This document shows, piece after piece, positions 1 through 64,000 of a DNA stretch of 64,000 nucleotides. The translations under genes were made by a program, and so were the position numbers. Position 1 is the first letter of the stretch, and the number at the start of each line of letters is the position of its first letter. Location: NCBI GenBank assembly GCA_031291675.1, contig JARLIO010000034.1, positions 62,001-126,000 on the forward strand, given 5' to 3'. The DNA is from Azospirillaceae bacterium (GTDB lineage Bacteria; Pseudomonadota; Alphaproteobacteria; Azospirillales; Azospirillaceae). The notes under the pieces were generated by a model. That model was not told the origin of the DNA. It did not search any database and worked only from the letters and a program-made list of their open reading frames with translations.

Positions 1-823
1 CCGACAGCTTGTCGGACACCACCTCGGTCGGATGGAAATGGCCAGCGTCCAGGCACAGCATCACATTGCGACTGGTGGCATAGGCCAGATAGAACTCGTT
101 GGAACCAACGGTGTAGCTTTCCGCACCGATGCCAAACAGCTTGCCCTCGACCGCGTCCTTGTGGAATTCCCGCGACAGCGGCTCGGCAAGAATATCGTCG
201 AGAGCATGCAGCAGGCGCTGGCGTGGCCCAAACCGGTCGACCGGGACGTCCTTCGAGCCGTCCGGCACCCAGATATTCATCACCGAGGGTGTGCCCAGCG
301 CCTTGCCGAAGGAAGCGCTGATGCGGCGGCAGGCCTTGCAATGGTCGATCCAGAACTGGCGGATCGCCGGATCGGGATGGCTCAGCGTCAGGTTGTTTTC
401 GGCCAGCGGATGGGAAAAACAGCTCGGATTGAAATCCAACCCCACCCCCTGTGCGCGGGCCCAATCAACCCAGCCGGCGAAATGCTCGGGCAGGATCGCG
501 TCGCGATCGACCTTGTGGGAGCTTTCCAGATAGATGGCATGCAGATTGAGGCGCTTGGCCCCGGGAATCTGCGCCATTGCCAGGTCGAGATCGGCGCGCA
601 GCTCCGCGGCGGTGCGGGCCCGCCCCGGATAGTTTCCCGTGGTCTGGATGCCGCCGGACAGGGCCCGCGATGAATCCTCGAAACCCCGGACATCGTCGCC
701 TTGCCAGCAATGCATCGAGATCGGGATGCGGTCGAGCTGCGCCATCACAGCCTCGGTATCGACCCCCAGCTCCCCGAAGCTTTCGCGGGCCAAGGAATAG
801 GCGGCTTGGACGGATACGGTCAT
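1..823 (-). CDS. rhaA: L-rhamnose isomerase, 3' part outside the window
   Basis: Converts L-rhamnose to L-rhamnulose in the cytoplasm, the first step of rhamnose catabolism. About 274 N-terminal codons are visible of a family length near 420; the rest lies beyond the left edge. The translation follows E. coli RhaA closely, including [10 protein letters not shown] near residue 36, [35 protein letters not shown] and [13 protein letters not shown] with the metal-binding Asp and His residues of the TIM barrel. Its ATG overlaps the rhaB stop codon in an ATGA arrangement, so the two genes are translationally coupled. No frameshift is seen in the visible part. Confidence 0.95.
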
Positions 824-2301
824 GACGCTGTGTTCTCCTGAAAGCGCGAACGCGTAAGGGTTTGGAAACGCTGCCACACGGCATCGGGAACCGGATGACC
901 GGGCTGGTAATGGGCGATCGGGAACGAGCGGCGCACCACCGCCCGCGCCGCCTCGAGGTCGGGCAGCACGCCCAGCGCGATCAACTGGACGCAGGCATTG
1001 CCGATGGCCGAGGTCTCGACCGGCCCGGCGCTGACCGGCACCTGGCAGGCATCGGCGCAAAGCTGGTTGAGCAGCCGGTTCTGGCTGCCGCCGCCGATGA
1101 TGCGGATCCGCGACAGGGACCGGCCGCGCAGCGCCTCGAGCTGCTCCCTGGTCTGGCGATAGGACAGGGCCAGACTGTCGAAGACGCAACGCGCCAGGCT
1201 GCCACTGTCGTCGGGCACCGACTGTCCGGTTTCGGCGCAGAAACGCTGCACCGCCACGGTCATCGACGGCGGATTGAGGAAGCGGGGATCGTCGGGATCA
1301 ACCAGGCTGCGCCACGGGGCCGCCGCCTGGGCCGCCGCGACCAGGTCCGCATGGCTGGGAATGGGGGCCGCACACTCGGCGCGGATCCGCTGCAGCAGCC
1401 ACAGCCCCATGATATTCTTCAGCACGCGGTAACGCCGCCCATAGCCGCCTTCGTTGGTGAATCCCAGGCGATGGGCGGCCGCCGACACCAGGGGCAGGGC
1501 GCTCTCCACCCCCATCAACGACCAGGTGCCGGAGCTGATATAGGCCTCGTCCGACCCTTCCAGCGGCGCGCCGGCCACCGCCGATGCGGTGTCGTGGCTG
1601 GCGACCGCAATCACGGGCACCGGGCGATCGGAACCGGGCGTGCCACAGCCCTTCAGGGTCCCGAGACGGGTTCCGGGCTCGACCAGCGGGGGCATCAGTG
1701 CCGGGTCAACGCCGGCCACAGCCAGCAGGTCGGCATCCCAACCCTGGGATGGCAGGTTGAACAGCTGGGTCGTGGTGGCGTTGGTATATTCGCCGGCGAT
1801 GGCACCACACAGCCGGAAATTGAGATAATCCGGCACCATCAGCAGATGCCGGGCTTGTTTCAGCCAATCAGGGTGTTGCCGCGCCGTCGCCGCCAGTTGG
1901 TAGAGCGTATTGAACGGCAGAAACTGGATACCGGTGCGGCGATAGATCTCCGCGGCCGGGATCCGGCTACAAACCTGGTCCATGATCCCATCGGTGCGAT
2001 GGTCACGATAGGACACCGCGACGCCCACCCGTTGGCCAGTCCCGTCGATCAGAACATAGTCGACGCCCCAGCTGTCGATGCCGACACTGTCGATCGCGGC
2101 CGTGGCCGCGGCGGCCTGCAGCCCGGTGCGGGCATGAGCCTCGATCGCATCGATGTCCCAATATTGCAGGCCGTGATCATCCCGAAGCAGCGGTGTTTCA
2201 AAGCGGTGGGCCTCGGTCAACGACAGCGCAGCACCGTCGAACACCGCGGCGATAACACGCCCGCTCCCCGCGCCCAAATCCACGGCTGCACATCGAACCA
2301 C
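820..2301 (-). CDS. rhaB: Rhamnulokinase
   Basis: Phosphorylates L-rhamnulose to L-rhamnulose 1-phosphate with ATP; FGGY kinase family. The 493-residue protein has the N-terminal actin-like phosphate loop ([10 protein letters not shown], 7-16), the substrate segment [15 protein letters not shown] (about 75-89), SHDTASAV at 235-242 whose Asp237 sits where the catalytic Asp is expected, and a C-terminal adenosine-binding GGGSQN motif. The start is GTG at 2301, preceded five bases upstream by a strong GGAGGGAGG site; an ATG lying between them is in another frame. It lies downstream of the AraC-type gene and overlaps rhaA by four bases. Confidence 0.93.
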
Positions 2302-2465
2302 CGCATCCTCCCTCCGGGCCTGGCGTTTGTTCCGCCTGCCTTCGTTTTTTTACGGGCGTCCCGCGCCATCAACTTCATCGCGACGCTAACACCGGGGAGG
2401 AGACCGCCGCCTTAAGGAATCTGCCAATCTCGCAAAGGTTCCGCCGCGGAATTCGAAGATCGCCG

Positions 2466-3371
2466 TCAGGCCACCATGGCTTCGGACGCGATCCGGTCAA
2501 CCGGGCCGCGGCGAAGCAGACGGCGATAGGCACGGGGTGACACGCCCGCCATCTTGTTGAAGCAATAGGAAAAATAATTGCCGTCATTGAAACCGGAATC
2601 GAACGCGATGTCCGTGATGCTGTCATCCGTCGAAGACAGGGCCCGCATGGCGTGATTGATCCGGACCTTGATCAGATAGTTGTGCGGCGTGGTCCCGGTT
2701 GCCTCGCGGAAGATCCGGTGAAAATTGCGCACCGAATAGCCAAAACGCTCGGCCAGGTCGTCAAGGTCGATCGGTTCGGCGAAATTGTGCCGCAGATAGC
2801 CGAGAACATGATTAAGCCGGGCGGCGGGCGGCAAGGCGCCGCCGTCAAGGGGAAACCGATTGCGATGCAGCGCCACGACCAGTTGCAGGAACAAGGCTTC
2901 GCTCATCACTTTCGACAAGGGATCGGCCTTCCGTGATTCCCGGACCAGGGCGGCGATCACCGGGGTGAGCTCACCGAGCGTTTCCTCGGTGATCTGCCAA
3001 TGGCGCCCCTCAAGCTCGTCCCCGGCCGGCCTTCGGTCCACCGAAAACAGCGACCGGCGAATGTCCTCGGACTGGATCGTCAACCGGTCAAGGCGATAAA
3101 GAACATTGACGAGGTGCAGCCCGTCGACGCGCTCGAATTCGTGATGATCGGCCGCGTTGATATAAAATACTTCGCCCCGCGTGATAAAACTGGGTCGATC
3201 ATTGATAATATGCCAACCGTTTCCGGACTGGACGATGACGATTTCATCAAATTCATGGTCGTGAAGCGGGAACGAGGTTTGCGGCTCACGCGGTTCTATC
3301 ACGACGGATTGAAATTCATTTGCGAAATACTCGACCGTGGCCAGTCTCATGATAAGCCGCTCCACATCCAA
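2466..3371 (-). CDS. AraC-family regulator, RhaS/RhaR-like
   Basis: Transcription factor of 301 residues. The N-terminal half is an AraC-type cupin (FPLHDHEFDEIVIVQSG and HHEFERVDGLHLVNVLY are typical of RhaS and RhaR). The C-terminal 100 residues carry two helix-turn-helix motifs (DLDDLAERFGYSVRNFHRIF and the second around ITDIAFDSGFNDGNYFSYCF) and end in GVSPRAYRR. It is transcribed in the same direction as rhaBA and ends 164 bases before rhaB, so it is probably the rhamnose-responsive activator of that operon. A second Met at codon 8 (3350) is an equally possible start. Which of RhaS or RhaR it corresponds to cannot be decided here. Confidence 0.88.
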   Translation of the reverse strand: MDVERLIMRLATVEYFANEFQSVVIEPREPQTSFPLHDHEFDEIVIVQSGNGWHIINDRPSFITRGEVFYINAADHHEFERVDGLHLVNVLYRLDRLTIQSEDIRRSLFSVDRRPAGDELEGRHWQITEETLGELTPVIAALVRESRKADPLSKVMSEALFLQLVVALHRNRFPLDGGALPPAARLNHVLGYLRHNFAEPIDLDDLAERFGYSVRNFHRIFREATGTTPHNYLIKVRINHAMRALSSTDDSITDIAFDSGFNDGNYFSYCFNKMAGVSPRAYRRLLRRGPVDRIASEAMVA

Positions 3372-3762
3372 CCCGTAACCGTGCTGCCACGGCGATCACC
3401 GACATCGGGATGATCCCGGCATCGGCACCCGCACAACCGCGAAACCATGAACCCCGGACACCGCGGCGCCGATCCGGTCTGCGCCGATCCGGCCCCAAAC
3501 CATGGCCGGTACAATGGCAGGCTATGATCGTTCATGATCGCCGTCAATCGCGATCGATCATTGCACTGCGCGCACTTGACCAAATTGATGAGATCTCGTG
3601 ACGGTCTTGATCGAATATGACCGATTGATCGCCTGGGATCGCGGGATCATCACCGCGAGGCAACAGACGGGTTCGGGATCCAACCCACGACTCGTCCGCA
3701 ACGTCACCGGGCGAGGATGCCGCGCCCTTCCCGACCGCTGATTGAGGGGCTGAAAATCCCGA
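3372..3762. other. Intergenic region with GATC-rich inverted repeat
   Basis: No convincing gene. The stretch lies upstream of the AraC-type gene and downstream of the NlpC/P60 gene, so it should hold the regulator's promoter. Around 3524-3561 ATGATCG is mirrored by CGATCAT with further GATC sites between them; several more GATC tetramers follow up to about 3650. This could be an operator but no partner is identifiable. Confidence 0.35.
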
Positions 3763-4620
3763 TTACAGACGGCGCACCACGGCGATGCCCCGTGACGGCT
3801 TCCCGGGGCCGGCATCGGCGATCCGGTCGAGCACCGCCGCCAGCGGTTCCTCGACGACCTGCATATGGGTCGCGTTGGCGTGGATCAGCCTCTGTGCATC
3901 GGCCATGATGCCGACATGGCCGGGGAAGAACACCAGATCACCGCGGCATCGCGGACGGTCGATCGCGACCGCGTCGCCCAGCGTTGCCGCCTGCATGTCG
4001 CTATCGCGCGGACAGAACCGGCCTGATGCCATCACCGCGGCCTGGACCAGACCGGAACAATCGATGCCGCCGCCACCGCGTCCCCCCCACAGATAGGGCT
4101 GGCCGAGGAACAGCCGCGCCGTCGCCACGGGATCCGGCGCCGCAGCGTCGCGCGCCGCCAGCACCCGGCGATACACCCAGCCGCCACCAACCAGCTCGGC
4201 ATAACCGTTGCGTTCACCGGCCAGGGTCACCAGCGCGCCGAACGGCAGCAAATCGAGCGGGGGCGCCTTCAGGTCGGGCTCGGGAAAGCGGAACGCCCCG
4301 GTCACCACAACCCGGTGGTCGGGCGCCGGCCCCGGTTCGCCGAGCGCCGCGGCGTCAACCCAGCCGACATAGTCATCACGGACGCCCTGCCCCCACGCCC
4401 AGCCGTCGCGCCACTCAAACACGGTCAGGGCTTCGCCGAACAGCATCTGACTGATGGCCATTGCATCGCGATCCGGCGCGGCACACACCGGGACCCAGGC
4501 CCGGAGCACGCGGGCCGGTTCCCCGACGGCATAACGTGCCGCGACCACGACACCGCGCAGGCTTTCCGCGGCCAGGTCCGCGCGGAAGGGATTAGTCCGA
4601 GGATCCAGCTTGATGCTCAT
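3763..4620 (-). CDS. NlpC/P60 family cell-wall hydrolase
   Basis: Probable gamma-D-glutamyl-diamino acid endopeptidase acting on peptidoglycan peptides. The 285-residue protein has two SH3-like segments (about 45-95 and 105-155; GWAWGQGVRDDYVGWVD is typical) and a C-terminal papain-like domain with Cys188 in IDCSG, His235 in PGHVGIMAD and His247 in RLIHANATHMQVVEE. No signal peptide is obvious. The chosen ATG at 4620 begins MSIKLDPRTNPF; it overlaps the 3' end of the MarR-type gene by 29 bases, so the two are probably co-transcribed. This arrangement beside a leucyl aminopeptidase family gene is common in alphaproteobacteria and fits peptide recycling. Confidence 0.85.
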   Translation of the reverse strand: MSIKLDPRTNPFRADLAAESLRGVVVAARYAVGEPARVLRAWVPVCAAPDRDAMAISQMLFGEALTVFEWRDGWAWGQGVRDDYVGWVDAAALGEPGPAPDHRVVVTGAFRFPEPDLKAPPLDLLPFGALVTLAGERNGYAELVGGGWVYRRVLAARDAAAPDPVATARLFLGQPYLWGGRGGGGIDCSGLVQAAVMASGRFCPRDSDMQAATLGDAVAIDRPRCRGDLVFFPGHVGIMADAQRLIHANATHMQVVEEPLAAVLDRIADAGPGKPSRGIAVVRRL

Positions 4621-5026
4621 TGCCCGCCAACACCACCGGCCGTGGTTCGCCCTCCGGACGCGGCGCGATCGATGGGGAACCGTCAACCCGCAACTGACCC
4701 AGGCGCGCCGCTTCGACCAGATATGAGAATTCCGTCAGATAGACCGACCCTTTGACCGTGCGCTGGATCAGCACATTGCGCCGGTCGGCCTCGTCGCGCT
4801 TGCGCTTCAGGAAGCCCAGGCGGCCCAAGCGGTCCAGCGCCCGGCTGATTGCCGGCTTGGACACCGCCAGCGCCAGCGCCAAGCCCCGAACCGTATGGGG
4901 TGGCGCCGTCAGATAGACCGTCAACAACAAGGCGAGTTGGCGCGCCGTCAGGTCCGGACCGGCCTGGCGGACACTGGTCACAAGAACACTGCGCCAGAGT
5001 TCGAGCGCTTCGAGCTTTCCCGCCAT
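4592..5026 (-). CDS. MarR-like winged-helix regulator
   Basis: 144-residue protein from the ATG at 5026 (MAGKLEALELW). Residues 30-95 form a winged helix: LTARQLALLLTVYLTAPPHT, then VRGLALALAVSKPAISRALDR as the recognition helix, and FLKRKRDEADRRNVLIQ as the wing with the DxRRxxV signature of MarR proteins. A short Pro-rich tail follows. It precedes and overlaps the NlpC/P60 gene and is followed by the aminopeptidase gene upstream on the same strand, so it may regulate this peptide-handling group. The ligand is unknown. Confidence 0.8.
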   Translation of the reverse strand: MAGKLEALELWRSVLVTSVRQAGPDLTARQLALLLTVYLTAPPHTVRGLALALAVSKPAISRALDRLGRLGFLKRKRDEADRRNVLIQRTVKGSVYLTEFSYLVEAARLGQLRVDGSPSIAPRPEGEPRPVVLAGNEHQAGSSD

Positions 5027-5226
5027 GCCGCCATCCTTCGCAGCCTGTCTCGCGGCAGACCCGTTCCGGGACCAGCCCAGGCACGCGGCCGCGCTCTCCC
5101 GTTCGTTGTGCCAGACATTCGCCCAAGGTGCAAGGCAGGTTGAACCCCTGGCATCTTTGCCACTGCGAATGAAACCGGTCGATGTCGGCAAACCACCGGC
5201 ACCGACCGGTCACGGATCGGGCGAGG

Positions 5227-6645
5227 TTATTCCCCGCGGGGCGCGAAGCGGCTTTCGATCAGGGCGTAGACCGCCCGCAAACCGAGCGCCTCCCCCCCTT
5301 CGGGCCGGCCCGGCCTGGCCGTCGGATTCCAGGCAAACAAATCCAGATGGATCCACGGCACCGTCGGCGCGACAAAACGTTGCAGGAACAAGGCCGCGGT
5401 GATCGATCCGGCAAAAGGCGTGGTTCCGGTGCTGCTGAGATCGGCAACCTTGCTTTCCAGAAATTTCTGGTAGGGCTGCCACAGCGGCATCCGCCACAAC
5501 GGATCCTCATGCCGGTCGCCCTGCGCCGCCAGCTCCGCGGCCAGGGCATCGTCGTTGCTGTAGAAGGGCGTGATCTCCGGTCCCAGCGCCACCCGCGCGG
5601 CACCGGTCAGTGTCGCGAAATCGATCAGCAGCTCCGGCTGGGCGCGACAGGCCTCGGCCAGGGCGTCGGCCAGAATCAGCCGTCCCTCGGCATCGGTGTT
5701 GCCGACCTCCACGGTCAGGCCCTGACGCGTCGACAACACATCCATCGGCTTGAAGGCATTGCCGGCGATGACATTCTCAACCGCCGGGATCAGAACCCGC
5801 AGGCGCACCGGCAGCCCCGCCGCCATGATCATGCCGGCAATCGCCAAAGCGTGCGCCGCGCCGCCCATGTCCTTTTTCATCAGCAACATGCTGCTCGACG
5901 GCTTGATGTCGAGCCCACCGCTGTCAAAGCACACACCCTTGCCGACCAGCGTCACCAGCGGCCGGCTCTTGCGCCCCCAGGTCAGGTCGATCAGCCGCGG
6001 CTTGCGGTCGCTGGCACGCCCAACCGCATGGATCGCGGGATAGCCCGCCTCAAGCAATTCGTCACCGACGATGAGTTTCACCTTGGCCTTGAAGGGCTGT
6101 GCGAGCGCGAGGGCGGCATCGGCCAATTCCGCCGGCCCCAGATCGGCCGCGGGGGTGTTGACCAGGTCGCGAACCCGCTGCGTTGCGGCGATCGTGCGTT
6201 CGACCGCGGGCCGATCCACCGTTTCCGGCCATTGCAGCACCGGCAGATCCTTGGTCGGCTTGCAATAGCGGGTGAAACGATAGCTGCCGAGCGCCCAGCC
6301 CAGCACCGCCCGGGTCGCGGCCGCCCCGGTCACGGCGGGGTCGAGGCGATAGCTGCCAACCGGCAGCGCCGCCGGCAACCCGGCATAGCTCCACAGATCC
6401 GGCTCCTCGGCGACCCCGAGCCAGACGGCGCCGACCCCGCCGTCGCCGGGCAACAGCGCGGTCGTTCCCGGCTCGGCGGTGAAGCCGATGCCGGCGAGCC
6501 AGGCCCGAAGGGCCGCTGGCTGAGCGGACAGGGCCGACGCCAGTCCGCTTTGGGCAATCGGCGTGATGACGACCGCGTCCGGATTGCGGGTATCGCTCAG
6601 ATGATCAAGCACAGTGAAGCTGTCCCTTTGGTGATGGTGCGCCAA
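5227..6645 (-). CDS. Leucyl aminopeptidase family protein (M17)
   Basis: Metal-dependent aminopeptidase releasing N-terminal residues from peptides in the cytoplasm. At 472 residues it is slightly shorter than E. coli PepA and resembles the PepB-like alphaproteobacterial branch. The C-terminal catalytic domain holds the expected ligands: Lys236 and Asp241 in VGKGVCFDSGGLDIKP, Asp259 in MKKDMGGAA, and Asp318, Glu320 and Arg322 in NTDAEGRLIL. The N-terminal 150 residues are divergent, as usual in the family. An interspersed repeat begins directly upstream of its start codon. Confidence 0.9.
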   Translation of the reverse strand: MAHHHQRDSFTVLDHLSDTRNPDAVVITPIAQSGLASALSAQPAALRAWLAGIGFTAEPGTTALLPGDGGVGAVWLGVAEEPDLWSYAGLPAALPVGSYRLDPAVTGAAATRAVLGWALGSYRFTRYCKPTKDLPVLQWPETVDRPAVERTIAATQRVRDLVNTPAADLGPAELADAALALAQPFKAKVKLIVGDELLEAGYPAIHAVGRASDRKPRLIDLTWGRKSRPLVTLVGKGVCFDSGGLDIKPSSSMLLMKKDMGGAAHALAIAGMIMAAGLPVRLRVLIPAVENVIAGNAFKPMDVLSTRQGLTVEVGNTDAEGRLILADALAEACRAQPELLIDFATLTGAARVALGPEITPFYSNDDALAAELAAQGDRHEDPLWRMPLWQPYQKFLESKVADLSSTGTTPFAGSITAALFLQRFVAPTVPWIHLDLFAWNPTARPGRPEGGEALGLRAVYALIESRFAPRGE

Positions 6646-7053
6646 GCCCAGACTGATACCAACCCGCGATGATCTTCACTCATCGCGGGTTGGGGATCGG
6701 CGGAGACCGCCGCCGCGGCCCGTAGGGGCCGAAGCCTGCGTGGCGTTTGAACGCAACGGTCATTTCTCATGACCGTTGGTATGACATGAGGGGATCGACG
6801 CGCAAAGAGTGCGGTGTATCGGCCGACATCGACGCGATCAAGCGGGCAGATGGTCGTGCCCCGGCACAGAGATCAGGTCCCCGCGGTTGGTCGTTCCGGG
6901 CGTACCCCTGCGCCGCTTCCGTCAAGATCCGGGCGAACGCCGCCTCGGCAATCGGCTCCTCCGCCAGCATTCGCTCTGGCCACACGCGTCGATCGACGAT
7001 AAATCCATGATGGTCTCCGGGCACAATCACGATCCTGACAACGGGGTTCATCA
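6646..7053. other. Intergenic region containing an interspersed repeat
   Basis: No gene is supported. Divergent genes flank it. The left third is occupied by the 131-bp repeat element annotated separately; the remainder should carry the promoter of the glutathione transferase gene, but no clear sigma-70 pair is visible. Confidence 0.4.
6654..6784 (+). repeat. Interspersed palindromic repeat, copy 1 (fullest)
   Basis: The element has inverted ends ATACCAAC (6656-6663) and GTTGGTAT (6775-6782). Its left end folds into a perfect 14-bp hairpin (CCAACCCGCGATGA, loop TCTTCAC, TCATCGCGGGTTGG, 6659-6693). Its right end holds a 9-bp inverted repeat AACGGTCAT / ATGACCGTT. The middle is GC-rich (GACCGCCGCCGCGGCCCG, then GGCCGAAGCCTGCG). 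Related copies lie at 37004-37134 (opposite orientation), 62930-63017 and, as a left-end fragment, 27430-27448. No coding capacity is seen, so it resembles a MITE or REP-like element. Confidence 0.75.
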
Positions 7054-7707
7054 ATGACCAATGATCTCACACTGGTGATCGGCAACAAGGCGTATTCCTC
7101 GTGGTCACTGCGGCCCTGGCTGGCCTTGATGCAGGCGGGCGCGACGTTTCAGGAAATCCTGATCCCGCTTGACCAGCCCGACACCGCGACCGCGATCCGG
7201 CATCATTCGCCGACCGGACGCGTCCCGCTGCTGCGCCATGGCGCGATCACCGTGTGGGAAAGCCTGGCGATCTGCGAATATGTCGCCGAACTGTTTCCTG
7301 CCGCGGGGTTGTGGCCCGAAGACGCCGCGCCCCGGGCGCTGGCCCGCGCCCTGGCCTGTGAGATGCACGCCGGCTTTGCCGCGTTGCGTCACGATATGCC
7401 GATGAATTTGAAGCACCGGTTTCCCGGCCAGGGCCGAACCCCGGCGACCCTGGCCGATATCGCCCGGATCACCACATGCTGGCTTGAAGCCCGCGCGCGC
7501 TTCGGCGGCGACGGGCCGTTCCTGTTTGGCCGCTTCTCGATCGCCGATGCCATGTTCGCGCCGGTCTGCACCCGGTTCATGACCTACGCGGTCGACCTGC
7601 CCGCCGCGGCGCAGGCCTATGTCGACGCGATCCTGGCCTTGCCGGCCCTGCAGGCCTGGATGCGCGCCGCCGACGCCGAACCCTGGGACCTGGGCGACCA
7701 TCGCTGA
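7054..7707 (+). CDS. Glutathione S-transferase family protein
   Basis: 217-residue cytosolic GST. The N-terminal thioredoxin fold (1-80) begins with LTLVIGNKAYSSWSLRPWL, where Ser/Tyr near position 14-18 would contact glutathione, followed by the conserved cis-Pro segment GRVPLLRHGAITVWESLAI, with the E-S pair that binds the gamma-glutamyl group. The C-terminal helical domain contains FGRFSIADAMFAPVCTRF, matching the GST N-capping box (S-x-A-D). Substrate is unknown; the sequence resembles the YfcF/ maleylacetoacetate isomerase-like branch but not closely enough for a name. No partner genes are adjacent. Confidence 0.88.
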   Translation: MTNDLTLVIGNKAYSSWSLRPWLALMQAGATFQEILIPLDQPDTATAIRHHSPTGRVPLLRHGAITVWESLAICEYVAELFPAAGLWPEDAAPRALARALACEMHAGFAALRHDMPMNLKHRFPGQGRTPATLADIARITTCWLEARARFGGDGPFLFGRFSIADAMFAPVCTRFMTYAVDLPAAAQAYVDAILALPALQAWMRAADAEPWDLGDHR

Positions 7708-7722
7708 CGCCCCGGGGCCAGC

Positions 7723-8793
7723 CTAGCGACCGGCATCGGGTGCCGACAGCTCAAGAGCCAGCCCGATTTCGCGGTAATAGCGGGCGGCACCAGGGTGCAG
7801 CGGTGCCGCCAACCGCGTCGTCGCCCTCGCCAGCCGCATGGTCGCACCATGGGGGCGACCGGGCACTGGCACCGCCGGATCCGCTGACGCCCACAGCGCC
7901 CTGGTGATGCCATAGACCAGATCGGCGTCGACCGTGTCAGCCACGACCCACTGCGCCGCAACGCCCAGGGTTGGGGTCGCGGCAACACCGCTGTAGGTCC
8001 CCGCGGGAATTCCGGTCACGAACCGCACCGGATCGGGAGCCGATTTGATCCTGGCGGCCTCGACCGGAACCAGGCGAATCGGGATCCGGTCGGCAAGCTC
8101 GGCGACAACAGCGACCGGCGCCCCGCCGACAACGACAAAGCCGTCCAGGGTTCCCGCGACCAGCCGCTCCGCCGCCACCTCGGGCGTCAGATAAGCGGCC
8201 GTCAGGTCCTGTTCGCCGAGGCCGGCGTCGCGTAGCACCTGGCGCGCCTCGACAATGGCACCCGAGCCCTCTTCGCCGATCGAGAGCGCGGCCCCTTTGA
8301 GATCGGAGACCCGGGCGATCGCCGAATCCGCGCGAACCACGAGATGGATCGCCTCGTCAAAGAGATTGCCGATGCTGCGCAACCCGACGAGTGGCATCCT
8401 GCCGGCATAAAGGCCATCTCCGCGGCAGGCCCACGCCACAATGTCAGCCTGAACCAGGGCCGATTCGATCAGGCCCAACCGCAACTGTTCGATATTGTCG
8501 ACAGAACCCTGGGTGGTCAGCGCAATCGCGATCAGGCCGGGCACACCGCAACGGGCAGCTTTGGCGCAGGATGGCGCACCGGGGGGATTGCTGATGGCAC
8601 CGGCGAGGAAACCGCCGACGGGAAACTCACTGCCGCCCGTCGTTCCCGTGCCGATCCGAAAGAAACGGATATCCTCGGTCCGCGCAACCAGCGGTCCGGC
8701 ATGCGCGATCGGTGGCGCCAGCAGCAGCGCCAGCGCAGGGCCCAGCAGAGCCAGACTACGGCGGCGATTGATGAGAGGGATCTCGGCCTGCAC
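7723..8793 (-). CDS. TAXI-family TRAP transporter solute-binding protein
   Basis: Periplasmic binding protein of the TRAP-associated extracytoplasmic immunogenic (TAXI) family. I chose GTG at 8793: it has a GAGG site seven bases upstream and gives a clean signal peptide (Arg-rich start, LALLGPALALLLAPPIAHA, cleavage after AHA). An in-frame ATG at 8874 would add 27 non-signal residues. Family features are FFRIGTGTTGGSEFPVGG near the mature N terminus, NIEQLRLGLIESALVQADI, and LRSIGNLFDEAIHLVVRADS with DLKGAALSIGEEGSGA. No TRAP permease gene lies in the window, so its membrane partner must be elsewhere or it is a lone receptor. Confidence 0.82.
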   Translation of the reverse strand: MQAEIPLINRRRSLALLGPALALLLAPPIAHAGPLVARTEDIRFFRIGTGTTGGSEFPVGGFLAGAISNPPGAPSCAKAARCGVPGLIAIALTTQGSVDNIEQLRLGLIESALVQADIVAWACRGDGLYAGRMPLVGLRSIGNLFDEAIHLVVRADSAIARVSDLKGAALSIGEEGSGAIVEARQVLRDAGLGEQDLTAAYLTPEVAAERLVAGTLDGFVVVGGAPVAVVAELADRIPIRLVPVEAARIKSAPDPVRFVTGIPAGTYSGVAATPTLGVAAQWVVADTVDADLVYGITRALWASADPAVPVPGRPHGATMRLARATTRLAAPLHPGAARYYREIGLALELSAPDAGR

Positions 8794-8886
8794 AGTACCG
8801 CCTCGGGCAAGAGCCAAACCATCAAGAAGCCAAACCATCAAGGAGACGGTCGGCGATCGCAAGGCCCCGATCATCCTACGAAAAGA

Positions 8887-9501
8887 TTACCAATATCCGC
8901 TCAGAATGGCGCAACCCAATGCCAGACCCGACACACCGGCGATCCGGACCGCCGGCGCCGCGGCCCGGCCCGTCACGATCACGGTCATCCCGACCCCGGC
9001 CGCAACGATCAGCACGAACCCGCACAGTGATCCCAGAATGTGGAACAGGGCCAACGGCCAGTGATTGGCAAGCCCGGCCTGGCCATAGCCGTGAAACACG
9101 GCCCCGACCGCAACCCCCGCGACCGCCAGGCTGAGCGGCACCCGGGCCGCAACCGCGACCGCCGCACCCAGCGCCACCAGCCCGACCGCCGCGCCATGCC
9201 CGGCATAGGGCAGCATCACCCCCAGACGGCCCAGAACCGCCGCGGCCGTCGCCGCGACCACGGCGGCGCAGGGCAATTGCCACACCGCGCTGCCTTTCAT
9301 CTGGCCCGCCCACAATCCGACCATCGCCATGAAAGCCAACGGCGATGGCGTTTCGAGCGGCCCGAGATACCCGGCCCCGAAAGAACCATCCGACAACAGA
9401 AAGCGTGCCGCCGCCGGACTGAACGCCGCCCCCCAGAGCCACAGCACCAGCGCAGCCATCAGGGCTCCCGGCAATCGATCTCGCACCTGTGGCCTCCTCA
9501 T
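8887..9501 (-). CDS. HupE/UreJ-like membrane protein, atypical
   Basis: 204-residue inner-membrane protein with a signal-like first segment (MRRPQVRDRLPGALMAALVL) and about five further hydrophobic segments. MAMVGLWAGQMKGSAVWQLP, LVALGAAVAVAARVPLSLAV and GAVFHGYGQAG match the HupE/UreJ family of nickel or cobalt permeases. The family's first-helix metal motif (His-Pro-x3-Gly-x-Asp-His) is absent: the equivalent stretch reads GYLGPLETPSPLAFMAM. It lies 145 bases downstream of cobU on the same strand, suggesting a link to cobalt or cobalamin. The start is the ATG at 9501, chosen over an upstream one that adds a charged non-membrane leader. Confidence 0.65.
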   Translation of the reverse strand: MRRPQVRDRLPGALMAALVLWLWGAAFSPAAARFLLSDGSFGAGYLGPLETPSPLAFMAMVGLWAGQMKGSAVWQLPCAAVVAATAAAVLGRLGVMLPYAGHGAAVGLVALGAAVAVAARVPLSLAVAGVAVGAVFHGYGQAGLANHWPLALFHILGSLCGFVLIVAAGVGMTVIVTGRAAAPAVRIAGVSGLALGCAILSGYW

Positions 9502-9646
9502 CCGACCGGCTCGCAGCGGTCCCGGCGATCGTCGCGATCCCGGCCGCACCCGCGCCGGGCGGACGCCCGGTTCGAGCCCCTTGCCACCCGCCGGTATCAT
9601 GGCGTTTCACCGCCTGGCAAGAAGCTTGTGGGCAAGGGCGTCGGGA

Positions 9647-10201
9647 TCACCGGCCGGCGGGCTTCAGCGTCAACGGCATTCCCGCGACAATCAGATAAAC
9701 GGCATCGGCGACGGCGGCGACATGCTGGTGCAGCCGCCCGGCCTGATCGCGGAAGGCGCGAGCCAGGGCGTTGTCCGGGACGATACCCAGGCCGACCTCG
9801 TTGGACACCAGAACCACGGGCCCGGTCAAATCGCGCAAGGCCGCGGCCAGCGCCCGCCCCTCCGGCTCGGCATCGCGCCCCGCCAGCATGACATTCGTCA
9901 GCCACAGCGTCAGGCAATCGACCAGAACCGCTCGATCGGGCCGGGCCTCGGCGCGCAAGGTCGCGACCAGTTCAAGCGGCTCCTCAACCGTCGCCCATCC
10001 CTGCCCGGCGCGCTGCGCCCGGTGGCGGGCAATACGCGCCGCCATTTCCGGATCCCCGGCCTGGGCGGTGGCCAGGTAAAGCGGGTGTCGCCGCGTCGCC
10101 ACGACCCGCGCCTCGGCGAAGGCGCTTTTTCCGGACCGCGCCCCTCCGAGCACCAGCGTAATCCGCGGCGTGCCTGTGCCCTGATCCTCCGGTGATATCA
10201 T
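9647..10201 (-). CDS. cobU: Adenosylcobinamide kinase / adenosylcobinamide-phosphate guanylyltransferase
   Basis: Bifunctional enzyme of the cobalamin nucleotide loop: phosphorylates adenosylcobinamide and transfers GMP to give adenosyl-GDP-cobinamide. The 184-residue length is normal. LVLGGARSGKSAFAE (15-29) is the P-loop, RIARHRAQRAGQGWATVEEP (about 54-73) contains the His that receives GMP, and AVLVDCLTLWLTNVML (about 94-109) and VVLVSNEVGLGIVPDNALAR are family signatures. No other cob genes are in the window. An exported-protein gene ends 42 bases upstream on the same strand. Confidence 0.93.
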   Translation of the reverse strand: MISPEDQGTGTPRITLVLGGARSGKSAFAEARVVATRRHPLYLATAQAGDPEMAARIARHRAQRAGQGWATVEEPLELVATLRAEARPDRAVLVDCLTLWLTNVMLAGRDAEPEGRALAAALRDLTGPVVLVSNEVGLGIVPDNALARAFRDQAGRLHQHVAAVADAVYLIVAGMPLTLKPAGR

Positions 10202-10242
10202 GACCGCCCCTTCACGATCGGCATCATCGCCCGGCCGCGTGA

Positions 10243-11112
10243 TCAGGGCAACAATTCCCCGACCACCGAAATCCGGCGAACCGTCAGCGTCATCGGCGCC
10301 TGCTCACCGAGTTGAGCTGTGACGCGCGCTGTCTGGTCATCAAGGAACGTGACATCGATCGTTCCGGCCTTGCGATCCTCGGCCATCAGCGGGGCCAGGA
10401 AACGCTGCCCCTGCAACGGGCCGTTGGCCGAAAGACGAACACGGCCACCGTCCGCACGCACCGGCGCGACCGCAAGCGAGACCTGGCCGTTGCGGATTTC
10501 GATGCCGTAACCGGCCCCCGGCAATGACGGCGCCCACCAGAACCCCGCCACCGGCACGCCCATCGCGGCGAGCCGGCCGGCCGTCCCGGGGGGCCCGGCA
10601 TCGATATCCGCCCCGACCTCCTGTTGCGGCATCGCCTGCCACGGCAGATCGATCGCGACGCCAGGCCCGGCAATCCGGGCCGCCAGAGCGACCGGGAGGA
10701 TCTCGCCCCCGCCCCCCGCGATCGACCCGGACAGGCTGAACCCGGTTGCCTCCAGCGTGGCACCGGCCGGCATCCGGCTCGGCAGCACAAAATCGACCTG
10801 CGCCCCCTCATCGGCCAGCGTTCCCGAAACCGTCACAGGGGCACGCCCCGAAACGCCGATCATGAGTTGAGGCGGGCGGGCAAAACGCTGCGGTTTGGCG
10901 ATAAACAGCGACATCGCCCCCCGTTGCACCGGGCGATCCAGGGTGACGCGATAGTGAATTGACGCGGGATTGGCCGCAGCGGCGGCGGGACCAGCCGGCG
11001 CGGCCGGGAAATCGGCGGCGGCAACAGCACCCGCGCTCAACCACACGAATGTCGCCAGAACCGACACCACACCGATGGAACGCGCAAAATCAGCAAACAT
11101 TCGGGGCAACAT
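10243..11112 (-). CDS. Exported protein of unknown function
   Basis: 289 residues from the ATG at 11112. The first 32 residues form a signal peptide (MLPRMFADFARSIGVVSVLA... ending AGAVAAA). An Ala/Pro-rich linker follows. The body is predicted to be mostly beta strand. GFWWAPSLPGAGYGIEIRNG (about 196-215) resembles the WW-NP-x-GxGx-IE repeat seen in several secreted proteobacterial proteins. No catalytic motif is recognisable and the neighbours (cobU, a chemoreceptor) do not point to a role. Confidence 0.65.
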   Translation of the reverse strand: MLPRMFADFARSIGVVSVLATFVWLSAGAVAAADFPAAPAGPAAAAANPASIHYRVTLDRPVQRGAMSLFIAKPQRFARPPQLMIGVSGRAPVTVSGTLADEGAQVDFVLPSRMPAGATLEATGFSLSGSIAGGGGEILPVALAARIAGPGVAIDLPWQAMPQQEVGADIDAGPPGTAGRLAAMGVPVAGFWWAPSLPGAGYGIEIRNGQVSLAVAPVRADGGRVRLSANGPLQGQRFLAPLMAEDRKAGTIDVTFLDDQTARVTAQLGEQAPMTLTVRRISVVGELLP

Positions 11113-11695
11113 GACAATTTCCCGGAACAAGGGCGACATCGCAACGCGGTTGGTGGCGCCATGTCGCCAGACATTCAAGCAATAGCCCAAGCAATAAACA
11201 TGCCAGCGATTAAAACAAATCTGCCTTCAGAGGGGTCAAATCGGTCATGGTCTGGGAATTCCGGCAGCTTTTGCCCGGCAAATGTTGCCGAACCCCGGCA
11301 AAAAGGACCCGGCCGCGTTTGGTCTGGAGACGAAATCCGCGCTGGTCGCCCGGGACGCGATGACACCAGGGTGATCGAGCAGCGGGTGGTGCAAGCACCA
11401 GAAGTATCCGCGCACAATTGGTAATACCGGACGCGGGACTCTCTGGATCGGACCGATGCACGATTCATATTGCAAATATTCGACATTCGAATTATGATAA
11501 AAATATGTACGGTTGTGCGCCACACTATCATCAGTCACAGGTTTGCTGACGATATCCGCAACACCGGGGCGGCAGCATCTGCATAAGTTGATAAGATTAC
11601 CAGGATCTCGCCATCGGGCGATTGCGGAAATCCCGATGAAGATGCCACGCTTCCTCGGGACTAAATCAAGAATAACAAGGGGGGGAGACCGGTCG
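11113..11695. other. Intergenic region, divergent promoters
   Basis: 583 bases between divergent genes. No gene is supported. The right part (about 11450-11600) is AT-rich and contains a good sigma-70-like promoter, annotated separately. An imperfect inverted repeat around TTTTGCCCGG ... CCCGGCAAAA (about 11269-11307) could form a hairpin. Confidence 0.4.
11470..11498 (+). promoter_or_regulatory. Candidate sigma-70 promoter of the chemoreceptor gene
   Basis: TTGCAA at 11470-11475 and TATGAT at 11493-11498 are separated by exactly 17 bases in an AT-rich patch. It points toward the chemoreceptor start at 11696, leaving a leader of about 190 bases. Confidence 0.4.
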
Positions 11696-13819
11696 ATGTT
11701 TGCGGCGGTCAACGATATTCGGATACGCAGTCTCGGAACCTGCGTCACTGTGATGTTGATGGTCATCCTGGCCGTCGGTGTCATTGCGTCCGTTTTCCTT
11801 CTCAATGAGATGGGAGTGGTTCGCGGTACCGCGCTGAATCCAAGCAGCGCCGATCAGATCCGGGCGATTGCTTCAGGGATCGACAGCCTGACGGTGATCC
11901 TGAGGATCGCCAGTCTGCTCTATGCGGCGCTGCTGATATCCTTGGCCGGTTTCTTCCTGTGGTTTACCCGGATCCGACTGCAACGGCCGCTGACCGAATT
12001 GGAGGCGGCGATGGTCAGCCTCGCCGCCGGTGATCTGTCCGTCGACATTCCGCGCACCACGCAGCACGATGAAATCGGCGCCATGGCGCGGGCGCTCGAA
12101 GTGTTCAAGCACCACGCCAAGGAATTGACCGGCGTGGCCTCGCTGAAGGCCGCCTCGGAACATGCGATGGCCCAGAAGCGGGAAATGCTGTCGCTGGCCG
12201 ATGCCTTGGAGGGGGAGGTCCGCGGAACCATCGGCGACGTCGTCAGCCAGGGCCGGGGCATGGTCGGTGCCGCCGACGAGATGGGCACGACGATCACCCA
12301 GGTCGCCATGCGCTCCCAGGCCCTGACCTCCTCGACCGATCAGGCCACCAGCAATGTCAACGCGGTGGCCGCGGCAACCGAACAGTTGGCCCTGGCCACG
12401 CTGGATATCGCCGGGAAAATGTCGCGCACCGCTCAGATCTCGGGCGCGGCGGTCGCCCAGGCCAACCAGGCCGATGCCACGATGCGCGAACTCAGCACCG
12501 TGTCGCGGCAGATCGGCGACATCTTGCGCCTGATCAACGACATCGCAACCCAGACCAACCTGCTGGCCCTCAACGCCACGATCGAGGCCGCCCGCGCCGG
12601 CGACGCCGGCCGCGGCTTCGCCGTCGTCGCCAGCGAGGTCAAGATCCTGGCCAACCAGACCACCCTGGCCATCGACGGCATCGCCACGCAAATCCGCAAT
12701 ATCCAGACCGCGACCCTCCGCAGCGCCGGCGCGCTTGAGGCCATCGGACGGACCATCATTGAGGTCAATGAGATCGCCGCCGCGGTCGCAAGCGCCGTCG
12801 AACAGCAGGAGGCGACGACCCGCCAGATCAGTAGCCATGCCCAGGAAGCGGCGATGCGGACCAACGAGGTCGCGGAAACCGTTTCGGCGATCACCAACCA
12901 GATTGGCGCCGCGGGAAAGGTCGCCAGCGGGGTACACACCACTTCGGTGACCGTGACCGGGAAATTGCAGACGATGGAACGCCGGTTGAAATCGATCTTG
13001 CGCCAGTCGATGGAAAACCACCGCACCAACGACCGCAACAATGCCGCCGACATGCCCGCACGGGTCCGGATCCAGAACCGGTTGGTCGCGGGCCAGGTCA
13101 ACGACCTCAATGGCAGCGGCGCCGTCCTCAGCAGCGACGGGTTTCACTGTCCGCCCGGGACCGCGATGGAGTTGACCATCGACGGCTTCGACCCGATTGC
13201 CGCCGTCGCCGTCGCCGACACGCCGCGGGGTCTGCGCGTTGAATTCCGGGTCGACGATATCACCCATGCCAAGCTGTCCAGCTATGCCTATGGTCATGAG
13301 GCCGAGGATCTCCGCTTCGTCACCGCCGTTGAAGCGGGTGCACGGACGGTCGCGACCCTGTTTGAAGAGGCGGTCGCCCGGGGACAGATCACCCTCGACG
13401 ATCTGTTCGACGAACAATATCAGCGGATTGGCAGCACCGAGCCCCCGCAATTCATGACCCGGTTCGTCGCCTTCACCGATCGGGTGTTGCCGCCAATCCA
13501 GGAGCCGATGCTTGATTTCGACCCGCGGGTCGTCTTTTGCGTCGCCGCCGATCGCAACGGCTTCGTTGCCACCCACCACAAGCGCAGTTCCCTGCCGCCG
13601 GGCAAAGATCCGGTCTGGAACGCCGCCAATTGCCGCAACCGCAGGTTCTTCAAGGGCCGCTGCGAATTGGCGGCCGCCCGGAACGCCTCGGGACATCTGC
13701 TCCAGACCTATCTGCGGGAAATGGGTGGTGACGAGGTGATCCTGATGAAGGATGCCTCGGCGCCGATCATCGTCAAGGGGCGTCATTGGGGCGGCTTGCG
13801 CCTGGGCTATCGCTTGTGA
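11696..13819 (+). CDS. Methyl-accepting chemotaxis protein with extra C-terminal sensory region
   Basis: 707-residue chemoreceptor. TM1 is about 15-38, a short periplasmic loop of about 30-40 residues follows, and TM2 ([21 protein letters not shown]) is about 62-85; a HAMP domain follows ([22 protein letters not shown]). The signalling hairpin tip is about 275-320 ([35 protein letters not shown]). After the coiled coil comes a PilZ-like stretch ([21 protein letters not shown]) and a globular end of about 120 residues ending [13 protein letters not shown]. With so small a periplasmic part, sensing is probably cytoplasmic. Start ATG 11696 has a GGGGGAG site nine bases upstream; an upstream in-frame ATG lacks one. 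Confidence 0.9.
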
Positions 13820-14318
13820 CGCGTCGAACCTGACACCGCAGATCGCCGCGTTCCGGTCGGGCCGCATACCCCCAAAGAACCGGGACGCCGTGCGTTACGA
13901 TCGGTTGCAAATCACCGAAATTTCGTCATAACGGTGACAATCGCCCACGGTATTATCCGTGTCGCGCGGTCGCCCGGGTCCGGTGTGATTACTGTTGTGG
14001 CCCGGGTCGATACGCGCTCTGATCTCAAAAATGTGCTATGATCCATCAATAAATTGTCAGGTCCGCGATGGGTAACGCCAGCGGGCGCAAAACGGGTGCC
14101 GAGGTTCGCCGATATCAGCCGCAGGCATCGGCGGCACGGACTGGCACAAGCACAGGGTCCCGGCCCCCAAAGCCACCGGCCCGGAAAGCCCGTTGACACG
14201 CAGCGCGTGACAGACAATTTGAGGCTGACGATATGACGAACCAAGGGGGCGGCCCGGATCGGAAAGGATCGGGGCTTGGTGATTGCCTTCATGTCGAGCC
14301 GTTTCGGAGGATGCGTTG
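13820..14318. other. Intergenic region
   Basis: About 500 bases without a convincing gene; small open frames on both strands lack ribosome sites and conserved features. A TTGACA at 14193-14198 followed 17 bases later by AATTTG is a weak candidate promoter for the small envelope gene at 14319. Confidence 0.35.
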
Positions 14319-14801
14319 ATGCAGCGTAACAAGGGAGCGATCCTCGCGGGCCTGGCCGGATTGGCGATGGGGATCGTCGGGGGCGGGGCGAGTGCGCAGG
14401 CCCGGGCTCCCGGACCGTTTTACCCTGTTCATGGCGGCTTTTACGGCCGTGACTATTATCATTTTGGTCCCCGGGACCATGCCCTGTGGATGCGGGGCCG
14501 GTGGTTGAATGACTGGCACGACGGCCGCTATGGCTGGTGGTGGATTACCGGCGGTTATTGGTATTTCTACCCGGTCCCGGTCTACCCCTATCCGACCTAT
14601 GTGCCGCCAGCGATCGTGGTCCAACAGCCACCGCCGGTCCCGGCGGGCTTGCCGCCGATGCAATCCTGGTATTTCTGTAACAATCCACAGGGCTATTACC
14701 CCTATGTTGCCTCGTGCAACGGGCCGTGGACCGCGGTTCCGGCCACGACAACGACACCGCCGTCCAACGCGTCGAAGTCGAAGTCGACAACGTCAAAATA
14801 G
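14319..14801 (+). CDS. Small exported Tyr/Pro-rich protein
   Basis: 160 residues from ATG 14319, with GGAGG eight bases upstream. A signal peptide (LAGLAGLAMGIVGGGASAQA) leads to a mature part rich in Tyr, Trp and Pro. WMRGRWLNDWHDGRYGWWWI resembles the W-x-G-x-W repeats of small alphaproteobacterial envelope proteins, and SWYFCNNPQGYYPYVASCNG carries a Cys pair in a motif common to otherwise uncharacterised exported proteins. The tail is Thr/Ser/Lys. It is followed 13 bases later by a lipoprotein gene, so the two probably form an operon at the cell surface. No function is assigned. Confidence 0.75.
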   Translation: MQRNKGAILAGLAGLAMGIVGGGASAQARAPGPFYPVHGGFYGRDYYHFGPRDHALWMRGRWLNDWHDGRYGWWWITGGYWYFYPVPVYPYPTYVPPAIVVQQPPPVPAGLPPMQSWYFCNNPQGYYPYVASCNGPWTAVPATTTTPPSNASKSKSTTSK

Positions 14802-14814
14802 AGGAACAGGTATC

Positions 14815-15366
14815 ATGGCAAGAACAACGACAAAGGCGAGAACCCTGATTGTCGGGGCGTGCACGGTCCTGGCCCTGGGCGGGTGCGTCCAACAGCCGCT
14901 CGGCCCCCGGGTCGCCGTGATGCCATCCCCGAACAAGCCCTTTGAGGTGTTCGCCAACGATCAGCTTGTCTGCAAGCAATATGCTAGTCAGCAGGTTTCG
15001 GGCGAGGCCGAACGGGCCAACAACCAGGCCGTCGGGACCGCCGTCGTCGGTACCGTGCTGGGTGCCGGCCTGGGTGCCGCGATCGGTGGCGGCCGCGGCG
15101 CCGCAATTGGCGCCGGCAGCGGCGCGGTCCTGGGAACCGCCGTCGCCGGCGGCCCGGCAAACGCGGCACAATACAGCCTGCAGGAGCGCTACGACATCGC
15201 CTATCAGCAATGCATGTACAGCAAGGGCAATCAGGTCCCGGGCTATCAGGCAACGCCGCCGGCCGCGACCTACGCCCCGCCGCCGGCACAGGGCTATTAC
15301 CCGCCGCCGGACGCGGTTCCGGCGCCGCCACCGCCAGCGGGCTATTACTATCAACCGACACCGTGA
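14815..15366 (+). CDS. Glycine-zipper lipoprotein
   Basis: 183-residue predicted lipoprotein; the signal peptide ends in LALGGC, a lipobox with Cys at about residue 24. The middle contains a glycine zipper (about 65-105; TVLGAGLGAAIGGGRGAAIG) of the kind found in SlyB/YMGG-type envelope proteins, then ERYDIAYQQCMYSKGNQVPG with a conserved Cys and a Pro/Tyr-rich tail. The start ATG 14815 is preceded by GAGGAACAGGTATC. Cotranscription with the preceding small exported protein is likely. Such proteins sit in the outer membrane; the precise role is unknown. Confidence 0.82.
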   Translation: MARTTTKARTLIVGACTVLALGGCVQQPLGPRVAVMPSPNKPFEVFANDQLVCKQYASQQVSGEAERANNQAVGTAVVGTVLGAGLGAAIGGGRGAAIGAGSGAVLGTAVAGGPANAAQYSLQERYDIAYQQCMYSKGNQVPGYQATPPAATYAPPPAQGYYPPPDAVPAPPPPAGYYYQPTP

Positions 15367-15392
15367 TCAGCCCATCCGTGTGACCACCACCA

Positions 15393-15426
15393 CCTCCCGG
15401 TCGAGGCTGAAGCCTCGACCGGGAGG
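15393..15426 (+). terminator. Strong hairpin, probable terminator
   Basis: CCTCCCGGTCGAGGC and GCCTCGACCGGGAGG form a perfect 15-bp stem around a TGAA loop, 26 bases after the lipoprotein stop and just before the convergent YhbP-type gene. There is no long T-run, so termination may act in both directions or depend on Rho. Confidence 0.65.
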
Positions 15427-15441
15427 CGCGTTCCCCGTGGA

Positions 15442-15870
15442 TCAGCGGGACCGGCGCCAGTGAAATTTGGTTCCGAAGCCGAACGAATTATCCGTATATT
15501 TCATCGTTTCCAGAACGATGGCCCATAGTGGTGCGGGATACAGGCGGGCAAACGGAAATCTCTTATAGTACAGGGATCGCCCGACCGCCTCCGCCTCCCC
15601 TTCCTGAAGAACGGCGATCCCGGAAAACTGCAGCCCGCGAATCCGCGCCACCGTGGCCTGTTGTGATGACACGGTACCGGCAACCTGGTCATGGTCGCGC
15701 ATCTCCGATCCATGCCGGGTCTCGATGCTGCTCAGACAGAGAAAGGCCACCCGTCCGGGGTCGAAAGCGTAGAAGCAGTTCGCGGCCCAGGGCTGTCCAT
15801 CGCGCACCGTGCACAGGGTGAGCACCTTGTTGGCGACGATGAAACGGACGATTTTGTCGAAATCGGTCAT
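15442..15870 (-). CDS. YhbP/UPF0306-type pyridoxamine 5'-phosphate oxidase-like protein
   Basis: 142-residue split-barrel flavin-binding protein. The whole length matches E. coli YhbP: VLTLCTVRDGQPWAANCFY, VAFLCLSSIETRHGSEM, QVAGTVSSQQATVARIRGLQ, KRFPFARLYPAPLWAI and TDNSFGFGTKFHW. The family binds FMN or a related cofactor and its reaction is not known. The start ATG at 15870 (MTDFDKIVRF) is preferred over one six codons upstream. It is convergent with the lipoprotein gene and alone on its strand. Confidence 0.85.
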   Translation of the reverse strand: MTDFDKIVRFIVANKVLTLCTVRDGQPWAANCFYAFDPGRVAFLCLSSIETRHGSEMRDHDQVAGTVSSQQATVARIRGLQFSGIAVLQEGEAEAVGRSLYYKRFPFARLYPAPLWAIVLETMKYTDNSFGFGTKFHWRRSR

Positions 15871-17172
<1,302 letters not shown>

Positions 17173-17342
17173 GGCCGTCTTCCCGGCGGAAGCGCCAGAC
17201 CGGACCGGCGGCAAGGATGCCCGCCGGTCCGCGGTCCCGGCCTGCGTCCCCAGGGTGTTCGATCGCCGCGTCCGGGCGCCGCGTCCGGGCCCCGGCTCGC
17301 CCCGGGTGGTCACCGGCCCGCCGCGCCACGAAAGTTTCACCG

Positions 17343-18116
17343 ATGTCCCTGTCTCTGCGCCTCCCCCCCAACCTGCCACATCCGGCGCTGACGACGCCGG
17401 GTGCCCGTGGCAGCCCCGCGATCCGCTTGCTCCGCCGACGCCTGTTCCCCGGCCTGCTGGTCCTCGCTCTGATCAGCCTGCCGGCCTGCAAACTCGTCAG
17501 GAACGCCCCGGCCTCAAGCGCAGACAACCATGGCGCCTCGTCAGAAGCGGTCAACCAGGGCTTCAATGCCGCCGGATATGTTGCCGGGATCTGGGACCAG
17601 CAACTCCTGCCCTATGTTGCCGCCCAGGCAGTGCCGGCAACGACAGTCCTGGCGGCGCTGCGCGACAACGCCGATGCCGCCGGCAAGGCCTATGGCCATC
17701 GGGCCAATGACAGCACCCCCTGGAACTTCGTTGTGCGGGGTGACGGCGTGATCACGGCGGCCAACACCGCCTCGCGCGCGGCGACGATTGATGTCGCGCT
17801 GTTGCCGAGCACGTCCCCTCCAGCAGCCCTCCCCGCTGCTGACCTCCGGATCCAGATCGGGCCGGTCATTGCCGGCACCGCCGTGCGCGACGCCGCCGAT
17901 TTCATCAAGTTCGGCTCCGTCACCAACCAGCTGGAATTCGCCCAGGTGTCGCGCGCGATCAATGACCGGATCCGCGACCAGACCCTGAAGGATTTCCCGC
18001 GCGACAATCTGGTCGGCCGCAAGGTCAGCTTCCGCGGCATGTTCACGGCCCCGGCGTCCGGCACCCTGCCCGTGATCGCGCCGCTGTCACTGGGCATCAT
18101 GGAGGCAACGCCATGA
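17343..18116 (+). CDS. DUF2291 lipoprotein of a sugar ABC operon
   Basis: 257 residues from ATG 17343. A hydrophobic segment (LFPGLLVLALISLPAC) ends in a lipobox, so the protein is probably anchored by Cys about 45. The rest matches DUF2291: GFNAAGYVAGIWDQQLLPYV, the acidic middle, LRIQIGPVIAGTAVRDAADF and the end VSFRGMFTAPASGTLPVIAP. DUF2291 proteins occur almost only beside RbsABC-like transporters; the role is unknown. Its stop overlaps the ATPase start in ATGA. A 170-base spacer separates it from the binding-protein gene. The N-terminal extension before the membrane segment is longer than usual, so the start may lie further in. Confidence 0.75.
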   Translation: MSLSLRLPPNLPHPALTTPGARGSPAIRLLRRRLFPGLLVLALISLPACKLVRNAPASSADNHGASSEAVNQGFNAAGYVAGIWDQQLLPYVAAQAVPATTVLAALRDNADAAGKAYGHRANDSTPWNFVVRGDGVITAANTASRAATIDVALLPSTSPPAALPAADLRIQIGPVIAGTAVRDAADFIKFGSVTNQLEFAQVSRAINDRIRDQTLKDFPRDNLVGRKVSFRGMFTAPASGTLPVIAPLSLGIMEATP

Positions 18117-19756
18117 ACACCCTGGCGGTCGACGGCGGCACCCGCCCTGATGCGCCGGCCCCCGGCACGGTGATGATGGGGCCACTGGGCGAGGTTGTCC
18201 TGAAAGCGGAGGCCATCACCAAGGTCTATCCCGGAACCACCGCCCTCAAGGAGGTGTCGTTCAACGTCTACAAAGGCAAGGTCAATGTCCTGGTCGGCGA
18301 AAATGGCGCCGGGAAATCGACCTTGATGAAAATCATCGCCGGGGTCGAACACCCGACATCGGGGCGCATCCTGCTCGACGGTAAAGCGGTGGTCTTGTCC
18401 GATACCCTGGCCGCCGCGGCCAACGGCATCGGCATCGTGTTTCAGGAACTGAACCTGTTTCCCAACCTCAATGTCGCCGAGAACATCCACGTCGCCCGCG
18501 AACTGACCCGCCACCACGTCGCGATCCGGCACCGCGAGCAGGAACAGGCCGCCCGTGTCCTGATGCAGCGGCTGGAGCAGGACATCGACCCCCGGGCCCT
18601 GGTCGGTGATTTGCGGATCGGTCAACAGCAGATTGTCGAGATTGCCAAATCGCTGTCGCGCAACGCGCGGGTTCTGATCATGGACGAACCGACCTCCGCT
18701 CTCAGCGCGACCGAGGTCGAGGTCCTGTTCCGCATCATCGCGGAACTGAAGGCCAAGGATGTTTCGATCGTTTACATCTCGCACCGGCTGGAGGAACTGA
18801 CCCGCATCGGCGACATGATCACCGTCCTGCGCGATGGCCGGCTGGTCGGCGAACGCCGGATCGCCGATATCGATATTCCCTGGATCATCAACAGCATGGT
18901 CGGCGCCCGCGGCAAGAGTTTTGCGGCACCTGCGGCGCACGCGCCAGGGCCGGTCGTGTTCCAGGCCGAGGACATCACGCGGGCGCGCGAAGGCGGCGGT
19001 TTCCTGGTCGATCACGTCAATCTTCAGGTCCGTGCCGGCGAGATCGTCGGCATCTACGGCCTGATGGGCGCCGGTCGCTCCGAGTTCTTTGATTGCCTGA
19101 TGGGGCGGCTGGCCGGCTGCCAGGGCGTGGTCAGAATCAACGGCAAGCCGGCAGCGATCGCCCGGATCGACGAACGCATCCGCGCCGGGCTGGCCCTGGT
19201 CCCGGAGGACCGCCAGCGCGACGGCCTGGTTCCGATCCTGTCCGTGACCCGGAACATGACGCTGGCCAGCCTCTGGAAATATCTGAAATACGGCGTCCAT
19301 ATCTGCCGCGACCGCGAAATCCAGGCGGTGCGCGACCGGGTCAACCAGTTGCGCATCAAGGTCGCCAACATCGACAACGAGGTCAATTCGCTGAGTGGCG
19401 GCAATCAGCAGAAGGTTGTGATCGGCCGTGCCCTGCTGACCGACCCCAAGGTGCTGCTGCTCGACGAGCCGACCCGGGGCATCGATATCGGGGCCAAGGG
19501 CGAGGTGTTCCAGACGATGCGCAACCTGGCCGATGCCGGCCTGGCCGTCATCTTCGCGACCTCGGATCTCGACGAGATCATGGCGATGTCCGACCGCATG
19601 ATCGTGATGTCACTGGGCCGGATCACCGGGGAATTCGCGCGCGGCAGCGTCACCCGTGAGGTTCTGGTTTCGGCGTCGGCGATCGGCCATGGCACGAGCG
19701 GCAAACAGCCGGTGACCCGCGGGGGTGGCACGGCGAAGGAGAATGGCGGATGGTAA
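18113..19756 (+). CDS. Sugar ABC transporter, ATP-binding protein (RbsA type)
   Basis: 547 residues with two fused nucleotide-binding domains. Domain 1 (about 25-260) has Walker A GENGAGKST and Walker B ILIMDEPTSAL. Domain 2 (about 280-520) has the degenerate P-loop GLMGAGRSE, the signature LSGGNQQKVVIGRAL and Walker B VLLLDEPTRGIDIGAKGE, as is usual for the family. A Gly-rich tail ends the protein. The start overlaps DUF2291 and the end overlaps the permease gene by seven bases, so translation is coupled. Confidence 0.92.
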   Translation: MNTLAVDGGTRPDAPAPGTVMMGPLGEVVLKAEAITKVYPGTTALKEVSFNVYKGKVNVLVGENGAGKSTLMKIIAGVEHPTSGRILLDGKAVVLSDTLAAAANGIGIVFQELNLFPNLNVAENIHVARELTRHHVAIRHREQEQAARVLMQRLEQDIDPRALVGDLRIGQQQIVEIAKSLSRNARVLIMDEPTSALSATEVEVLFRIIAELKAKDVSIVYISHRLEELTRIGDMITVLRDGRLVGERRIADIDIPWIINSMVGARGKSFAAPAAHAPGPVVFQAEDITRAREGGGFLVDHVNLQVRAGEIVGIYGLMGAGRSEFFDCLMGRLAGCQGVVRINGKPAAIARIDERIRAGLALVPEDRQRDGLVPILSVTRNMTLASLWKYLKYGVHICRDREIQAVRDRVNQLRIKVANIDNEVNSLSGGNQQKVVIGRALLTDPKVLLLDEPTRGIDIGAKGEVFQTMRNLADAGLAVIFATSDLDEIMAMSDRMIVMSLGRITGEFARGSVTREVLVSASAIGHGTSGKQPVTRGGGTAKENGGW

Positions 19757-20805
19757 TGCAGGCCCGCGGTGTCATGCCGAAACGCGGCGGCAATGTCTCG
19801 ATCAAGATGCTGCTGCTGAATCTCAGGACCTTCATTGCCCTGCTCGCCGTCGTTGTGTTCTTCAGCGCCACGGTTCCGGGGTTCCTGAGCGAAGCCAACC
19901 TGATCATTATGTCCAAGCATGTCGCGCTCAATGCCTTCCTGGCGATCGGCATGACCTTCGTGATCATCACCGGGGGTATCGACCTGTCGGTCGGTTCAAT
20001 CGTCGGCCTGTCGGGCATGGTTGCCGGCGCCCTGATCCTCAATGGCCTCGATCTCGGCCCGGTGGGTTACACGATCTATTTCAGTGTCCCGGAGATCATT
20101 GCGATCACGATCGTCCTGGGTGCGATCCTGGGGATCTTCAATGGCCTGTTGATCACCCGGCTGAAGGTGGCACCGTTCATCGCGACGCTGGGCACGCTCT
20201 ATATCGCCCGGGGCGCCGCGATGCTGTCGTCGGACGGCGGCACCTTCCCCAACCTGATCGGCAAAGCCGAGCTCGGCAATACCGGGTTCCCGACGCTGGG
20301 AACAGCGACGGTGCTGGGGCTGCCGCTGTCGATCTGGATCCTGATCGTCGTCGGCCTGGGTGCCGCCTATCTGGCGGCCAAGACCCCGCTGGGCCGTCAG
20401 ATCTATGCGGTGGGCGGCAACGAGCGGGCCGCCGCGCTGTCGGGGGTCCGCGTCGATCGCATCAAGCTGTTCGTCTACATGTTTTCCGGCCTGTGCGCCG
20501 CGATTGTCGGCCTGATCATCGCCTCGCAACTGGTCGCCGCGCATCCGGCCACCGGCGAAACATTTGAGCTCAACGCCATCGCGGCCGCGGTTCTGGGCGG
20601 GACCTCGATGTCGGGCGGCCGGGGCACGATCGGCGGCACCGTGGTCGGCGCCTTCGTTATCGGCGTCCTGTCCGATGGCCTGGTCATGATGGGTGTCAGC
20701 TCGTTCTGGCAAATGGTCATCAAGGGGGTGGTGATCATCGCCGCCGTCGTCGTCGACCAGTTCCAGCGCGAACTGCAACGTCGGGCCGCCTTGCAGCAAC
20801 AGTGA
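19750..20805 (+). CDS. Sugar ABC transporter, permease (RbsC type)
   Basis: 351-residue inner-membrane permease with about nine hydrophobic segments. Family marks: FVIITGGIDLSVGSIVGLSG near 75-94, the cytoplasmic coupling segment LGRQIYAVGGNERAAALSGV near 215-235 and the C-terminal LNAIAAAVLGGTSMSGGRGT. It works with the RbsA-like ATPase and RbsB-like receptor. The ATG at 19750 overlaps the ATPase gene; a second ATG two codons on is equally possible. Confidence 0.92.
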   Translation: MVMQARGVMPKRGGNVSIKMLLLNLRTFIALLAVVVFFSATVPGFLSEANLIIMSKHVALNAFLAIGMTFVIITGGIDLSVGSIVGLSGMVAGALILNGLDLGPVGYTIYFSVPEIIAITIVLGAILGIFNGLLITRLKVAPFIATLGTLYIARGAAMLSSDGGTFPNLIGKAELGNTGFPTLGTATVLGLPLSIWILIVVGLGAAYLAAKTPLGRQIYAVGGNERAAALSGVRVDRIKLFVYMFSGLCAAIVGLIIASQLVAAHPATGETFELNAIAAAVLGGTSMSGGRGTIGGTVVGAFVIGVLSDGLVMMGVSSFWQMVIKGVVIIAAVVVDQFQRELQRRAALQQQ

Positions 20806-20829
20806 ACCGCACCATCGCGCGATGATCCC

Positions 20830-20847
20830 GGGCGGGATGACCCGCCC
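20830..20847 (+). other. Intercistronic hairpin
   Basis: GGGCGGG and CCCGCCC form a perfect 7-bp stem around ATGA between the permease and isomerase-like genes. Without a T-run it may slow or process the operon transcript rather than end it. Confidence 0.35.
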
Positions 20848-20874
20848 TCCTCAAGAATTCGAACAGGTGGCACC

Positions 20875-22338
20875 ATGAACATCATGCACAAGCGCCCAAC
20901 CTTCGGCGTGATCATCGGCACCCGGAACTTCTTCAACGATCGCCTGGCCCTCAGCGCGCGCAGCCAGATCCTGGCCCAATTCACGGCGTTGAATTATGAC
21001 GTCCGGATCCTTCCGGTCGATGCCACCAAGAGCGGCGCGGTTGAAACCCGGGAGGACGCCCGACGCTATGCCCGCTATTTCGGCGAACACCGCGATGCCA
21101 TCGACGGCATCGTCGTCGTCCTGCCGAATTTCGGTGATGAGCTGGGCATCGTCCAAACCCTGGAGATGGCCAATCTGCGGGTTCCCGTGCTGGTTCAGGC
21201 CTGCAATGACGACAATGACAAGGTCAGCGTCACGGAACGGCGTGATGCCTTTTGCGGCAAATTCTCGGTATGCAACAATCTCTACCAGTATGGCATTCCG
21301 TTCACCGACACCACCAGCCACACCAGCGACCTCGACAGCGACGAATTCCGCGCCGACCTGCGGCGCTTCGCCGGCATTTGCCGGACCGTCAAGGGGCTGA
21401 AGACCGCCCGTATCGGTGCCATCGGCGCCCGGACCGCGCCGTTCCAGACCGTCCGCTGCAGCGAAAAGCTGTTGCAGGCTTCGGGGATTACCGTCATCAC
21501 CGTCGACCTCTCGGAAATCCTGGCCGCGGCGCAAAGGCTCGATGCCGATGCCGCCGACGTCAAAACCAAGCTGGCCGCGATCGAGGGCTATGGCGTGATC
21601 GCCAGCCATATCAAACGCGACAACGTGATCAAGCAGGCCCGGCTGTCGGTCGCGATCGACCACTGGATGGCCGCCAACGAATGCGACGCCAGTTGCATCC
21701 AATGCTGGACCAGCGTCCAGGACAATTACGGCTGCGCCACCTGCCTGTCGATGAGCATGATGGGTCAGGCCCTGATGCCGAGCGCCTGCGAGGTCGACAT
21801 CGCCGGTGCGGTGTCGATGTATGCCCTGTTGCTGGCATCGGGCCATCCGCCCGCCCTGCTCGACTGGAACAACAACTTCGCCCGCGACGCCGACAAGTGC
21901 GTGTGCACCCATTGCGGCAATTTCCCCAAGGACTTCCTCGGCGTCATCCCCCAGATTTCGGAACTCGACGTCCTGGGCGAAACCATCGGGCGCGAGAAAT
22001 GTTTCGGCGCGGTCAAGGGCAAGGTCGCCGCCGGCCCGATGTCGTTCCTGCGCGTGTCAACCGATGACCGCAACGGCACGATCCGCAGCTATTTCGGCGA
22101 GGGCGCCTTCACCGACGACCCTTACGGCATGGATGGCGGCATCGCGGTGACCCAGGTTGCCGATCTGCGCGGGCTGCTGCGGCATATCTGCCGGTACGGT
22201 TTTGAACACCACGTCGCCATGGTTCGCGGCCATTATGCTGATGTTGTTGAGGAAGCCTTGAGCACGTATCTTTCCTGGACGATCTATCGCCACCCGTCCC
22301 CGGCGATAGGCCTACCGGGATCCTTGACCCGGGCGTGA
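20875..22338 (+). CDS. L-fucose/L-arabinose isomerase-like protein
   Basis: 487-residue cytoplasmic protein with the L-fucose isomerase fold: an N-terminal substrate-domain pattern (TFGVIIGTRNFFNDRLAL), a central Rossmann-like part and a C-terminal region containing Glu306 (ACEVDIAG), Asp330 (LLDWNNNF) and His346 (CVCTHCGNF), positions suited to binding the metal of a ketol isomerase. Cys residues are unusually frequent at 275-345. It follows the transporter genes in the same operon, so it probably isomerises the imported sugar or a derivative. Substrate unknown; the family is not close enough to FucI or AraA for a gene name. Confidence 0.8.
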   Translation: MNIMHKRPTFGVIIGTRNFFNDRLALSARSQILAQFTALNYDVRILPVDATKSGAVETREDARRYARYFGEHRDAIDGIVVVLPNFGDELGIVQTLEMANLRVPVLVQACNDDNDKVSVTERRDAFCGKFSVCNNLYQYGIPFTDTTSHTSDLDSDEFRADLRRFAGICRTVKGLKTARIGAIGARTAPFQTVRCSEKLLQASGITVITVDLSEILAAAQRLDADAADVKTKLAAIEGYGVIASHIKRDNVIKQARLSVAIDHWMAANECDASCIQCWTSVQDNYGCATCLSMSMMGQALMPSACEVDIAGAVSMYALLLASGHPPALLDWNNNFARDADKCVCTHCGNFPKDFLGVIPQISELDVLGETIGREKCFGAVKGKVAAGPMSFLRVSTDDRNGTIRSYFGEGAFTDDPYGMDGGIAVTQVADLRGLLRHICRYGFEHHVAMVRGHYADVVEEALSTYLSWTIYRHPSPAIGLPGSLTRA

Positions 22339-22448
22339 CGGGAAACACGGGCAGCGTCGGAGCGGATTGCAGCCGGATGGAAACAGAATGCGAGCGGGCC
22401 CCTGTCGCCGTTGGAGCGAGCCCGCCAGGCAAAAACCAGGACCGCATC

Positions 22449-23219
22449 ATGTTCGCCGAGCAGCGTCGACAGCGGATTGTCGAGATGTTGCGCGAAGAGG
22501 GCAGTGTCAGGGTCCGGGCGCTCAGCCAGGCTTTCGCCGTCTCCGGTCCAACGATCCGCCAGGATCTGGAAATCCTGGAAGCGGAAGGCCTGATCACGCG
22601 CCAGCACGGGGGCGCGTTCCTGAAGACCGTGCCCCAGCAAGTCGAGCAGATGACCCTCGCCCATGGCGAGAACATGGACCGCAAGATGGCGATCGGTCGC
22701 AAAGCCGCCGCGTTCATCAACAATGGTGATTCGATCATCCTCGATTCGGGATCGACGACCACCGCCATCGCCCATCATATCAGAACCAGGAAGGATCTGA
22801 CCGTCATCACCAACGCCTTGAATATTGCCCTGATTCTTGGCGCCGAACCCTCCTTCACCATTCATTTGACCGGTGGCGTGTTCAAACCGCCGACCCTGTC
22901 CTTGACCGGCGACGTCGCCGCCGAATATTTCGGCAAGATCTTTGTGCCGAAACTGTTCCTGGCGACCGGCGCGGTGTCGTTCGAGGCGGGCCTGACCTTT
23001 CCGGGATTTGCCGATATGAAAGTCAAAAAGGCGATGATGAAATCGGCCTCCGAGATCTTCCTCGTCGCGGATTCGAGCAAGATCGGCAAGATCTCGTTCG
23101 TCCATCTCGGCGGGCTGGAGGCGATCCACCACATCATCATCGACAACGGCGTATCCGATGCCGACCGTGAACGGTTTCGCGCGGCCGGGGTCGACGTCAT
23201 CATCGCCGATCCGGTCTGA
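22449..23219 (+). CDS. DeoR-family transcriptional regulator
   Basis: 256 residues from ATG 22449 (MFAEQRRQRIVEML), preceded by AGGA eight bases upstream. The N-terminal winged helix (RQRIVEMLREEGSVRVRALSQAFAV and SGPTIRQDLEILEAEGLITR) is typical; the following HGGAFL is the family hinge. The sugar-phosphate-sensing domain has ILDSGSTTTAIAHHI and the C-terminal VADSSKIGKISFVHLGGLE. It ends the sugar transporter operon and is the likely repressor of it, releasing DNA when a phosphorylated sugar binds. An in-frame ATG upstream overlaps the isomerase stop but lacks homology. Confidence 0.9.
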   Translation: MFAEQRRQRIVEMLREEGSVRVRALSQAFAVSGPTIRQDLEILEAEGLITRQHGGAFLKTVPQQVEQMTLAHGENMDRKMAIGRKAAAFINNGDSIILDSGSTTTAIAHHIRTRKDLTVITNALNIALILGAEPSFTIHLTGGVFKPPTLSLTGDVAAEYFGKIFVPKLFLATGAVSFEAGLTFPGFADMKVKKAMMKSASEIFLVADSSKIGKISFVHLGGLEAIHHIIIDNGVSDADRERFRAAGVDVIIADPV

Positions 23220-23285
23220 CCCGACGCCGGCCCGACGAGGCCAAGGCTCTTGTCGGAATAACACCCGCCACGAGGAACAATCACC

Positions 23286-23924
23286 GTGCAAAATTTCGCC
23301 ACGCTGGCCCTGTTTGCCGCCGCATGTTTCGCCCTGGCCGTGACCCCGGGCCCCGACATGCTGCTGATCGCCTCGCGCAGCATCAGCCAGGGCCGCCAGG
23401 CCGGCATGGCGACGCTGGCCGGGATCTTCCTCGGCATCTATTGCCACGCCTCGGCGGTGGCGCTGGGGCTGTCGCAATTGTTTCTCGCCGTGCCGGTGGC
23501 TTATGACGCCGTCCGCTGGGCCGGCGCGATCTATCTGCTGTGGCTGGCCTGGAAGACCTTGCGATCGGATGGCGATGCCTGGGCGCCCGGCGGGGCCACG
23601 GCGTCGCCCTCGTTGTGGCGCGTGTTCCGCCAGGGCGTGACCACCAATCTGCTGAACCCCAAGGTGGCGCTGTTCGTCCTGGCGCTGTTCCCGCAATTCG
23701 TGCAGCCGGAAGCCGGACCGATTGCGGTGCAGATCCTGATCCTGGCGACCTTGTTCAACCTTGTCGGACTTCTGGTCAACGGCATCGTGATTCTGACCGC
23801 CAGCCGCATCGGCCGCAGCCTGTCGCGCAACCCGCGCCTGGCCCGGCTGCAACGCTACCTGTTGAGCACGGTGTTTGCCGGGCTCGCCGGCCGCCTCGCG
23901 CTGGCCCGGTTGCCGTTATCGTAA
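23286..23924 (+). CDS. LysE/RhtB-family exporter
   Basis: 212-residue membrane protein with six hydrophobic segments. The N-terminal FALAVTPGPDMLLIASRSIS and the segment VTTNLLNPKVALFVLALFPQ (about 118-137) are hallmarks of amino-acid exporters of the LysE/RhtB group. Start is GTG at 23286 behind a GAGGAA site. Its substrate is unknown; it stands alone after the DeoR gene and ends 72 bases before the NTPase pair. Confidence 0.88.
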   Translation: MQNFATLALFAAACFALAVTPGPDMLLIASRSISQGRQAGMATLAGIFLGIYCHASAVALGLSQLFLAVPVAYDAVRWAGAIYLLWLAWKTLRSDGDAWAPGGATASPSLWRVFRQGVTTNLLNPKVALFVLALFPQFVQPEAGPIAVQILILATLFNLVGLLVNGIVILTASRIGRSLSRNPRLARLQRYLLSTVFAGLAGRLALARLPLS

Positions 23925-23927
23925 TAT

Positions 23928-23969
23928 GAATTTATTCACTTGCGCATTTATCCGTTTTTGAATAAATTT
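23928..23969 (+). promoter_or_regulatory. AT-rich inverted repeat in front of the NTPase pair
   Basis: AATTTATTCA (23929-23938) and TGAATAAATT (23959-23968) are perfect 10-bp inverted copies with 20 bases between them, in a strikingly AT-rich 45-bp patch. The position immediately before the ribosome site of the NTPase operon suggests an operator or promoter. Confidence 0.5.
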
Positions 23970-23995
23970 TGAGGAGGGATAAACGGAGATTCATT

Positions 23996-25144
23996 GTGGA
24001 CCCTCCCCCGCATTCCCGACCCCAGGAACGTCAAGACCTGAAGACCCTCCTCCTGAGCGGGAGCAGTGTGTTGATGTTGGCCCCGCGCCGCATCGGCAAG
24101 ACATGGCTGCTGAAGCGTATCGCCGAGGACATGGCTGCCGCGGGCTGGAACTGCATCCAGCTCGACGTCGAAGGTATGCGAACCGAGGACGAGTTCCTGC
24201 GCGCCCTCTGCCGGGAGATCGAGAAGCAGCAGGACATGGTTCCGCGGCTGCTCGCTCATCTGAGCCAGCGTTTCCGCCAGTTGACAGAGGATTTCGGCAA
24301 GGAAGGCCTGACCGCCGCGATCGGCCGCGTGCCTTCCCGGGAGTTTCTGGAAACCCTGATCGCCTCGCTTGATGGCGAGGGCCGCGATACCCTGATTCTC
24401 ATCGACGAAATCGCGTTGTTCGTCCTCAACCTGGCCCGCCAGGACGCGGAGGCGACGCGGACGATGCTCTATCTGCTCCGCGGCCTGATGCAGCGCTACG
24501 CCAAAGTGCGCTGGTTTCTCACCGGATCGATCGGACTCGATGTCGTGGCGCGCCGCCACAATATGCTCGGCGCGATGCTCGGCTACGACGTCTTTCCGCT
24601 TGAACCCTTCTCCGCCGCAGCGGCCCGGTCCTTCATCGACGACCTGCAACGGGGCGAACTGGCCGCGCGGCCGTTCGACCTGGAGCCGGACGCCTTCGAA
24701 CATTTCACCGTCGAGCTTGGCTGGCTGTCACCCTATTATATCCGCCAGACGATGCGCGTCCTCCAGCCGACCGCCGCAACCAGCGATACCGGCCGGCCCC
24801 GCGCCTCGATCGCCGACATCGAGCGTGCCTTTGCCAAATTGCTGACCCCGCCCCAGCGCCTGCATTTCGTCGCATGGGAGGAGCACATTGCAAAGAATTT
24901 CGAAAAGGTCGATTCTGAACAGCTTTGGGCCATCCTCGATGTTCTCAGCGAGGCTCCCGATGGCGAGATCACGGCAACTTTACAGGCCCGTCTCGCCAAC
25001 GATCACAAAGACCTTGATGCCCGACAGATTCGCGAGCAGTTAACCATTCTGGCGAATGACGGTTATATTCATCAGGTTGATAATCGCTGGCGATTTTTGT
25101 CAGGCCTTCTGAGACGCTTCTGGCAGCAGTACAATCACAAATGA
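23996..25144 (+). CDS. P-loop NTPase with C-terminal winged helix (first of a pair)
   Basis: 382 residues from GTG 23996, eight bases behind GGAG; a TTG at 23969 is an alternative. Walker A is LAPRRIGKTWLLKR (29-42), Walker B is TLILIDEIALF (about 131-141), and FLTGSIGL with the segment GYDVFPLEPFS matches the archaeal-type (COG1672) AAA/STAND ATPases. The last 100 residues look like a winged helix (ITATLQARLANDHKDLDARQ, ILANDGYIHQ). Its stop overlaps the next gene's ATG (ATGA). Function unknown; such ATPases act as regulators or in conflict systems. Confidence 0.8.
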   Translation: MDPPPHSRPQERQDLKTLLLSGSSVLMLAPRRIGKTWLLKRIAEDMAAAGWNCIQLDVEGMRTEDEFLRALCREIEKQQDMVPRLLAHLSQRFRQLTEDFGKEGLTAAIGRVPSREFLETLIASLDGEGRDTLILIDEIALFVLNLARQDAEATRTMLYLLRGLMQRYAKVRWFLTGSIGLDVVARRHNMLGAMLGYDVFPLEPFSAAAARSFIDDLQRGELAARPFDLEPDAFEHFTVELGWLSPYYIRQTMRVLQPTAATSDTGRPRASIADIERAFAKLLTPPQRLHFVAWEEHIAKNFEKVDSEQLWAILDVLSEAPDGEITATLQARLANDHKDLDARQIREQLTILANDGYIHQVDNRWRFLSGLLRRFWQQYNHK

Positions 25145-27432
25145 CGATGTTACCCGGGATCAATCTGTACACGCAAGACAATCTCAGCGACGAGAATTTC
25201 GTCGGGAATTTCGTCGCGCGACGCGCGTTGCTGGACATTTTGTTGAATGGTCTTCGGGCCTTGGTGCGCGACGGCGAGGTCCAGCATTCCATCCTGATCG
25301 GCGCACGGGGCATGGGGAAGTCGTCCCTGCTGCGCCGCCTCGCCATCGCGGTGAAGGCGGACGAGCAACTCCAGACGCATTTCCTTCCCTTGCGCTTCCG
25401 CGAGGAGCAATACAACGTCATTTCGCTCGACAGCTTCTGGCGCAATTGTGGCGAGGCCCTTGCCGACTGGTGTGACGGCGCCGGCCTCGGTGAGACGGCC
25501 GCCGCCCTCGACCGCGCCATTGACTCCGCGACGTGGCGCGATCCAGAGGGCGCGGGCGCAGAATTTCATGCCGCCTGCGCCCGCCTGGGCCGGCGGCCGC
25601 TGCTTCTGCTGGACAATCTCGACCTCGTTCTCGACGGCTTGAAAGAAAATGACGGCTGGAAGCTTCGGCGTGCCCTGCAGGCGCCGGATGGACCGGTGGT
25701 CATCGGCGCGGCAACGCGGCTGCTGCAGCAGGCCGGCGATCGCGAGGCGCCGTTCTACGAATTCTTCCATCCAGTCATGCTGGAACCCCTGACCGAGGTC
25801 GAGCTGACGCAGTGCCTGACTGCGCTGGCCGCGATGCGCGGCGCGGCCGGTGCGCCGGTCCGGGCGATCCTGGCCCGCGAACCGGAGCGGCTGGCCACGC
25901 TCTATACCCTGACCGGCGGGAACCCGCGGATCCTCGCCTTGATCTACCAACTGCTCGAGCGCGTCGAGAGCGAAACGGTCTTCGCCGATCTTGGGATTCT
26001 GCTCGATCAGGTGACCCCCTTCTATAAGGCCCGTATCGAGGAATACCAGACAGCCCAGCAACGCGCCGTGATCGACGCGATCGCGCTCAACTGGGACCCG
26101 ATCACTTCCAATGCCCTCGCGACGGCCACCGGGATTGAGATCACGACCATTTCATCACAGCTTAACCGGCTGAAAAAGGATGGCCTGGTCGAGGAGGTGT
26201 CGACCTCCGGCACCCGGTCGGGCTATCAGCTCGCCGAGCGCTTCCTCAACATCTGGTACCTGATGCGCCACGGTACGCGCCGAACCAAATTGCGGCTGCG
26301 CTGGCTGACGATTGTGCTCAGCAAGCTTTTTACGCCCGACGAACTGGGACGCCTCGCGGCCGAGGCTCGCGACGAGAACCGGGCTTGTCAATGGCACCCC
26401 GACGATCGCATCGCGGTGATCGAAGCCTTCGCCGAGGTCGCCGCAGAGCCGCGGTCTCTCGGAGACCGCGCGCTCACCCGGATTGCCGATCCTGGGCTGC
26501 CTTCGTTCGACGTGACGGGAACCGCGGCGACGACACACCAACAAATTCCCACTTCAGAACAGATGGCGGCACGGACGCTCGCGCTTGAAGCCATCCGTCT
26601 CCGAAAGGCGGGCAATCACAATGATGCGCTCGTCATTTGCGACCAACTGATCGAGCGCTTCGGCTCGTCGACGGAACTCACGATCCAGGAAGCGGTCGCG
26701 CTCGCTCTACTGAACAAAGCCGCTGTACTGGACTCCCTTGGAAGAAGCGAGGAGGCTCTCGCCAGTTACGACGCGGTGGTGGCACGGTTCGGCGTGTTAC
26801 AGGCGTCGAACCTGCGGAAATATATCGAGGCTGCGATCGTCGGTCAGGGGAACACCCTCTATGATCAGCTCGAACAACCCGACGCCGCCGCGAAAGTCTA
26901 TCGACGCGGGCTCGAAATGGGGCTCGACGCAACGGTCTTGAATACCAACCTCGCCTGGGCGCTGCTTGCCACCGATCGGATCGATGAGGCACGGGCCCTA
27001 GAGGCGGAGCTCTCAGAGCTTGATGCGGAGGGGCTGTCGCTGCTGCGCGCCGGTCTTGCCGTCGCGCGCGATAATCTCGGCGATGCGTTCGACCATCTTG
27101 GCAACGCGCTCGAAACCGGGCTCGACCCCGACACCTCGAAATTCTTCGATGATCTGCTGCGGCTGTTGCGGATCGCTACGGCGCACGGCCATGGCGAGCG
27201 GCTTCTCGCGTGGTGGCAGGCCAGCCCCCCCTATGCCGACCGATACTTGCCCGTCCTTGGCGCGTTTAACGCTTACCTGCGCGGAGAACGGTTCCTGCTC
27301 GATCTCGCGCCGGAGATCCGACGCCCGGCCCAGTTGCTCCTGGAGAGGCTATCGCCGCGGCGAAGGCGAGCCGAAAGCAGCACCCCTGCTTCGAAGCGGC
27401 GAGGACGTCCCCGCAAGCGACCGAACGCCTGA
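25141..27432 (+). CDS. STAND-like NTPase with C-terminal repeat region (second of a pair)
   Basis: 763 residues. The N-terminal P-loop module has Walker A LIGARGMGKSSLL (52-64), Walker B LLLLDNLDLVL (about 153-163) and a sensor-like TGGNPRILALIY (about 258-270). A winged helix follows (about 320-350, SNALATATGIEITTISSQLN, then a RLKKDGLVEE wing). Residues about 480-690 are helical repeats, TPR-like (LEAIRLRKAGNHNDALVICD, RSEEALASYDAVVARFG), and the end is a Lys/Arg-rich tail. The plan NTPase-wHTH-TPR recalls STAND regulators. It is translationally coupled to the first NTPase gene. The stop TGA belongs to a repeat sequence shared with other loci. Confidence 0.8.
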   Translation: MTMLPGINLYTQDNLSDENFVGNFVARRALLDILLNGLRALVRDGEVQHSILIGARGMGKSSLLRRLAIAVKADEQLQTHFLPLRFREEQYNVISLDSFWRNCGEALADWCDGAGLGETAAALDRAIDSATWRDPEGAGAEFHAACARLGRRPLLLLDNLDLVLDGLKENDGWKLRRALQAPDGPVVIGAATRLLQQAGDREAPFYEFFHPVMLEPLTEVELTQCLTALAAMRGAAGAPVRAILAREPERLATLYTLTGGNPRILALIYQLLERVESETVFADLGILLDQVTPFYKARIEEYQTAQQRAVIDAIALNWDPITSNALATATGIEITTISSQLNRLKKDGLVEEVSTSGTRSGYQLAERFLNIWYLMRHGTRRTKLRLRWLTIVLSKLFTPDELGRLAAEARDENRACQWHPDDRIAVIEAFAEVAAEPRSLGDRALTRIADPGLPSFDVTGTAATTHQQIPTSEQMAARTLALEAIRLRKAGNHNDALVICDQLIERFGSSTELTIQEAVALALLNKAAVLDSLGRSEEALASYDAVVARFGVLQASNLRKYIEAAIVGQGNTLYDQLEQPDAAAKVYRRGLEMGLDATVLNTNLAWALLATDRIDEARALEAELSELDAEGLSLLRAGLAVARDNLGDAFDHLGNALETGLDPDTSKFFDDLLRLLRIATAHGHGERLLAWWQASPPYADRYLPVLGAFNAYLRGERFLLDLAPEIRRPAQLLLERLSPRRRRAESSTPASKRRGRPRKRPNA

Positions 27433-27448
27433 TACCAATCCGCGATGA
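27430..27448 (+). repeat. Interspersed palindromic repeat, left-end fragment (copy 2)
   Basis: TGATACCAATCCGCGATGA differs at one base from the left end of copy 1 (6654-6672). Its first three bases are the stop codon of the second NTPase gene. The rest of the element is not present here. Confidence 0.6.
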
Positions 27449-27504
27449 AACCAACCCTTCCCGGGCTCTTGAAGCGCGGGCGCGCAGGCCCCCACCGACT
27501 GGCC

Positions 27505-29844
27505 TTACCCCGCGGTGATACCCTCGCTGGTGATGGTGCCCGGGGGAAGCGCCGCCCCGGTGCCGGCACCGGGGCGTTGGTCGACGATATAGTAGGGCCG
27601 CTGGGCCGAGGACAGATCGATCCCCAGATCGGCGAAGCGCTGCTTCATCCGCCGATTGAACTCGCGGCCGATGGTCCATTGCTGCGAGGGCCGCGTCTTG
27701 AAGCGGGCTTTCAGCAGCACCGCCGAATCCTGGAACGAATCCAGTCCCAGAACCTCCAGGCGATCGAGAATCAGGGGGCGGAACTGGGGATCGGCACGAA
27801 GTTCATCGCCCAGCGTGACCAGCGCCGCGATCACCGTATCAACATCTTCACCATAGCCGATGCTGATGTCGAACACCGCAAAGGCATAGTCCTTGGTCAT
27901 GTTGCGCACCGTGGCCACGGCGCTGAACGGCACCGAGTGCAAACCACCGGCAAGATCGCGCAGCTTGATCGACCGGATCGAGATCGCCTCGACGACGCCG
28001 CTGTGCCCCCCGCCGACATCGACGACATCGCCGACCGCGATCGTATCCTCGAACAGGAAAAACAGGCCGGTGATGACATCCTTGACCAGGGACTGCGAGC
28101 CGAAGCCGATGGCGACACCGATCACCCCGGCACCGGCCAGCAGTGGGGCGATATCCACACCCAGTTCCGACAGCACGATCAACACGACAAAGGTCAACAG
28201 CACGATCGTGATGGCATTGCGCAACAGCGGCAGCAGGGTGCGCACCCGGGCGCCACGCTGGATCCGGCCGCCGTTCTGATCAACGCCCGAAAGGTAATGT
28301 TCGATCAGCGTGCCGATCACCTCCCAGGTCAGGATCGCGAGCACCACCGTCGCCACGATCGACAGCGCCGCCGAGGTCATCCGCCGCCCGGCCGGCGTGT
28401 CGAGCCAGGCATAGCTGTGCATACCCCAGACGTTGAACAGGCTCAGAACCGCAAACAGCCCGATCGCCAGTCTCAACAGCTTGAACAGGAGCGGCACATA
28501 GCGGTTGGCCCGGGCCTCGATCTCCGGAAAGCGCCGCGCAATCGCGGGCGACACCGCAAACCCGCGATGGATCAGATGGCGCAAGGCGCCGACCGCCAGG
28601 CGTGCCGCCACCAGGATCCCGACCGACAGCGCCGTCGCCCGCAGCATGTAGCTGAAGCCGCCCTTCACATTCAGGGCCCAGATGCCATAGATCACGATGA
28701 CATAGGCCGCCGCGAGGACATGCCACAAATCAGCGATGCGATGGCGGGCCGAGCGCAGGGCCGCGCTGCGCGCATCGATGACCCGCGCCACCGAATCCTC
28801 GTCACGATCGCCGTTGTCGCGCAGATTGCCCCGAAACCATTGCGCCACCGGTGCCCGATTTTGCAGAATCAGCAGCATCACCATGACCGCGACCAGCAGC
28901 CCGACCAGTTTCAGCAACACCATCTCGGCCGAGGCCGGCAAACCCAGCAGCCGCGCCGCATCGGCAACGAAATAGCCATAGGTGGCAACATAGACCAGCC
29001 GGCGAACCCAGATATACAAATAGACGGCCGTCTCATCCCCGAACCGGAACAGCCGTAATGCCGGCACCCAGGGGCTCAGAACAAAACGCGACAGGGCCAA
29101 CGCCAACTGAATCAGGATCGTCGCATTGATAACCGCCAACGCGACCAGCCGGCTGACGCGGGGCGGATCGCCCAGGGACAAGCCGCCGTAACCGACCAGG
29201 GCGAACGCGACGATCGGCAGCAACTCCAGGAGCATATAGGCCACCAGGACACCGACCCGCATCACCATGTCGCTGCTCCGGCGTTGCGCCAGCGCCCGTC
29301 GCGGCCGGCGCAGCAAGAAATGAACCAGACGCAGCGCGGCAAACCCGACAGCAACAGAGATCGCCACCCCCCCCAGCGTCATTTCCCAGCGCTGGCGGGT
29401 TGGCGGATCCTCGATCTGTCGCCGGCTCCATTCCACCAACGTCGGCAGATCTCCAAACGCGACCGCGATCGTCAGCAATTGACCGCTGAGGTCACCGATA
29501 CCCTGGGCCAGGAATTGGACCACTTGTTCACCCGGCGTCAGCGGCTGCTCATCGCTGTCACCGTGATCCTGCAGGGCCTCGATCATGGTGCGCAGTTGAC
29601 TGGCGAGATGCTGGCGCTGCGCGGGATCCTCGATGGTGTCCAGCAAACCCTGCAAACGCTGGATCTGGCTATCGGAGTCGGATTTGGCCGAGTCGGGTTT
29701 GGCCTTGGTCTCGGCCGCCGCGGCCGCCGGTGCGGCCGGGGTGGTGGCCGCCGCCAGCAGTGTCCGCGGCAGCAGCCCGGCGGCCAGGGCGGCGATTACA
29801 GCCGCGAGAACGAATAGACGGCGAAGGTATGCAACAGAGAACAT
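27505..29844 (-). CDS. Large mechanosensitive channel, MscS family
   Basis: 779-residue inner-membrane channel. It starts with a signal-like segment (about 1-31), then a periplasmic, charged helical region (about 45-115), and about ten further membrane helices. The C-terminal MscS core holds the pore helix LLAGAGVIGVAIGFGSQSLV and the beta-domain entry FFLFEDTIAVGDVVDVGG, followed by a cytoplasmic alpha/beta domain. Size and extra helices match the MscK/YbiO-like subclass that releases solutes on osmotic downshock. It is divergent from the second LysE-type gene; 260 bases separate the starts. Confidence 0.9.
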   Translation of the reverse strand: MFSVAYLRRLFVLAAVIAALAAGLLPRTLLAAATTPAAPAAAAAETKAKPDSAKSDSDSQIQRLQGLLDTIEDPAQRQHLASQLRTMIEALQDHGDSDEQPLTPGEQVVQFLAQGIGDLSGQLLTIAVAFGDLPTLVEWSRRQIEDPPTRQRWEMTLGGVAISVAVGFAALRLVHFLLRRPRRALAQRRSSDMVMRVGVLVAYMLLELLPIVAFALVGYGGLSLGDPPRVSRLVALAVINATILIQLALALSRFVLSPWVPALRLFRFGDETAVYLYIWVRRLVYVATYGYFVADAARLLGLPASAEMVLLKLVGLLVAVMVMLLILQNRAPVAQWFRGNLRDNGDRDEDSVARVIDARSAALRSARHRIADLWHVLAAAYVIVIYGIWALNVKGGFSYMLRATALSVGILVAARLAVGALRHLIHRGFAVSPAIARRFPEIEARANRYVPLLFKLLRLAIGLFAVLSLFNVWGMHSYAWLDTPAGRRMTSAALSIVATVVLAILTWEVIGTLIEHYLSGVDQNGGRIQRGARVRTLLPLLRNAITIVLLTFVVLIVLSELGVDIAPLLAGAGVIGVAIGFGSQSLVKDVITGLFFLFEDTIAVGDVVDVGGGHSGVVEAISIRSIKLRDLAGGLHSVPFSAVATVRNMTKDYAFAVFDISIGYGEDVDTVIAALVTLGDELRADPQFRPLILDRLEVLGLDSFQDSAVLLKARFKTRPSQQWTIGREFNRRMKQRFADLGIDLSSAQRPYYIVDQRPGAGTGAALPPGTITSEGITAG

Positions 29845-30106
29845 CGGACCATCACAGCAATGTCGTCCCGGCCGGGAACGGTTTGTCGCCCGCCCCGCAA
29901 GGACCGGTCGCCCCCGGGCTTACCATACCCCGCACGCTCACGGTAACGGCAATTCCAGGGGGGACCGGGTCCGGCCACACGCCCATCAATCGGAACCCCC
30001 TCATGGACGAATCGGGGTCACGATCTTGCGGCCTGCGTCGATCCGCCATTTCCCTCCCGGCGCCGTCCGGGCATACTCCCGCAGCTTTTTCGGGGTTCGG
30101 TAGGAA

Positions 30107-30748
30107 ATGATGCCGGAGACATTGAGTATCTTGTTGCGCGGCATTGCCATGGGTTGGGTTATCGCGGCACCGGTCGGACCGATCGGACTTTTGTGTATCC
30201 GGCGCACCATAAGGCATGGTCTTTTCATCGGGTTTGCCACCGGAATGGGCGCGGCCCTGGCCGATACCTTTTATGGCGCGGTCGCGGCGTCCGGTGTCAC
30301 GGCCGCGCTTCGCTTCATGACCGGCCATCTGCCGGAATTCCGCCTGATCGGCGGGGTGTTTCTGGTGGTGATCGCGATCAAGTCCTTGCGTTATCACCCC
30401 TCGGAGCTGACACGAACCCAGGACACGACCAACTGGCTGGCGGCCTTTGGCACCGGGATCGGCCTGACGATCACCAACCCCCTGACGATCTTTGCGTTCA
30501 TCGGCATTTTCGCCGGCTTTGGCATCGATGTCAGCGGGGCGGACGCCCTGGTTCTGGTCGGGGGCGTCTTCCTCGGCTCATCGCTGTGGTGGCTGATGCT
30601 CAGTTCCGGCGTCAACATGGTGCGCGATCACCTGACCAGCCGGTCTCTGGACGTGATCAACCGCACCGCCGGCATCGCCCTGCTGGGCTTCGGCGGTTAC
30701 GCCCTGGTCACCGCCTATAGCGGCTTCACGACCCAGATGGCCGGCTAA
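30107..30748 (+). CDS. LysE-family translocator (second)
   Basis: 213-residue exporter with about six membrane segments. Signature AMGWVIAAPVGPIGLLCIRR near the N terminus and the mid-protein TGIGLTITNPLTIFAFIGIF replace the usual NP-K-x motif but keep N-P. Start ATG 30107 or 30110, with TAGGA just upstream. Substrate unknown. Transcribed away from the MscS gene. Confidence 0.85.
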   Translation: MMPETLSILLRGIAMGWVIAAPVGPIGLLCIRRTIRHGLFIGFATGMGAALADTFYGAVAASGVTAALRFMTGHLPEFRLIGGVFLVVIAIKSLRYHPSELTRTQDTTNWLAAFGTGIGLTITNPLTIFAFIGIFAGFGIDVSGADALVLVGGVFLGSSLWWLMLSSGVNMVRDHLTSRSLDVINRTAGIALLGFGGYALVTAYSGFTTQMAG

Positions 30749-30873
30749 AGTCTCTTCCGCCCCCTGGCTTCCGGGCACCCTGGCTTCCGGAGAGGCGGAG
30801 ATCCGGCGACGGAGACAGGGTGCGGCGCAAAGCGGGGCCGGCCCCGACGGGGACCGGACCCGGCATCGGGATC

Positions 30874-31794
30874 TTATTTGCGCCCGATCAGCGTGCCGGC
30901 CCCACCCTCGGTGAAGATTTCCAACAGCAACGCATGCTGGATCCGGCCATCGAGAATGACCGCGGCCTTGACCCCCTGATCGACCGCATCGATGCAGGTC
31001 TCGATCTTGGGGATCATGCCGCCACTGGCGGTACCGTCGGCGATACGCGCCCGCGCCTCATCAACGGTCAATTCCGGGATCAGCACCTTCTGCTTGTCCA
31101 ACACCCCGGCGACGTCGGTCAGCAGGAACAGCCGGGTTGCACTGAGCGCCGCCGCCAGCGCGCCGGCAACGGTATCGGCGTTGATATTATAGGTCTCGCC
31201 CTTGTCCCCGACGCCGATCGGCGCGATCACCGGGATCACGTCCGACGCCGCCAGGGTGCGCAGGATATGGGGATTGATCTCGCGGGGTTCGCCGACGAAA
31301 CCGAGATCGAGCACGCTTTCGATGTTCGAATCGACGTCGCGCTGGGTCCGGGTCAGCTTGACGGCCCGGATCAGATCAGCATCCTTACCGGACAGGCCGA
31401 TCGCCCGACCGCCCTGGGCGTTGATCGCGGAGACGATCTGCTTGTTGATCGAGCCGGCGAGCACCATCTCGACGATCTCGACCGTCGCCTGATCGGTAAC
31501 CCGCAGGCCATCGACGAAACGGCTCTGGATTCGCAGCCGCTCCAGCATCTGGCCGATCTGCGGCCCGCCGCCATGGACGACCACCGGATTGATGCCGACC
31601 TGCTTGAGCAAAACGACATCGCGGGCGAACATGGCCGACAGCGATTCGTCACCCATGGCGTGGCCGCCATATTTGATCACGAAGGTGTGCCCGGCATAGC
31701 GGCGCATATAGGGCAGCGCCTCGGACAAGGTCCGCGCCTTGCCGAGCCATTCGTCGCGCGAGGGGGAAGCGGGTGTTTCAGTCTGGTCGGTCAT
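30874..31794 (-). CDS. argB: Acetylglutamate kinase
   Basis: Second step of arginine synthesis: phosphorylates N-acetyl-L-glutamate. The 306-residue protein shows [10 protein letters not shown] (Lys contacting phosphate), [25 protein letters not shown], and [19 protein letters not shown] with the ATP-site Lys and Asp, ending in [11 protein letters not shown]. The N-terminal extension before [12 protein letters not shown] is common in arginine-inhibited enzymes. It is the last gene of the rpmH-to-argB run, 199 bases after engB. Confidence 0.95.
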
Positions 31795-31993
31795 GACGAT
31801 CTTGCCGGCAGTTCACGGGATAACAGGAGAAACGGCGCCGGACTGTACTGGAAACAGGGCGGCACCGCAATTCACCGGACCAGACAACCCGGCCAAACCG
31901 CCGCATTCGTCCCGGCAACCGGCTTGCCACCGCCGGCCACGGGCCCGGCACACCCAGCGGAACGCCGCCAGGGGCCAGAGCCCCGGCGCCAAA

Positions 31994-32713
31994 TCATGAC
32001 GAAAGTTCGGCCAGCCCGGCCCGCAGCGTGGCGATACCCCGTCCGTCCTCGCTGCTGGTGACCGCGACCTCCGGATGGGCCGCCGGATGTTTTTTCAGCG
32101 CCAACGCGGTCTCGGCGATGGTCCGGTCCAGTTCGGTCGTCTTGAGCTTGTCCACCTTGGTCAGGACGACCTGATAGGCCACAGCCGACTGGTCGAGCAT
32201 GGCCATGATCTCCTGGTCGCTCGGCTTGAGGCCGTGGCGGCTGTCGATCAGCAGGCAGACGCGGCGCAGTGTGACCCGCCCTTTGAGATAGCGTCGAACC
32301 AGGGCGTTCCAGGCTTCGATCCGGGTTTTCGATTCGGCAGCGTAGCCATAGCCGGGAAGATCAACGAGCTGCAGCCGCCCACCCAACTCGAAGAAATTGA
32401 GCTGCTGGGTCCGGCCCGGCGTGTTCGACGTCCGGGCCAGGGTCTTGCGCCCGGTCAAAGCGTTGATCAGGCTCGACTTGCCAACATTGGAGCGCCCGGC
32501 GAAGGCGATTTCGGGCAAACCGGCGTCGGGCAACTCGGCCGCGGCTGCGGCCCCCCAGACAAAGTTGCACTCCGCGGCGAACAGCAGGCGGCCCTGTTCC
32601 AGGGCCGCCTCGTCATCGGGCAACAGGCGGGGAATGATCGTACCGGGTGCGTCGCTCAGGGCTTGGCCCCCGTCACGGCCGATCCGACCTTGGTTCTCCG
32701 CATGATCAGCCAT
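31994..32713 (-). CDS. engB: Ribosome biogenesis GTP-binding protein EngB/YihA
   Basis: TRAFAC GTPase required for large ribosomal subunit assembly. From ATG 32713 it has 239 residues, some 25 more than typical, because of an N-terminal leader that overlaps yidC by 58 bases; a later start cannot be excluded. Motifs: G1 GRSNVGKSS, G2 TSNTPGRTQ, G3 DLPGYGYA, G4 TKVDK. The run yidD-yidC-engB is conserved in alphaproteobacteria. Confidence 0.9.
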   Translation of the reverse strand: MADHAENQGRIGRDGGQALSDAPGTIIPRLLPDDEAALEQGRLLFAAECNFVWGAAAAAELPDAGLPEIAFAGRSNVGKSSLINALTGRKTLARTSNTPGRTQQLNFFELGGRLQLVDLPGYGYAAESKTRIEAWNALVRRYLKGRVTLRRVCLLIDSRHGLKPSDQEIMAMLDQSAVAYQVVLTKVDKLKTTELDRTIAETALALKKHPAAHPEVAVTSSEDGRGIATLRAGLAELSS

Positions 32714-34443
32714 TGCTGCAGGATCGACAGGCTGTTGTTCCAGGCCCAATAGATCACCAGTCCGGCCGAGAAATTGGCCAGCATGAAGGTGAAGACGATC
32801 GGCATCGCCATCATGATCTTGGCCTGCGTCGGATCCGGTGGCGCCGGATTCAGCTTCTGCTGCAGGAACATCGTCACCCCCATCAGCAGCGGCCACGCCC
32901 CCAGATGCAACATGGTCGGCGCATCGAAAGGCAGCAGGCCGAACAGATTGACGAACGAGGTCGGATCCGGTGCCGACAGATCGTGGATCCAGCCGAAGAA
33001 CGGCGCATGACGCATCTCGATGGTGACGAACAGCACCTTGTAGAGCGAGAAGAACACCGGGATCTGGATCACCATCGGCAAACAGCCGCTGACCGGATTG
33101 GCCTTCTCGCGCTTGTACAGCGCCATCATCTCCTGGCTCATGCGCTCCTTGTCGTCGCCGAACCGGTCCCGGATCTCCTTAACCTGGGGCTGCAGCGCCT
33201 TCATCTTGCTCATCGAGCGGTAGCTGCGATTGGCGATCGGGAACAGCACGATCTTGACGAACAGGGTGAAGACCAGAATGGCAATGCCGAAATTGCCAAA
33301 CAACCGGCCCAGATAATCAAGCGCATAGAAGATCGGCTTGGTCAGGAAGTAGAACCAGCCGAAATCGATGGCGCGGTCGAAATAGGGAATCCCCAGCGTC
33401 TTGGCATAGGAATCGAGCAACCGGACCTGTTTGGCCCCGGCGAACAAGCGCGCCGAGGTCTCGCCGGTCGCCCCGGCCGCGACCACGACCCGATCGCCCA
33501 GCGTGTCAACCTGCCACCGGTCCTGATGATCGGGCAGCGTATGGACAAACCGCGCGGTCAGAGCCTCCTTCTGGTCAGGGACCAGGGAAACCAGCCAGTA
33601 TTTGTCGGTGATACCGATCCAGCCGCCGGTCGAGGTCTTGGTGAAGGTCTGCTCACCCTTGAAATCGGTGTAGCTGTATTCGGTCAGGCGGCCGTCGAAG
33701 ACCCCGAGCGGCCCCTCATGCAGCAGGCGAAAGCCCAATGTCGGCGGCGTGCCGTGCCGCGACACCAGACCGTAGGGCAGCAACGTCACCGGCTGATCGG
33801 TGTTGTTATGAACCCGTTGAACCACCGTGAACATGTAGTTGGCATCGATCGCGATCTGACGTTCGAACACCAGCCCCTGGCCGTTGTCCCACCGCAGCAC
33901 GACCGGATGATCCGGGGTCAAGGTCCCGCCGTCCGACGTCCAGACGGTCTGGTCATCGGGCAGGGCCAGGGTGCGGTTCTCGCCGGCCGGGATCCAGCCG
34001 AATTCGGCATAATAGGGCGCCGCCGCGCCCACCGGCGACAGCAGCTCGATCGCCGGGCTCGCCTTGTCGGTCGTCTCATGATAGTCGGCCAGACTGAGAT
34101 CATCCAGCCGGGCCCCCACCGTCGCGATCGAGCCGCGCAGCCGCGGCGTCTTGATCGGGATGCGGACGCTGTCGCGCAAGACGGCATCACGGTCGCGGAT
34201 CGCGGCCGGAGCCGGACTGGCCGTCGCGGGCACCGCCAGTGTCGCGGGTCCCCCGGGAGGCACCGCCGCGTTGGTTCCGGCCGGCGCCGTGGCCGTCGGC
34301 GTTGTCACCGTCTGCTCAGCCTGCTGTTGGGCAAGCTGAGCCTGCTGGGCGGCGCGACGCGGCGCCTCATAAAAATATTGAAAGCCGAGCAGGATCGCGA
34401 TGGACACAACGATCGCCAGCACTAGGTTTTTCTGATCAGTCAT
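32656..34443 (-). CDS. yidC: Membrane protein insertase YidC
   Basis: 595 residues. TM1 (LVLAIVVSIAILLGFQYFY) is followed by a Pro/Ala/Thr-rich linker and a periplasmic P1 beta-sandwich domain (about 95-365). The C-terminal catalytic bundle starts about 370 with DFGWFYFLTKPIFYALDYL; conserved cytoplasmic loop KMKALQPQVKEIRDRFGDDK and NPVSGCLPMVIQIPVFFSLY follow. YidC inserts and folds inner-membrane proteins with or without SecYEG. The long P1 domain is usual in Gram-negative bacteria. It lies between yidD and engB. Confidence 0.96.
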   Translation of the reverse strand: MTDQKNLVLAIVVSIAILLGFQYFYEAPRRAAQQAQLAQQQAEQTVTTPTATAPAGTNAAVPPGGPATLAVPATASPAPAAIRDRDAVLRDSVRIPIKTPRLRGSIATVGARLDDLSLADYHETTDKASPAIELLSPVGAAAPYYAEFGWIPAGENRTLALPDDQTVWTSDGGTLTPDHPVVLRWDNGQGLVFERQIAIDANYMFTVVQRVHNNTDQPVTLLPYGLVSRHGTPPTLGFRLLHEGPLGVFDGRLTEYSYTDFKGEQTFTKTSTGGWIGITDKYWLVSLVPDQKEALTARFVHTLPDHQDRWQVDTLGDRVVVAAGATGETSARLFAGAKQVRLLDSYAKTLGIPYFDRAIDFGWFYFLTKPIFYALDYLGRLFGNFGIAILVFTLFVKIVLFPIANRSYRSMSKMKALQPQVKEIRDRFGDDKERMSQEMMALYKREKANPVSGCLPMVIQIPVFFSLYKVLFVTIEMRHAPFFGWIHDLSAPDPTSFVNLFGLLPFDAPTMLHLGAWPLLMGVTMFLQQKLNPAPPDPTQAKIMMAMPIVFTFMLANFSAGLVIYWAWNNSLSILQQWLIMRRTKVGSAVTGAKP

Positions 34444-34496
34444 GGACGTAAAGGATCGTTTTCCCGGCTGCGGCGTGCCACGGCCACAGGGCCGGG

Positions 34497-34772
34497 CTAC
34501 ACGGATGAACGGCCGTGCGACTGATGATCGCCGGACGTGTGGCGGCAACGTGGCAGCGGCACCGGGTCCCAACCCGATCCCCCCCACGGGTGGCAACGCA
34601 GCAAACGGCGGATGGTCAGCCAGCTGCCCATCAGCGCGCCTCGCGTCGCCAGTGCCTCCAAGGCATAGGCCGAGCAGCTCGGCGTGAACCGGCAGCACGG
34701 CCCCAGCATCGGGGACAGCGTCCATCTATAGATGATGATCGGGATACGCAAGGCCCAGACGACGGGATTCAT
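34497..34772 (-). CDS. yidD: Membrane protein insertion efficiency factor YidD
   Basis: 91-residue membrane-associated protein. IYRWTLSPMLGPCCRFTPSC with its conserved Cys residues, SAYALEALATRGALMGSWLT and LLRCHPWGGSGWDPVP match the family throughout. YidD helps YidC insert proteins. The start overlaps the rnpA stop (ATGA). Confidence 0.93.
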   Translation of the reverse strand: MNPVVWALRIPIIIYRWTLSPMLGPCCRFTPSCSAYALEALATRGALMGSWLTIRRLLRCHPWGGSGWDPVPLPRCRHTSGDHQSHGRSSV

Positions 34773-35161
34773 GCCGGCCGCTCCGCCTGCCAGGCGCCGA
34801 GACGCTTCAAGCCGGCCATCAGGTCCTGCTTGAGGCTCTCGAAGGGCCGCGACACGGTGTCGCTACGGGCAATGACCACGAGGTCGAATCCGGGCGCAGC
34901 GCCGGTACCGACAACCGCCTGAACCGCCGCCCGCAGGCGCCGGCGACAGCGATTGCGGACCACCGCGTTTCCGACTTTCTTGCTGGCCGTAAAGCCAACC
35001 CGAACCTGCGGCTCACCCGTTGCCGGGGATTGCCGGTCATCATGACGTCGAACCTGCAGAATCAACCCGGGCGCCACCCATTTGCGGCGGGCTCCGGCCA
35101 CGGCGAGAAACTCGGGTCGGCGTTTCAGCCGACCGATTGGTACCGGGCGATCGGCAGGCAT
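34769..35161 (-). CDS. rnpA: Ribonuclease P protein component
   Basis: 130 residues from ATG 35161. LKRRPEFLAVAGARRKWVAP near the N terminus and the RNA-binding motif VGNAVVRNRCRRRLR identify RnpA, the protein subunit that helps the catalytic RNA trim 5' leaders from tRNA precursors. The gap to rpmH is only 14 bases and it overlaps yidD by four, giving one transcription unit from the rpmH promoter. Confidence 0.95.
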   Translation of the reverse strand: MPADRPVPIGRLKRRPEFLAVAGARRKWVAPGLILQVRRHDDRQSPATGEPQVRVGFTASKKVGNAVVRNRCRRRLRAAVQAVVGTGAAPGFDLVVIARSDTVSRPFESLKQDLMAGLKRLGAWQAERPA

Positions 35162-35175
35162 GGGCTGGCCGTCGG

Positions 35176-35310
35176 TCAGGCCGACAGGCGCTTGCGGCCC
35201 TGTGCGCGACGATTGGCCAGCACGCGGCGGCCGCCGACAGTTGCCATGCGGGCGCGGAAGCCATGCCGGCGCTTGCGCACGATCTTGCTCGGCTGATAGG
35301 TGCGTTTCAC
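35176..35310 (-). CDS. rpmH: 50S ribosomal protein L34 (GTG start)
   Basis: 44 residues: the start is GTG at 35310 with GGAG eight bases upstream, followed by [20 protein letters not shown] and ending GRKRLSA. All family positions are present. It is the first gene of the rpmH-rnpA-yidD-yidC-engB-argB group and is easily missed because of its size and start codon. Confidence 0.95.
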
Positions 35311-35353
35311 GGCACACTCCGTTTACAGGTGGGAATCGAACAAAAGAGGACGC

Positions 35354-35382
35354 TGTATAGAGGTTGAGCCTGACCACGTCAA
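35354..35382 (-). promoter_or_regulatory. Sigma-70-type promoter of rpmH
   Basis: On the minus strand TTGACG (35377-35382) and TATACA (35354-35359) are exactly 17 bases apart. Transcription would begin near 35347, about 37 bases before the rpmH start. The near-consensus match fits a highly expressed ribosomal protein gene. Confidence 0.7.
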
Positions 35383-35495
35383 TGGCGACGACGGCAGCCG
35401 CATCGATTTTTTCCCACGCACAGGCGCGCCGATTGCCCTTGTGCCATGCTACGACTGCTGCCACCGATAATGCCAATCTGATCGAAGCCGTTGCC

Positions 35496-36458
35496 ATGAC
35501 CAATGCCACCGACCGCCGTCATCCGGCCCAGGCCCACCGCCCCAACGTCTATGCCGGCGGAGGGCTGGATCGAATCGGCGACCTGCGCCGGGATCACGCG
35601 TGGATCACCGAACAGCTGGGCGCAACCCAGACCCGGATCGTCCCGGTTTGGCGCAGCCAGAATCTGATCGTGACCGAGCCGGGCGGCAGCGCGACACCAT
35701 CGGTGGTCCTGGTGCCGGCGACCGAGACCGCCGCCGCGGGACTGCTGGCCGAACCGATCCTGCTGGGCCGCCATGACGATACCACCTATTTTGCGGTCGA
35801 TGTTTCGGCAATCCCGCAACCCGAGCAGCATCCGCTGTTTGCCGAACGCGGCGTCTTCACCGACCTGCGCAGCGTCGGCTCCCTGATGTCGGGCCCGCAG
35901 AGCAGCCTGCTGGCCTACGCCAGGGGCCTCGTCTTCTGGCACAGCCGGCATCGTTTCTGCGGGGTCTGCGGCCACGCCACGATCACGGAGGAGGCAGGGC
36001 ATGTCCGCACCTGCACCAACCCGGCCTGCAACGCCCAGCACTGGCCCCGCACCGACCCCGCGGTGATCATGCTGGTGCATCGCGATGATCGCTGCCTGCT
36101 GGCGCGCTCGCCGCGGTTCCGTCCGGGCATGTTCTCGACCCTGGCGGGCTTTGTCGAACCGGGGGAGAGCCTGGAGGAAACCGTGATCCGCGAGGTCATG
36201 GAGGAGGTCGGCGTCCGGATCGACGCCTTGCACTATCATTCATCGCAGCCCTGGCCGTTTCCGGCATCGATCATGCTCGGCTTCCACGCCCACGCCGCGA
36301 CCACCGCGATCACGCTCCAGCCCACCGAACTTGAGGACGCGCACTGGTTCAGCCGCGACGCGCTGCGCGCCGCCCGGGACGAAGGCAGCGATCTGCTGCC
36401 CGGCGGTGATTCGATCGCGCGCCGCCTGATCGAGGATTGGCTCGACAGCGCCCCGTGA
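35496..36458 (+). CDS. nudC: NAD(+) diphosphatase (NUDIX)
   Basis: 320 residues from ATG 35496. The middle has a zinc ribbon (CGVCGHATITEEAGHVRTC then CTNPAC), followed by the Nudix box GFVEPGESLEETVIREVMEE and VGVRIDALHYHSSQPWPFP, the NudC signature SQPWPFPxS. It cleaves NAD(H) to NMN and AMP and can remove NAD caps from RNA. The N-terminal domain is present. It is divergent from rpmH. A short GC hairpin (36485-36504) follows. Confidence 0.93.
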   Translation: MTNATDRRHPAQAHRPNVYAGGGLDRIGDLRRDHAWITEQLGATQTRIVPVWRSQNLIVTEPGGSATPSVVLVPATETAAAGLLAEPILLGRHDDTTYFAVDVSAIPQPEQHPLFAERGVFTDLRSVGSLMSGPQSSLLAYARGLVFWHSRHRFCGVCGHATITEEAGHVRTCTNPACNAQHWPRTDPAVIMLVHRDDRCLLARSPRFRPGMFSTLAGFVEPGESLEETVIREVMEEVGVRIDALHYHSSQPWPFPASIMLGFHAHAATTAITLQPTELEDAHWFSRDALRAARDEGSDLLPGGDSIARRLIEDWLDSAP

Positions 36459-36543
36459 CCCGGTTGCGGGGACACGCGGCCACTGCTGGCATAAAATAGC
36501 CAGCTCGTTGATTTCAGACCCGCGCCCAGGCGATTGCCGTCGA

Positions 36544-37003
36544 TCAGCGGGTCGCCACAATGAACAACCGTGGGAATGGCAGCAGCACGGTGCCGTCCGA
36601 CAATGTCGGGTATGCATCAACGACGGCGGCGCGATAGCGGGAAAGATATGTATCTTGTTCGACATCGCTGTGCGGCGTGAGGAACGGGCGGAGACCACTG
36701 CCTTTGAACCACTCCACTACGGCATTCGCGCCTCCCGCGAGCGGATGGTGATAGGTGGTTCGCCATATATCCACTTTGCTACAGAGCGGCCGCAGGAGGC
36801 TATAATACCACTCTGCACTTTCCACAGTCGCGCGTTCGCTTGTGGACTTGGCGAGTTTGTCGGCCCACGGGTGTTGTGCTGCTATTTCACGCGTTAATCG
36901 GTGCGCGGATTCGTTGAGGTTGTCCGGTATCTGTATAGCCAGAGTCCCGTGATCACTCAGGAACCCGGTCAACCTTGGTAGCAGAGACGCATGATCGGGT
37001 ACC
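36544..37003 (-). pseudogene. tam: Trans-aconitate 2-methyltransferase, 5'-truncated
   Basis: Only the C-terminal 150 or so residues of Tam remain. They match the family well: LAIQIPDN, VDIWRTTYHHPLAGG, GLRPFLT, LSRYRAAVVDAYP and the terminal LLPFPRLFIVATR. Family-like sequence can be read upstream as far as VPDHASLLPRL, then ends exactly where the interspersed repeat starts (37004). The SAM-binding half with its DLGCGPG motif is missing, and no start codon in context is left. The fragment is therefore probably inactive. Its base use is somewhat lower in GC than its neighbours. Confidence 0.8.
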
Positions 37004-37134
37004 TGATACCGACGGTCATTGGAAATGACCCGTTGCGTTCAAACGTCCCGCGCGCCAAAGCGCGCTGTCAAATAATGGCGGCGAAGCGGCGCAGGCTTCG
37101 GCCGTTGCGGGCCGCGGCGGCGGTCGCCGCCGGA
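37004..37134 (-). repeat. Interspersed palindromic repeat, copy 3
   Basis: In the opposite orientation to copy 1. It begins TGATACCGACGGTCATTGG at 37004 and contains CGTTGCGTTCAAACG, the GC-rich GGCTTCGGCCGTTGCGGGCC and GCGGCGGTCGCCGC. About 40 bases (CCGCGCGCCAAAGCGCGC and flanks) are inserted relative to copy 1. It lies between truncated tam and the pheA stop codon, directly adjoining both. Confidence 0.75.
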
Positions 37135-37137
37135 CCT

Positions 37138-38025
37138 TCAGTCGGCGTCGGCGAGCTGGTTGGGACTGAGACGGAACGGATGCGCCGGATAAACACCGAG
37201 AATCGCGACCTGGCGCGCGAAGAAATCCAGCTCCTCCAGCGCCAGATGGACCCCGCGCTCCTCGGGGTGGCCATCGATGTCGGCATAGAACTGCGTCGCG
37301 GTGAACCGGCCGTCGACCATATAGCTTTCCAGCTTGGTGATATTGACGCCGTTGGTGGCGAACCCGCCCAGCGCCTTGTACAGCGCCGCCGGAACGCTGC
37401 GGACCTGGAACACCAGCGTGGTGACCGTGTCGCAGCTGCCCGCGGGTGGGATCCGGGGCTCGCGGGCCATCACCAGGAAGCGGGTGGTATTGTGGACCTC
37501 ATCCTCCATCTGCGATCGCAACACCGACAGGCCGTAAATCCGGCCGGCCAATTCCGAGGCGATCGCGGCCTCCGTGACATCGCCACGCCGCGCGACGTCG
37601 GCCGCCGCCCCCGCGGTATCCGCGTGCGTGACCGGGGTCAGCCCCAGCTCGCGGATCAGGTGCCGACATTGCGACAGCGCCTGAATGTGACTGTGCACCG
37701 TCTTGATGGTCTGCAGCGTCGCGCCCGGCGGCGCCAGCAAATGGTGGCGAACCCGATGGAAATGCTCCCCGATGATGTGCAACCCGCCGCGCGGCAGCAG
37801 GTAATAATTATCGGCCACCCGTCCGGCGACCGAATTCTCGATCGGGATCATCGCCAGCCCGGCCGGGCCGTCGCGAACCGCCGCGAAGGCATCCTCGAAG
37901 GTTGGGCAGGCCAACGTCGCCATCGCCGGAAACATGGTTCGGCACGCCAGATCGGAATAGGCACCGGCACTGCCCTGGAAGGCGATCAGCGACGGGGAAG
38001 CTTCAGAAGCGGAAGAAAGGGTCAT
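37138..38025 (-). CDS. pheA: Prephenate dehydratase
   Basis: Monofunctional P-protein making phenylpyruvate. 295 residues: IAFQGSAGAYSDLACRTMFP at the N terminus, IPIENSVAGRVADNYYLLP with the catalytic Thr/Asn region following, and MEDEVHNTTRFLVMARE (TRF motif). The C-terminal ACT domain contains KLESYMVDGRFTATQFYADI (ESRP-type region here ESYMV), which senses phenylalanine. The stop codon abuts an interspersed repeat. The start lies one base from the end of the kdsB remnant. Confidence 0.93.
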   Translation of the reverse strand: MTLSSASEASPSLIAFQGSAGAYSDLACRTMFPAMATLACPTFEDAFAAVRDGPAGLAMIPIENSVAGRVADNYYLLPRGGLHIIGEHFHRVRHHLLAPPGATLQTIKTVHSHIQALSQCRHLIRELGLTPVTHADTAGAAADVARRGDVTEAAIASELAGRIYGLSVLRSQMEDEVHNTTRFLVMAREPRIPPAGSCDTVTTLVFQVRSVPAALYKALGGFATNGVNITKLESYMVDGRFTATQFYADIDGHPEERGVHLALEELDFFARQVAILGVYPAHPFRLSPNQLADAD

Positions 38026-38026
38026 A

Positions 38027-38375
38027 TCACGGCAGGGTTAGCCCCGCGAGAACAAGGCGGGCGCGGTCAAGGTCAGCCGGAGTATCGACACCGCGTGGAA
38101 CCCCGTCAATCACCGTTGCATCGATGCGCATCCCTGCGGCCAGGGCGCGGCACGGATTCACCGCCTTGCGGATCCGGGCCGAGTCCCGTCGCAACCACCC
38201 GGCACCGGACATCAACGGTCATGGGTTCGTCATGGATGTCGGCCGGGGACTTCTCCGACAGCCGGGTCGAGGCGAGGCGCGTCGCGATCAGGACCACCAC
38301 TTTGAGCGCCGCCACCGGGAGCGACGACGGATTCTGAGAATTCCCCGGCTCCGACTGCACAGAATCCTTGTGTGC
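38027..38375 (-). pseudogene. kdsB: kdsB remnant (CMP-Kdo synthetase), large internal deletion
   Basis: Two pieces in different frames. The 5' piece reads VVVLIATRLASTRLSEKSPADIH, like the KdsB nucleotide-binding start (IPARxASTRLPGKPL). The 3' piece ends [19 protein letters not shown], like the KdsB C terminus (GVDTPEDLExxR). Together they span about 115 codons instead of about 250, with a frame change, so the active site is gone. The gene sits between a cytochrome c and pheA, its usual alphaproteobacterial place. The fragment is a relic; CMP-Kdo would have to be made by a copy elsewhere. Confidence 0.75.
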
Positions 38376-38551
38376 CATCGCACCATCAGCATAACTCATG
38401 GTTGGAATTTCAATTCTCCGGGACTGCGACCTTTCGTCCTGCGGCGTCAATGTCGAATCGACTGACCCGCCGGGCCGCAAGCCCTAATGTTTTCCATCAT
38501 CCGGGCCGGATTCACCGGTCCACCGTCAGGGAACCGGTCAGGGACAGACGC

Positions 38552-39094
38552 ATGTCGAGCTTAGAGCTGAACAAGATCTTTGGCGCCATCCTCCTTGCAG
38601 GCCTTGTTGGCACGCTGAGCGCCTTTATCGCCGAAAAGCTGGTGGAGCCCAAGCCTTTGGCGAAACCGGTCTATGTGGTCCAGACCGCACCGGCCGATAG
38701 TGGCGCCGCCAAGCCGGCGGCGGAGCCGGCCGGACCGGCACCGATCGCGCCGCTGCTGGCGGTGGCCGATCCGGCCAACGGCCAGAAGGTCACCAAGGTC
38801 TGCCAGACCTGCCACAATTTCGACAAGGGCGGCCCCAACAAGATCGGCCCGAACCTGTGGGGCATCGTCGGCGACAAACAGGCGCACCTCCCCTCCTTCG
38901 CCTATTCCGACGCGGTCGCGAAGCTGGGTGGCACCTGGACTTATGACGAACTCAACAAGTTCCTCTACAGCCCCAAGGCCTATGCGCCCGGGACCAAGAT
39001 GACCTTCGCCGGCCTCAAGAACGACAAGGAACGGGCCGACGCCATCGCCTGGCTGCGGACCCAGAACGACAACCCGCCCCCCTTGCCGCAATAG
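38552..39094 (+). CDS. Membrane-anchored cytochrome c (CycM-like)
   Basis: 180 residues with one N-terminal membrane anchor (IFGAILLAGLVGTLSAFIAE), an Ala/Pro linker and a class I cytochrome c domain: haem motif CQTCH near residue 85, GPNLWGIVGDKQ, and Met ligand in KMTFAGLKN near 148. It passes electrons between the bc1 complex and terminal oxidase. It lies next to the kdsB relic and pheA as in related bacteria. Confidence 0.92.
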   Translation: MSSLELNKIFGAILLAGLVGTLSAFIAEKLVEPKPLAKPVYVVQTAPADSGAAKPAAEPAGPAPIAPLLAVADPANGQKVTKVCQTCHNFDKGGPNKIGPNLWGIVGDKQAHLPSFAYSDAVAKLGGTWTYDELNKFLYSPKAYAPGTKMTFAGLKNDKERADAIAWLRTQNDNPPPLPQ

Positions 39095-39138
39095 AACCAG
39101 TGGCTCGCGTCGCTGACAATGAGAGGATCTCTCGCCAG

Positions 39139-39227
39139 CGTCATGCTCGCGAACGCGGGCATCCAGGGCCACAGGCGCCATCGTTCGGAGCGTGCGGCTC
39201 TGGGCCCCCGCGTTCGCGAGGGCGACG
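39139..39227. repeat. Long imperfect palindrome after the cytochrome gene
   Basis: Arms 39139-39170 and 39196-39227 share CTCGCGAACGCGGG and the flanking CCAGGGCC/GGCTCTGG, leaving a loop of about 25 bases. It resembles dispersed palindromic intergenic elements of alphaproteobacteria and could end the cytochrome transcript; only one copy is present in this window. Confidence 0.55.
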
Positions 39228-39363
39228 GTCGCAAATTCGATGACGCCCCCACGAGGCGCCGATGAATTCTGTGCGGCGCCAAGCATTTCCGATCCTGTCT
39301 GTGCGGTGGGATTGCCGCGTGGACTCCACTCATCGTTGCGGCCCAGAATTACGCCGCTTCGGT

Positions 39364-39411
39364 GGGGGGTGCGTCCCTTGTTCGCCATAACAGGCGCCGG
39401 GCGCACCCCCC
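39364..39411 (+). other. GC-rich hairpin before the exported protein gene
   Basis: GGGGGGTGCG (39364-39373) and CGCACCCCCC (39402-39411) are a perfect 10-bp inverted pair with a 28-base loop, ending about 40 bases before the GTG start at 39452. It may shape the leader of that gene. Confidence 0.4.
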
Positions 39412-39451
39412 GATTCATCAGCAACACATCAGGTGTGGGGAGTTCGAAAGA

Positions 39452-40843
39452 GTGTCATCATATTTTGTTCAAAAGAACAGGGCACGTTCGGTTCGGGCGG
39501 TGACTCTGACCTTGCTGGGCGGGGTTTCGTTGGTCGTTCTGGGAACCTCGACGGCCGATGCCTACTATGTCCAACCCCTGACCGGCCCTACGGTGACCAT
39601 CGGCACGCCGGTCGCGACCACGGGGACCATTTCGGCCACGGCCGGCGGCACGGTCGGCTGGGCGCCGGGCACGACGATCTCGCCGGGCAATAGCCTGACC
39701 TTCACCCTGAGCGCGGGGGCGCAGTTTGCCGTCGCTCCATCGGTGGTCGCCACGGGTCCGTTCGGGACCGGCAGTCTGAACAGCAACGCCACCGCCTATA
39801 GCATCCAGGTCGCATCGCCGGGTTTGGTCCCGGGTTCGGCAAGCCTGGCGCTGACGAATATTCAGATTAACAATTATGCGTCGTCGATCTCGAATTCGAC
39901 CGGCGCCGTTTCGCTGACCTACGCCGGCGTCCTTGCCGACCCGCCGCAGACCCTGACTTTGGTCACCTTCGCGCCGGCCCTGACCGTGACCAACAACCTC
40001 GTTCCCCTCGCCGCGACCGTCGACGTTCCGTCGGGTGCGACCCGGTTCGTGGCGACATCCGGGACCACCACGACACCGCTGGTGGCCTTGGGTAACATCA
40101 CGGTCAACGCGACCGCAGGCGCGGTAACGCTCGCCGGCGCGACGATTGCGCCGACGGTCAGCGGCAGCACGGTAACGGTGACCGGCCCGCTGGGCGGCGT
40201 CTCGACCGTGTTCGTGTCCCCCACAAGCACGACCGCAAGCACGGTTCCGAGCAGCGCCACCACAGCCACGCCGTCAGGCAACAGCGTCGCCCTGGCGTTC
40301 CCGTCGACCGCGTCGACCATTGCCAACGGGACCTATAGTGTCTATGGCCTGGCCACGGGCAACACGATCCTCGACACCGGCAGCTTCAGCCTCGGCTCTT
40401 CGCTGGCCTTGACCAGCGGTTCATCCTTTACCGGTTCGCAGACCACGACAGCGACCACGGGCTATAATGGCACGGTTGCCACCGTGAATTATGCCGTTGG
40501 CAGCAGCAATAGCTATTCAAGCTATCTGTTCGTCACCAATCGCTCGTTGGCCGCCACCCCGGTGCTGGTCTCCGTTGTTCCGCAGTCCGGCGCGAGCCCG
40601 ATCAGCGGTACTTTGGTTTCCGCCCTGGCCGCCAATAGCGCGACATTGATCAGCGGTCCGCAGATCGACGCCGCCCTTGGCACCAGCCTGTTCACCCGTA
40701 CGGGTCAGCGCTCAAGCCTGCGCGTCCTGGTCGGCGCGAGTTCGTCCGCCGTCACCGGCCTGCTGACCAATCCGAGCGGTGATGTCACCGATATCGGGAT
40801 GTCCTTCGGCGGCGCTTCGGCGGCACCGGTGCCCCCGAGATAA
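39452..40843 (+). CDS. Ser/Thr-rich exported protein of unknown function
   Basis: 463 residues from GTG 39452, behind GGGGAG. The N terminus is a signal peptide (KNRARSVRAVTLTLLGGVSL ending STADA). The mature part is rich in Thr, Ser, Ala, Gly and Val, with alternating patterns suggesting beta strands (for example VTIGTPVATTGTISATAGG), few charges and no Cys. No membrane anchor or sorting signal is seen at the C terminus (GGASAAPVPPR). It might be a surface or S-layer-like protein; there is no recognised domain, and no neighbour helps. Confidence 0.7.
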   Translation: MSSYFVQKNRARSVRAVTLTLLGGVSLVVLGTSTADAYYVQPLTGPTVTIGTPVATTGTISATAGGTVGWAPGTTISPGNSLTFTLSAGAQFAVAPSVVATGPFGTGSLNSNATAYSIQVASPGLVPGSASLALTNIQINNYASSISNSTGAVSLTYAGVLADPPQTLTLVTFAPALTVTNNLVPLAATVDVPSGATRFVATSGTTTTPLVALGNITVNATAGAVTLAGATIAPTVSGSTVTVTGPLGGVSTVFVSPTSTTASTVPSSATTATPSGNSVALAFPSTASTIANGTYSVYGLATGNTILDTGSFSLGSSLALTSGSSFTGSQTTTATTGYNGTVATVNYAVGSSNSYSSYLFVTNRSLAATPVLVSVVPQSGASPISGTLVSALAANSATLISGPQIDAALGTSLFTRTGQRSSLRVLVGASSSAVTGLLTNPSGDVTDIGMSFGGASAAPVPPR

Positions 40844-40972
40844 GCGGGCGAACCTTCCGTTCCACTGACGCCCGCGGGGCGCCATGACTCGATGCGCGGT
40901 TGCGCACAAGGGGCCGACCCGATCCGCCGATCCGGGCCGGCCCCCGACATGGCGGGGCACCGTGTCCGGTGT

Positions 40973-42634
40973 TCACATCCGCACAATGCCGTTCACGACC
41001 GGTTCGAGGTTCAGCGCCGCGGCCAGCAGCGCCTTGGTATAATTCTGTTGCGGAGCGTCGAAGATTTGCCGGGTCGGGCCTGCTTCGATGATCCGGCCAT
41101 CTTTCATCACCAGCACCTGGCTCGCCATGGCGCGAACGACCCGCAAATCGTGGCTGATGAACAGATAGGCCAGCCGGTGGCGGGCCTGAAGATCGCGCAA
41201 CAGCTCGACGATCTGAACCTGAATGCTGACATCAAGCGCCGAGGTCGGCTCGTCCAGCACCACCAAGCGCGGCTCCAGCACCAGGGCGCGGGCAATCGCG
41301 ATGCGCTGACGCTGACCGCCGGAGAATTCGTGGGGATAGCGGTCGCGGCTGGCCGGGTCCAGGCCGACCTCCGCCAGCACCTTGTCCACCCGGTGCTGCC
41401 GCTCCGCGGCGCCGCCCATGCCATGGATCCGCAGCCCCTCCTCAACGATCTGGCCCGCCGACAGCCGCGGACTGAGACTGCCGAAGGGATCCTGAAACAC
41501 CACCTGCATCTGCCGGCGCAGCGGCCGCAGCCGCCGAGCCGACCAATCCTGGATCTCCGTGCCGTCGAACCGGATCACCCCCGCGCTGGCCTGGAGCCGC
41601 AACAGCGCCAACCCCAGCGTGGTCTTGCCCGAGCCCGACTCGCCGACAACGCCGACGGTTTCGCCCTGGCGGATGGTCAGCGAAACCCCATCAACCGCCT
41701 TGATCGTCGCCACCGTCTGGCGCAGCAGACCGCGACGGATCGGAAAATGCACCCGGATCTGCTCGGCCTGCAGGATCACCGGGGCTGTGGGATCCGGATC
41801 GGCCACCTGACCCGCGGGTTCAGCGGCCAGCAGACGCTGCGTATAGGGGTGGCGCGGCGCCGCGAACAAGGTGGCAACCGGGGCTTGTTCGACGATTTCG
41901 CCCTGACACATCACGCAAACCCGGTCGGCAACCTTGCGCACGATGCCCAGATCATGGGTGATCAGCAGCAACGCCATGCCGAAGCGACGCTGCAGATCCT
42001 TGAGCAGCGCGAGGATCTGCGCCTGGATCGTGACATCGAGCGCCGTCGTCGGTTCGTCGGCGATCAGCAGATCGGGTTCGTTGGCCAGGGCCATCGCGAT
42101 CATGACGCGCTGACGCTGCCCCCCTGACAATTCATGCGGCAGGGCGTTCAACCGGCGTTCCGGTTCCGTCAGACCGACCAGATGCAACAACTCCAACGTA
42201 CGGCGTCGTGCCGCGACCCGGTCCAGGCCCTTGTGCAGCGCCAATGTCTCGTTGATCTGCTTTTCAACGGAATGGAGCGGGTTCAACGAGGTCATCGGTT
42301 CTTGAAAGATCATTGCGATCCGGTTGCCGCGAACGGCGCGCAGCGTCCGTTCCGGCGCACCCAGCAGTTCCTGGCCGCGGAACCGGATCGAGCCCGCCGG
42401 ATGGTGCGCGGCGGGATAGGGCAGCAACTGCAGGATTGACAGCGCCGTCACCGACTTGCCCGAGCCGGATTCACCAACCAGCGCCAGGGTCTCGCCGCGC
42501 TCGATCGTGAAATCAACCTTGTGCACGGCATGGTGAATGTCGGTCGCGCCGCCCCGGAAATCGACCGCCAGATCGCGCACCGCCAGCAGCGGTACCGGCG
42601 CGGTAGGGGTAAGGTCATCCCGCGCTTCGGTCAT
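40973..42634 (-). CDS. yejF: Peptide ABC transporter, fused ATP-binding protein
   Basis: 553 residues with two nucleotide-binding domains. Domain 1 (about 12-265): [39 protein letters not shown]. Domain 2 (about 285-540): [39 protein letters not shown]. This is the YejF plan of the oligopeptide/microcin C importer. ATG 42634 is chosen. The upstream operon genes yejA, yejB and yejE lie to the right, but a RAYT gene on the other strand now separates yejE from yejF. Confidence 0.9.
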
Positions 42635-42741
42635 GGGGCCATTTCCTCCGATTTCTGCCTTCCCGCGATGGGGCGGGCCGCCGGGCTCACCCACCATTCC
42701 TCCGTGCCCGCCCTGTCGGCCGCCCTGCAGGATGGTCGAGC

Positions 42742-43191
42742 ATGAGTGCAACGGTCTACCATCGCAGACTCCCGCATATCCGGGTCGACGGCAGCGTCTA
42801 TTTCGTGACCTGGCGTGTCCAAAAAGACCAACCGGCGTTGTCTGAAAACGAGCGCGATGGTGTCGTCATGGCGCTTCGACATTTCGATACGATCCGTTAT
42901 GCGTTGCATGCCTATGTTGTGATGGATGATCACGTCCATGTCCTGGTTCAGCCCACCCCTGATCATCGGCTCGAAGACATCATGCGGTCCTGGAAATCAT
43001 TTACAGCAAATCGCATGCAACGAGGCAAGACACGCCAAGGCACGATCTGGCAGGATGAATATTTCGACAGGATCATTCGCAATGACGCCGAGTACAATGA
43101 GAAACAAGACTACATTTTGAACAATCCGTATCAGCGCTGGCCTGATCTCGATGCCTATCCATGGGGATGGATCCTGGGCGTCGACCCATAA
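42742..43191 (+). CDS. REP-associated tyrosine transposase (RAYT, Y1/TnpA-like)
   Basis: 149 residues. The HUH motif is YVVMDDHVHVLVQP (about 54-67) and the likely catalytic Tyr is in EKQDYILNNP (about 125-135); KSFTANRMQRGKTRQGTIWQ is also typical. Such single-copy enzymes process REP-type palindromes with single-strand cleavage. It lies antisense within the yej operon, and its 3' end overlaps the end of yejE by 37 bases. AT content is higher than in flanking genes, as expected for a later arrival. No flanking direct repeat or REP was found. Confidence 0.85.
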   Translation: MSATVYHRRLPHIRVDGSVYFVTWRVQKDQPALSENERDGVVMALRHFDTIRYALHAYVVMDDHVHVLVQPTPDHRLEDIMRSWKSFTANRMQRGKTRQGTIWQDEYFDRIIRNDAEYNEKQDYILNNPYQRWPDLDAYPWGWILGVDP

Positions 43192-44249
43192 AAGGCAGGG
43201 CCGGACCCGCCACTGGTGATCTTGCGCGGATCGAAGGCGTCGCGCACCGCCTCGCCAATAAAGATCAACAGGCTCAGCGTGATCGCCAACACCAGAAACG
43301 CGGTCAGACCGAGCCATGGCGCCTGGAGATTGGCCTTGCCCTGGGCCAGCAGTTCGCCCAACGACGGCGAGCCCGGCGGCAGCCCGAAGCCCAGGAAGTC
43401 CAGCGCGGTCAGCGTCGTGATCGAACCATTGAGGATGAAGGGCAGGAACGTCAGGGTTGCCACCATCGCGTTGGGCAACACATGACGGACCATGATCACC
43501 GCATCGCCAGCGCCCAGGGCCCGGGCGGCGCGAACATAATCGAGGTTGCGGGCGCGCAGGAATTCGGCGCGCACGACATGGACCAGGTTCATCCAGTCGA
43601 ACAGAAGCAGCAGTCCGAGCAGCCACCAGAAATTGGGCTCGACCACGCTGGACAGGATGATCAGCAGGTAAAGCGTGGGCAGCCCCGACCAGATCTCGAT
43701 GAAGCGCTGAAACAGCAGGTCGGTGAGACCGCCGAAATAGCCCTGGACCGCGCCGGCGGCGACCCCGACGACCGAGGACAGCACGGTCAAGGTCAGGCCA
43801 AACAGTACCGAAATGCGGAAGCCATAGATCAGCCGCGCCAGCACATCGCGCCCCTGATCATCGGTCCCCAGCCAGTCAGCCGCCGAGGGCGGCGCCGGTG
43901 CCGGTACCGCCAGGTCGTAGTTGATGGTCCGGTAGGAAAACGGAATCAAGGGCCACACCGACCAGCCCTTCGCGGCCAGCAAACCGCGGACATAAGGATC
44001 GCGGTAGTCGGCCTCGGTCGCGAACTCGCCACCAAAGGTCGTTTCCGGATAGGAAACCAGCACCGGGACATAGTAGTGACCGTCGAACTTGACCAGCAGC
44101 GGCCGGTCATTGGCGATGAACTCGGCAAACAGCGTCACCACGAACACGGTCAGGAACAGCCAGAGCGACCACCAGCCCCGGCGATTGGCCCGGAAATTCT
44201 GCCAACGGCGCCGGGTCAGCGGTGACAGCGGCGGCAACGCGATCCTCAT
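43155..44249 (-). CDS. yejE: Peptide ABC transporter, permease (YejE type)
   Basis: 364-residue permease with about six membrane helices. [11 protein letters not shown]-like start ([20 protein letters not shown]), the coupling loop region [20 protein letters not shown], and [20 protein letters not shown] are typical. The C terminus after DAFDPRK reads [21 protein letters not shown]; the last dozen codons lie in sequence shared with the RAYT gene, so the native end appears to have been replaced. Start overlaps yejB by four bases. Confidence 0.9.
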
Positions 44250-45343
44250 ACCTGGCGGGCCTCGAAATCGATTCGGGGATCGACCAGGGTGTAAAGGATA
44301 TCACCGAGAAGATTCATCATCAGACCCAGCAACGTAAAGAAATAGAGCGTCGCAAACATCACCGGATAATCGCGATTGACCGCGGCCTCGAACCCCAGCA
44401 GCCCCAGGCCGTCGAGCGAAAAGACCACCTCGATCAGCAGGGCGCCGGTAAACAGAATGCTGACAAAGGCGCCGGGAAAACCGGCAATGACGATCAGCAT
44501 CGCGTTGCGGAACACATGGCCATACAGGATCCGCCCCCGGGTCAGGCCCTTGGCCCGCGCCGTCGTGACATATTGCTTGTTGATCTCGTCGAGGAACGAA
44601 TTCTTGGTCAGCATGGTCAGGCTGGCGAAACCGCCAACGACCAGCGCCGTGATCGGCAGGACCATGTGCCACAGGTAATCCAGCGCCTGGCGCCACCAGG
44701 GTAGTTGTCCCCAATTGTCGGAGACCAGGCCCCGCAGCGGAAACCATGACAGGTAGCGGCCGCCGGCAAACACGACAATCAGCATGATGGCAAACAGGAA
44801 GCCCGGAATCGCGTGACCGACAATGACCACGGCGCTGGTCCAGCTATCGAAACGGCTGCCATCCCGGACCGCCTTCGCGACCCCGAGCGGGATCGAAATC
44901 AGATAGACCAGCAGTGTGGTCCACAAGCCCAATGAAATCGACACCGGCATCTTGTCGAGCACCAGGTCGACAACCCGGCGATCCCGGAAATAGCTGTTGC
45001 CGAAATCGAAGCGGATATAGTCGCCCATCATCTGAAGAAAGCGTTCCGGCAACGGCTTGTCGAAGCCGAACTGCTTTTCCAACTGCTTGATGAATTCGGG
45101 ATCCAGCCCCCGCGCGCCGCGATAGGCGTGGCTGCCCCCCGCTGCCGGGAGTGCGGCGCCGACGTCGCCGGCACCGCCGCCGCCGATCCGCGCCGTCGCC
45201 TCGATCGCGTTGCCCTGCATCTGGGCGATGATCTGCTCGATCGGGCCGCCGGGTGCCGCCTGAACGATCAGGAAATTGACCAGCATGATACCAAACAGCG
45301 TCGGAATGATAAACAGTACCCGACGAACGATATAGGCCAGCAT
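44246..45343 (-). CDS. yejB: Peptide ABC transporter, permease (YejB type)
   Basis: 365-residue permease: [20 protein letters not shown] is the classic DppB-like N terminus; a Gly/Ala-rich periplasmic insert (about 45-75) follows; IYKFxF-like segment [10 protein letters not shown] and the membrane segment [20 protein letters not shown]; and the coupling motif [20 protein letters not shown] near 280. It pairs with YejE to form the channel. Only three bases separate it from yejA. Confidence 0.92.
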
Positions 45344-45346
45344 CGA

Positions 45347-47182
45347 TCAACCACTCTTGCCGGGAAGAACCCACCAGGTTCCTGGAAATCCGACGGAATA
45401 TTTTGGCTTCCGTGCCGGGTAGCCAAACTTGTTCCAATAGGCCAGCCAGTCCACGTCCTTATACCATTGCGGGATCTCGTAATATCCCCACAGCAGCACC
45501 CGGTCCAGCGCCCGGTTGGTGGCCTTCAGCGTATCGAGATCCGGGGCGCGGATCAGTTCCTCGATCAGGGCGTCAACGACCGGATCCTTGATCCCGGCAA
45601 AATTGGCCGAACCGCGCTGATCAGCAGCGGCGGACCCGAAATAGGAGCGTTGCTCGGCTCCCGGGGGCGGGAAGAAATTGAACCGGACCGCGGTCAGGTC
45701 AAAATCGAACGCGTCGGTGCGCTCCTGATACTGGGCAGTATCGACGACCCGCACCGAGGCCTCGATTCCGACCCGTTGCAGCACCTGGACGAAGGGCTCG
45801 GTGAGCCTGACCATTTCGGGGGCGTCCAGCAGCACCTCAAGGGTGAAGGGCTGGCCTGATTGGGCATTGACCAGCCGCCGGTCCTGCAACACCCAGCCGG
45901 CATCCTGGAGCAATTGCAGGGCCCGGCGCACGTTCTCGCGATTGCTGCCGCTGCCATCGCTGTGCGGCGGCTCCCAGGCCTGGCTGAGAACCTCGGGCCG
46001 GACCCGGTCGCGGAACGGCTCGAGAATGGCTCGTTCCTGCGGATCCGGCGGCCCCGACGCCCCGAAATCCGAATTCGGAAACCAGCTGGCGATGCGCTTG
46101 TATTGGCCATAGAGCAATGTCCGCTGGATCGCCTCAAAATCGAACAGGTCGGACAGGGCTTCGCGCACGCGGACATCCTGGAATTGCGGCCGGCGCACAT
46201 TGAAGATCAGCCCCTGAGTCCCGCCCGGCATCTCGTCGGCGACGCTGCGCCGGACCAGCCGCCCATCCCGGGCCTCGGGCAGGTCATAGCCGGTGACCCA
46301 GCGCTGGGCCCGGTTCTCCTGTCTGAAATCGACCTTGCCGGCCTTGAAGGCCTCGAACGCCACGGTATCGTCGAGGTAATAGTCGTAGCGGATGGTATCG
46401 ATGTTGTTGAGGCCACGATTGACCGGCAGGTCGCGCGCCCAATAATCCGTGACCCGCTCATAGGTAATGCTGCGCCCGGGATCGACCGCCTTGATCCGGT
46501 AGGGGCCGCTATCCAGCACCGGCTCCAGCGTCGTCTTGCTGATGTCGCGGCCGCCGCTCTGCCACCAGTGCCGCGGCAAAGGCGACAGACCGGCCGCCTG
46601 CATCAACGACTTCATCCGGTCGCGCGTCGCGACCGTGACCTTGAGATGCTGCGGGTCCTCGGCGACGACCTGGGTGATATCGTGCAGAAAGCTCTGCAGG
46701 AACGGCCGGCCGACGCGGCGAATAGTCTCGAACGCAAAGACGAAATCATCGGCGGTGATCGGCACGCCATCCTGCCAGCGCGCCTCGGGACGCAGCGTGA
46801 AACGGATCCAGCTCTTGTCGGCCGGATATTCGACCTCGGACGCGATCAGACCATAGGCCGCGGACAACTCATCACCCGACCCGACCATCAGACTATCCTC
46901 GGTCAGCCCAAGCCCCTCGGGCAACCTGCCCCGCAGGATGATCGGGTTGAGGCTGTCGAAGCTGCCGAAGGCGTCCAGCACGATGCTGCCGCCCTTGGGG
47001 GCCGCCGGGTCGGCATAGGGCCAATGATCCAGATCGGGGCCATAGAGCGGTTGGCCGAACTCGGCAATCGCCCCGGCATGGGTTGTCGGCGGCGACGGTG
47101 CTTCGGCCCTTGTTGTCTCCGCCGCGCCCGATAGTGCCGCCACCGCCAACGCCACCGCCAGCCATCGTTGCATACCCGTCAC
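45347..47182 (-). CDS. yejA: Peptide ABC transporter, periplasmic binding protein (YejA type)
   Basis: 611-residue family 5 solute-binding protein. Signal peptide about 1-26. HAGAIAEFGQPLYGPDLDHW, PAAPKGGSIVLDAFGSFDSL and LNPIILRGRLPEGLGL are YejA marks, with ARWQDGVPITADDFVFAFET typical of the whole family. Likely ligand: oligopeptides or microcin C-like compounds. First gene of the yej operon. Confidence 0.92.
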   Translation of the reverse strand: MTGMQRWLAVALAVAALSGAAETTRAEAPSPPTTHAGAIAEFGQPLYGPDLDHWPYADPAAPKGGSIVLDAFGSFDSLNPIILRGRLPEGLGLTEDSLMVGSGDELSAAYGLIASEVEYPADKSWIRFTLRPEARWQDGVPITADDFVFAFETIRRVGRPFLQSFLHDITQVVAEDPQHLKVTVATRDRMKSLMQAAGLSPLPRHWWQSGGRDISKTTLEPVLDSGPYRIKAVDPGRSITYERVTDYWARDLPVNRGLNNIDTIRYDYYLDDTVAFEAFKAGKVDFRQENRAQRWVTGYDLPEARDGRLVRRSVADEMPGGTQGLIFNVRRPQFQDVRVREALSDLFDFEAIQRTLLYGQYKRIASWFPNSDFGASGPPDPQERAILEPFRDRVRPEVLSQAWEPPHSDGSGSNRENVRRALQLLQDAGWVLQDRRLVNAQSGQPFTLEVLLDAPEMVRLTEPFVQVLQRVGIEASVRVVDTAQYQERTDAFDFDLTAVRFNFFPPPGAEQRSYFGSAAADQRGSANFAGIKDPVVDALIEELIRAPDLDTLKATNRALDRVLLWGYYEIPQWYKDVDWLAYWNKFGYPARKPKYSVGFPGTWWVLPGKSG

Positions 47183-47329
47183 CCCTGCATCCTGACGTCG
47201 GTCCTACCGCTCACAGCGAGTGGTCAGAATCTGACACTTGATACCCACCAGCGAGAGGTTCGCCCGCGCTCAATTGTCGTCGTTCACGACCAACCGACAC
47301 TCATCGCATAGCGCTCATTGCGAACCCGC

Positions 47330-47749
47330 TCATCGGCCAATAATCCGAGCCTCCTGCACGTAGCCGAAGGCGCCCTTGCCCGGCCAAGCCCGTCCATCAG
47401 GGTAGCGCAATTCTATTCCGGCGAGGTCCTTCTCATCCGCAAGGCGGAGATTGACGCCCATCTGGATGTTCCCGAACTTCGATACTGCGCTGGCGGTCAA
47501 AATAAAATGTGTCGTTGAACCACAATTTGCACAGAAATGGATTTCCGCAGCCGGGTCTTCCTTGTCTTCCCGGCTATATCCCTTCGTTGTTCCCACGACG
47601 CTGACTTCCGACGGATGGAAATAGGCCCAGCGGGCGCCCGACTTGCTACAAAGCGTGCAGTTGCACTCGTTGATGAAGTCCGGTCGCTTTGAGATTTCGA
47701 TGCGGACCTGGCCGCAGAGGCAGGAGAGCTTCAACATTCCCAATGTCAT
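47330..47749 (-). CDS. GFA-family protein (CENP-V/GFA zinc fold)
   Basis: 139 residues. Zinc-binding Cys residues occur in SCLCGQVRIE (about 9-18), ECNCTLCSKSG (about 28-38) and HFCANCGSTTHF (about 71-82), as in glutathione-dependent formaldehyde-activating enzymes and relatives. The real reaction of most of these is not known. A Met at codon 5 (MLKLSCLCG) is an alternative start. Stands alone, between the yej operon and the DUF2336 gene. Confidence 0.85.
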   Translation of the reverse strand: MTLGMLKLSCLCGQVRIEISKRPDFINECNCTLCSKSGARWAYFHPSEVSVVGTTKGYSREDKEDPAAEIHFCANCGSTTHFILTASAVSKFGNIQMGVNLRLADEKDLAGIELRYPDGRAWPGKGAFGYVQEARIIGR

Positions 47750-47934
47750 ATCAGCAGAGCCGCCCGCCTGGTAGAGGAAGTTCGATTTCCCCCTTCATCC
47801 GTTTCCAGCGCGGCCGCACCAGGGTACCCAGGCGTCAGGTTTTCACCACCAGCGAACCGCCGGATCCGTCAAGTTCACGGCGGATGATGACAATTCGTGC
47901 CTCCGCAGTGGCAGACCTTGCACCGACGCCGCAA

Positions 47935-49023
47935 TCAGGCACCGTGGAAATCCAGCCGTACCGCCATCTCCTGCGCGGTCAGCGGGAAATCGACGCCGTC
48001 GCGGGCGTTCAGCAGCGCGCGCGGCGACACCTTGGCGCCGCGGAGCTGAAGGTCCATCGCGCAGCGCATGCTGAGGCCAGCGCGCCAAGCCAAGGCGGTG
48101 ACACCCTTGGCATCCCGGGTCGCAAAGATCCGGTCGACCACCGTCGGGGCCACGCGCGCCAAGACACCCAGCGCCGCCCGGACAAAGTCCAGATCGGCCC
48201 AGGCCAGGGCGTCGCCAATCACGGTCTCATCAAGGCCGCCGACCGCGTGCAACCGCAATGCGCGCATCGTCGCCGGTTCGTCGGGGCGCTGCTCGTCAAG
48301 CCAGCGCAGACGCCGCTGCGTCGTGACCACGATCTCGGTTGCCAGATCATCCGGCATGTCGCGCCCCTGCGCCAGCACCGACCGGATCGCCCGGTCGACG
48401 AAGCCGCTCAGATGGGCCCGCACCTCGGCCGATAACCACACCGTGTGCGGCGAATTCGCCTCCACGCCCGCCGCGCCGGCCATCCCCGGTGTCGACGACG
48501 GTGCCAACGCCGCGACGACCTGGCCGTGATTGTCCAGCAACAGGCTGTGGCGCGACCCCGCATGGTCGTCGGCCGGCCCGGGACCAGCGCCGTCACCAGG
48601 GAGCCGCAGAATGGCGGCCGGCTTCGCCGCCTTGGTCATCGGCACCGCCAGCGCGACCGCCAGCAGATCGTCATCACTGATCGTGGCATAGCATTCCAGC
48701 ATCGAATCGGTGATGCTGTGCCGCAACTCGACCGCCAGCACCCGGCAGATTGCGCTGGGATAGCGGGCGATATCGCGCAGCGCCGAGGTCAGCGCGGCGC
48801 CGATCGCGCTGACCCGGTCACGGGCAGCATGCTCCAGGGCCAGCGTGACAAAGGCATACCGATAGTACCGTTCCTCGGCGTCGCGGTCCGGCATCAGGCA
48901 ATGCAGACGATCAGCCACGAGCTGGCGAACACCGTTGTGGCGTTCGGAGGTCGGCGGCGCGATAACAGGTGGCGACGGCGGCGGCTTGACCGGCCTCCGC
49001 AAACCCAGTGCGGTTCTTCGCAT
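47935..49023 (-). CDS. DUF2336 domain protein
   Basis: 362 residues from ATG 49023 with AAGGGCGAAG upstream. The N-terminal half is helical (ERYYRYAFVTLALEHAARDR, ISDDDLLAVALAVPM). The C-terminal part contains GVTALAWRAGLSMRCAMDLQ and the end VDFPLTAQEMAVRLDFH, matching the DUF2336 family found in alphaproteobacteria. Some relatives work with PilZ or CheY-like signalling but no function is established. Its Pro-rich start may be disordered. Confidence 0.75.
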   Translation of the reverse strand: MRRTALGLRRPVKPPPSPPVIAPPTSERHNGVRQLVADRLHCLMPDRDAEERYYRYAFVTLALEHAARDRVSAIGAALTSALRDIARYPSAICRVLAVELRHSITDSMLECYATISDDDLLAVALAVPMTKAAKPAAILRLPGDGAGPGPADDHAGSRHSLLLDNHGQVVAALAPSSTPGMAGAAGVEANSPHTVWLSAEVRAHLSGFVDRAIRSVLAQGRDMPDDLATEIVVTTQRRLRWLDEQRPDEPATMRALRLHAVGGLDETVIGDALAWADLDFVRAALGVLARVAPTVVDRIFATRDAKGVTALAWRAGLSMRCAMDLQLRGAKVSPRALLNARDGVDFPLTAQEMAVRLDFHGA

Positions 49024-49110
49024 CACTTCGCCCTTGTGTCCGACGGTCGTTTCAACCGACGTCCCGGCATTGTAGCCGGGTGTGGTGCCTTGACACAATG
49101 TTGCTGGTCA

Positions 49111-49407
49111 TTACCGAACACCCGGCGCCGACGGCAAGGCGGGCGTCGGCCGTGGCCCCAGAGCCTTCTCTCGCTGCCGCGCCTCTTTCGTATGGATTCG
49201 TTTCATCGCGGCGACAATATCAAACCCGAGGATCTTGTTGGCGCATTTCCGGCTACAAAACCGACCCAGGTTGACCCAGTCCGGCCATTCACCGTCCGGT
49301 AGCGGAGAACCCGACAGGCTGATCATCCGGGAGACATCAACAATATTAAATATTTCGTTATTCTCGCACCTGTTCACGTCGCAATCCAGGGGCAAAACGA
49401 AGGCCAT
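49111..49407 (-). CDS. Small Cys-containing protein, unknown
   Basis: 98 residues. Two Cys pairs, DCDVNRCEN near residue 8-16 and RFCSRKCANKILG near 49-61, could bind a metal. The C-terminal third is basic. No family is recognised and the ribosome site is weak, so it is only a candidate. It precedes the DUF2336 gene on the same strand. Confidence 0.4.
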   Translation of the reverse strand: MAFVLPLDCDVNRCENNEIFNIVDVSRMISLSGSPLPDGEWPDWVNLGRFCSRKCANKILGFDIVAAMKRIHTKEARQREKALGPRPTPALPSAPGVR

Positions 49408-49929
49408 GCCGAATCGCGCGCGGGTACAAAGGAGCCATCGAAAAATAAAATACCTCCATTGTCCTATCTATATTAAATTTTCTTCTACAATTTCTTATTT
49501 ACTATAACAATACCGCAACCGTAATAAAATTTATAACCAATACCGAAATCTGCCATAAAATCAGCAATCACCATTTTTAACATTTCAATTTTTACAGGCC
49601 AGAGTCTTCCAACATAATTGCCAATCACGTCCTCTTCGCCCTGCCATTACTGGGCAGACTCGATTCTCATGCCCCAGAGCATCTGATCTTTTTTTATGAT
49701 ACTGACGGGATCGCCAACTGCGGCAAAACTCCCATCGCCCATCAACGCCACGACCAGCAAAACCGCTGGCGCGACGATGACAGGAAGAAAACGGGAAAAC
49801 CGCTTGCGACCCTTGTTCAAGGGCGTCACTCCGTCTCGTTCAGTGCCTTGGTTGGCGACCCTTATCGAGCATTTTTAGCGTAACCACATGAGATAAACAA
49901 CTCATGGTAACAACCCTTATCCGAACACG
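49408..49929. other. AT-rich, gene-poor stretch
   Basis: Between about 49430 and 49620 the sequence is very AT-rich compared with the rest of the window, with runs such as AATAAAATAC and TATATTAAATTTT. No gene of normal coding character is visible there. A candidate small exported protein lies at its right end. Confidence 0.5.
49647..49829 (-). CDS. Candidate small exported peptide
   Basis: 60 codons from GTG: a basic start (TPLNKGRKRFSRF), a hydrophobic segment (LPVIVAPAVLLVVALMGDG) and a short tail. It looks like a signal peptide plus about 30 residues. There is no homology known to me and an overlapping frame exists on the other strand. It sits in the AT-rich patch. Confidence 0.3.
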   Translation of the reverse strand: MTPLNKGRKRFSRFLPVIVAPAVLLVVALMGDGSFAAVGDPVSIIKKDQMLWGMRIESAQ

Positions 49930-50256
49930 TCAGCCCCATTTCGCACCATCGGCCCGGTCAAGGGGCGTCACCGCCAACGTTTCCTCGCCCAGCCATTCGC
50001 CGGTGGCGCTGAGATGAATAACACGCAGTGGCTGTAGCCGGTGTTCGCGTTCGCCGGTTGTCTGTCGCCGCCGCGGATCATCCTTCGGTAACGGCATTCC
50101 CCGATACGGGTGCGGCTCGGCGCTCGTCGGGTGGCCGGACGGCGCCGGCACAGGGGGCGGCGCGGCGGCGCGCCTCCTGATCAATGTCACGAATCGCGGC
50201 GCATCGGTCGTCCCGAACAAGAAGCCCGGGGCACGCGCCATCCCGGCCACGATCAC
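49930..50256 (-). CDS. Small hypothetical protein downstream of zapE
   Basis: 108 codons; the C-terminal half (LQPLRVIHLSATGEWLGEET) has a plausible protein-like composition, the first half is Pro/Arg-rich. It is on the same strand as zapE, 67 bases after its stop. An alternative Met is at codon 6. No family is recognised. Confidence 0.35.
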   Translation of the reverse strand: MIVAGMARAPGFLFGTTDAPRFVTLIRRRAAAPPPVPAPSGHPTSAEPHPYRGMPLPKDDPRRRQTTGEREHRLQPLRVIHLSATGEWLGEETLAVTPLDRADGAKWG

Positions 50257-50323
50257 CGGTGCACAATGCCGTCACGACCGGTGTCACGACAGCCTATTCC
50301 CGCGCGATCACAGGTCGGGTGGT

Positions 50324-51445
50324 TCAGGTCAGATGGACCAGGGCGCGGTATTCCTCCGACTGCATTTCCATCAGGCGACTAACGGTGCGATGGAATTCGA
50401 AAGCATGCGGGCCCTCGGCATAGATCTGGTCCGGCGGGCAATCGGCGGCGATGATCACCTGGACTTTATGTTCGTAGAGTTCATCGATCAGGACGATGAA
50501 GCGTTTGGCTTCGTTGCGCTGATCGGCGCGCAGCCGGGGCACCCGGTCGATCACCAGGGCCTCGAAATGGCACGCGATCGTCAGATAATCCGCGGCCCCC
50601 AAGGGTTGGGCGCACATCGCGTCGAACTCGACCCAGCCCACCGTTCCGGCCGCCCGGGGCACCAGCACCGCCCGGCCCTGGGCGCTGAGCCGACAGGGGG
50701 CCACGACCCGGCTGCCGCACAAACGTTGGAAGATCGCGGTCACCCGTTGTTCGGTCGCGGCGCCGAGCGGCTGGTGATAGACGTCCTCGCGGCGCAACTG
50801 CTGCAACCGGTAGTCCAGCGGCCCGGCCAGGTGCAGGATGTCCAGCCTTTCCTTCAGCAAGGCGATGAAGGGCAGAAACAGGGCTCGGTTGAGGCCGTCC
50901 TTGTACAGATCATCGGGCGGCCAATTGCTGGTCGCGACGACGACGACGCCGCGGTCGAACAAGGCGGTGAACAGGCGGCCCAGGATCATCGCGTCGCCGA
51001 TATCGACGACGTGGAACTCGTCGAAACACAACAGCCAGGTCTCGGCGGCGATCGCCTTGGCGATCTCGATCAGGACATCGGCGGCCCCGGCCTTGTCGCG
51101 CGTGCGCTCCTGATGCAGCCGCTGCTGTATTTCCAGCAGAAAGGCATGGAAATGGACCCGGCGCCGCTTTGCCACCGGCGCCGTCTCGAAAAACAGATCC
51201 ATCAGCATGCTCTTGCCGCGGCCGACATCGCCATAGATGAACAGCCCGGCCGGGACCGGCTCAGCCGGCCGCCGGCTCAGGCCGAAACGCGCCCGCCAGC
51301 CTTCCGCCCCGGTCTGGGGCCGGTAATTCGCCAGGGCGTTATGCAGGCTTTGCAGTTTTTCGACGGCCAGTTCCTGGGCGTCATCGGGCTTCAGAGCGCC
51401 GGCAGCGCAGCGGGCGCGATACAGCGAGAGCGGGCCATTCGGCAT
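50324..51445 (-). CDS. zapE: Cell division protein ZapE (AFG1-like ATPase)
   Basis: 373-residue AAA+ ATPase: GLFIYGDVGRGKSMLMDLFF (Walker A, about 83-102), HFHAFLLEIQQRLHQ, LLCFDEFHVVDIGDAMILGR (Walker B) and VVVATSNWPPDDLYKDGLNR (sensor 1). In E. coli ZapE acts on the Z ring; mitochondrial AFG1 assists respiratory complexes, and the gene's place beside sdhB fits either. Start chosen at ATG 51445. Confidence 0.92.
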   Translation of the reverse strand: MPNGPLSLYRARCAAGALKPDDAQELAVEKLQSLHNALANYRPQTGAEGWRARFGLSRRPAEPVPAGLFIYGDVGRGKSMLMDLFFETAPVAKRRRVHFHAFLLEIQQRLHQERTRDKAGAADVLIEIAKAIAAETWLLCFDEFHVVDIGDAMILGRLFTALFDRGVVVVATSNWPPDDLYKDGLNRALFLPFIALLKERLDILHLAGPLDYRLQQLRREDVYHQPLGAATEQRVTAIFQRLCGSRVVAPCRLSAQGRAVLVPRAAGTVGWVEFDAMCAQPLGAADYLTIACHFEALVIDRVPRLRADQRNEAKRFIVLIDELYEHKVQVIIAADCPPDQIYAEGPHAFEFHRTVSRLMEMQSEEYRALVHLT

Positions 51446-51551
51446 GCGGGGGGAACACCGGAGAATGTGCGAGGAAACAAGCAGGACCAGCCGGATCAAG
51501 CATCCGGGCCGACAGCGGCCGCCCGCAGGCGGCCGCGCATCGTGGCGTCGA

Positions 51552-52331
51552 TCAGCGCCGCGCGATCATCAATTTCTTGATTTCGGCGATCGCCTTGGCC
51601 GGATTGAGTCCTTTGGGGCAGGTCTTGGTGCAGTTCATGATGGTGTGGCAGCGGTACAGGCGGAACGGATCTTCCAGATCGTCCAGCCTTTCACCCGCCA
51701 TCTCGTCCCGGCTGTCGGCGATCCAGCGATAGGCCTGCAACAGCACCGCCGGACCGAGATAGCGATCACCGTTCCACCAATAGCTGGGGCAGGAGGTCGA
51801 GCAGCAGAAGCACAGAATGCACTCGTAGAGACCGTCGAGGCGCGCGCGCTCCTCCGGGCTCTGCAACCGCTCCCGGTCGGGCGGCGGCGCCGACTGGGTC
51901 TGCAGCCAGGGCTTGATCGCGGCATATTGGGCATAGATCTGGTTCAGGTCGGGGACCAGATCCTTGACCACCTTCATGTGCGGCAACGGGTAGATCTTGA
52001 CGTCACCGGCGACATCGTCGATCGGCTTGAGACAGGCCAGCGTGTTGGTGCCATCGATATTCATGGCACAGGACCCGCAAATCCCCTCGCGACAGGAGCG
52101 CCGGAAGGTCAGGGTGCTGTCGATATCATTCTTGATATGGATCAGGGCATCCAGGACCATCGGCCCGCATTTGTCGAGATCGATCTCGTAAGAATCGACC
52201 CGGGGGGTCTGACCGTCTTCCGGATTCCAGCGGTAGATCTTGAAGGTCTTGGTCCGCTTGGCGCCCTTGGCGTGCGAGACCCGCTTGCCAACGGCAATCC
52301 TGGAATTGGCTGGTAGCGCGAATTCAACCAT
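51552..52331 (-). CDS. sdhB: Succinate dehydrogenase iron-sulfur subunit
   Basis: 259 residues. [2Fe-2S]: [20 protein letters not shown] with the later Cys; [4Fe-4S] and [3Fe-4S]: [17 protein letters not shown] and [17 protein letters not shown]. It relays electrons from FAD in SdhA to quinone at the SdhC/D membrane part. Last gene of sdhCDAB; 19 bases after sdhA. Confidence 0.96.
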
Positions 52332-52350
52332 GGTTCGTTTCCTTCGGGTC

Positions 52351-54141
52351 TCAGTAGACGCGCGCTTTGGGCGGGAACACGCTGACCTCGTCGGTCAAGG
52401 TGGTGAGATGAACCGGGCGGTAATCGATCGTGGTTTCGCCCTTGTCCGACACCCACACGGCGGTATGCTTCATCCAGTTGACATCGTCGCGCTGGGGAAA
52501 GTCCTCGCGGGCATGGGCACCCCGGCTTTCGGTGCGATTGGCCGCCGAATTGATCGTCGCCACCGCCTGATACATCAGATTGTCGAGTTCGAGCGCCTCG
52601 ACCAGGTCCGAATTCCACACCAGGGTCCGGTCGCTGACGCCAACGTCGGGCCGCTTGGCCCAGGCCTTCTGCATCAGGGTGACGCCCTCGGCCAGGACGT
52701 CGCCGGTGCGGAACACGGCACAGTTGTTCTGCATCGCGCGCTGCATTTCCAACCGCAGCTCGGAAACCCGGATCGGCCCCTTGGCCTGACGCAGCCGGTC
52801 CAGCCGCTCCAGCGCCATGTCGGTCGAATGCGACGACACCGCCTTGTGGGAGCTGTTCTTTTGCACCAGCTCCGCGGCGCGGATCGCCGCCGCCCGGCCG
52901 AACACCACCAGATCCAGCAGCGAATTGGAGCCCAGGCGGTTGGCGCCGTGCACCGAAACGCACGCGGCCTCGCCGATCGCCATCAGCCCGGGCACCACCG
53001 TATCGGGATTGCCCGGGGTCGGCCGCAGCACCTCGCCGCGGAAATTGGTCGGGATGCCGCCCATGTTGTAATGGACGGTCGGCAGCACCGGGATCGGCTC
53101 CCGGGTCACATCGACGCCGGAGAACACCTTGGCGGTCTCGGCGATGCCGGGCAACCGCTCATGGATCACCGCGGGATCGAGATGTTCGAGATGCAGGTGG
53201 ATATGGTCCTTGTGGGCGCCGACGCCGCGGCCTTCGCGGATCTCGACGGTCATCGAGCGGCTGACGACATCGCGGGACGCCAGATCCTTGGCTGACGGCG
53301 CGTAGCGTTCCATGAACCGTTCGCCGGTGGCATTGGTCAGATAGCCGCCCTCACCGCGCACCCCTTCGGTGATCAGGCAGCCGGCGCCATAGATCCCGGT
53401 CGGGTGGAACTGCACGAATTCCATGTCCTGCAACGGCAGACCGGCGCGCAGCACCATCGCATTGCCGTCGCCGGTGCAGGTGTGGGCCGAGGTGCAGGAG
53501 AAATAGGTCCGGCCATAACCGCCGGTCGCCAGAACCACCTGATGGGCGCGGAACCGATGGATCGTGCCGTCATCGAGATTCCAGGCGATCACGCCGCGAC
53601 AGGTGCCGTCATCATCCATGATCAGGTCGAGCGCGAAATACTCGACGAAGAACTCGGCGTCGTGCTTCAACGCCTGCTGATAAAGCGTGTGCAGCAGGGC
53701 GTGGCCGGTGCGATCGGCGGCGGCGCAGGTGCGATAGGCCCGCCCCTCGCCGAAGCGGGTGGTCATGCCGCCGAAGGCGCGCTGATAGATCTTGCCCTCG
53801 GGGGTGCGCGAGAAGGGCACGCCGTAATGTTCCAGCTCGATGATCGCCGGGATCGCCTCGCGGCACATATATTCGATGGCGTCCTGGTCGCCGAGCCAGT
53901 CCGATCCCTTGACGGTATCGTACATGTGCCAACGCCAGTCATCCTCACCCATATTCCCCAGCGCCGCCGAAATCCCGCCCTGCGCGGCCACCGTGTGGCT
54001 GCGGGTCGGAAACACCTTGGTCAGGCAGGCGGTCTTGAGGCCCTTTTCGGCCATGCCAAAGGTCGCCCGCAATCCGGCGCCCCCGGCGCCGACAACGACG
54101 ACGTCGTAACTGTGATCGATAATCTGATAGGCGGTCGCCAT
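52351..54141 (-). CDS. sdhA: Succinate dehydrogenase flavoprotein subunit
   Basis: 596 residues from ATG 54141. FAD site: [20 protein letters not shown] near 14-33; covalent-FAD His in [14 protein letters not shown]; substrate segment [20 protein letters not shown]; capping-domain Arg in [15 protein letters not shown]-terminal [20 protein letters not shown]. Full length. Oxidises succinate to fumarate. Seven bases separate it from sdhD. Confidence 0.97.
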
Positions 54142-54148
54142 GGCGGGT

Positions 54149-54538
54149 TCAGCCTCCGAACGAAATCTTGAGCACGGCGACGATGCTGGCCACCGCAAGC
54201 GCATAAAGAATGAATTTCACCGCCAGCACGGTCCCGAGCCTGGTCAGCTCGTGATGGACATAGTCCTCAAGCACGGTTTGAAGGCCATGGGCGGCGTGGT
54301 GGAAGCCGACCGCGACCAGCAGCACCAGCGCGGCCGCGACCGTGGGCGACGCAATCCAGTCCTGGACGACGGCCAGAGGGGCACCGAGCAGGTGAAACAC
54401 AGAGAATACGAACCACAGGGTCAGCGGAATCAAGGCAAGAGCGGCGACTCGGTGCAACCACCATTGTTCGGCACCGGTCTTGGCGGATCCCAGGCCACGG
54501 GCACGGCTGAGGGAGCTACGCAGGCTATTGTCGGTCAT
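54149..54538 (-). CDS. sdhD: Succinate dehydrogenase membrane anchor subunit
   Basis: 129 residues with three membrane helices. The first helix has [40 protein letters not shown] carries the haem-b-ligand-region His and the quinone-side Tyr. It forms the membrane part with SdhC. The start follows sdhC by 11 bases. Confidence 0.9.
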
Positions 54539-54549
54539 GGGACGGTTCC

Positions 54550-54936
54550 TCACCAGGCGATCAGGCCGATAATCCAGGCAAGCACAGTCAGGCCCGCCGC
54601 GGCGACCACCACAGTCCAACCGGACGTCGTGACGGTCTTGAGTTCAAACCCATAACCCAGATCCCAGGCCAGATGGCGGATCCCGGCGCACAGGTGGAAG
54701 AACATCGAGAAAGTCCAGCCGAACAGCAGCAGCAGGCCCAGGGGCGAGGCGATGAAATGCTGCACCGAAGCGAATGCCGCCTCCCCGGTCGCAGCCGCAA
54801 TCAGCCACCAGGCCAACAACAATGTGCCGACCGTGAGCGCGATACCGGTCGCCCGGTGAGAAATCGAAAGCACCGACGTGATCTGCGGTCGATAAACCTG
54901 CAAATGAGGAGAAAGCGGCCGATTGGCGTGAGCCAT
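54550..54936 (-). CDS. sdhC: Succinate dehydrogenase cytochrome b556 subunit
   Basis: 128 residues, three membrane helices. PLSPHLQVYRPQITSVLSIS is the family N terminus, HRATGIALTVGTLLLAWWLI follows, and FFHLCAGIRHLAWDLGYGFE contains the haem-ligand His. First gene of the operon. Confidence 0.94.
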   Translation of the reverse strand: MAHANRPLSPHLQVYRPQITSVLSISHRATGIALTVGTLLLAWWLIAAATGEAAFASVQHFIASPLGLLLLFGWTFSMFFHLCAGIRHLAWDLGYGFELKTVTTSGWTVVVAAAGLTVLAWIIGLIAW

Positions 54937-55024
54937 TGTGATTTTCCTCGCTGAAGCTGCCGCTGAGCGGGCACGGGCACTGGCGGCAACAGGAAAGTCG
55001 CTTGCGCGTTTTTGAATTGCTCTG

Positions 55025-55053
55025 ACTTAACGCTTGCCGGCTGGCGGTGTCAA
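55025..55053 (-). promoter_or_regulatory. Sigma-70-type promoter of sdhCDAB
   Basis: On the minus strand TTGACA (55048-55053) and TTAAGT (55025-55030) lie 17 bases apart, about 90 bases upstream of the sdhC start. Confidence 0.5.
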
Positions 55054-55121
55054 CGGAACCCGGTCACCCCGGCTGACCTGTTTTTGCGCCGCCGCAAGAT
55101 CGTGCCGGGACCGCCCGGCCC

Positions 55122-55991
55122 CTAGCCATCAGCGATCGCCGTGGCCAGTGCCAGCAGACGCTCGGCATCGCGGACATGCAGGGCCTCGACCAGCCGGCCC
55201 TCGACAACAACAACCCCCCGGCCCTCGCGCGCCGCGGCCCGTCCCGCCGCGATAATTTTCGTGGCGTCGGCAATCTCCGCCGCCGACGGCCCGAAAATCT
55301 CATTGGCAAGCGCGATCGTGCGCGGATGGATCAAGGTCTTGCCGTCAAACCCCATCTCGCGGCCCTGGCGGCAAACCGCGGTGAACCCGGCCTCGTCCCC
55401 CAGATCAAGATGGACACCGTCAAGAATCGCCAGATCGTGGGCCCGCGCCGCCAGCAGGCACAAGCCCAGGCTGGTCAGCAGCGGCAACCGGTCGCGGCCC
55501 GCAATCGCGTGCAGGGCCACCGTCAAATCAGAGGTTCCCATCACCAACCCGCCCAGACGCGGCGACGCCGCCGCAATATCGCGGGCATTGAGGACGCCCA
55601 GAGGCGTTTCGATCATGCACCAGAGCCGCACCGACTCGGGTGCCCCCGCCGCCAGCAGCGCCTGCTCGACCCGGCGCACACTTTGCGCCGTCTCGACCTT
55701 CGGCAGCGCGATGCCGTCGGCCCCGGATCCGGCCACGGCCGCAACATCGGCGTCATGCCAGGGCGTGCCCTCGCCGTTGATCCGCACCAGCCGCTCGCGC
55801 CGGCCAAAGCCGCCATGCGCCAGCGCCGCGGTCACCTGATCGCGGGCCGTCGCCTTGAACTCCGGCGCGACCGCATCCTCAAGGTCGAGGATCACGCCAT
55901 CGACCGGCAGGACACGCGCCTTTTCAAGGGCCCGCGCGTTGGACCCCGGCATATACAGAACACTGCGGCGGGGACGAATGGTCATGGCCAT
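55122..55991 (-). CDS. CitE/HpcH-like CoA ester lyase
   Basis: 289 residues. RSVLYMPGSNARALEKARVL and DGVILDLEDAVAPEFKATAR (acidic metal and substrate residues) and the later WCMIETPLGVLNARDIAAAS place it in the HpcH/HpaI-citrate lyase beta group, near malyl-CoA / beta-methylmalyl-CoA lyases. GFDGKTLIHPRTIALANEIF is also conserved. No citrate lyase alpha or gamma subunits are present, so a free-standing malyl-CoA-type lyase or thioesterase is more likely. It lies upstream of sdhC on the same strand. Confidence 0.82.
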   Translation of the reverse strand: MAMTIRPRRSVLYMPGSNARALEKARVLPVDGVILDLEDAVAPEFKATARDQVTAALAHGGFGRRERLVRINGEGTPWHDADVAAVAGSGADGIALPKVETAQSVRRVEQALLAAGAPESVRLWCMIETPLGVLNARDIAAASPRLGGLVMGTSDLTVALHAIAGRDRLPLLTSLGLCLLAARAHDLAILDGVHLDLGDEAGFTAVCRQGREMGFDGKTLIHPRTIALANEIFGPSAAEIADATKIIAAGRAAAREGRGVVVVEGRLVEALHVRDAERLLALATAIADG

Positions 55992-56124
55992 GCGACGCCA
56001 TCCCTTCTATGATTAAGCCCCTTCGGTCCTGCCGCCGCCCGGGGCCACGCGCAGCGTCGCGGCGGCATCGCGCCCGCGGCCCTCATCCTATCCCGCCTCC
56101 CCTGATCTGGCATCCCCGCGCACG

Positions 56125-56985
56125 ATGAAAAATATCCTTTCGATCCAGTCGCATGTTGCCTACGGTTTCGTCGGCAATTGCGCCGCGGTGTTCCCGTTGC
56201 AGCGGCTGGGGCATGATGTGTGGCCGATCAACACGGTCCAGTTCTCCAACCATACCGGCTATGGTGCGTGGACCGGCCAGGTGTTCACGCCCGGGCATAT
56301 CGCTGACATCGTCGATGGTATCGCCGCCCGCGGCGTCCTGGGGTCGTGCGACGCCATCCTGTCGGGCTATATGGGCGGCGCCGACCTCGGTGCTGTCATC
56401 GTCAACACGGCCCACCGGATCCGTGCGGCAAACCCGCGGGCGCTGTATTGTTGTGATCCCGTGATGGGCGACGTTGGGCGTGGCTTCTTTGTGCGGTCCG
56501 GTCTTCCCGAATTCATGCGCGCCACCGCGGTCGCCGCCGCCGACATCATCACGCCCAACCAGTTCGAGCTGGAATATCTGACCGGGACGACGATCACCAC
56601 GCTCGCGGACGCCGTCGCGGCCACGACCCGCGCCCGTACGCTGGGGCCGTCGCTGGTGCTGGTCACCAGCCTGACCCGCACCGAGGCCGCCAGCGACGCG
56701 ATCGAGATGCTGTTGAGCGGTCCGACGGGAAGCTGGCTGGTGCAAACCCCGCGCCTGGCGCTGGAGCCGGCCCCCAATGGCGCCGGCGACGCCGTGGCCG
56801 CCCTGTTCCTGGCCAAGGTCCTGGAAACCGGAGATCCGGTTGCCGCCCTGGCCCATGCCGCCGCCGCGATTTTCGCGGTTTTTGACGCGACAGCGCGCGC
56901 CGGCACGCGGGAGCTGCAATTGATCGCGGCACAGGACCAGTTGGTGGAGCCATCCCGTCTCTTTCCTGTGACAAAAGTTGCATGA
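56125..56985 (+). CDS. pdxY: Pyridoxal kinase
   Basis: 286 residues. ILSIQSHVAYGFVGNCAAVF and GHDVWPINTVQFSNHTGYGA match PdxY (substrate side), YCCDPVMGDVGRGFFV and DIITPNQFELEYLTG are typical, and NGAGDAVAALFLAKVL holds the anion hole and catalytic Asp of the ribokinase fold. Salvages pyridoxal to pyridoxal phosphate. It is in the place where leuC is found in many relatives, ahead of leuD. Confidence 0.93.
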   Translation: MKNILSIQSHVAYGFVGNCAAVFPLQRLGHDVWPINTVQFSNHTGYGAWTGQVFTPGHIADIVDGIAARGVLGSCDAILSGYMGGADLGAVIVNTAHRIRAANPRALYCCDPVMGDVGRGFFVRSGLPEFMRATAVAAADIITPNQFELEYLTGTTITTLADAVAATTRARTLGPSLVLVTSLTRTEAASDAIEMLLSGPTGSWLVQTPRLALEPAPNGAGDAVAALFLAKVLETGDPVAALAHAAAAIFAVFDATARAGTRELQLIAAQDQLVEPSRLFPVTKVA

Positions 56986-57289
56986 TCGGCGCCATTTGGT
57001 AATGACGCACGATCCGGACTTCCGCTATGATGGGATCACCGACGAGCAATGGCCCGGAACCATCCGTTTCGGCGAAGCCGCCACCGTCGTGCAGCGTCGT
57101 TTCGCCCCTTTTCGGTCTCTACGCAATGATTCGCCGCAACAACGGTACGAATAAATTAAGAGGTTGCGTGAAATATGAAGTTGGCGCTGAAAAACTTTCA
57201 CGGCTATGGCTGGTCAAGTCGGTCCCGGTTTGGTATGCACCTGACGGATACATGGAATCGCGGCGATCGGCCGCGCGATAGGTTGAAGA
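56986..57289. other. Intergenic region before leuD
   Basis: 304 bases. Only a doubtful short frame (57027-57281) crosses it, without a good ribosome site. AT-rich around 57140-57175 (AATAAATTAAGAGG); the leu promoter is probably here but no sigma-70 pair stands out. Confidence 0.4.
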
Positions 57290-57901
57290 ATGGATAAGTT
57301 CACGACCCTGAGCGGCGTCGCGGCGCCCTTGCCGATGATCAATGTCGACACCGACATGATCATTCCGAAGCAGTTTCTGAAAACGATCAAGCGTACCGGT
57401 CTCGGCAAACATTTGTTTGACGAGATGCGCTATACGGCGGACGGCCGGGAGATCGACGGCTTTGTCCTCAACAAGCCGGCCTATCGCCAGGCCAAGATTC
57501 TGGTTGCCGGCGCGAATTTCGGCTGCGGCTCGTCGCGCGAGCATGCGCCCTGGGCGTTGCTCGATTTCGGCATCCGTTGCGTGATCGCGCCCAGCTTCGC
57601 GGACATCTTCTACAACAACTGTTTCAAGAACGGCATTTTGCCGATCGCGGTGCCCCAGGAGCAGATCGAGCTGTTGCTGGACGATGCCGCGCGCGGCGCA
57701 AATGCGGTGCTGACGGTGGACCTGCAACAGCAGACCATCACCGGCCCCGACGGCGGCTTGATCCGATTCGAGGTCGATCCCTTCCGCAAGCATTGCCTGT
57801 TGAACGGTCTCGATGATATCGGCCTGACCCTGGAACAGGCCACGGCGATCGACAGCTTTGAAGCCGGCCGACGCCTCAGCCAACCCTGGCTGACCGCCTG
57901 A
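57290..57901 (+). CDS. leuD: 3-isopropylmalate dehydratase small subunit
   Basis: 203 residues. Complete swivel domain: [20 protein letters not shown] at the N terminus, [20 protein letters not shown] and [17 protein letters not shown]. Works with LeuC, whose gene is not in the window. Followed by leuB. Confidence 0.95.
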
Positions 57902-57996
57902 CCCTCGAAATCCTGCTCCGGCGCGACCGCTGTCGGCCGCCGGGCGCAATCACCACATCCCCATGACAGCAAGTTTAGAGCGACGGAGTGCCATCC

Positions 57997-59109
57997 ATGG
58001 CCGACAAAAAGAAACTCCTGATCCTGCCCGGTGACGGCATCGGACCGGAAGTGATGCGCCAGGTCAAGCGGATCATCGACTGGCTGGACCGCAAGCGCGG
58101 CATCACGTTCGATGTTCAGGAAGGCTTGGTCGGCGGAATTTCGATCGACCATCACGGCGTTCCCCTGACGGATGCCACATTGGAAATGGCCAAGAATGTC
58201 GACGCGATCCTGCTGGGCGCGGTCGGGGGCCCGAAATGGGATGGCGTCGCGTTCGAGCAACGTCCGGAAGCCGGCTTGCTCGGCCTGCGCAAGGAGCTGG
58301 GATTGTTCGCCAATCTCCGCCCCGCGGTGGTGTTCGACGCGTTGGTGGAATCATCGACCCTGAAGGCGGACGTCATCCGCGGGTTGAATATCCTGATCGT
58401 CCGCGAATTGACCGGTGGCGTCTATTTCGGGGAGCCCCGCGGTATCGAGACCCTGCCCGACGGCAGCCGCCGCGGCGTCAACACCCAGGTCTACACCACG
58501 GCGGAAATCCATCGCGTTGCCCGGGTCGCCTTTGAACTGGCGCGCAAGCGCCAGAACAAGGTCTGTTCGGTGGAAAAGGCCAATGTCATGGAATCCGGCC
58601 TGCTGTGGCGCCAGGAGGTTACTGCGCTGCGCGACGCCGAGTTCCCCGACGTTGAATTGAGCCACATGTATGCCGACAACTGTGCGATGCAGTTGCTGAA
58701 AAATCCGCGGCAGTTCGATGTGATCGTCACCGACAATCTGTTCGGCGACATTCTGTCGGACGAAGCGGCGATGATCACCGGATCGCTGGGCATGCTGCCG
58801 TCGGCCTCGCTCGGGCTTGCCGACGCCCAGGGCGTCCGCAAAGCCATGTATGAGCCGGTCCACGGCTCGGCACCCGACATCGCCGGCCGCGATCTGGCCA
58901 ACCCGATTGCGACGCTGCTCAGCTTCGCGATGGCGCTGCGTTATTCGTTCGACCACACCACCGAGGCCGATCTGATCGAGTCGGCCGTCAAGAGCGTTCT
59001 GAACAGCGGCACCCGGACCGCCGATATCATGGCGCCGGGGATGGCCCGCTGCTCGACAACCGTGATGGGCGACAGCATCGTCCGGTCGCTGGACAAGCTG
59101 GCGGTCTGA
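57997..59109 (+). CDS. leuB: 3-isopropylmalate dehydrogenase
   Basis: 370 residues from ATG 57997 (a GTG three codons upstream is in frame; GGAG favours the ATG). [46 protein letters not shown] (Tyr-containing substrate loop), [20 protein letters not shown] (metal Asp residues) and [12 protein letters not shown] are all present. Third step of leucine synthesis. Confidence 0.96.
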
Positions 59110-59139
59110 TCCCGACCCGTTCGGCCATCACCATGATTG

Positions 59140-59173
59140 ACGGCGCCCGGGGTCACAGCCGGGCGCCGTTTTC
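59140..59173 (+). terminator. Intrinsic terminator of leuB
   Basis: ACGGCGCCCGG and CCGGGCGCCGT form a perfect 11-bp stem with an eight-base loop, followed by TTTTC, 30 bases after the leuB stop. Confidence 0.75.
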
Positions 59174-59212
59174 ACGCCCGCACCGCACCACACGCCGACA
59201 TGCCAGGCCCGG

Positions 59213-59485
59213 TCAGCCCAGCCGGCGGCTGTTTTCGACCATCAGGGTGTACAGCGCCTTGATCAGGTCGGTCGGTCGTGATCGGCCGAACGGCATGTTC
59301 TGGGAAATATATTCGATCAACTGGTCAGACGGTTTCAACGGCACCACGTCATAACCGGCCTTGCGCAGGCCGATCAGAACGGCTTCGGCCTGCTTGCCGT
59401 AATCCTCATTGAACAGGCTGCGATCGGCGGCCTTGATCGCCCCGGCGATGATATCCTTTACGCTGGTCACGTCGTATCGCCCCAT
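59213..59485 (-). CDS. Small conserved-looking protein between leuB and asd
   Basis: 90 residues from ATG 59485 (MGRYDVTSVKDIIAGAIKAA), oriented against leuB and the Asd-like gene. Helical, with SLFNEDYGKQAEAVLIGLRK and YDVVPLKPSDQLIEYIS; no signal peptide, no metal motif. Proteins of this sort occur in alphaproteobacteria but have no known function. An upstream start would extend it by 58 residues of low-complexity sequence, which seems unlikely. Confidence 0.6.
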   Translation of the reverse strand: MGRYDVTSVKDIIAGAIKAADRSLFNEDYGKQAEAVLIGLRKAGYDVVPLKPSDQLIEYISQNMPFGRSRPTDLIKALYTLMVENSRRLG

Positions 59486-59786
59486 TTCCGGCAAGGTGGT
59501 GGTTCGGCTGGAGGGACGCCCCGGCGCCGCCAAAACACGGCCCCCGTCCCGCCGCTGGCGGCAGGAGGGAGGCGGGCCAGCATACGGAAAATCCGGGTCA
59601 GCGAACAGAGCCGATGCCGGTGACGCCGCGACCGCCGGTGATGCAAGCTTGCAAATCAACGCCCAGCGTCATAAGTCAAGCAGTTCGTATCCGTCTGACA
59701 GCCGGCGCCGCCGCCACCCTGCGGCCGTCGTCCCGGCAAAAACGGCGCCGTGCCGACACCACCATCGAACATTGAGGACAAGTCCC

Positions 59787-60800
59787 ATGGCCTATAAGGT
59801 TGCCGTCATCGGCGCCACCGGCAATGTCGGCCGCGAGATGCTGGCCATTCTGGCGGAACGGGAATTCCCCGTCAGCGAGATCGTCGCGCTGGCATCGGAG
59901 AAGTCGATCGGTTCCGAAGTCTCGTTCGGTGACGACCAGATCCTGAAGGTTCGGGATTTAGCCAAGTTCGATTTCAAAGGCTTTGATCTGGCGCTGTCCT
60001 CGCCCTCGCCGGCGATTTCGGCCCGCTTTACGCCGATCGCCGCCAAGGCGGGCTGCGTCGTCATCGACAATACGCCCGGCTTCCGGATGGATCCCGACAT
60101 CCCCCTGATCGTCCCCGAAATCAACGGCGACGCCATGGCGGCCTATTCCCGCCGCAACATCATCGCCAATCCGGGCGCAACGACGGTGCAAATGGCGATC
60201 GCGCTGAAGCCGCTGCACGATCTGGCCGCGATCAAACGCGTGGTGGTTTCGACCTATCAGTCGGTATCGAGCGCCGGGCGCGACGCCATGGATGAGCTGT
60301 TCACCCAGACCCGGTCGATTTATGTCAACGACCCGATCGTCAAGGAGCGCTTCCCCAAACAGATCGCCTTCAACGTCATCCCGCACATTGACGAGTTCCT
60401 CGACGACGGCGCGACCAAGGCGGAATGGGAAATGATGGTCGAGCTCAAAAAGATCCTCGACCCGCGGATCGCGGTCACGGCAACCTGTGTCCAGGTCCCG
60501 GTGTTCATTGGTCACGCCCTGTCGATCAATGTCGAATTCGAACAGCCGATCGGCGCCGACGAAGCCCGGGAAGCCCTGCGCAATGCGCCCGGGATCCAGG
60601 TCATCGACCGCCGGGTCGACGACGGCTATGTCACCCCGGTGGAATGCGCCGGCGACGATCTGATCTACGTCTCCCGGATTCGTGAGGATTTCACGGTCGA
60701 GAACGGGCTGAATCTCTGGGTCGTCGGCGACAATCTGCGCAAAGGGGCCGCGCTCAATTCCGTCCAGACCGCCGAGCTTCTGGTTCAGGACTATTTCTGA
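59787..60800 (+). CDS. asd: Aspartate-semialdehyde dehydrogenase homologue lacking the catalytic Cys
   Basis: 337 residues, family length, intact frame, ATG 59787 behind GAGGA. Matches the proteobacterial Asd fold: KVAVIGATGNVGREMLAIL (NADP), STYQSVSSAGRDAMDELFTQ, IAFNVIPHIDEFLDDG, and RIREDFTVENGLNLWVV. The active-site loop that normally reads NPNCST is NPGATT: Ala131 replaces the catalytic Cys. The SAGGSVS-type loop is SSPSPAIS, the NSSAFRMD segment is NTPGFRMD, and the Arg before VPVFIGH is Gln. It probably cannot catalyse the Asd reaction. It occupies the usual asd position next to leuB. Confidence 0.85.
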   Translation: MAYKVAVIGATGNVGREMLAILAEREFPVSEIVALASEKSIGSEVSFGDDQILKVRDLAKFDFKGFDLALSSPSPAISARFTPIAAKAGCVVIDNTPGFRMDPDIPLIVPEINGDAMAAYSRRNIIANPGATTVQMAIALKPLHDLAAIKRVVVSTYQSVSSAGRDAMDELFTQTRSIYVNDPIVKERFPKQIAFNVIPHIDEFLDDGATKAEWEMMVELKKILDPRIAVTATCVQVPVFIGHALSINVEFEQPIGADEAREALRNAPGIQVIDRRVDDGYVTPVECAGDDLIYVSRIREDFTVENGLNLWVVGDNLRKGAALNSVQTAELLVQDYF

Positions 60801-60821
60801 GCGGCTCATCCGCGGCGCCGG

Positions 60822-61817
60822 TCACCCCCAGAGCTCGGGGCCCGGCGGGGTGATCGCAGCGCCATCATAATGCAGGCCGGGAACCCGGTCCTGCGCCAGC
60901 AACAGCGGCCCGTCCAGATCGACCAAGGCGGCCCCCTGCGCCAGCAGCACCCCCGGCGCCATCGCCAGCGATGTCCCGACCATACAGCCGACCATGATGC
61001 CAAACCCGGCAGCCTCGGCCGCGGCCTTGAGCGCCAACGCCTCCGTCAGCCCCCCGGTCTTGTCGAGCTTGATGTTGACGACCTGATATTTGCCGCGCAA
61101 CGCCGCCAGCGACGCCCGATCATGACAGCTCTCATCCGCACCCAGGGGGACCGGGCTGTCGTAACCGGCCAATGCGTCGTCCTGACCGGCGGGCAGCGGC
61201 TGTTCGATCAATTCGACCGCCATTTCGGCGAAAGGGCCGCCAAAGCGCGCCAGATGATCCAGGGTCCAGGCTTCGTTGGCATCGACGATCAACCGGGCCC
61301 GCGGGGCGCTGTCACGGACCGCGCGGACCCGCTCCAGATCGCCGTCGCCGGTCAGCTTGAGCTTCAGCAACGGGCGATCGGCGGCAGCGCGCGCCGCCGC
61401 CGCCATGTTCGCCACGGTGTCAAGGCTGAGGGTAAAAGCGGTGACGACGGCGCGGGGCGCCCGCGCCAGACCGGCTTCCTGCCATGCCGGCCGGCCGGTC
61501 CGTTTCGCGTCCAGATCCCACAAGGCGCAATCCAGCGCGTTGCGCGCCGCTCCGGCCGGCAACAGGCCTTGCAGGGCCTGTCGGTCCAGACCGTCGGCGA
61601 TGGCCCCCGCCGCCCCCTGCAACAGCGCGACGACCCCCTCACCGGTTTCGCCATAGCGGGCATAAGGCACGCATTCGCCGCGCCCGACCCGGATGCCGTC
61701 GCTGATCTCGGCGACGACGACCTCGGCATGGGTCTTGGCGCCCCGGGAAATGCGAAAGCTGCCGCGGATGGCAAAGCTCTCACGACGCACGCTCAGGGTG
61801 CGGCGGGATCCCGTCAC
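60822..61817 (-). CDS. Enolase-superfamily epimerase (DgcA/YcjG-like)
   Basis: 331 residues from GTG 61817; the GTGA overlap couples it to the next gene. TIM-barrel motifs: KLKLTGDG with the general-base Lys pair, IVDANEAWTLD, ELIEQPLP, LGADESCHD (metal ligands Asp/Glu/Asp), NIKLDKTGGLTEAL (second base). This is the dipeptide-epimerase/N-acyl amino acid racemase branch. With the DUF1611 partner it fits the DgcN-DgcA pair described for N-acetyl-D-glutamate use, but an L-Ala-D/L-Glu epimerase role is also possible. Confidence 0.85.
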   Translation of the reverse strand: MTGSRRTLSVRRESFAIRGSFRISRGAKTHAEVVVAEISDGIRVGRGECVPYARYGETGEGVVALLQGAAGAIADGLDRQALQGLLPAGAARNALDCALWDLDAKRTGRPAWQEAGLARAPRAVVTAFTLSLDTVANMAAAARAAADRPLLKLKLTGDGDLERVRAVRDSAPRARLIVDANEAWTLDHLARFGGPFAEMAVELIEQPLPAGQDDALAGYDSPVPLGADESCHDRASLAALRGKYQVVNIKLDKTGGLTEALALKAAAEAAGFGIMVGCMVGTSLAMAPGVLLAQGAALVDLDGPLLLAQDRVPGLHYDGAAITPPGPELWG

Positions 61818-62818
61818 GATGCCAGCAGATGATCGACGATCGGGGCCACGCCGGTGCGCACCGGGTCGACGGTTGGCAGCCCGAGTTGATCGGCCGTGGC
61901 TTTCAGCGTCGCCTCGGCCTCGCTCTCCCGCAGAGCGCTGGTGTTCAAAGCGATGCCGACAATGCGGGCATCGGGATTGGCCATGCGCGCCATGGTCTCG
62001 TTCAGCGCCAGGCAGTCCTTGAGCGACGGCAGGGGGCGTCCCGGCAGGCCCCGCATATGCGGCCGGCCGGGAACCGAGCACAACACCAGGGCATCGGGCT
62101 GGGCGCCATGCAGCAGGCCCAGGCTGACCCCGGCATAGGACAGATGATACAGCGATCCCTGGCCTTCAACGAGGTCCCAATGGTCCGGGTCATTGGCGGG
62201 GCTGAGCCACTCGGTGGCGCCCGAGATGAAATCAGCCACAACGGCATCAACCGACACGCCGCCGCCGGCGATCAGGATCCCGGTCTGGCCGGTTGCCCGG
62301 AAATCGGCCTTGTGGCCGCGCCGGCGCAGCTCCTTTTCCAGCGCCAGCGCCGTAAACATCTTGCCGACCGAACAATCGGTCCCGACCGTCAACAACCGCT
62401 TGCCGGCGCGGCGCAGGCCCGACGCAACGTCAAAGCTCTGGCTGGGATGACGGACATCGTGCAGGGTCCGCCCCAGCGCCGCGGCGCGCTCGCGCAGTGC
62501 CGGTTGGTCGGACAGCCGATTGTGCAGACCGCTGGCAATGTCCATCCCGCGGTCGAGCGCGTCCAGGATGGTCTCCTGCCACAGCTCCGAAATCTTGCCG
62601 CCCCGGTTGGCGACCCCGATAATCAGCGTCCTGGCGCCTTGCGCCGCCGCCGCGGCGACCGTCAGATCGGGGAGCCCCAGATCGGCTTTGCAGCCCGGCA
62701 GGCGCAACTGTCCGACGCAGCCCTCACGACGCCATTGAGCGACACCATCCGCCGTCTTGGCCGCCAACTGATCGGGCGCGTCGCCCAGGAACAACAAATA
62801 AGGTTGCGCAATTGCCAT
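61814..62818 (-). CDS. DUF1611 P-loop protein (DgcN-like)
   Basis: 334 residues; ATG 62818 lies six bases behind GGAG, better than an ATG two codons earlier. N-terminal Rossmann-like domain (LRLPGCKADLGLPDLTVAAA), then a P-loop-like segment RLLTVGTDCSVGKMFTALAL near 150, and LVEGQGSLYHLSYAGVSLGL. DUF1611 members of this pairing have been assigned as D-glutamate N-acetyltransferases. Overlaps the epimerase gene. Confidence 0.82.
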   Translation of the reverse strand: MAIAQPYLLFLGDAPDQLAAKTADGVAQWRREGCVGQLRLPGCKADLGLPDLTVAAAAAQGARTLIIGVANRGGKISELWQETILDALDRGMDIASGLHNRLSDQPALRERAAALGRTLHDVRHPSQSFDVASGLRRAGKRLLTVGTDCSVGKMFTALALEKELRRRGHKADFRATGQTGILIAGGGVSVDAVVADFISGATEWLSPANDPDHWDLVEGQGSLYHLSYAGVSLGLLHGAQPDALVLCSVPGRPHMRGLPGRPLPSLKDCLALNETMARMANPDARIVGIALNTSALRESEAEATLKATADQLGLPTVDPVRTGVAPIVDHLLAS

Positions 62819-62929
62819 CGCCATCTCCGTCAGATCTGATCATCCGCTGGGCGTGTCAATTCCGGCAATCCGAGTCCGGCAACCAGCCCCCCGGGGCCCC
62901 AGCAACGAACAGTCTACAAGAAGCGGAGA

Positions 62930-63017
62930 TAATTTCTACCCCGGCGCGGCCCGCGGGAGCCGAAGCCGGCGGGACATCTGAACGCAATGGTCATTGCCAA
63001 TGACCGTTGCTATCAGA
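62930..63017 (+). repeat. Interspersed palindromic repeat, copy 4
   Basis: Same orientation as copy 1. GCGCGGCCCGCGGGAGCCGAAGC-like core, then CTGAACGCAATGGTCATTGC and the mirrored AATGACCGTTGCTATCA. Its outer end supplies the stop codon of the FG-GAP protein gene (63013-63015). Confidence 0.7.
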
Positions 63018-64000
63018 GCGGCGGATGCGGCACGGTCAGAACCCGTCCCAACGGTGGGTCCTGAACGACGACCACGGCACCATCGGGCCATCGCACTTCG
63101 ACCCGGGTCACCCGGGTCAACTCCCCAAGGCCGAAATGCGCCACCGGCTCCATCTGGCACCCGGCGCCGCTGCCGCCGCAGATCACCCGCCCCTGGGTCC
63201 GTCCCCCGGCACGGCACAGCACAACCGCCCCGCGCGCCGGGGCGCCGGCGCTGGTCAGCGGCATCACCCGCAACCAGCCAAAAGCGGTGGGAAAGGGTCG
63301 GAACAAGGCCAGGGGTTGGTCGGCGGCCTCGCCATGGGCCACCAGAAGCTCCAGACGGCCATCGCCATCGATATCGGCCACCGCGGCCCCGGTCCCGAAC
63401 CCGTCAGGCAAGGCGGCGTCGCCACTATCGATCGCGGTCCAACGATCGCTGCGCCAGGCGAACAGGCGATTCGGCTCACCGAACAGGGTGAAAAACAGTT
63501 CCTGGAAACCGTCATTGTCGAAATCGGCCGCGATGACGCTGCGCACCCGGCCGGGCTCGGCCAGTTCGGGCGGCGCGACATCGGCAAAACCGCCGCGGGG
63601 TTGCTGCACGAACAACCGGTTGGGCTGCCGCCAGGCGGCCACCGCCAAATCGAAATGCCCGGTGCCGTCACCGTCGAGGATCGCAGCACCGCGGCCTCGC
63701 GGCTCGCCATCGGAAAATCCCCAGCCGTCGCCGCATTCCTCGAAGACGCCATTGCCGTCGTTGCGAAACAGCAGATGCGGGTCACTTTCATTGAGAACGA
63801 CCAGATCTTGACGTCCACCCACCAAGGGTAGCGGCAACAGGCCACAGGGCGAGGATTGCAGGTCAAGGCCAGCGGCCTCGGCACCATCGGACAGGCGTCC
63901 GTCCTTGTCCATTTCGTAAAGACGCAGCGAACCGTCACCGGCAGCAACGACGAAGCCATAGCGACCCTGGCCCCAGCGATCGAGCGCCGCGACAACACGA
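63013..64000 (-). CDS. FG-GAP/CRTAC1-type protein with ASPIC/UnbV end, 5' part outside
   Basis: 328 C-terminal residues; the frame is open to the right edge. Several FG-GAP/VCBS blades are visible, each with an Asp-rich calcium loop: ILDGDGTGHFDLAVA, AADFDNDGFQELFFT, VADIDGDGRLELLVA. The last part (RGAVVLCRAGGRTQGRVICG, HFGLGELTRVTRVEVRWPDG) is the ASPIC/UnbV domain. Such proteins are usually exported and may bind carbohydrates or surfaces. The signal peptide would lie outside the window. Confidence 0.85.
   Translation of the reverse strand, partial: RVVAALDRWGQGRYGFVVAAGDGSLRLYEMDKDGRLSDGAEAAGLDLQSSPCGLLPLPLVGGRQDLVVLNESDPHLLFRNDGNGVFEECGDGWGFSDGEPRGRGAAILDGDGTGHFDLAVAAWRQPNRLFVQQPRGGFADVAPPELAEPGRVRSVIAADFDNDGFQELFFTLFGEPNRLFAWRSDRWTAIDSGDAALPDGFGTGAAVADIDGDGRLELLVAHGEAADQPLALFRPFPTAFGWLRVMPLTSAGAPARGAVVLCRAGGRTQGRVICGGSGAGCQMEPVAHFGLGELTRVTRVEVRWPDGAVVVVQDPPLGRVLTVPHPPL

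Follow-up and report, generated by a model that had tools for sequence, protein, structure and literature searches.

What does a coupled pair of P-loop NTPase genes do where its neighbours are a LysE gene and an MscS gene? The window analysed here is the whole stretch of 64,000 nucleotides from an Azospirillaceae bacterium (assembly GCA_031291675.1, contig JARLIO010000034.1, positions 62,001 to 126,000), and the two genes, their parts and the array discussed below lie on the forward strand. The initial annotation had read the two genes, here called A and B, as a possible undescribed conflict or signalling module. Its description of the locus proved accurate: both genes encode P-loop NTPases, they overlap at an ATGA stop/start that implies translational coupling (25141–25144), and LysE and MscS genes flank them.

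Gene A (23996–25144) encodes a 382-aa P-loop ATPase of the order NBD-HD-winged helix, similar to ATPase_2 proteins, with PRRIGKT as Walker A and LILIDE as Walker B. The GTG at 23996 is its likely start codon, because the longer TTG start (23969) falls inside the repeat array described below and a GGAG lies 7 bases 5′ of the GTG. Pfam families AAA_35, AAA_22, and AAA_14 match the protein, and the ATPase_2 score of 14.9 bits is below the gathering threshold of 33.2. The AlphaFold2 (AF2) model (pLDDT 92.6) is a bare NBD-HD-winged-helix core whose best solved counterparts are 2qen (Z 23.2) and 2fna (Z 22.5) over 320 residues, followed by apoptosome-type cores (wheat, CED-4, NLR) at Z 18–20 and then by Orc proteins; a profile comparison also leads to 2fna (E 7e-9). 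The domain order is thus that of the archaeal ATPase_2-type Walker ATPases represented by 2qen and 2fna, from which A differs in being almost always coupled to a TPR-bearing partner as well as in its score under the ATPase_2 threshold.

Gene B (25141–27432) encodes a 763-aa STAND-type NTPase with a MarR-like winged helix and a TPR sensor, matched in Pfam by AAA_16, MarR_2, and TPR families. Its Walker A is GARGMGKS and its Walker B reads LLLLDN. The AF2 model (pLDDT 85.3) is arranged as NBD-HD-winged helix-TPR, in which the winged helix, a proposed DNA-binding domain, spans residues ∼300–376 (26038–26268) with the recognition helix around T335, and the TPR sensor, also delineated by Pfam, spans residues ∼472–745 (26554–27375). 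Both the model and the structure matches contain the STAND NOD core, an NBD-HD followed by a winged-helix domain, and the GxP motif of the HD is G260-N261-P262, of which G260 and P262 are invariant in 40 sequences. The top Foldseek match is 6mfv (PH0952, a STAND protein with a TPR sensor), with DNA-bound Orc1/Cdc6 structures next in line; the TPR part best matches MalT domain III (1hz4, Z 16.0), repeats of this kind scoring high with many proteins. Pfam, models, and fold matches therefore agree with what had been read from the letters, namely a compact ATPase with a winged-helix end followed by a STAND-like NTPase-wHTH-TPR protein.

B fits the published definition of the STAND-TPR architecture except that an effector domain is missing (PMC6468293). 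TPRs were found in about 58–60 of 75 B relatives, and the C-termini of these relatives vary greatly in length. Pfam identified no effector domain in B, nor do the main families of the 75 C-termini include one, and no toxin domain was found in either A or B, as the initial annotation had noted; A may itself be the effector of the STAND module. With PH0952 and MalT, B has in common the NBD-HD-WHD order, the GxP motif, and the TPR sensor, but a separate effector domain and a LuxR domain are both missing from it, a second ATPase is coupled to it, and it comes with a 16-bp array of its own. Avs and bacterial NLR-like defence proteins share the NBD core fold with the pair (Avs3 8dgc and EfAvs5 9jap are among the matches) and the STAND switch logic, whereas A and B are split over two genes and neither begins with a nuclease, SIR2, or other effector domain.

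A species-level genome scan with the B core yielded 343 relatives, and the analysis continued with 80 of these loci. In 75 of them B is preceded, on its own strand, by an A homologue, in unrelated contexts, which answers the call of the initial annotation for a search for conserved co-occurrence. The geometry is that of co-transcription: for 66 of the 71 pairs called, A and B are spaced by −55 to +32 bp, and 26 of the 71 overlap by 4 bp and 11 by 8 bp. Five loci have no A match; in two of them (L104 and L107) a short B is accompanied by the degraded remains of A, and three (L073, L074, and L101) have no such remains. In all 10 further loci picked by protein model alone, A again precedes B (L140 duplicates L092). 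The loci span Alpha-, Beta-, and Gammaproteobacteria, Desulfobacterota-type lineages, Acidobacteriota, Chlorobiota, Bacteroidota, Planctomycetota, Myxococcota, and SAR324. Across them no fixed third gene recurs beside the pair, the flanks are unrelated, no integrase, relaxase, or Rep gene is conserved next to it, and no homologues of A or B were found in phage or viral collections. In Chlorobiaceae (L093, L104, L107, L108, and L112) the pair often adjoins type I restriction methylase genes, and several of these copies are decaying, with A split or reduced to a remnant and B shortened.

Within the family of the window, the B core is present in six of 82 genomes, a seventh match (G079) being to TPRs only, so that the pair does not occupy a fixed housekeeping locus in all relatives. 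A was detected in six of 385 Alphaproteobacteria species and B in six of 398 Pseudomonadota species. The genome of the window itself contains two further, divergent A-B pairs (L023 and L024; G000:C43:24091-26701 and G000:C88:266099-267247). The MscS flank gene occurs in 75 of 82 family genomes, and the pair is not conserved in this way; no base-level empty site was found, as LysE and MscS are adjacent in no other genome among the 82 of the family. The codon-use comparison with neighbours that had been proposed revealed only a slight difference (GC3 of 0.76 for A and B vs. 0.78–0.87). Elsewhere in the window, local GC dips to 0.514 at 49001–50000 and 0.555 at 11001–12000, vs. about 0.64 in the rest. 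The A-B pair is a conserved, coupled, and mobile two-gene unit of rare and patchy occurrence.

At the right-hand end, the repeat fragment recorded at the B stop codon is real: TGATACCAATCCGCGATGA at 27430–27448 is found again at 6654–6672, and the genome holds 16 copies at ≤2 mismatches vs. none for reversed controls. Two TGATACCAATCCGCGATGA copies at C36:79673–79717 face each other, which suggests a small palindromic repeat element.

The left-hand end had been described as an AT-rich border of 45 bp with a perfect 10-bp inverted repeat. The repeat stands, but the border does not. Four palindromic units with a 16-bp period (GAATTTATTCACTTGC, GCATTTATCCGTTTTT, GAATAAATTTTGAGGA, and GGGATAAACGGAGATT) occupy 23928–23991, starting at 23928, 23944, 23960, and 23976, and the inverted repeat (23929–23938 and 23959–23968) consists of units 1 and 3. 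An insertion border was rejected as an explanation of this patch, since relatives whose flanks are unrelated carry this array in front of A as well. For scoring, an array was treated as three palindromes of 10 bp repeated at one fixed period, and periods from 11 to 26 were compared. The window array scores 30 vs. a shuffle mean of 19.1, and none of 100 shuffles scored as high. Over the loci, the mean score is 28.2 at period 16 and about 19–21 at every other period. Of the 69 A-upstream regions, 58% reach a score of at least 28, compared with 1.1% of 439 regions upstream of neighbouring genes; at the other periods tested, 1–6% do so. Several misses are wrong start calls (L050, L080, and L083), and a minority of pairs has no recognisable array. 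We therefore interpret the patch, from its sequence, as a conserved cis-regulatory array belonging to the A-B pair and propose it as the operator of the pair.

The half-sites of the array differ across lineages (GAAT/ATTC, GTTGT/ACAAC, and GTATA/TATAC). Among the 10 later loci, six carry the array, with none of 200 shuffles as good, and their half-sites are new, including GTCGT/ACGAC and CAGAT/ATCTG; a pair on a Segatella plasmid has an array as well. The two additional pairs of the window genome, L023 and L024, each have a different, weak 16-bp array upstream (5 and 1 of 200 shuffles as good, respectively). The pattern of the window array occurs just once in the 5.87-Mb genome when up to 3 mismatches are allowed, and the control it exerts would therefore be of the pair itself. 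In several relatives, TTGACA-like −35 and TATATT-like −10 elements were recognised by eye within the array, a placement that suggests repression; a sigma-70 promoter scan of the window returned nothing that passed. In viral contigs the operator pattern was found in five AT-rich contigs, with A or B near none of them, and most of these look like chance. One IMG/VR contig (L124, 4870–4910) repeats GAATATATTC every 16 bp, with two exact units and a partial third, and A and B are absent from the 5 kb around it that were covered.

Is the pair then part of a conflict system? PADLOC-DB 2.0.0 and NCBIfam 20.0 contain no specific model for A or B and gave weak P-loop, wHTH, or TPR matches; PHROGs gave weak generic matches only, and the mad8 model matches two of 53 A relatives (best 3e-7). 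Searches of open-access literature found no description of the pair, of a 16-bp array, or of a STAND regulator of Bil, and the main text of DefensePredictor names no matching pair. The folds of A and B are known, and the pair with its array is without a model in the libraries searched and without a description in open-access text, in agreement with its earlier designation as undescribed. The conflict reading of the initial annotation is partly supported, as the pair is coupled and mobile and some relatives lie beside known anti-phage genes; the supposed insertion border no longer counts in its favour.

The neighbours concerned are not homologues of A or B but belong to Bil, Pycsar, Qat, and Avs4 systems. 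The solo B genes of L073 and L074 are divergent from an operon with E1-like ThiF proteins (PF00899), and in L074 the proteins of this operon match BilD E1 (1.4e-12) and BilC DUB (1.3e-9) of the Bil anti-phage system. On Agrobacterium plasmids (L020 3268–7781 and L136 4328–8841), the genes of a Prok-E2/ThiF fusion and of two nucleotide cyclases form an operon that runs divergently from a B relative and resembles a cyclase system equipped with parts for ubiquitin-like conjugation. The B relative of a Sphingobium plasmid has a Pycsar effector and a cyclase as its neighbours. In Moraxella osloensis, plasmid-borne A-B pairs are found either next to Qat genes or ahead of an overlapping gene, the product of which matches Avs4 at its N-terminus (1.7e-42). 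In one of these plasmids (L138 7122–14253), the gene with the Avs4-like N-terminus overlaps the end of B, and another large ATPase gene comes next. PADLOC matched 60 families in 126 proteins near the pair vs. 13 in 110 distal ones; these are counts of families, not of proteins, and the excess is no more than suggestive of a link to defence.

Across the 80 related loci the neighbours are mostly ordinary, housekeeping-type genes, which leaves room for a different role, that of a MalT-like sensor-regulator of endogenous physiology in which B would sense a metabolite or host protein through its TPRs, the pair would tune some process of the host, and B would regulate its own operon with no part in conflict. 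The resemblance of the TPR part of B to MalT domain III is in keeping with such a role, and transcription activators do occur among bacterial STANDs (PMC6468293). We nevertheless regard it as unlikely: an operator that is unique in its genome leaves no regulon to control, and the patchy presence of A and B among the species surveyed, carriage on plasmids, and Bil, Pycsar, Qat, or Avs4-like neighbours all argue against it. An anti-invader outcome, which we infer from genomic context, appears reasonably probable.

Which protein binds the array? The winged helix of many STANDs, for example in Apaf-1 and NLRs, is structural rather than a DNA binder, and A too has a C-terminal winged helix. The array could accordingly be a target of A or of a host transcription factor, the winged helix of B serving structure only, in a conflict system under ordinary host control. 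We consider this reading unlikely, and three observations argue against it. The first is that, of the two pairs in the genome of Contendobacter SB13, one has a class II array (L071) and the other a class I array (L113); half-site class thus differs within one genome, and specificity therefore seems to be encoded by the module and to travel with it. Furthermore, the array is kept in genomes that have B only: in the Burkholderiales Ramlibacter (L073) and Curvibacter (L074), B occurs with a 16-bp array and A was found nowhere in the genome. None of 500 shuffles is as good as the L074 array, and the L073 array passes only when scored over four units (1 of 500). This retention of B and array where A is absent points to B as the binder. 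Finally, the winged helix of A is associated with half-site class at the mean level of A, with no excess.

A further pointer to B is that its association with half-site class peaks in the winged-helix windows (0.247 from residue 301 and 0.222 from residue 331; mean 0.138), an association that is confounded by phylogeny and that was not significant in a phylogeny-aware test of winged helix against half-site, with only 3 independent pairs. At the start of the recognition helix, T335 is a threonine in 28 of 30 class I proteins vs. one of 25 class II proteins, and the class I B proteins come from two well-separated B clades. Autoregulation through the winged helix of B is likely and is the best-supported of the steps that we infer. 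Far less probable is an ORC/Cdc6-like or replicon-type initiator pair with the array as an iteron-like loading site for mobile-element maintenance or replication rather than an operator: although the sites stand in tandem, A and B match Orc1/Cdc6 folds from archaea, some of which were solved on origin DNA, and B shares AAA+ plus winged helix with initiators of DNA-bound structure (2qby and 2v1u), B has a TPR sensor, the array sits at the operon promoter and directly abuts the A start codon, and the pairs are single in chromosomes amid unrelated genes, with no replicon context and no conserved integrase, relaxase, or Rep gene.

On balance, we favour the reading of A and B as one mobile, self-regulated module in which B would sense through its TPRs and autoregulate through its winged helix, with A as partner ATPase. 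In the resting state, B, acting as a STAND-type switch, would sit on the 16-bp-period array via its winged helix and hold the operon low. A signal on the variable TPR domain, most likely an invader- or stress-derived protein, would flip the nucleotide state of B, which would then leave the DNA or be remodelled on it and form an active oligomer with A. With its intact Walker B Asp-Glu and its bare NBD-HD-winged-helix core, A could be the working partner that executes the response, a role that we consider plausible.

More tentatively, the B family as a whole may represent plug-in immune regulators that combine an invader sensor and a DNA-bound repressor in one protein, are insulated copy from copy by fast-diversifying operator arrays, and are coupled to various response genes, mostly A and in some genomes Bil or cyclase operons. 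A-B modules, and possibly similarly controlled defence operons, can be located through the array, a practical DNA tag that needs no protein search. If the proposal is true, a single gene would tie the detection of invaders by a TPR STAND directly to transcriptional control, with the diversifying 16-bp array as the link to the immune operon, and B would be the bacterial equivalent of an NLR seated on its own promoter.
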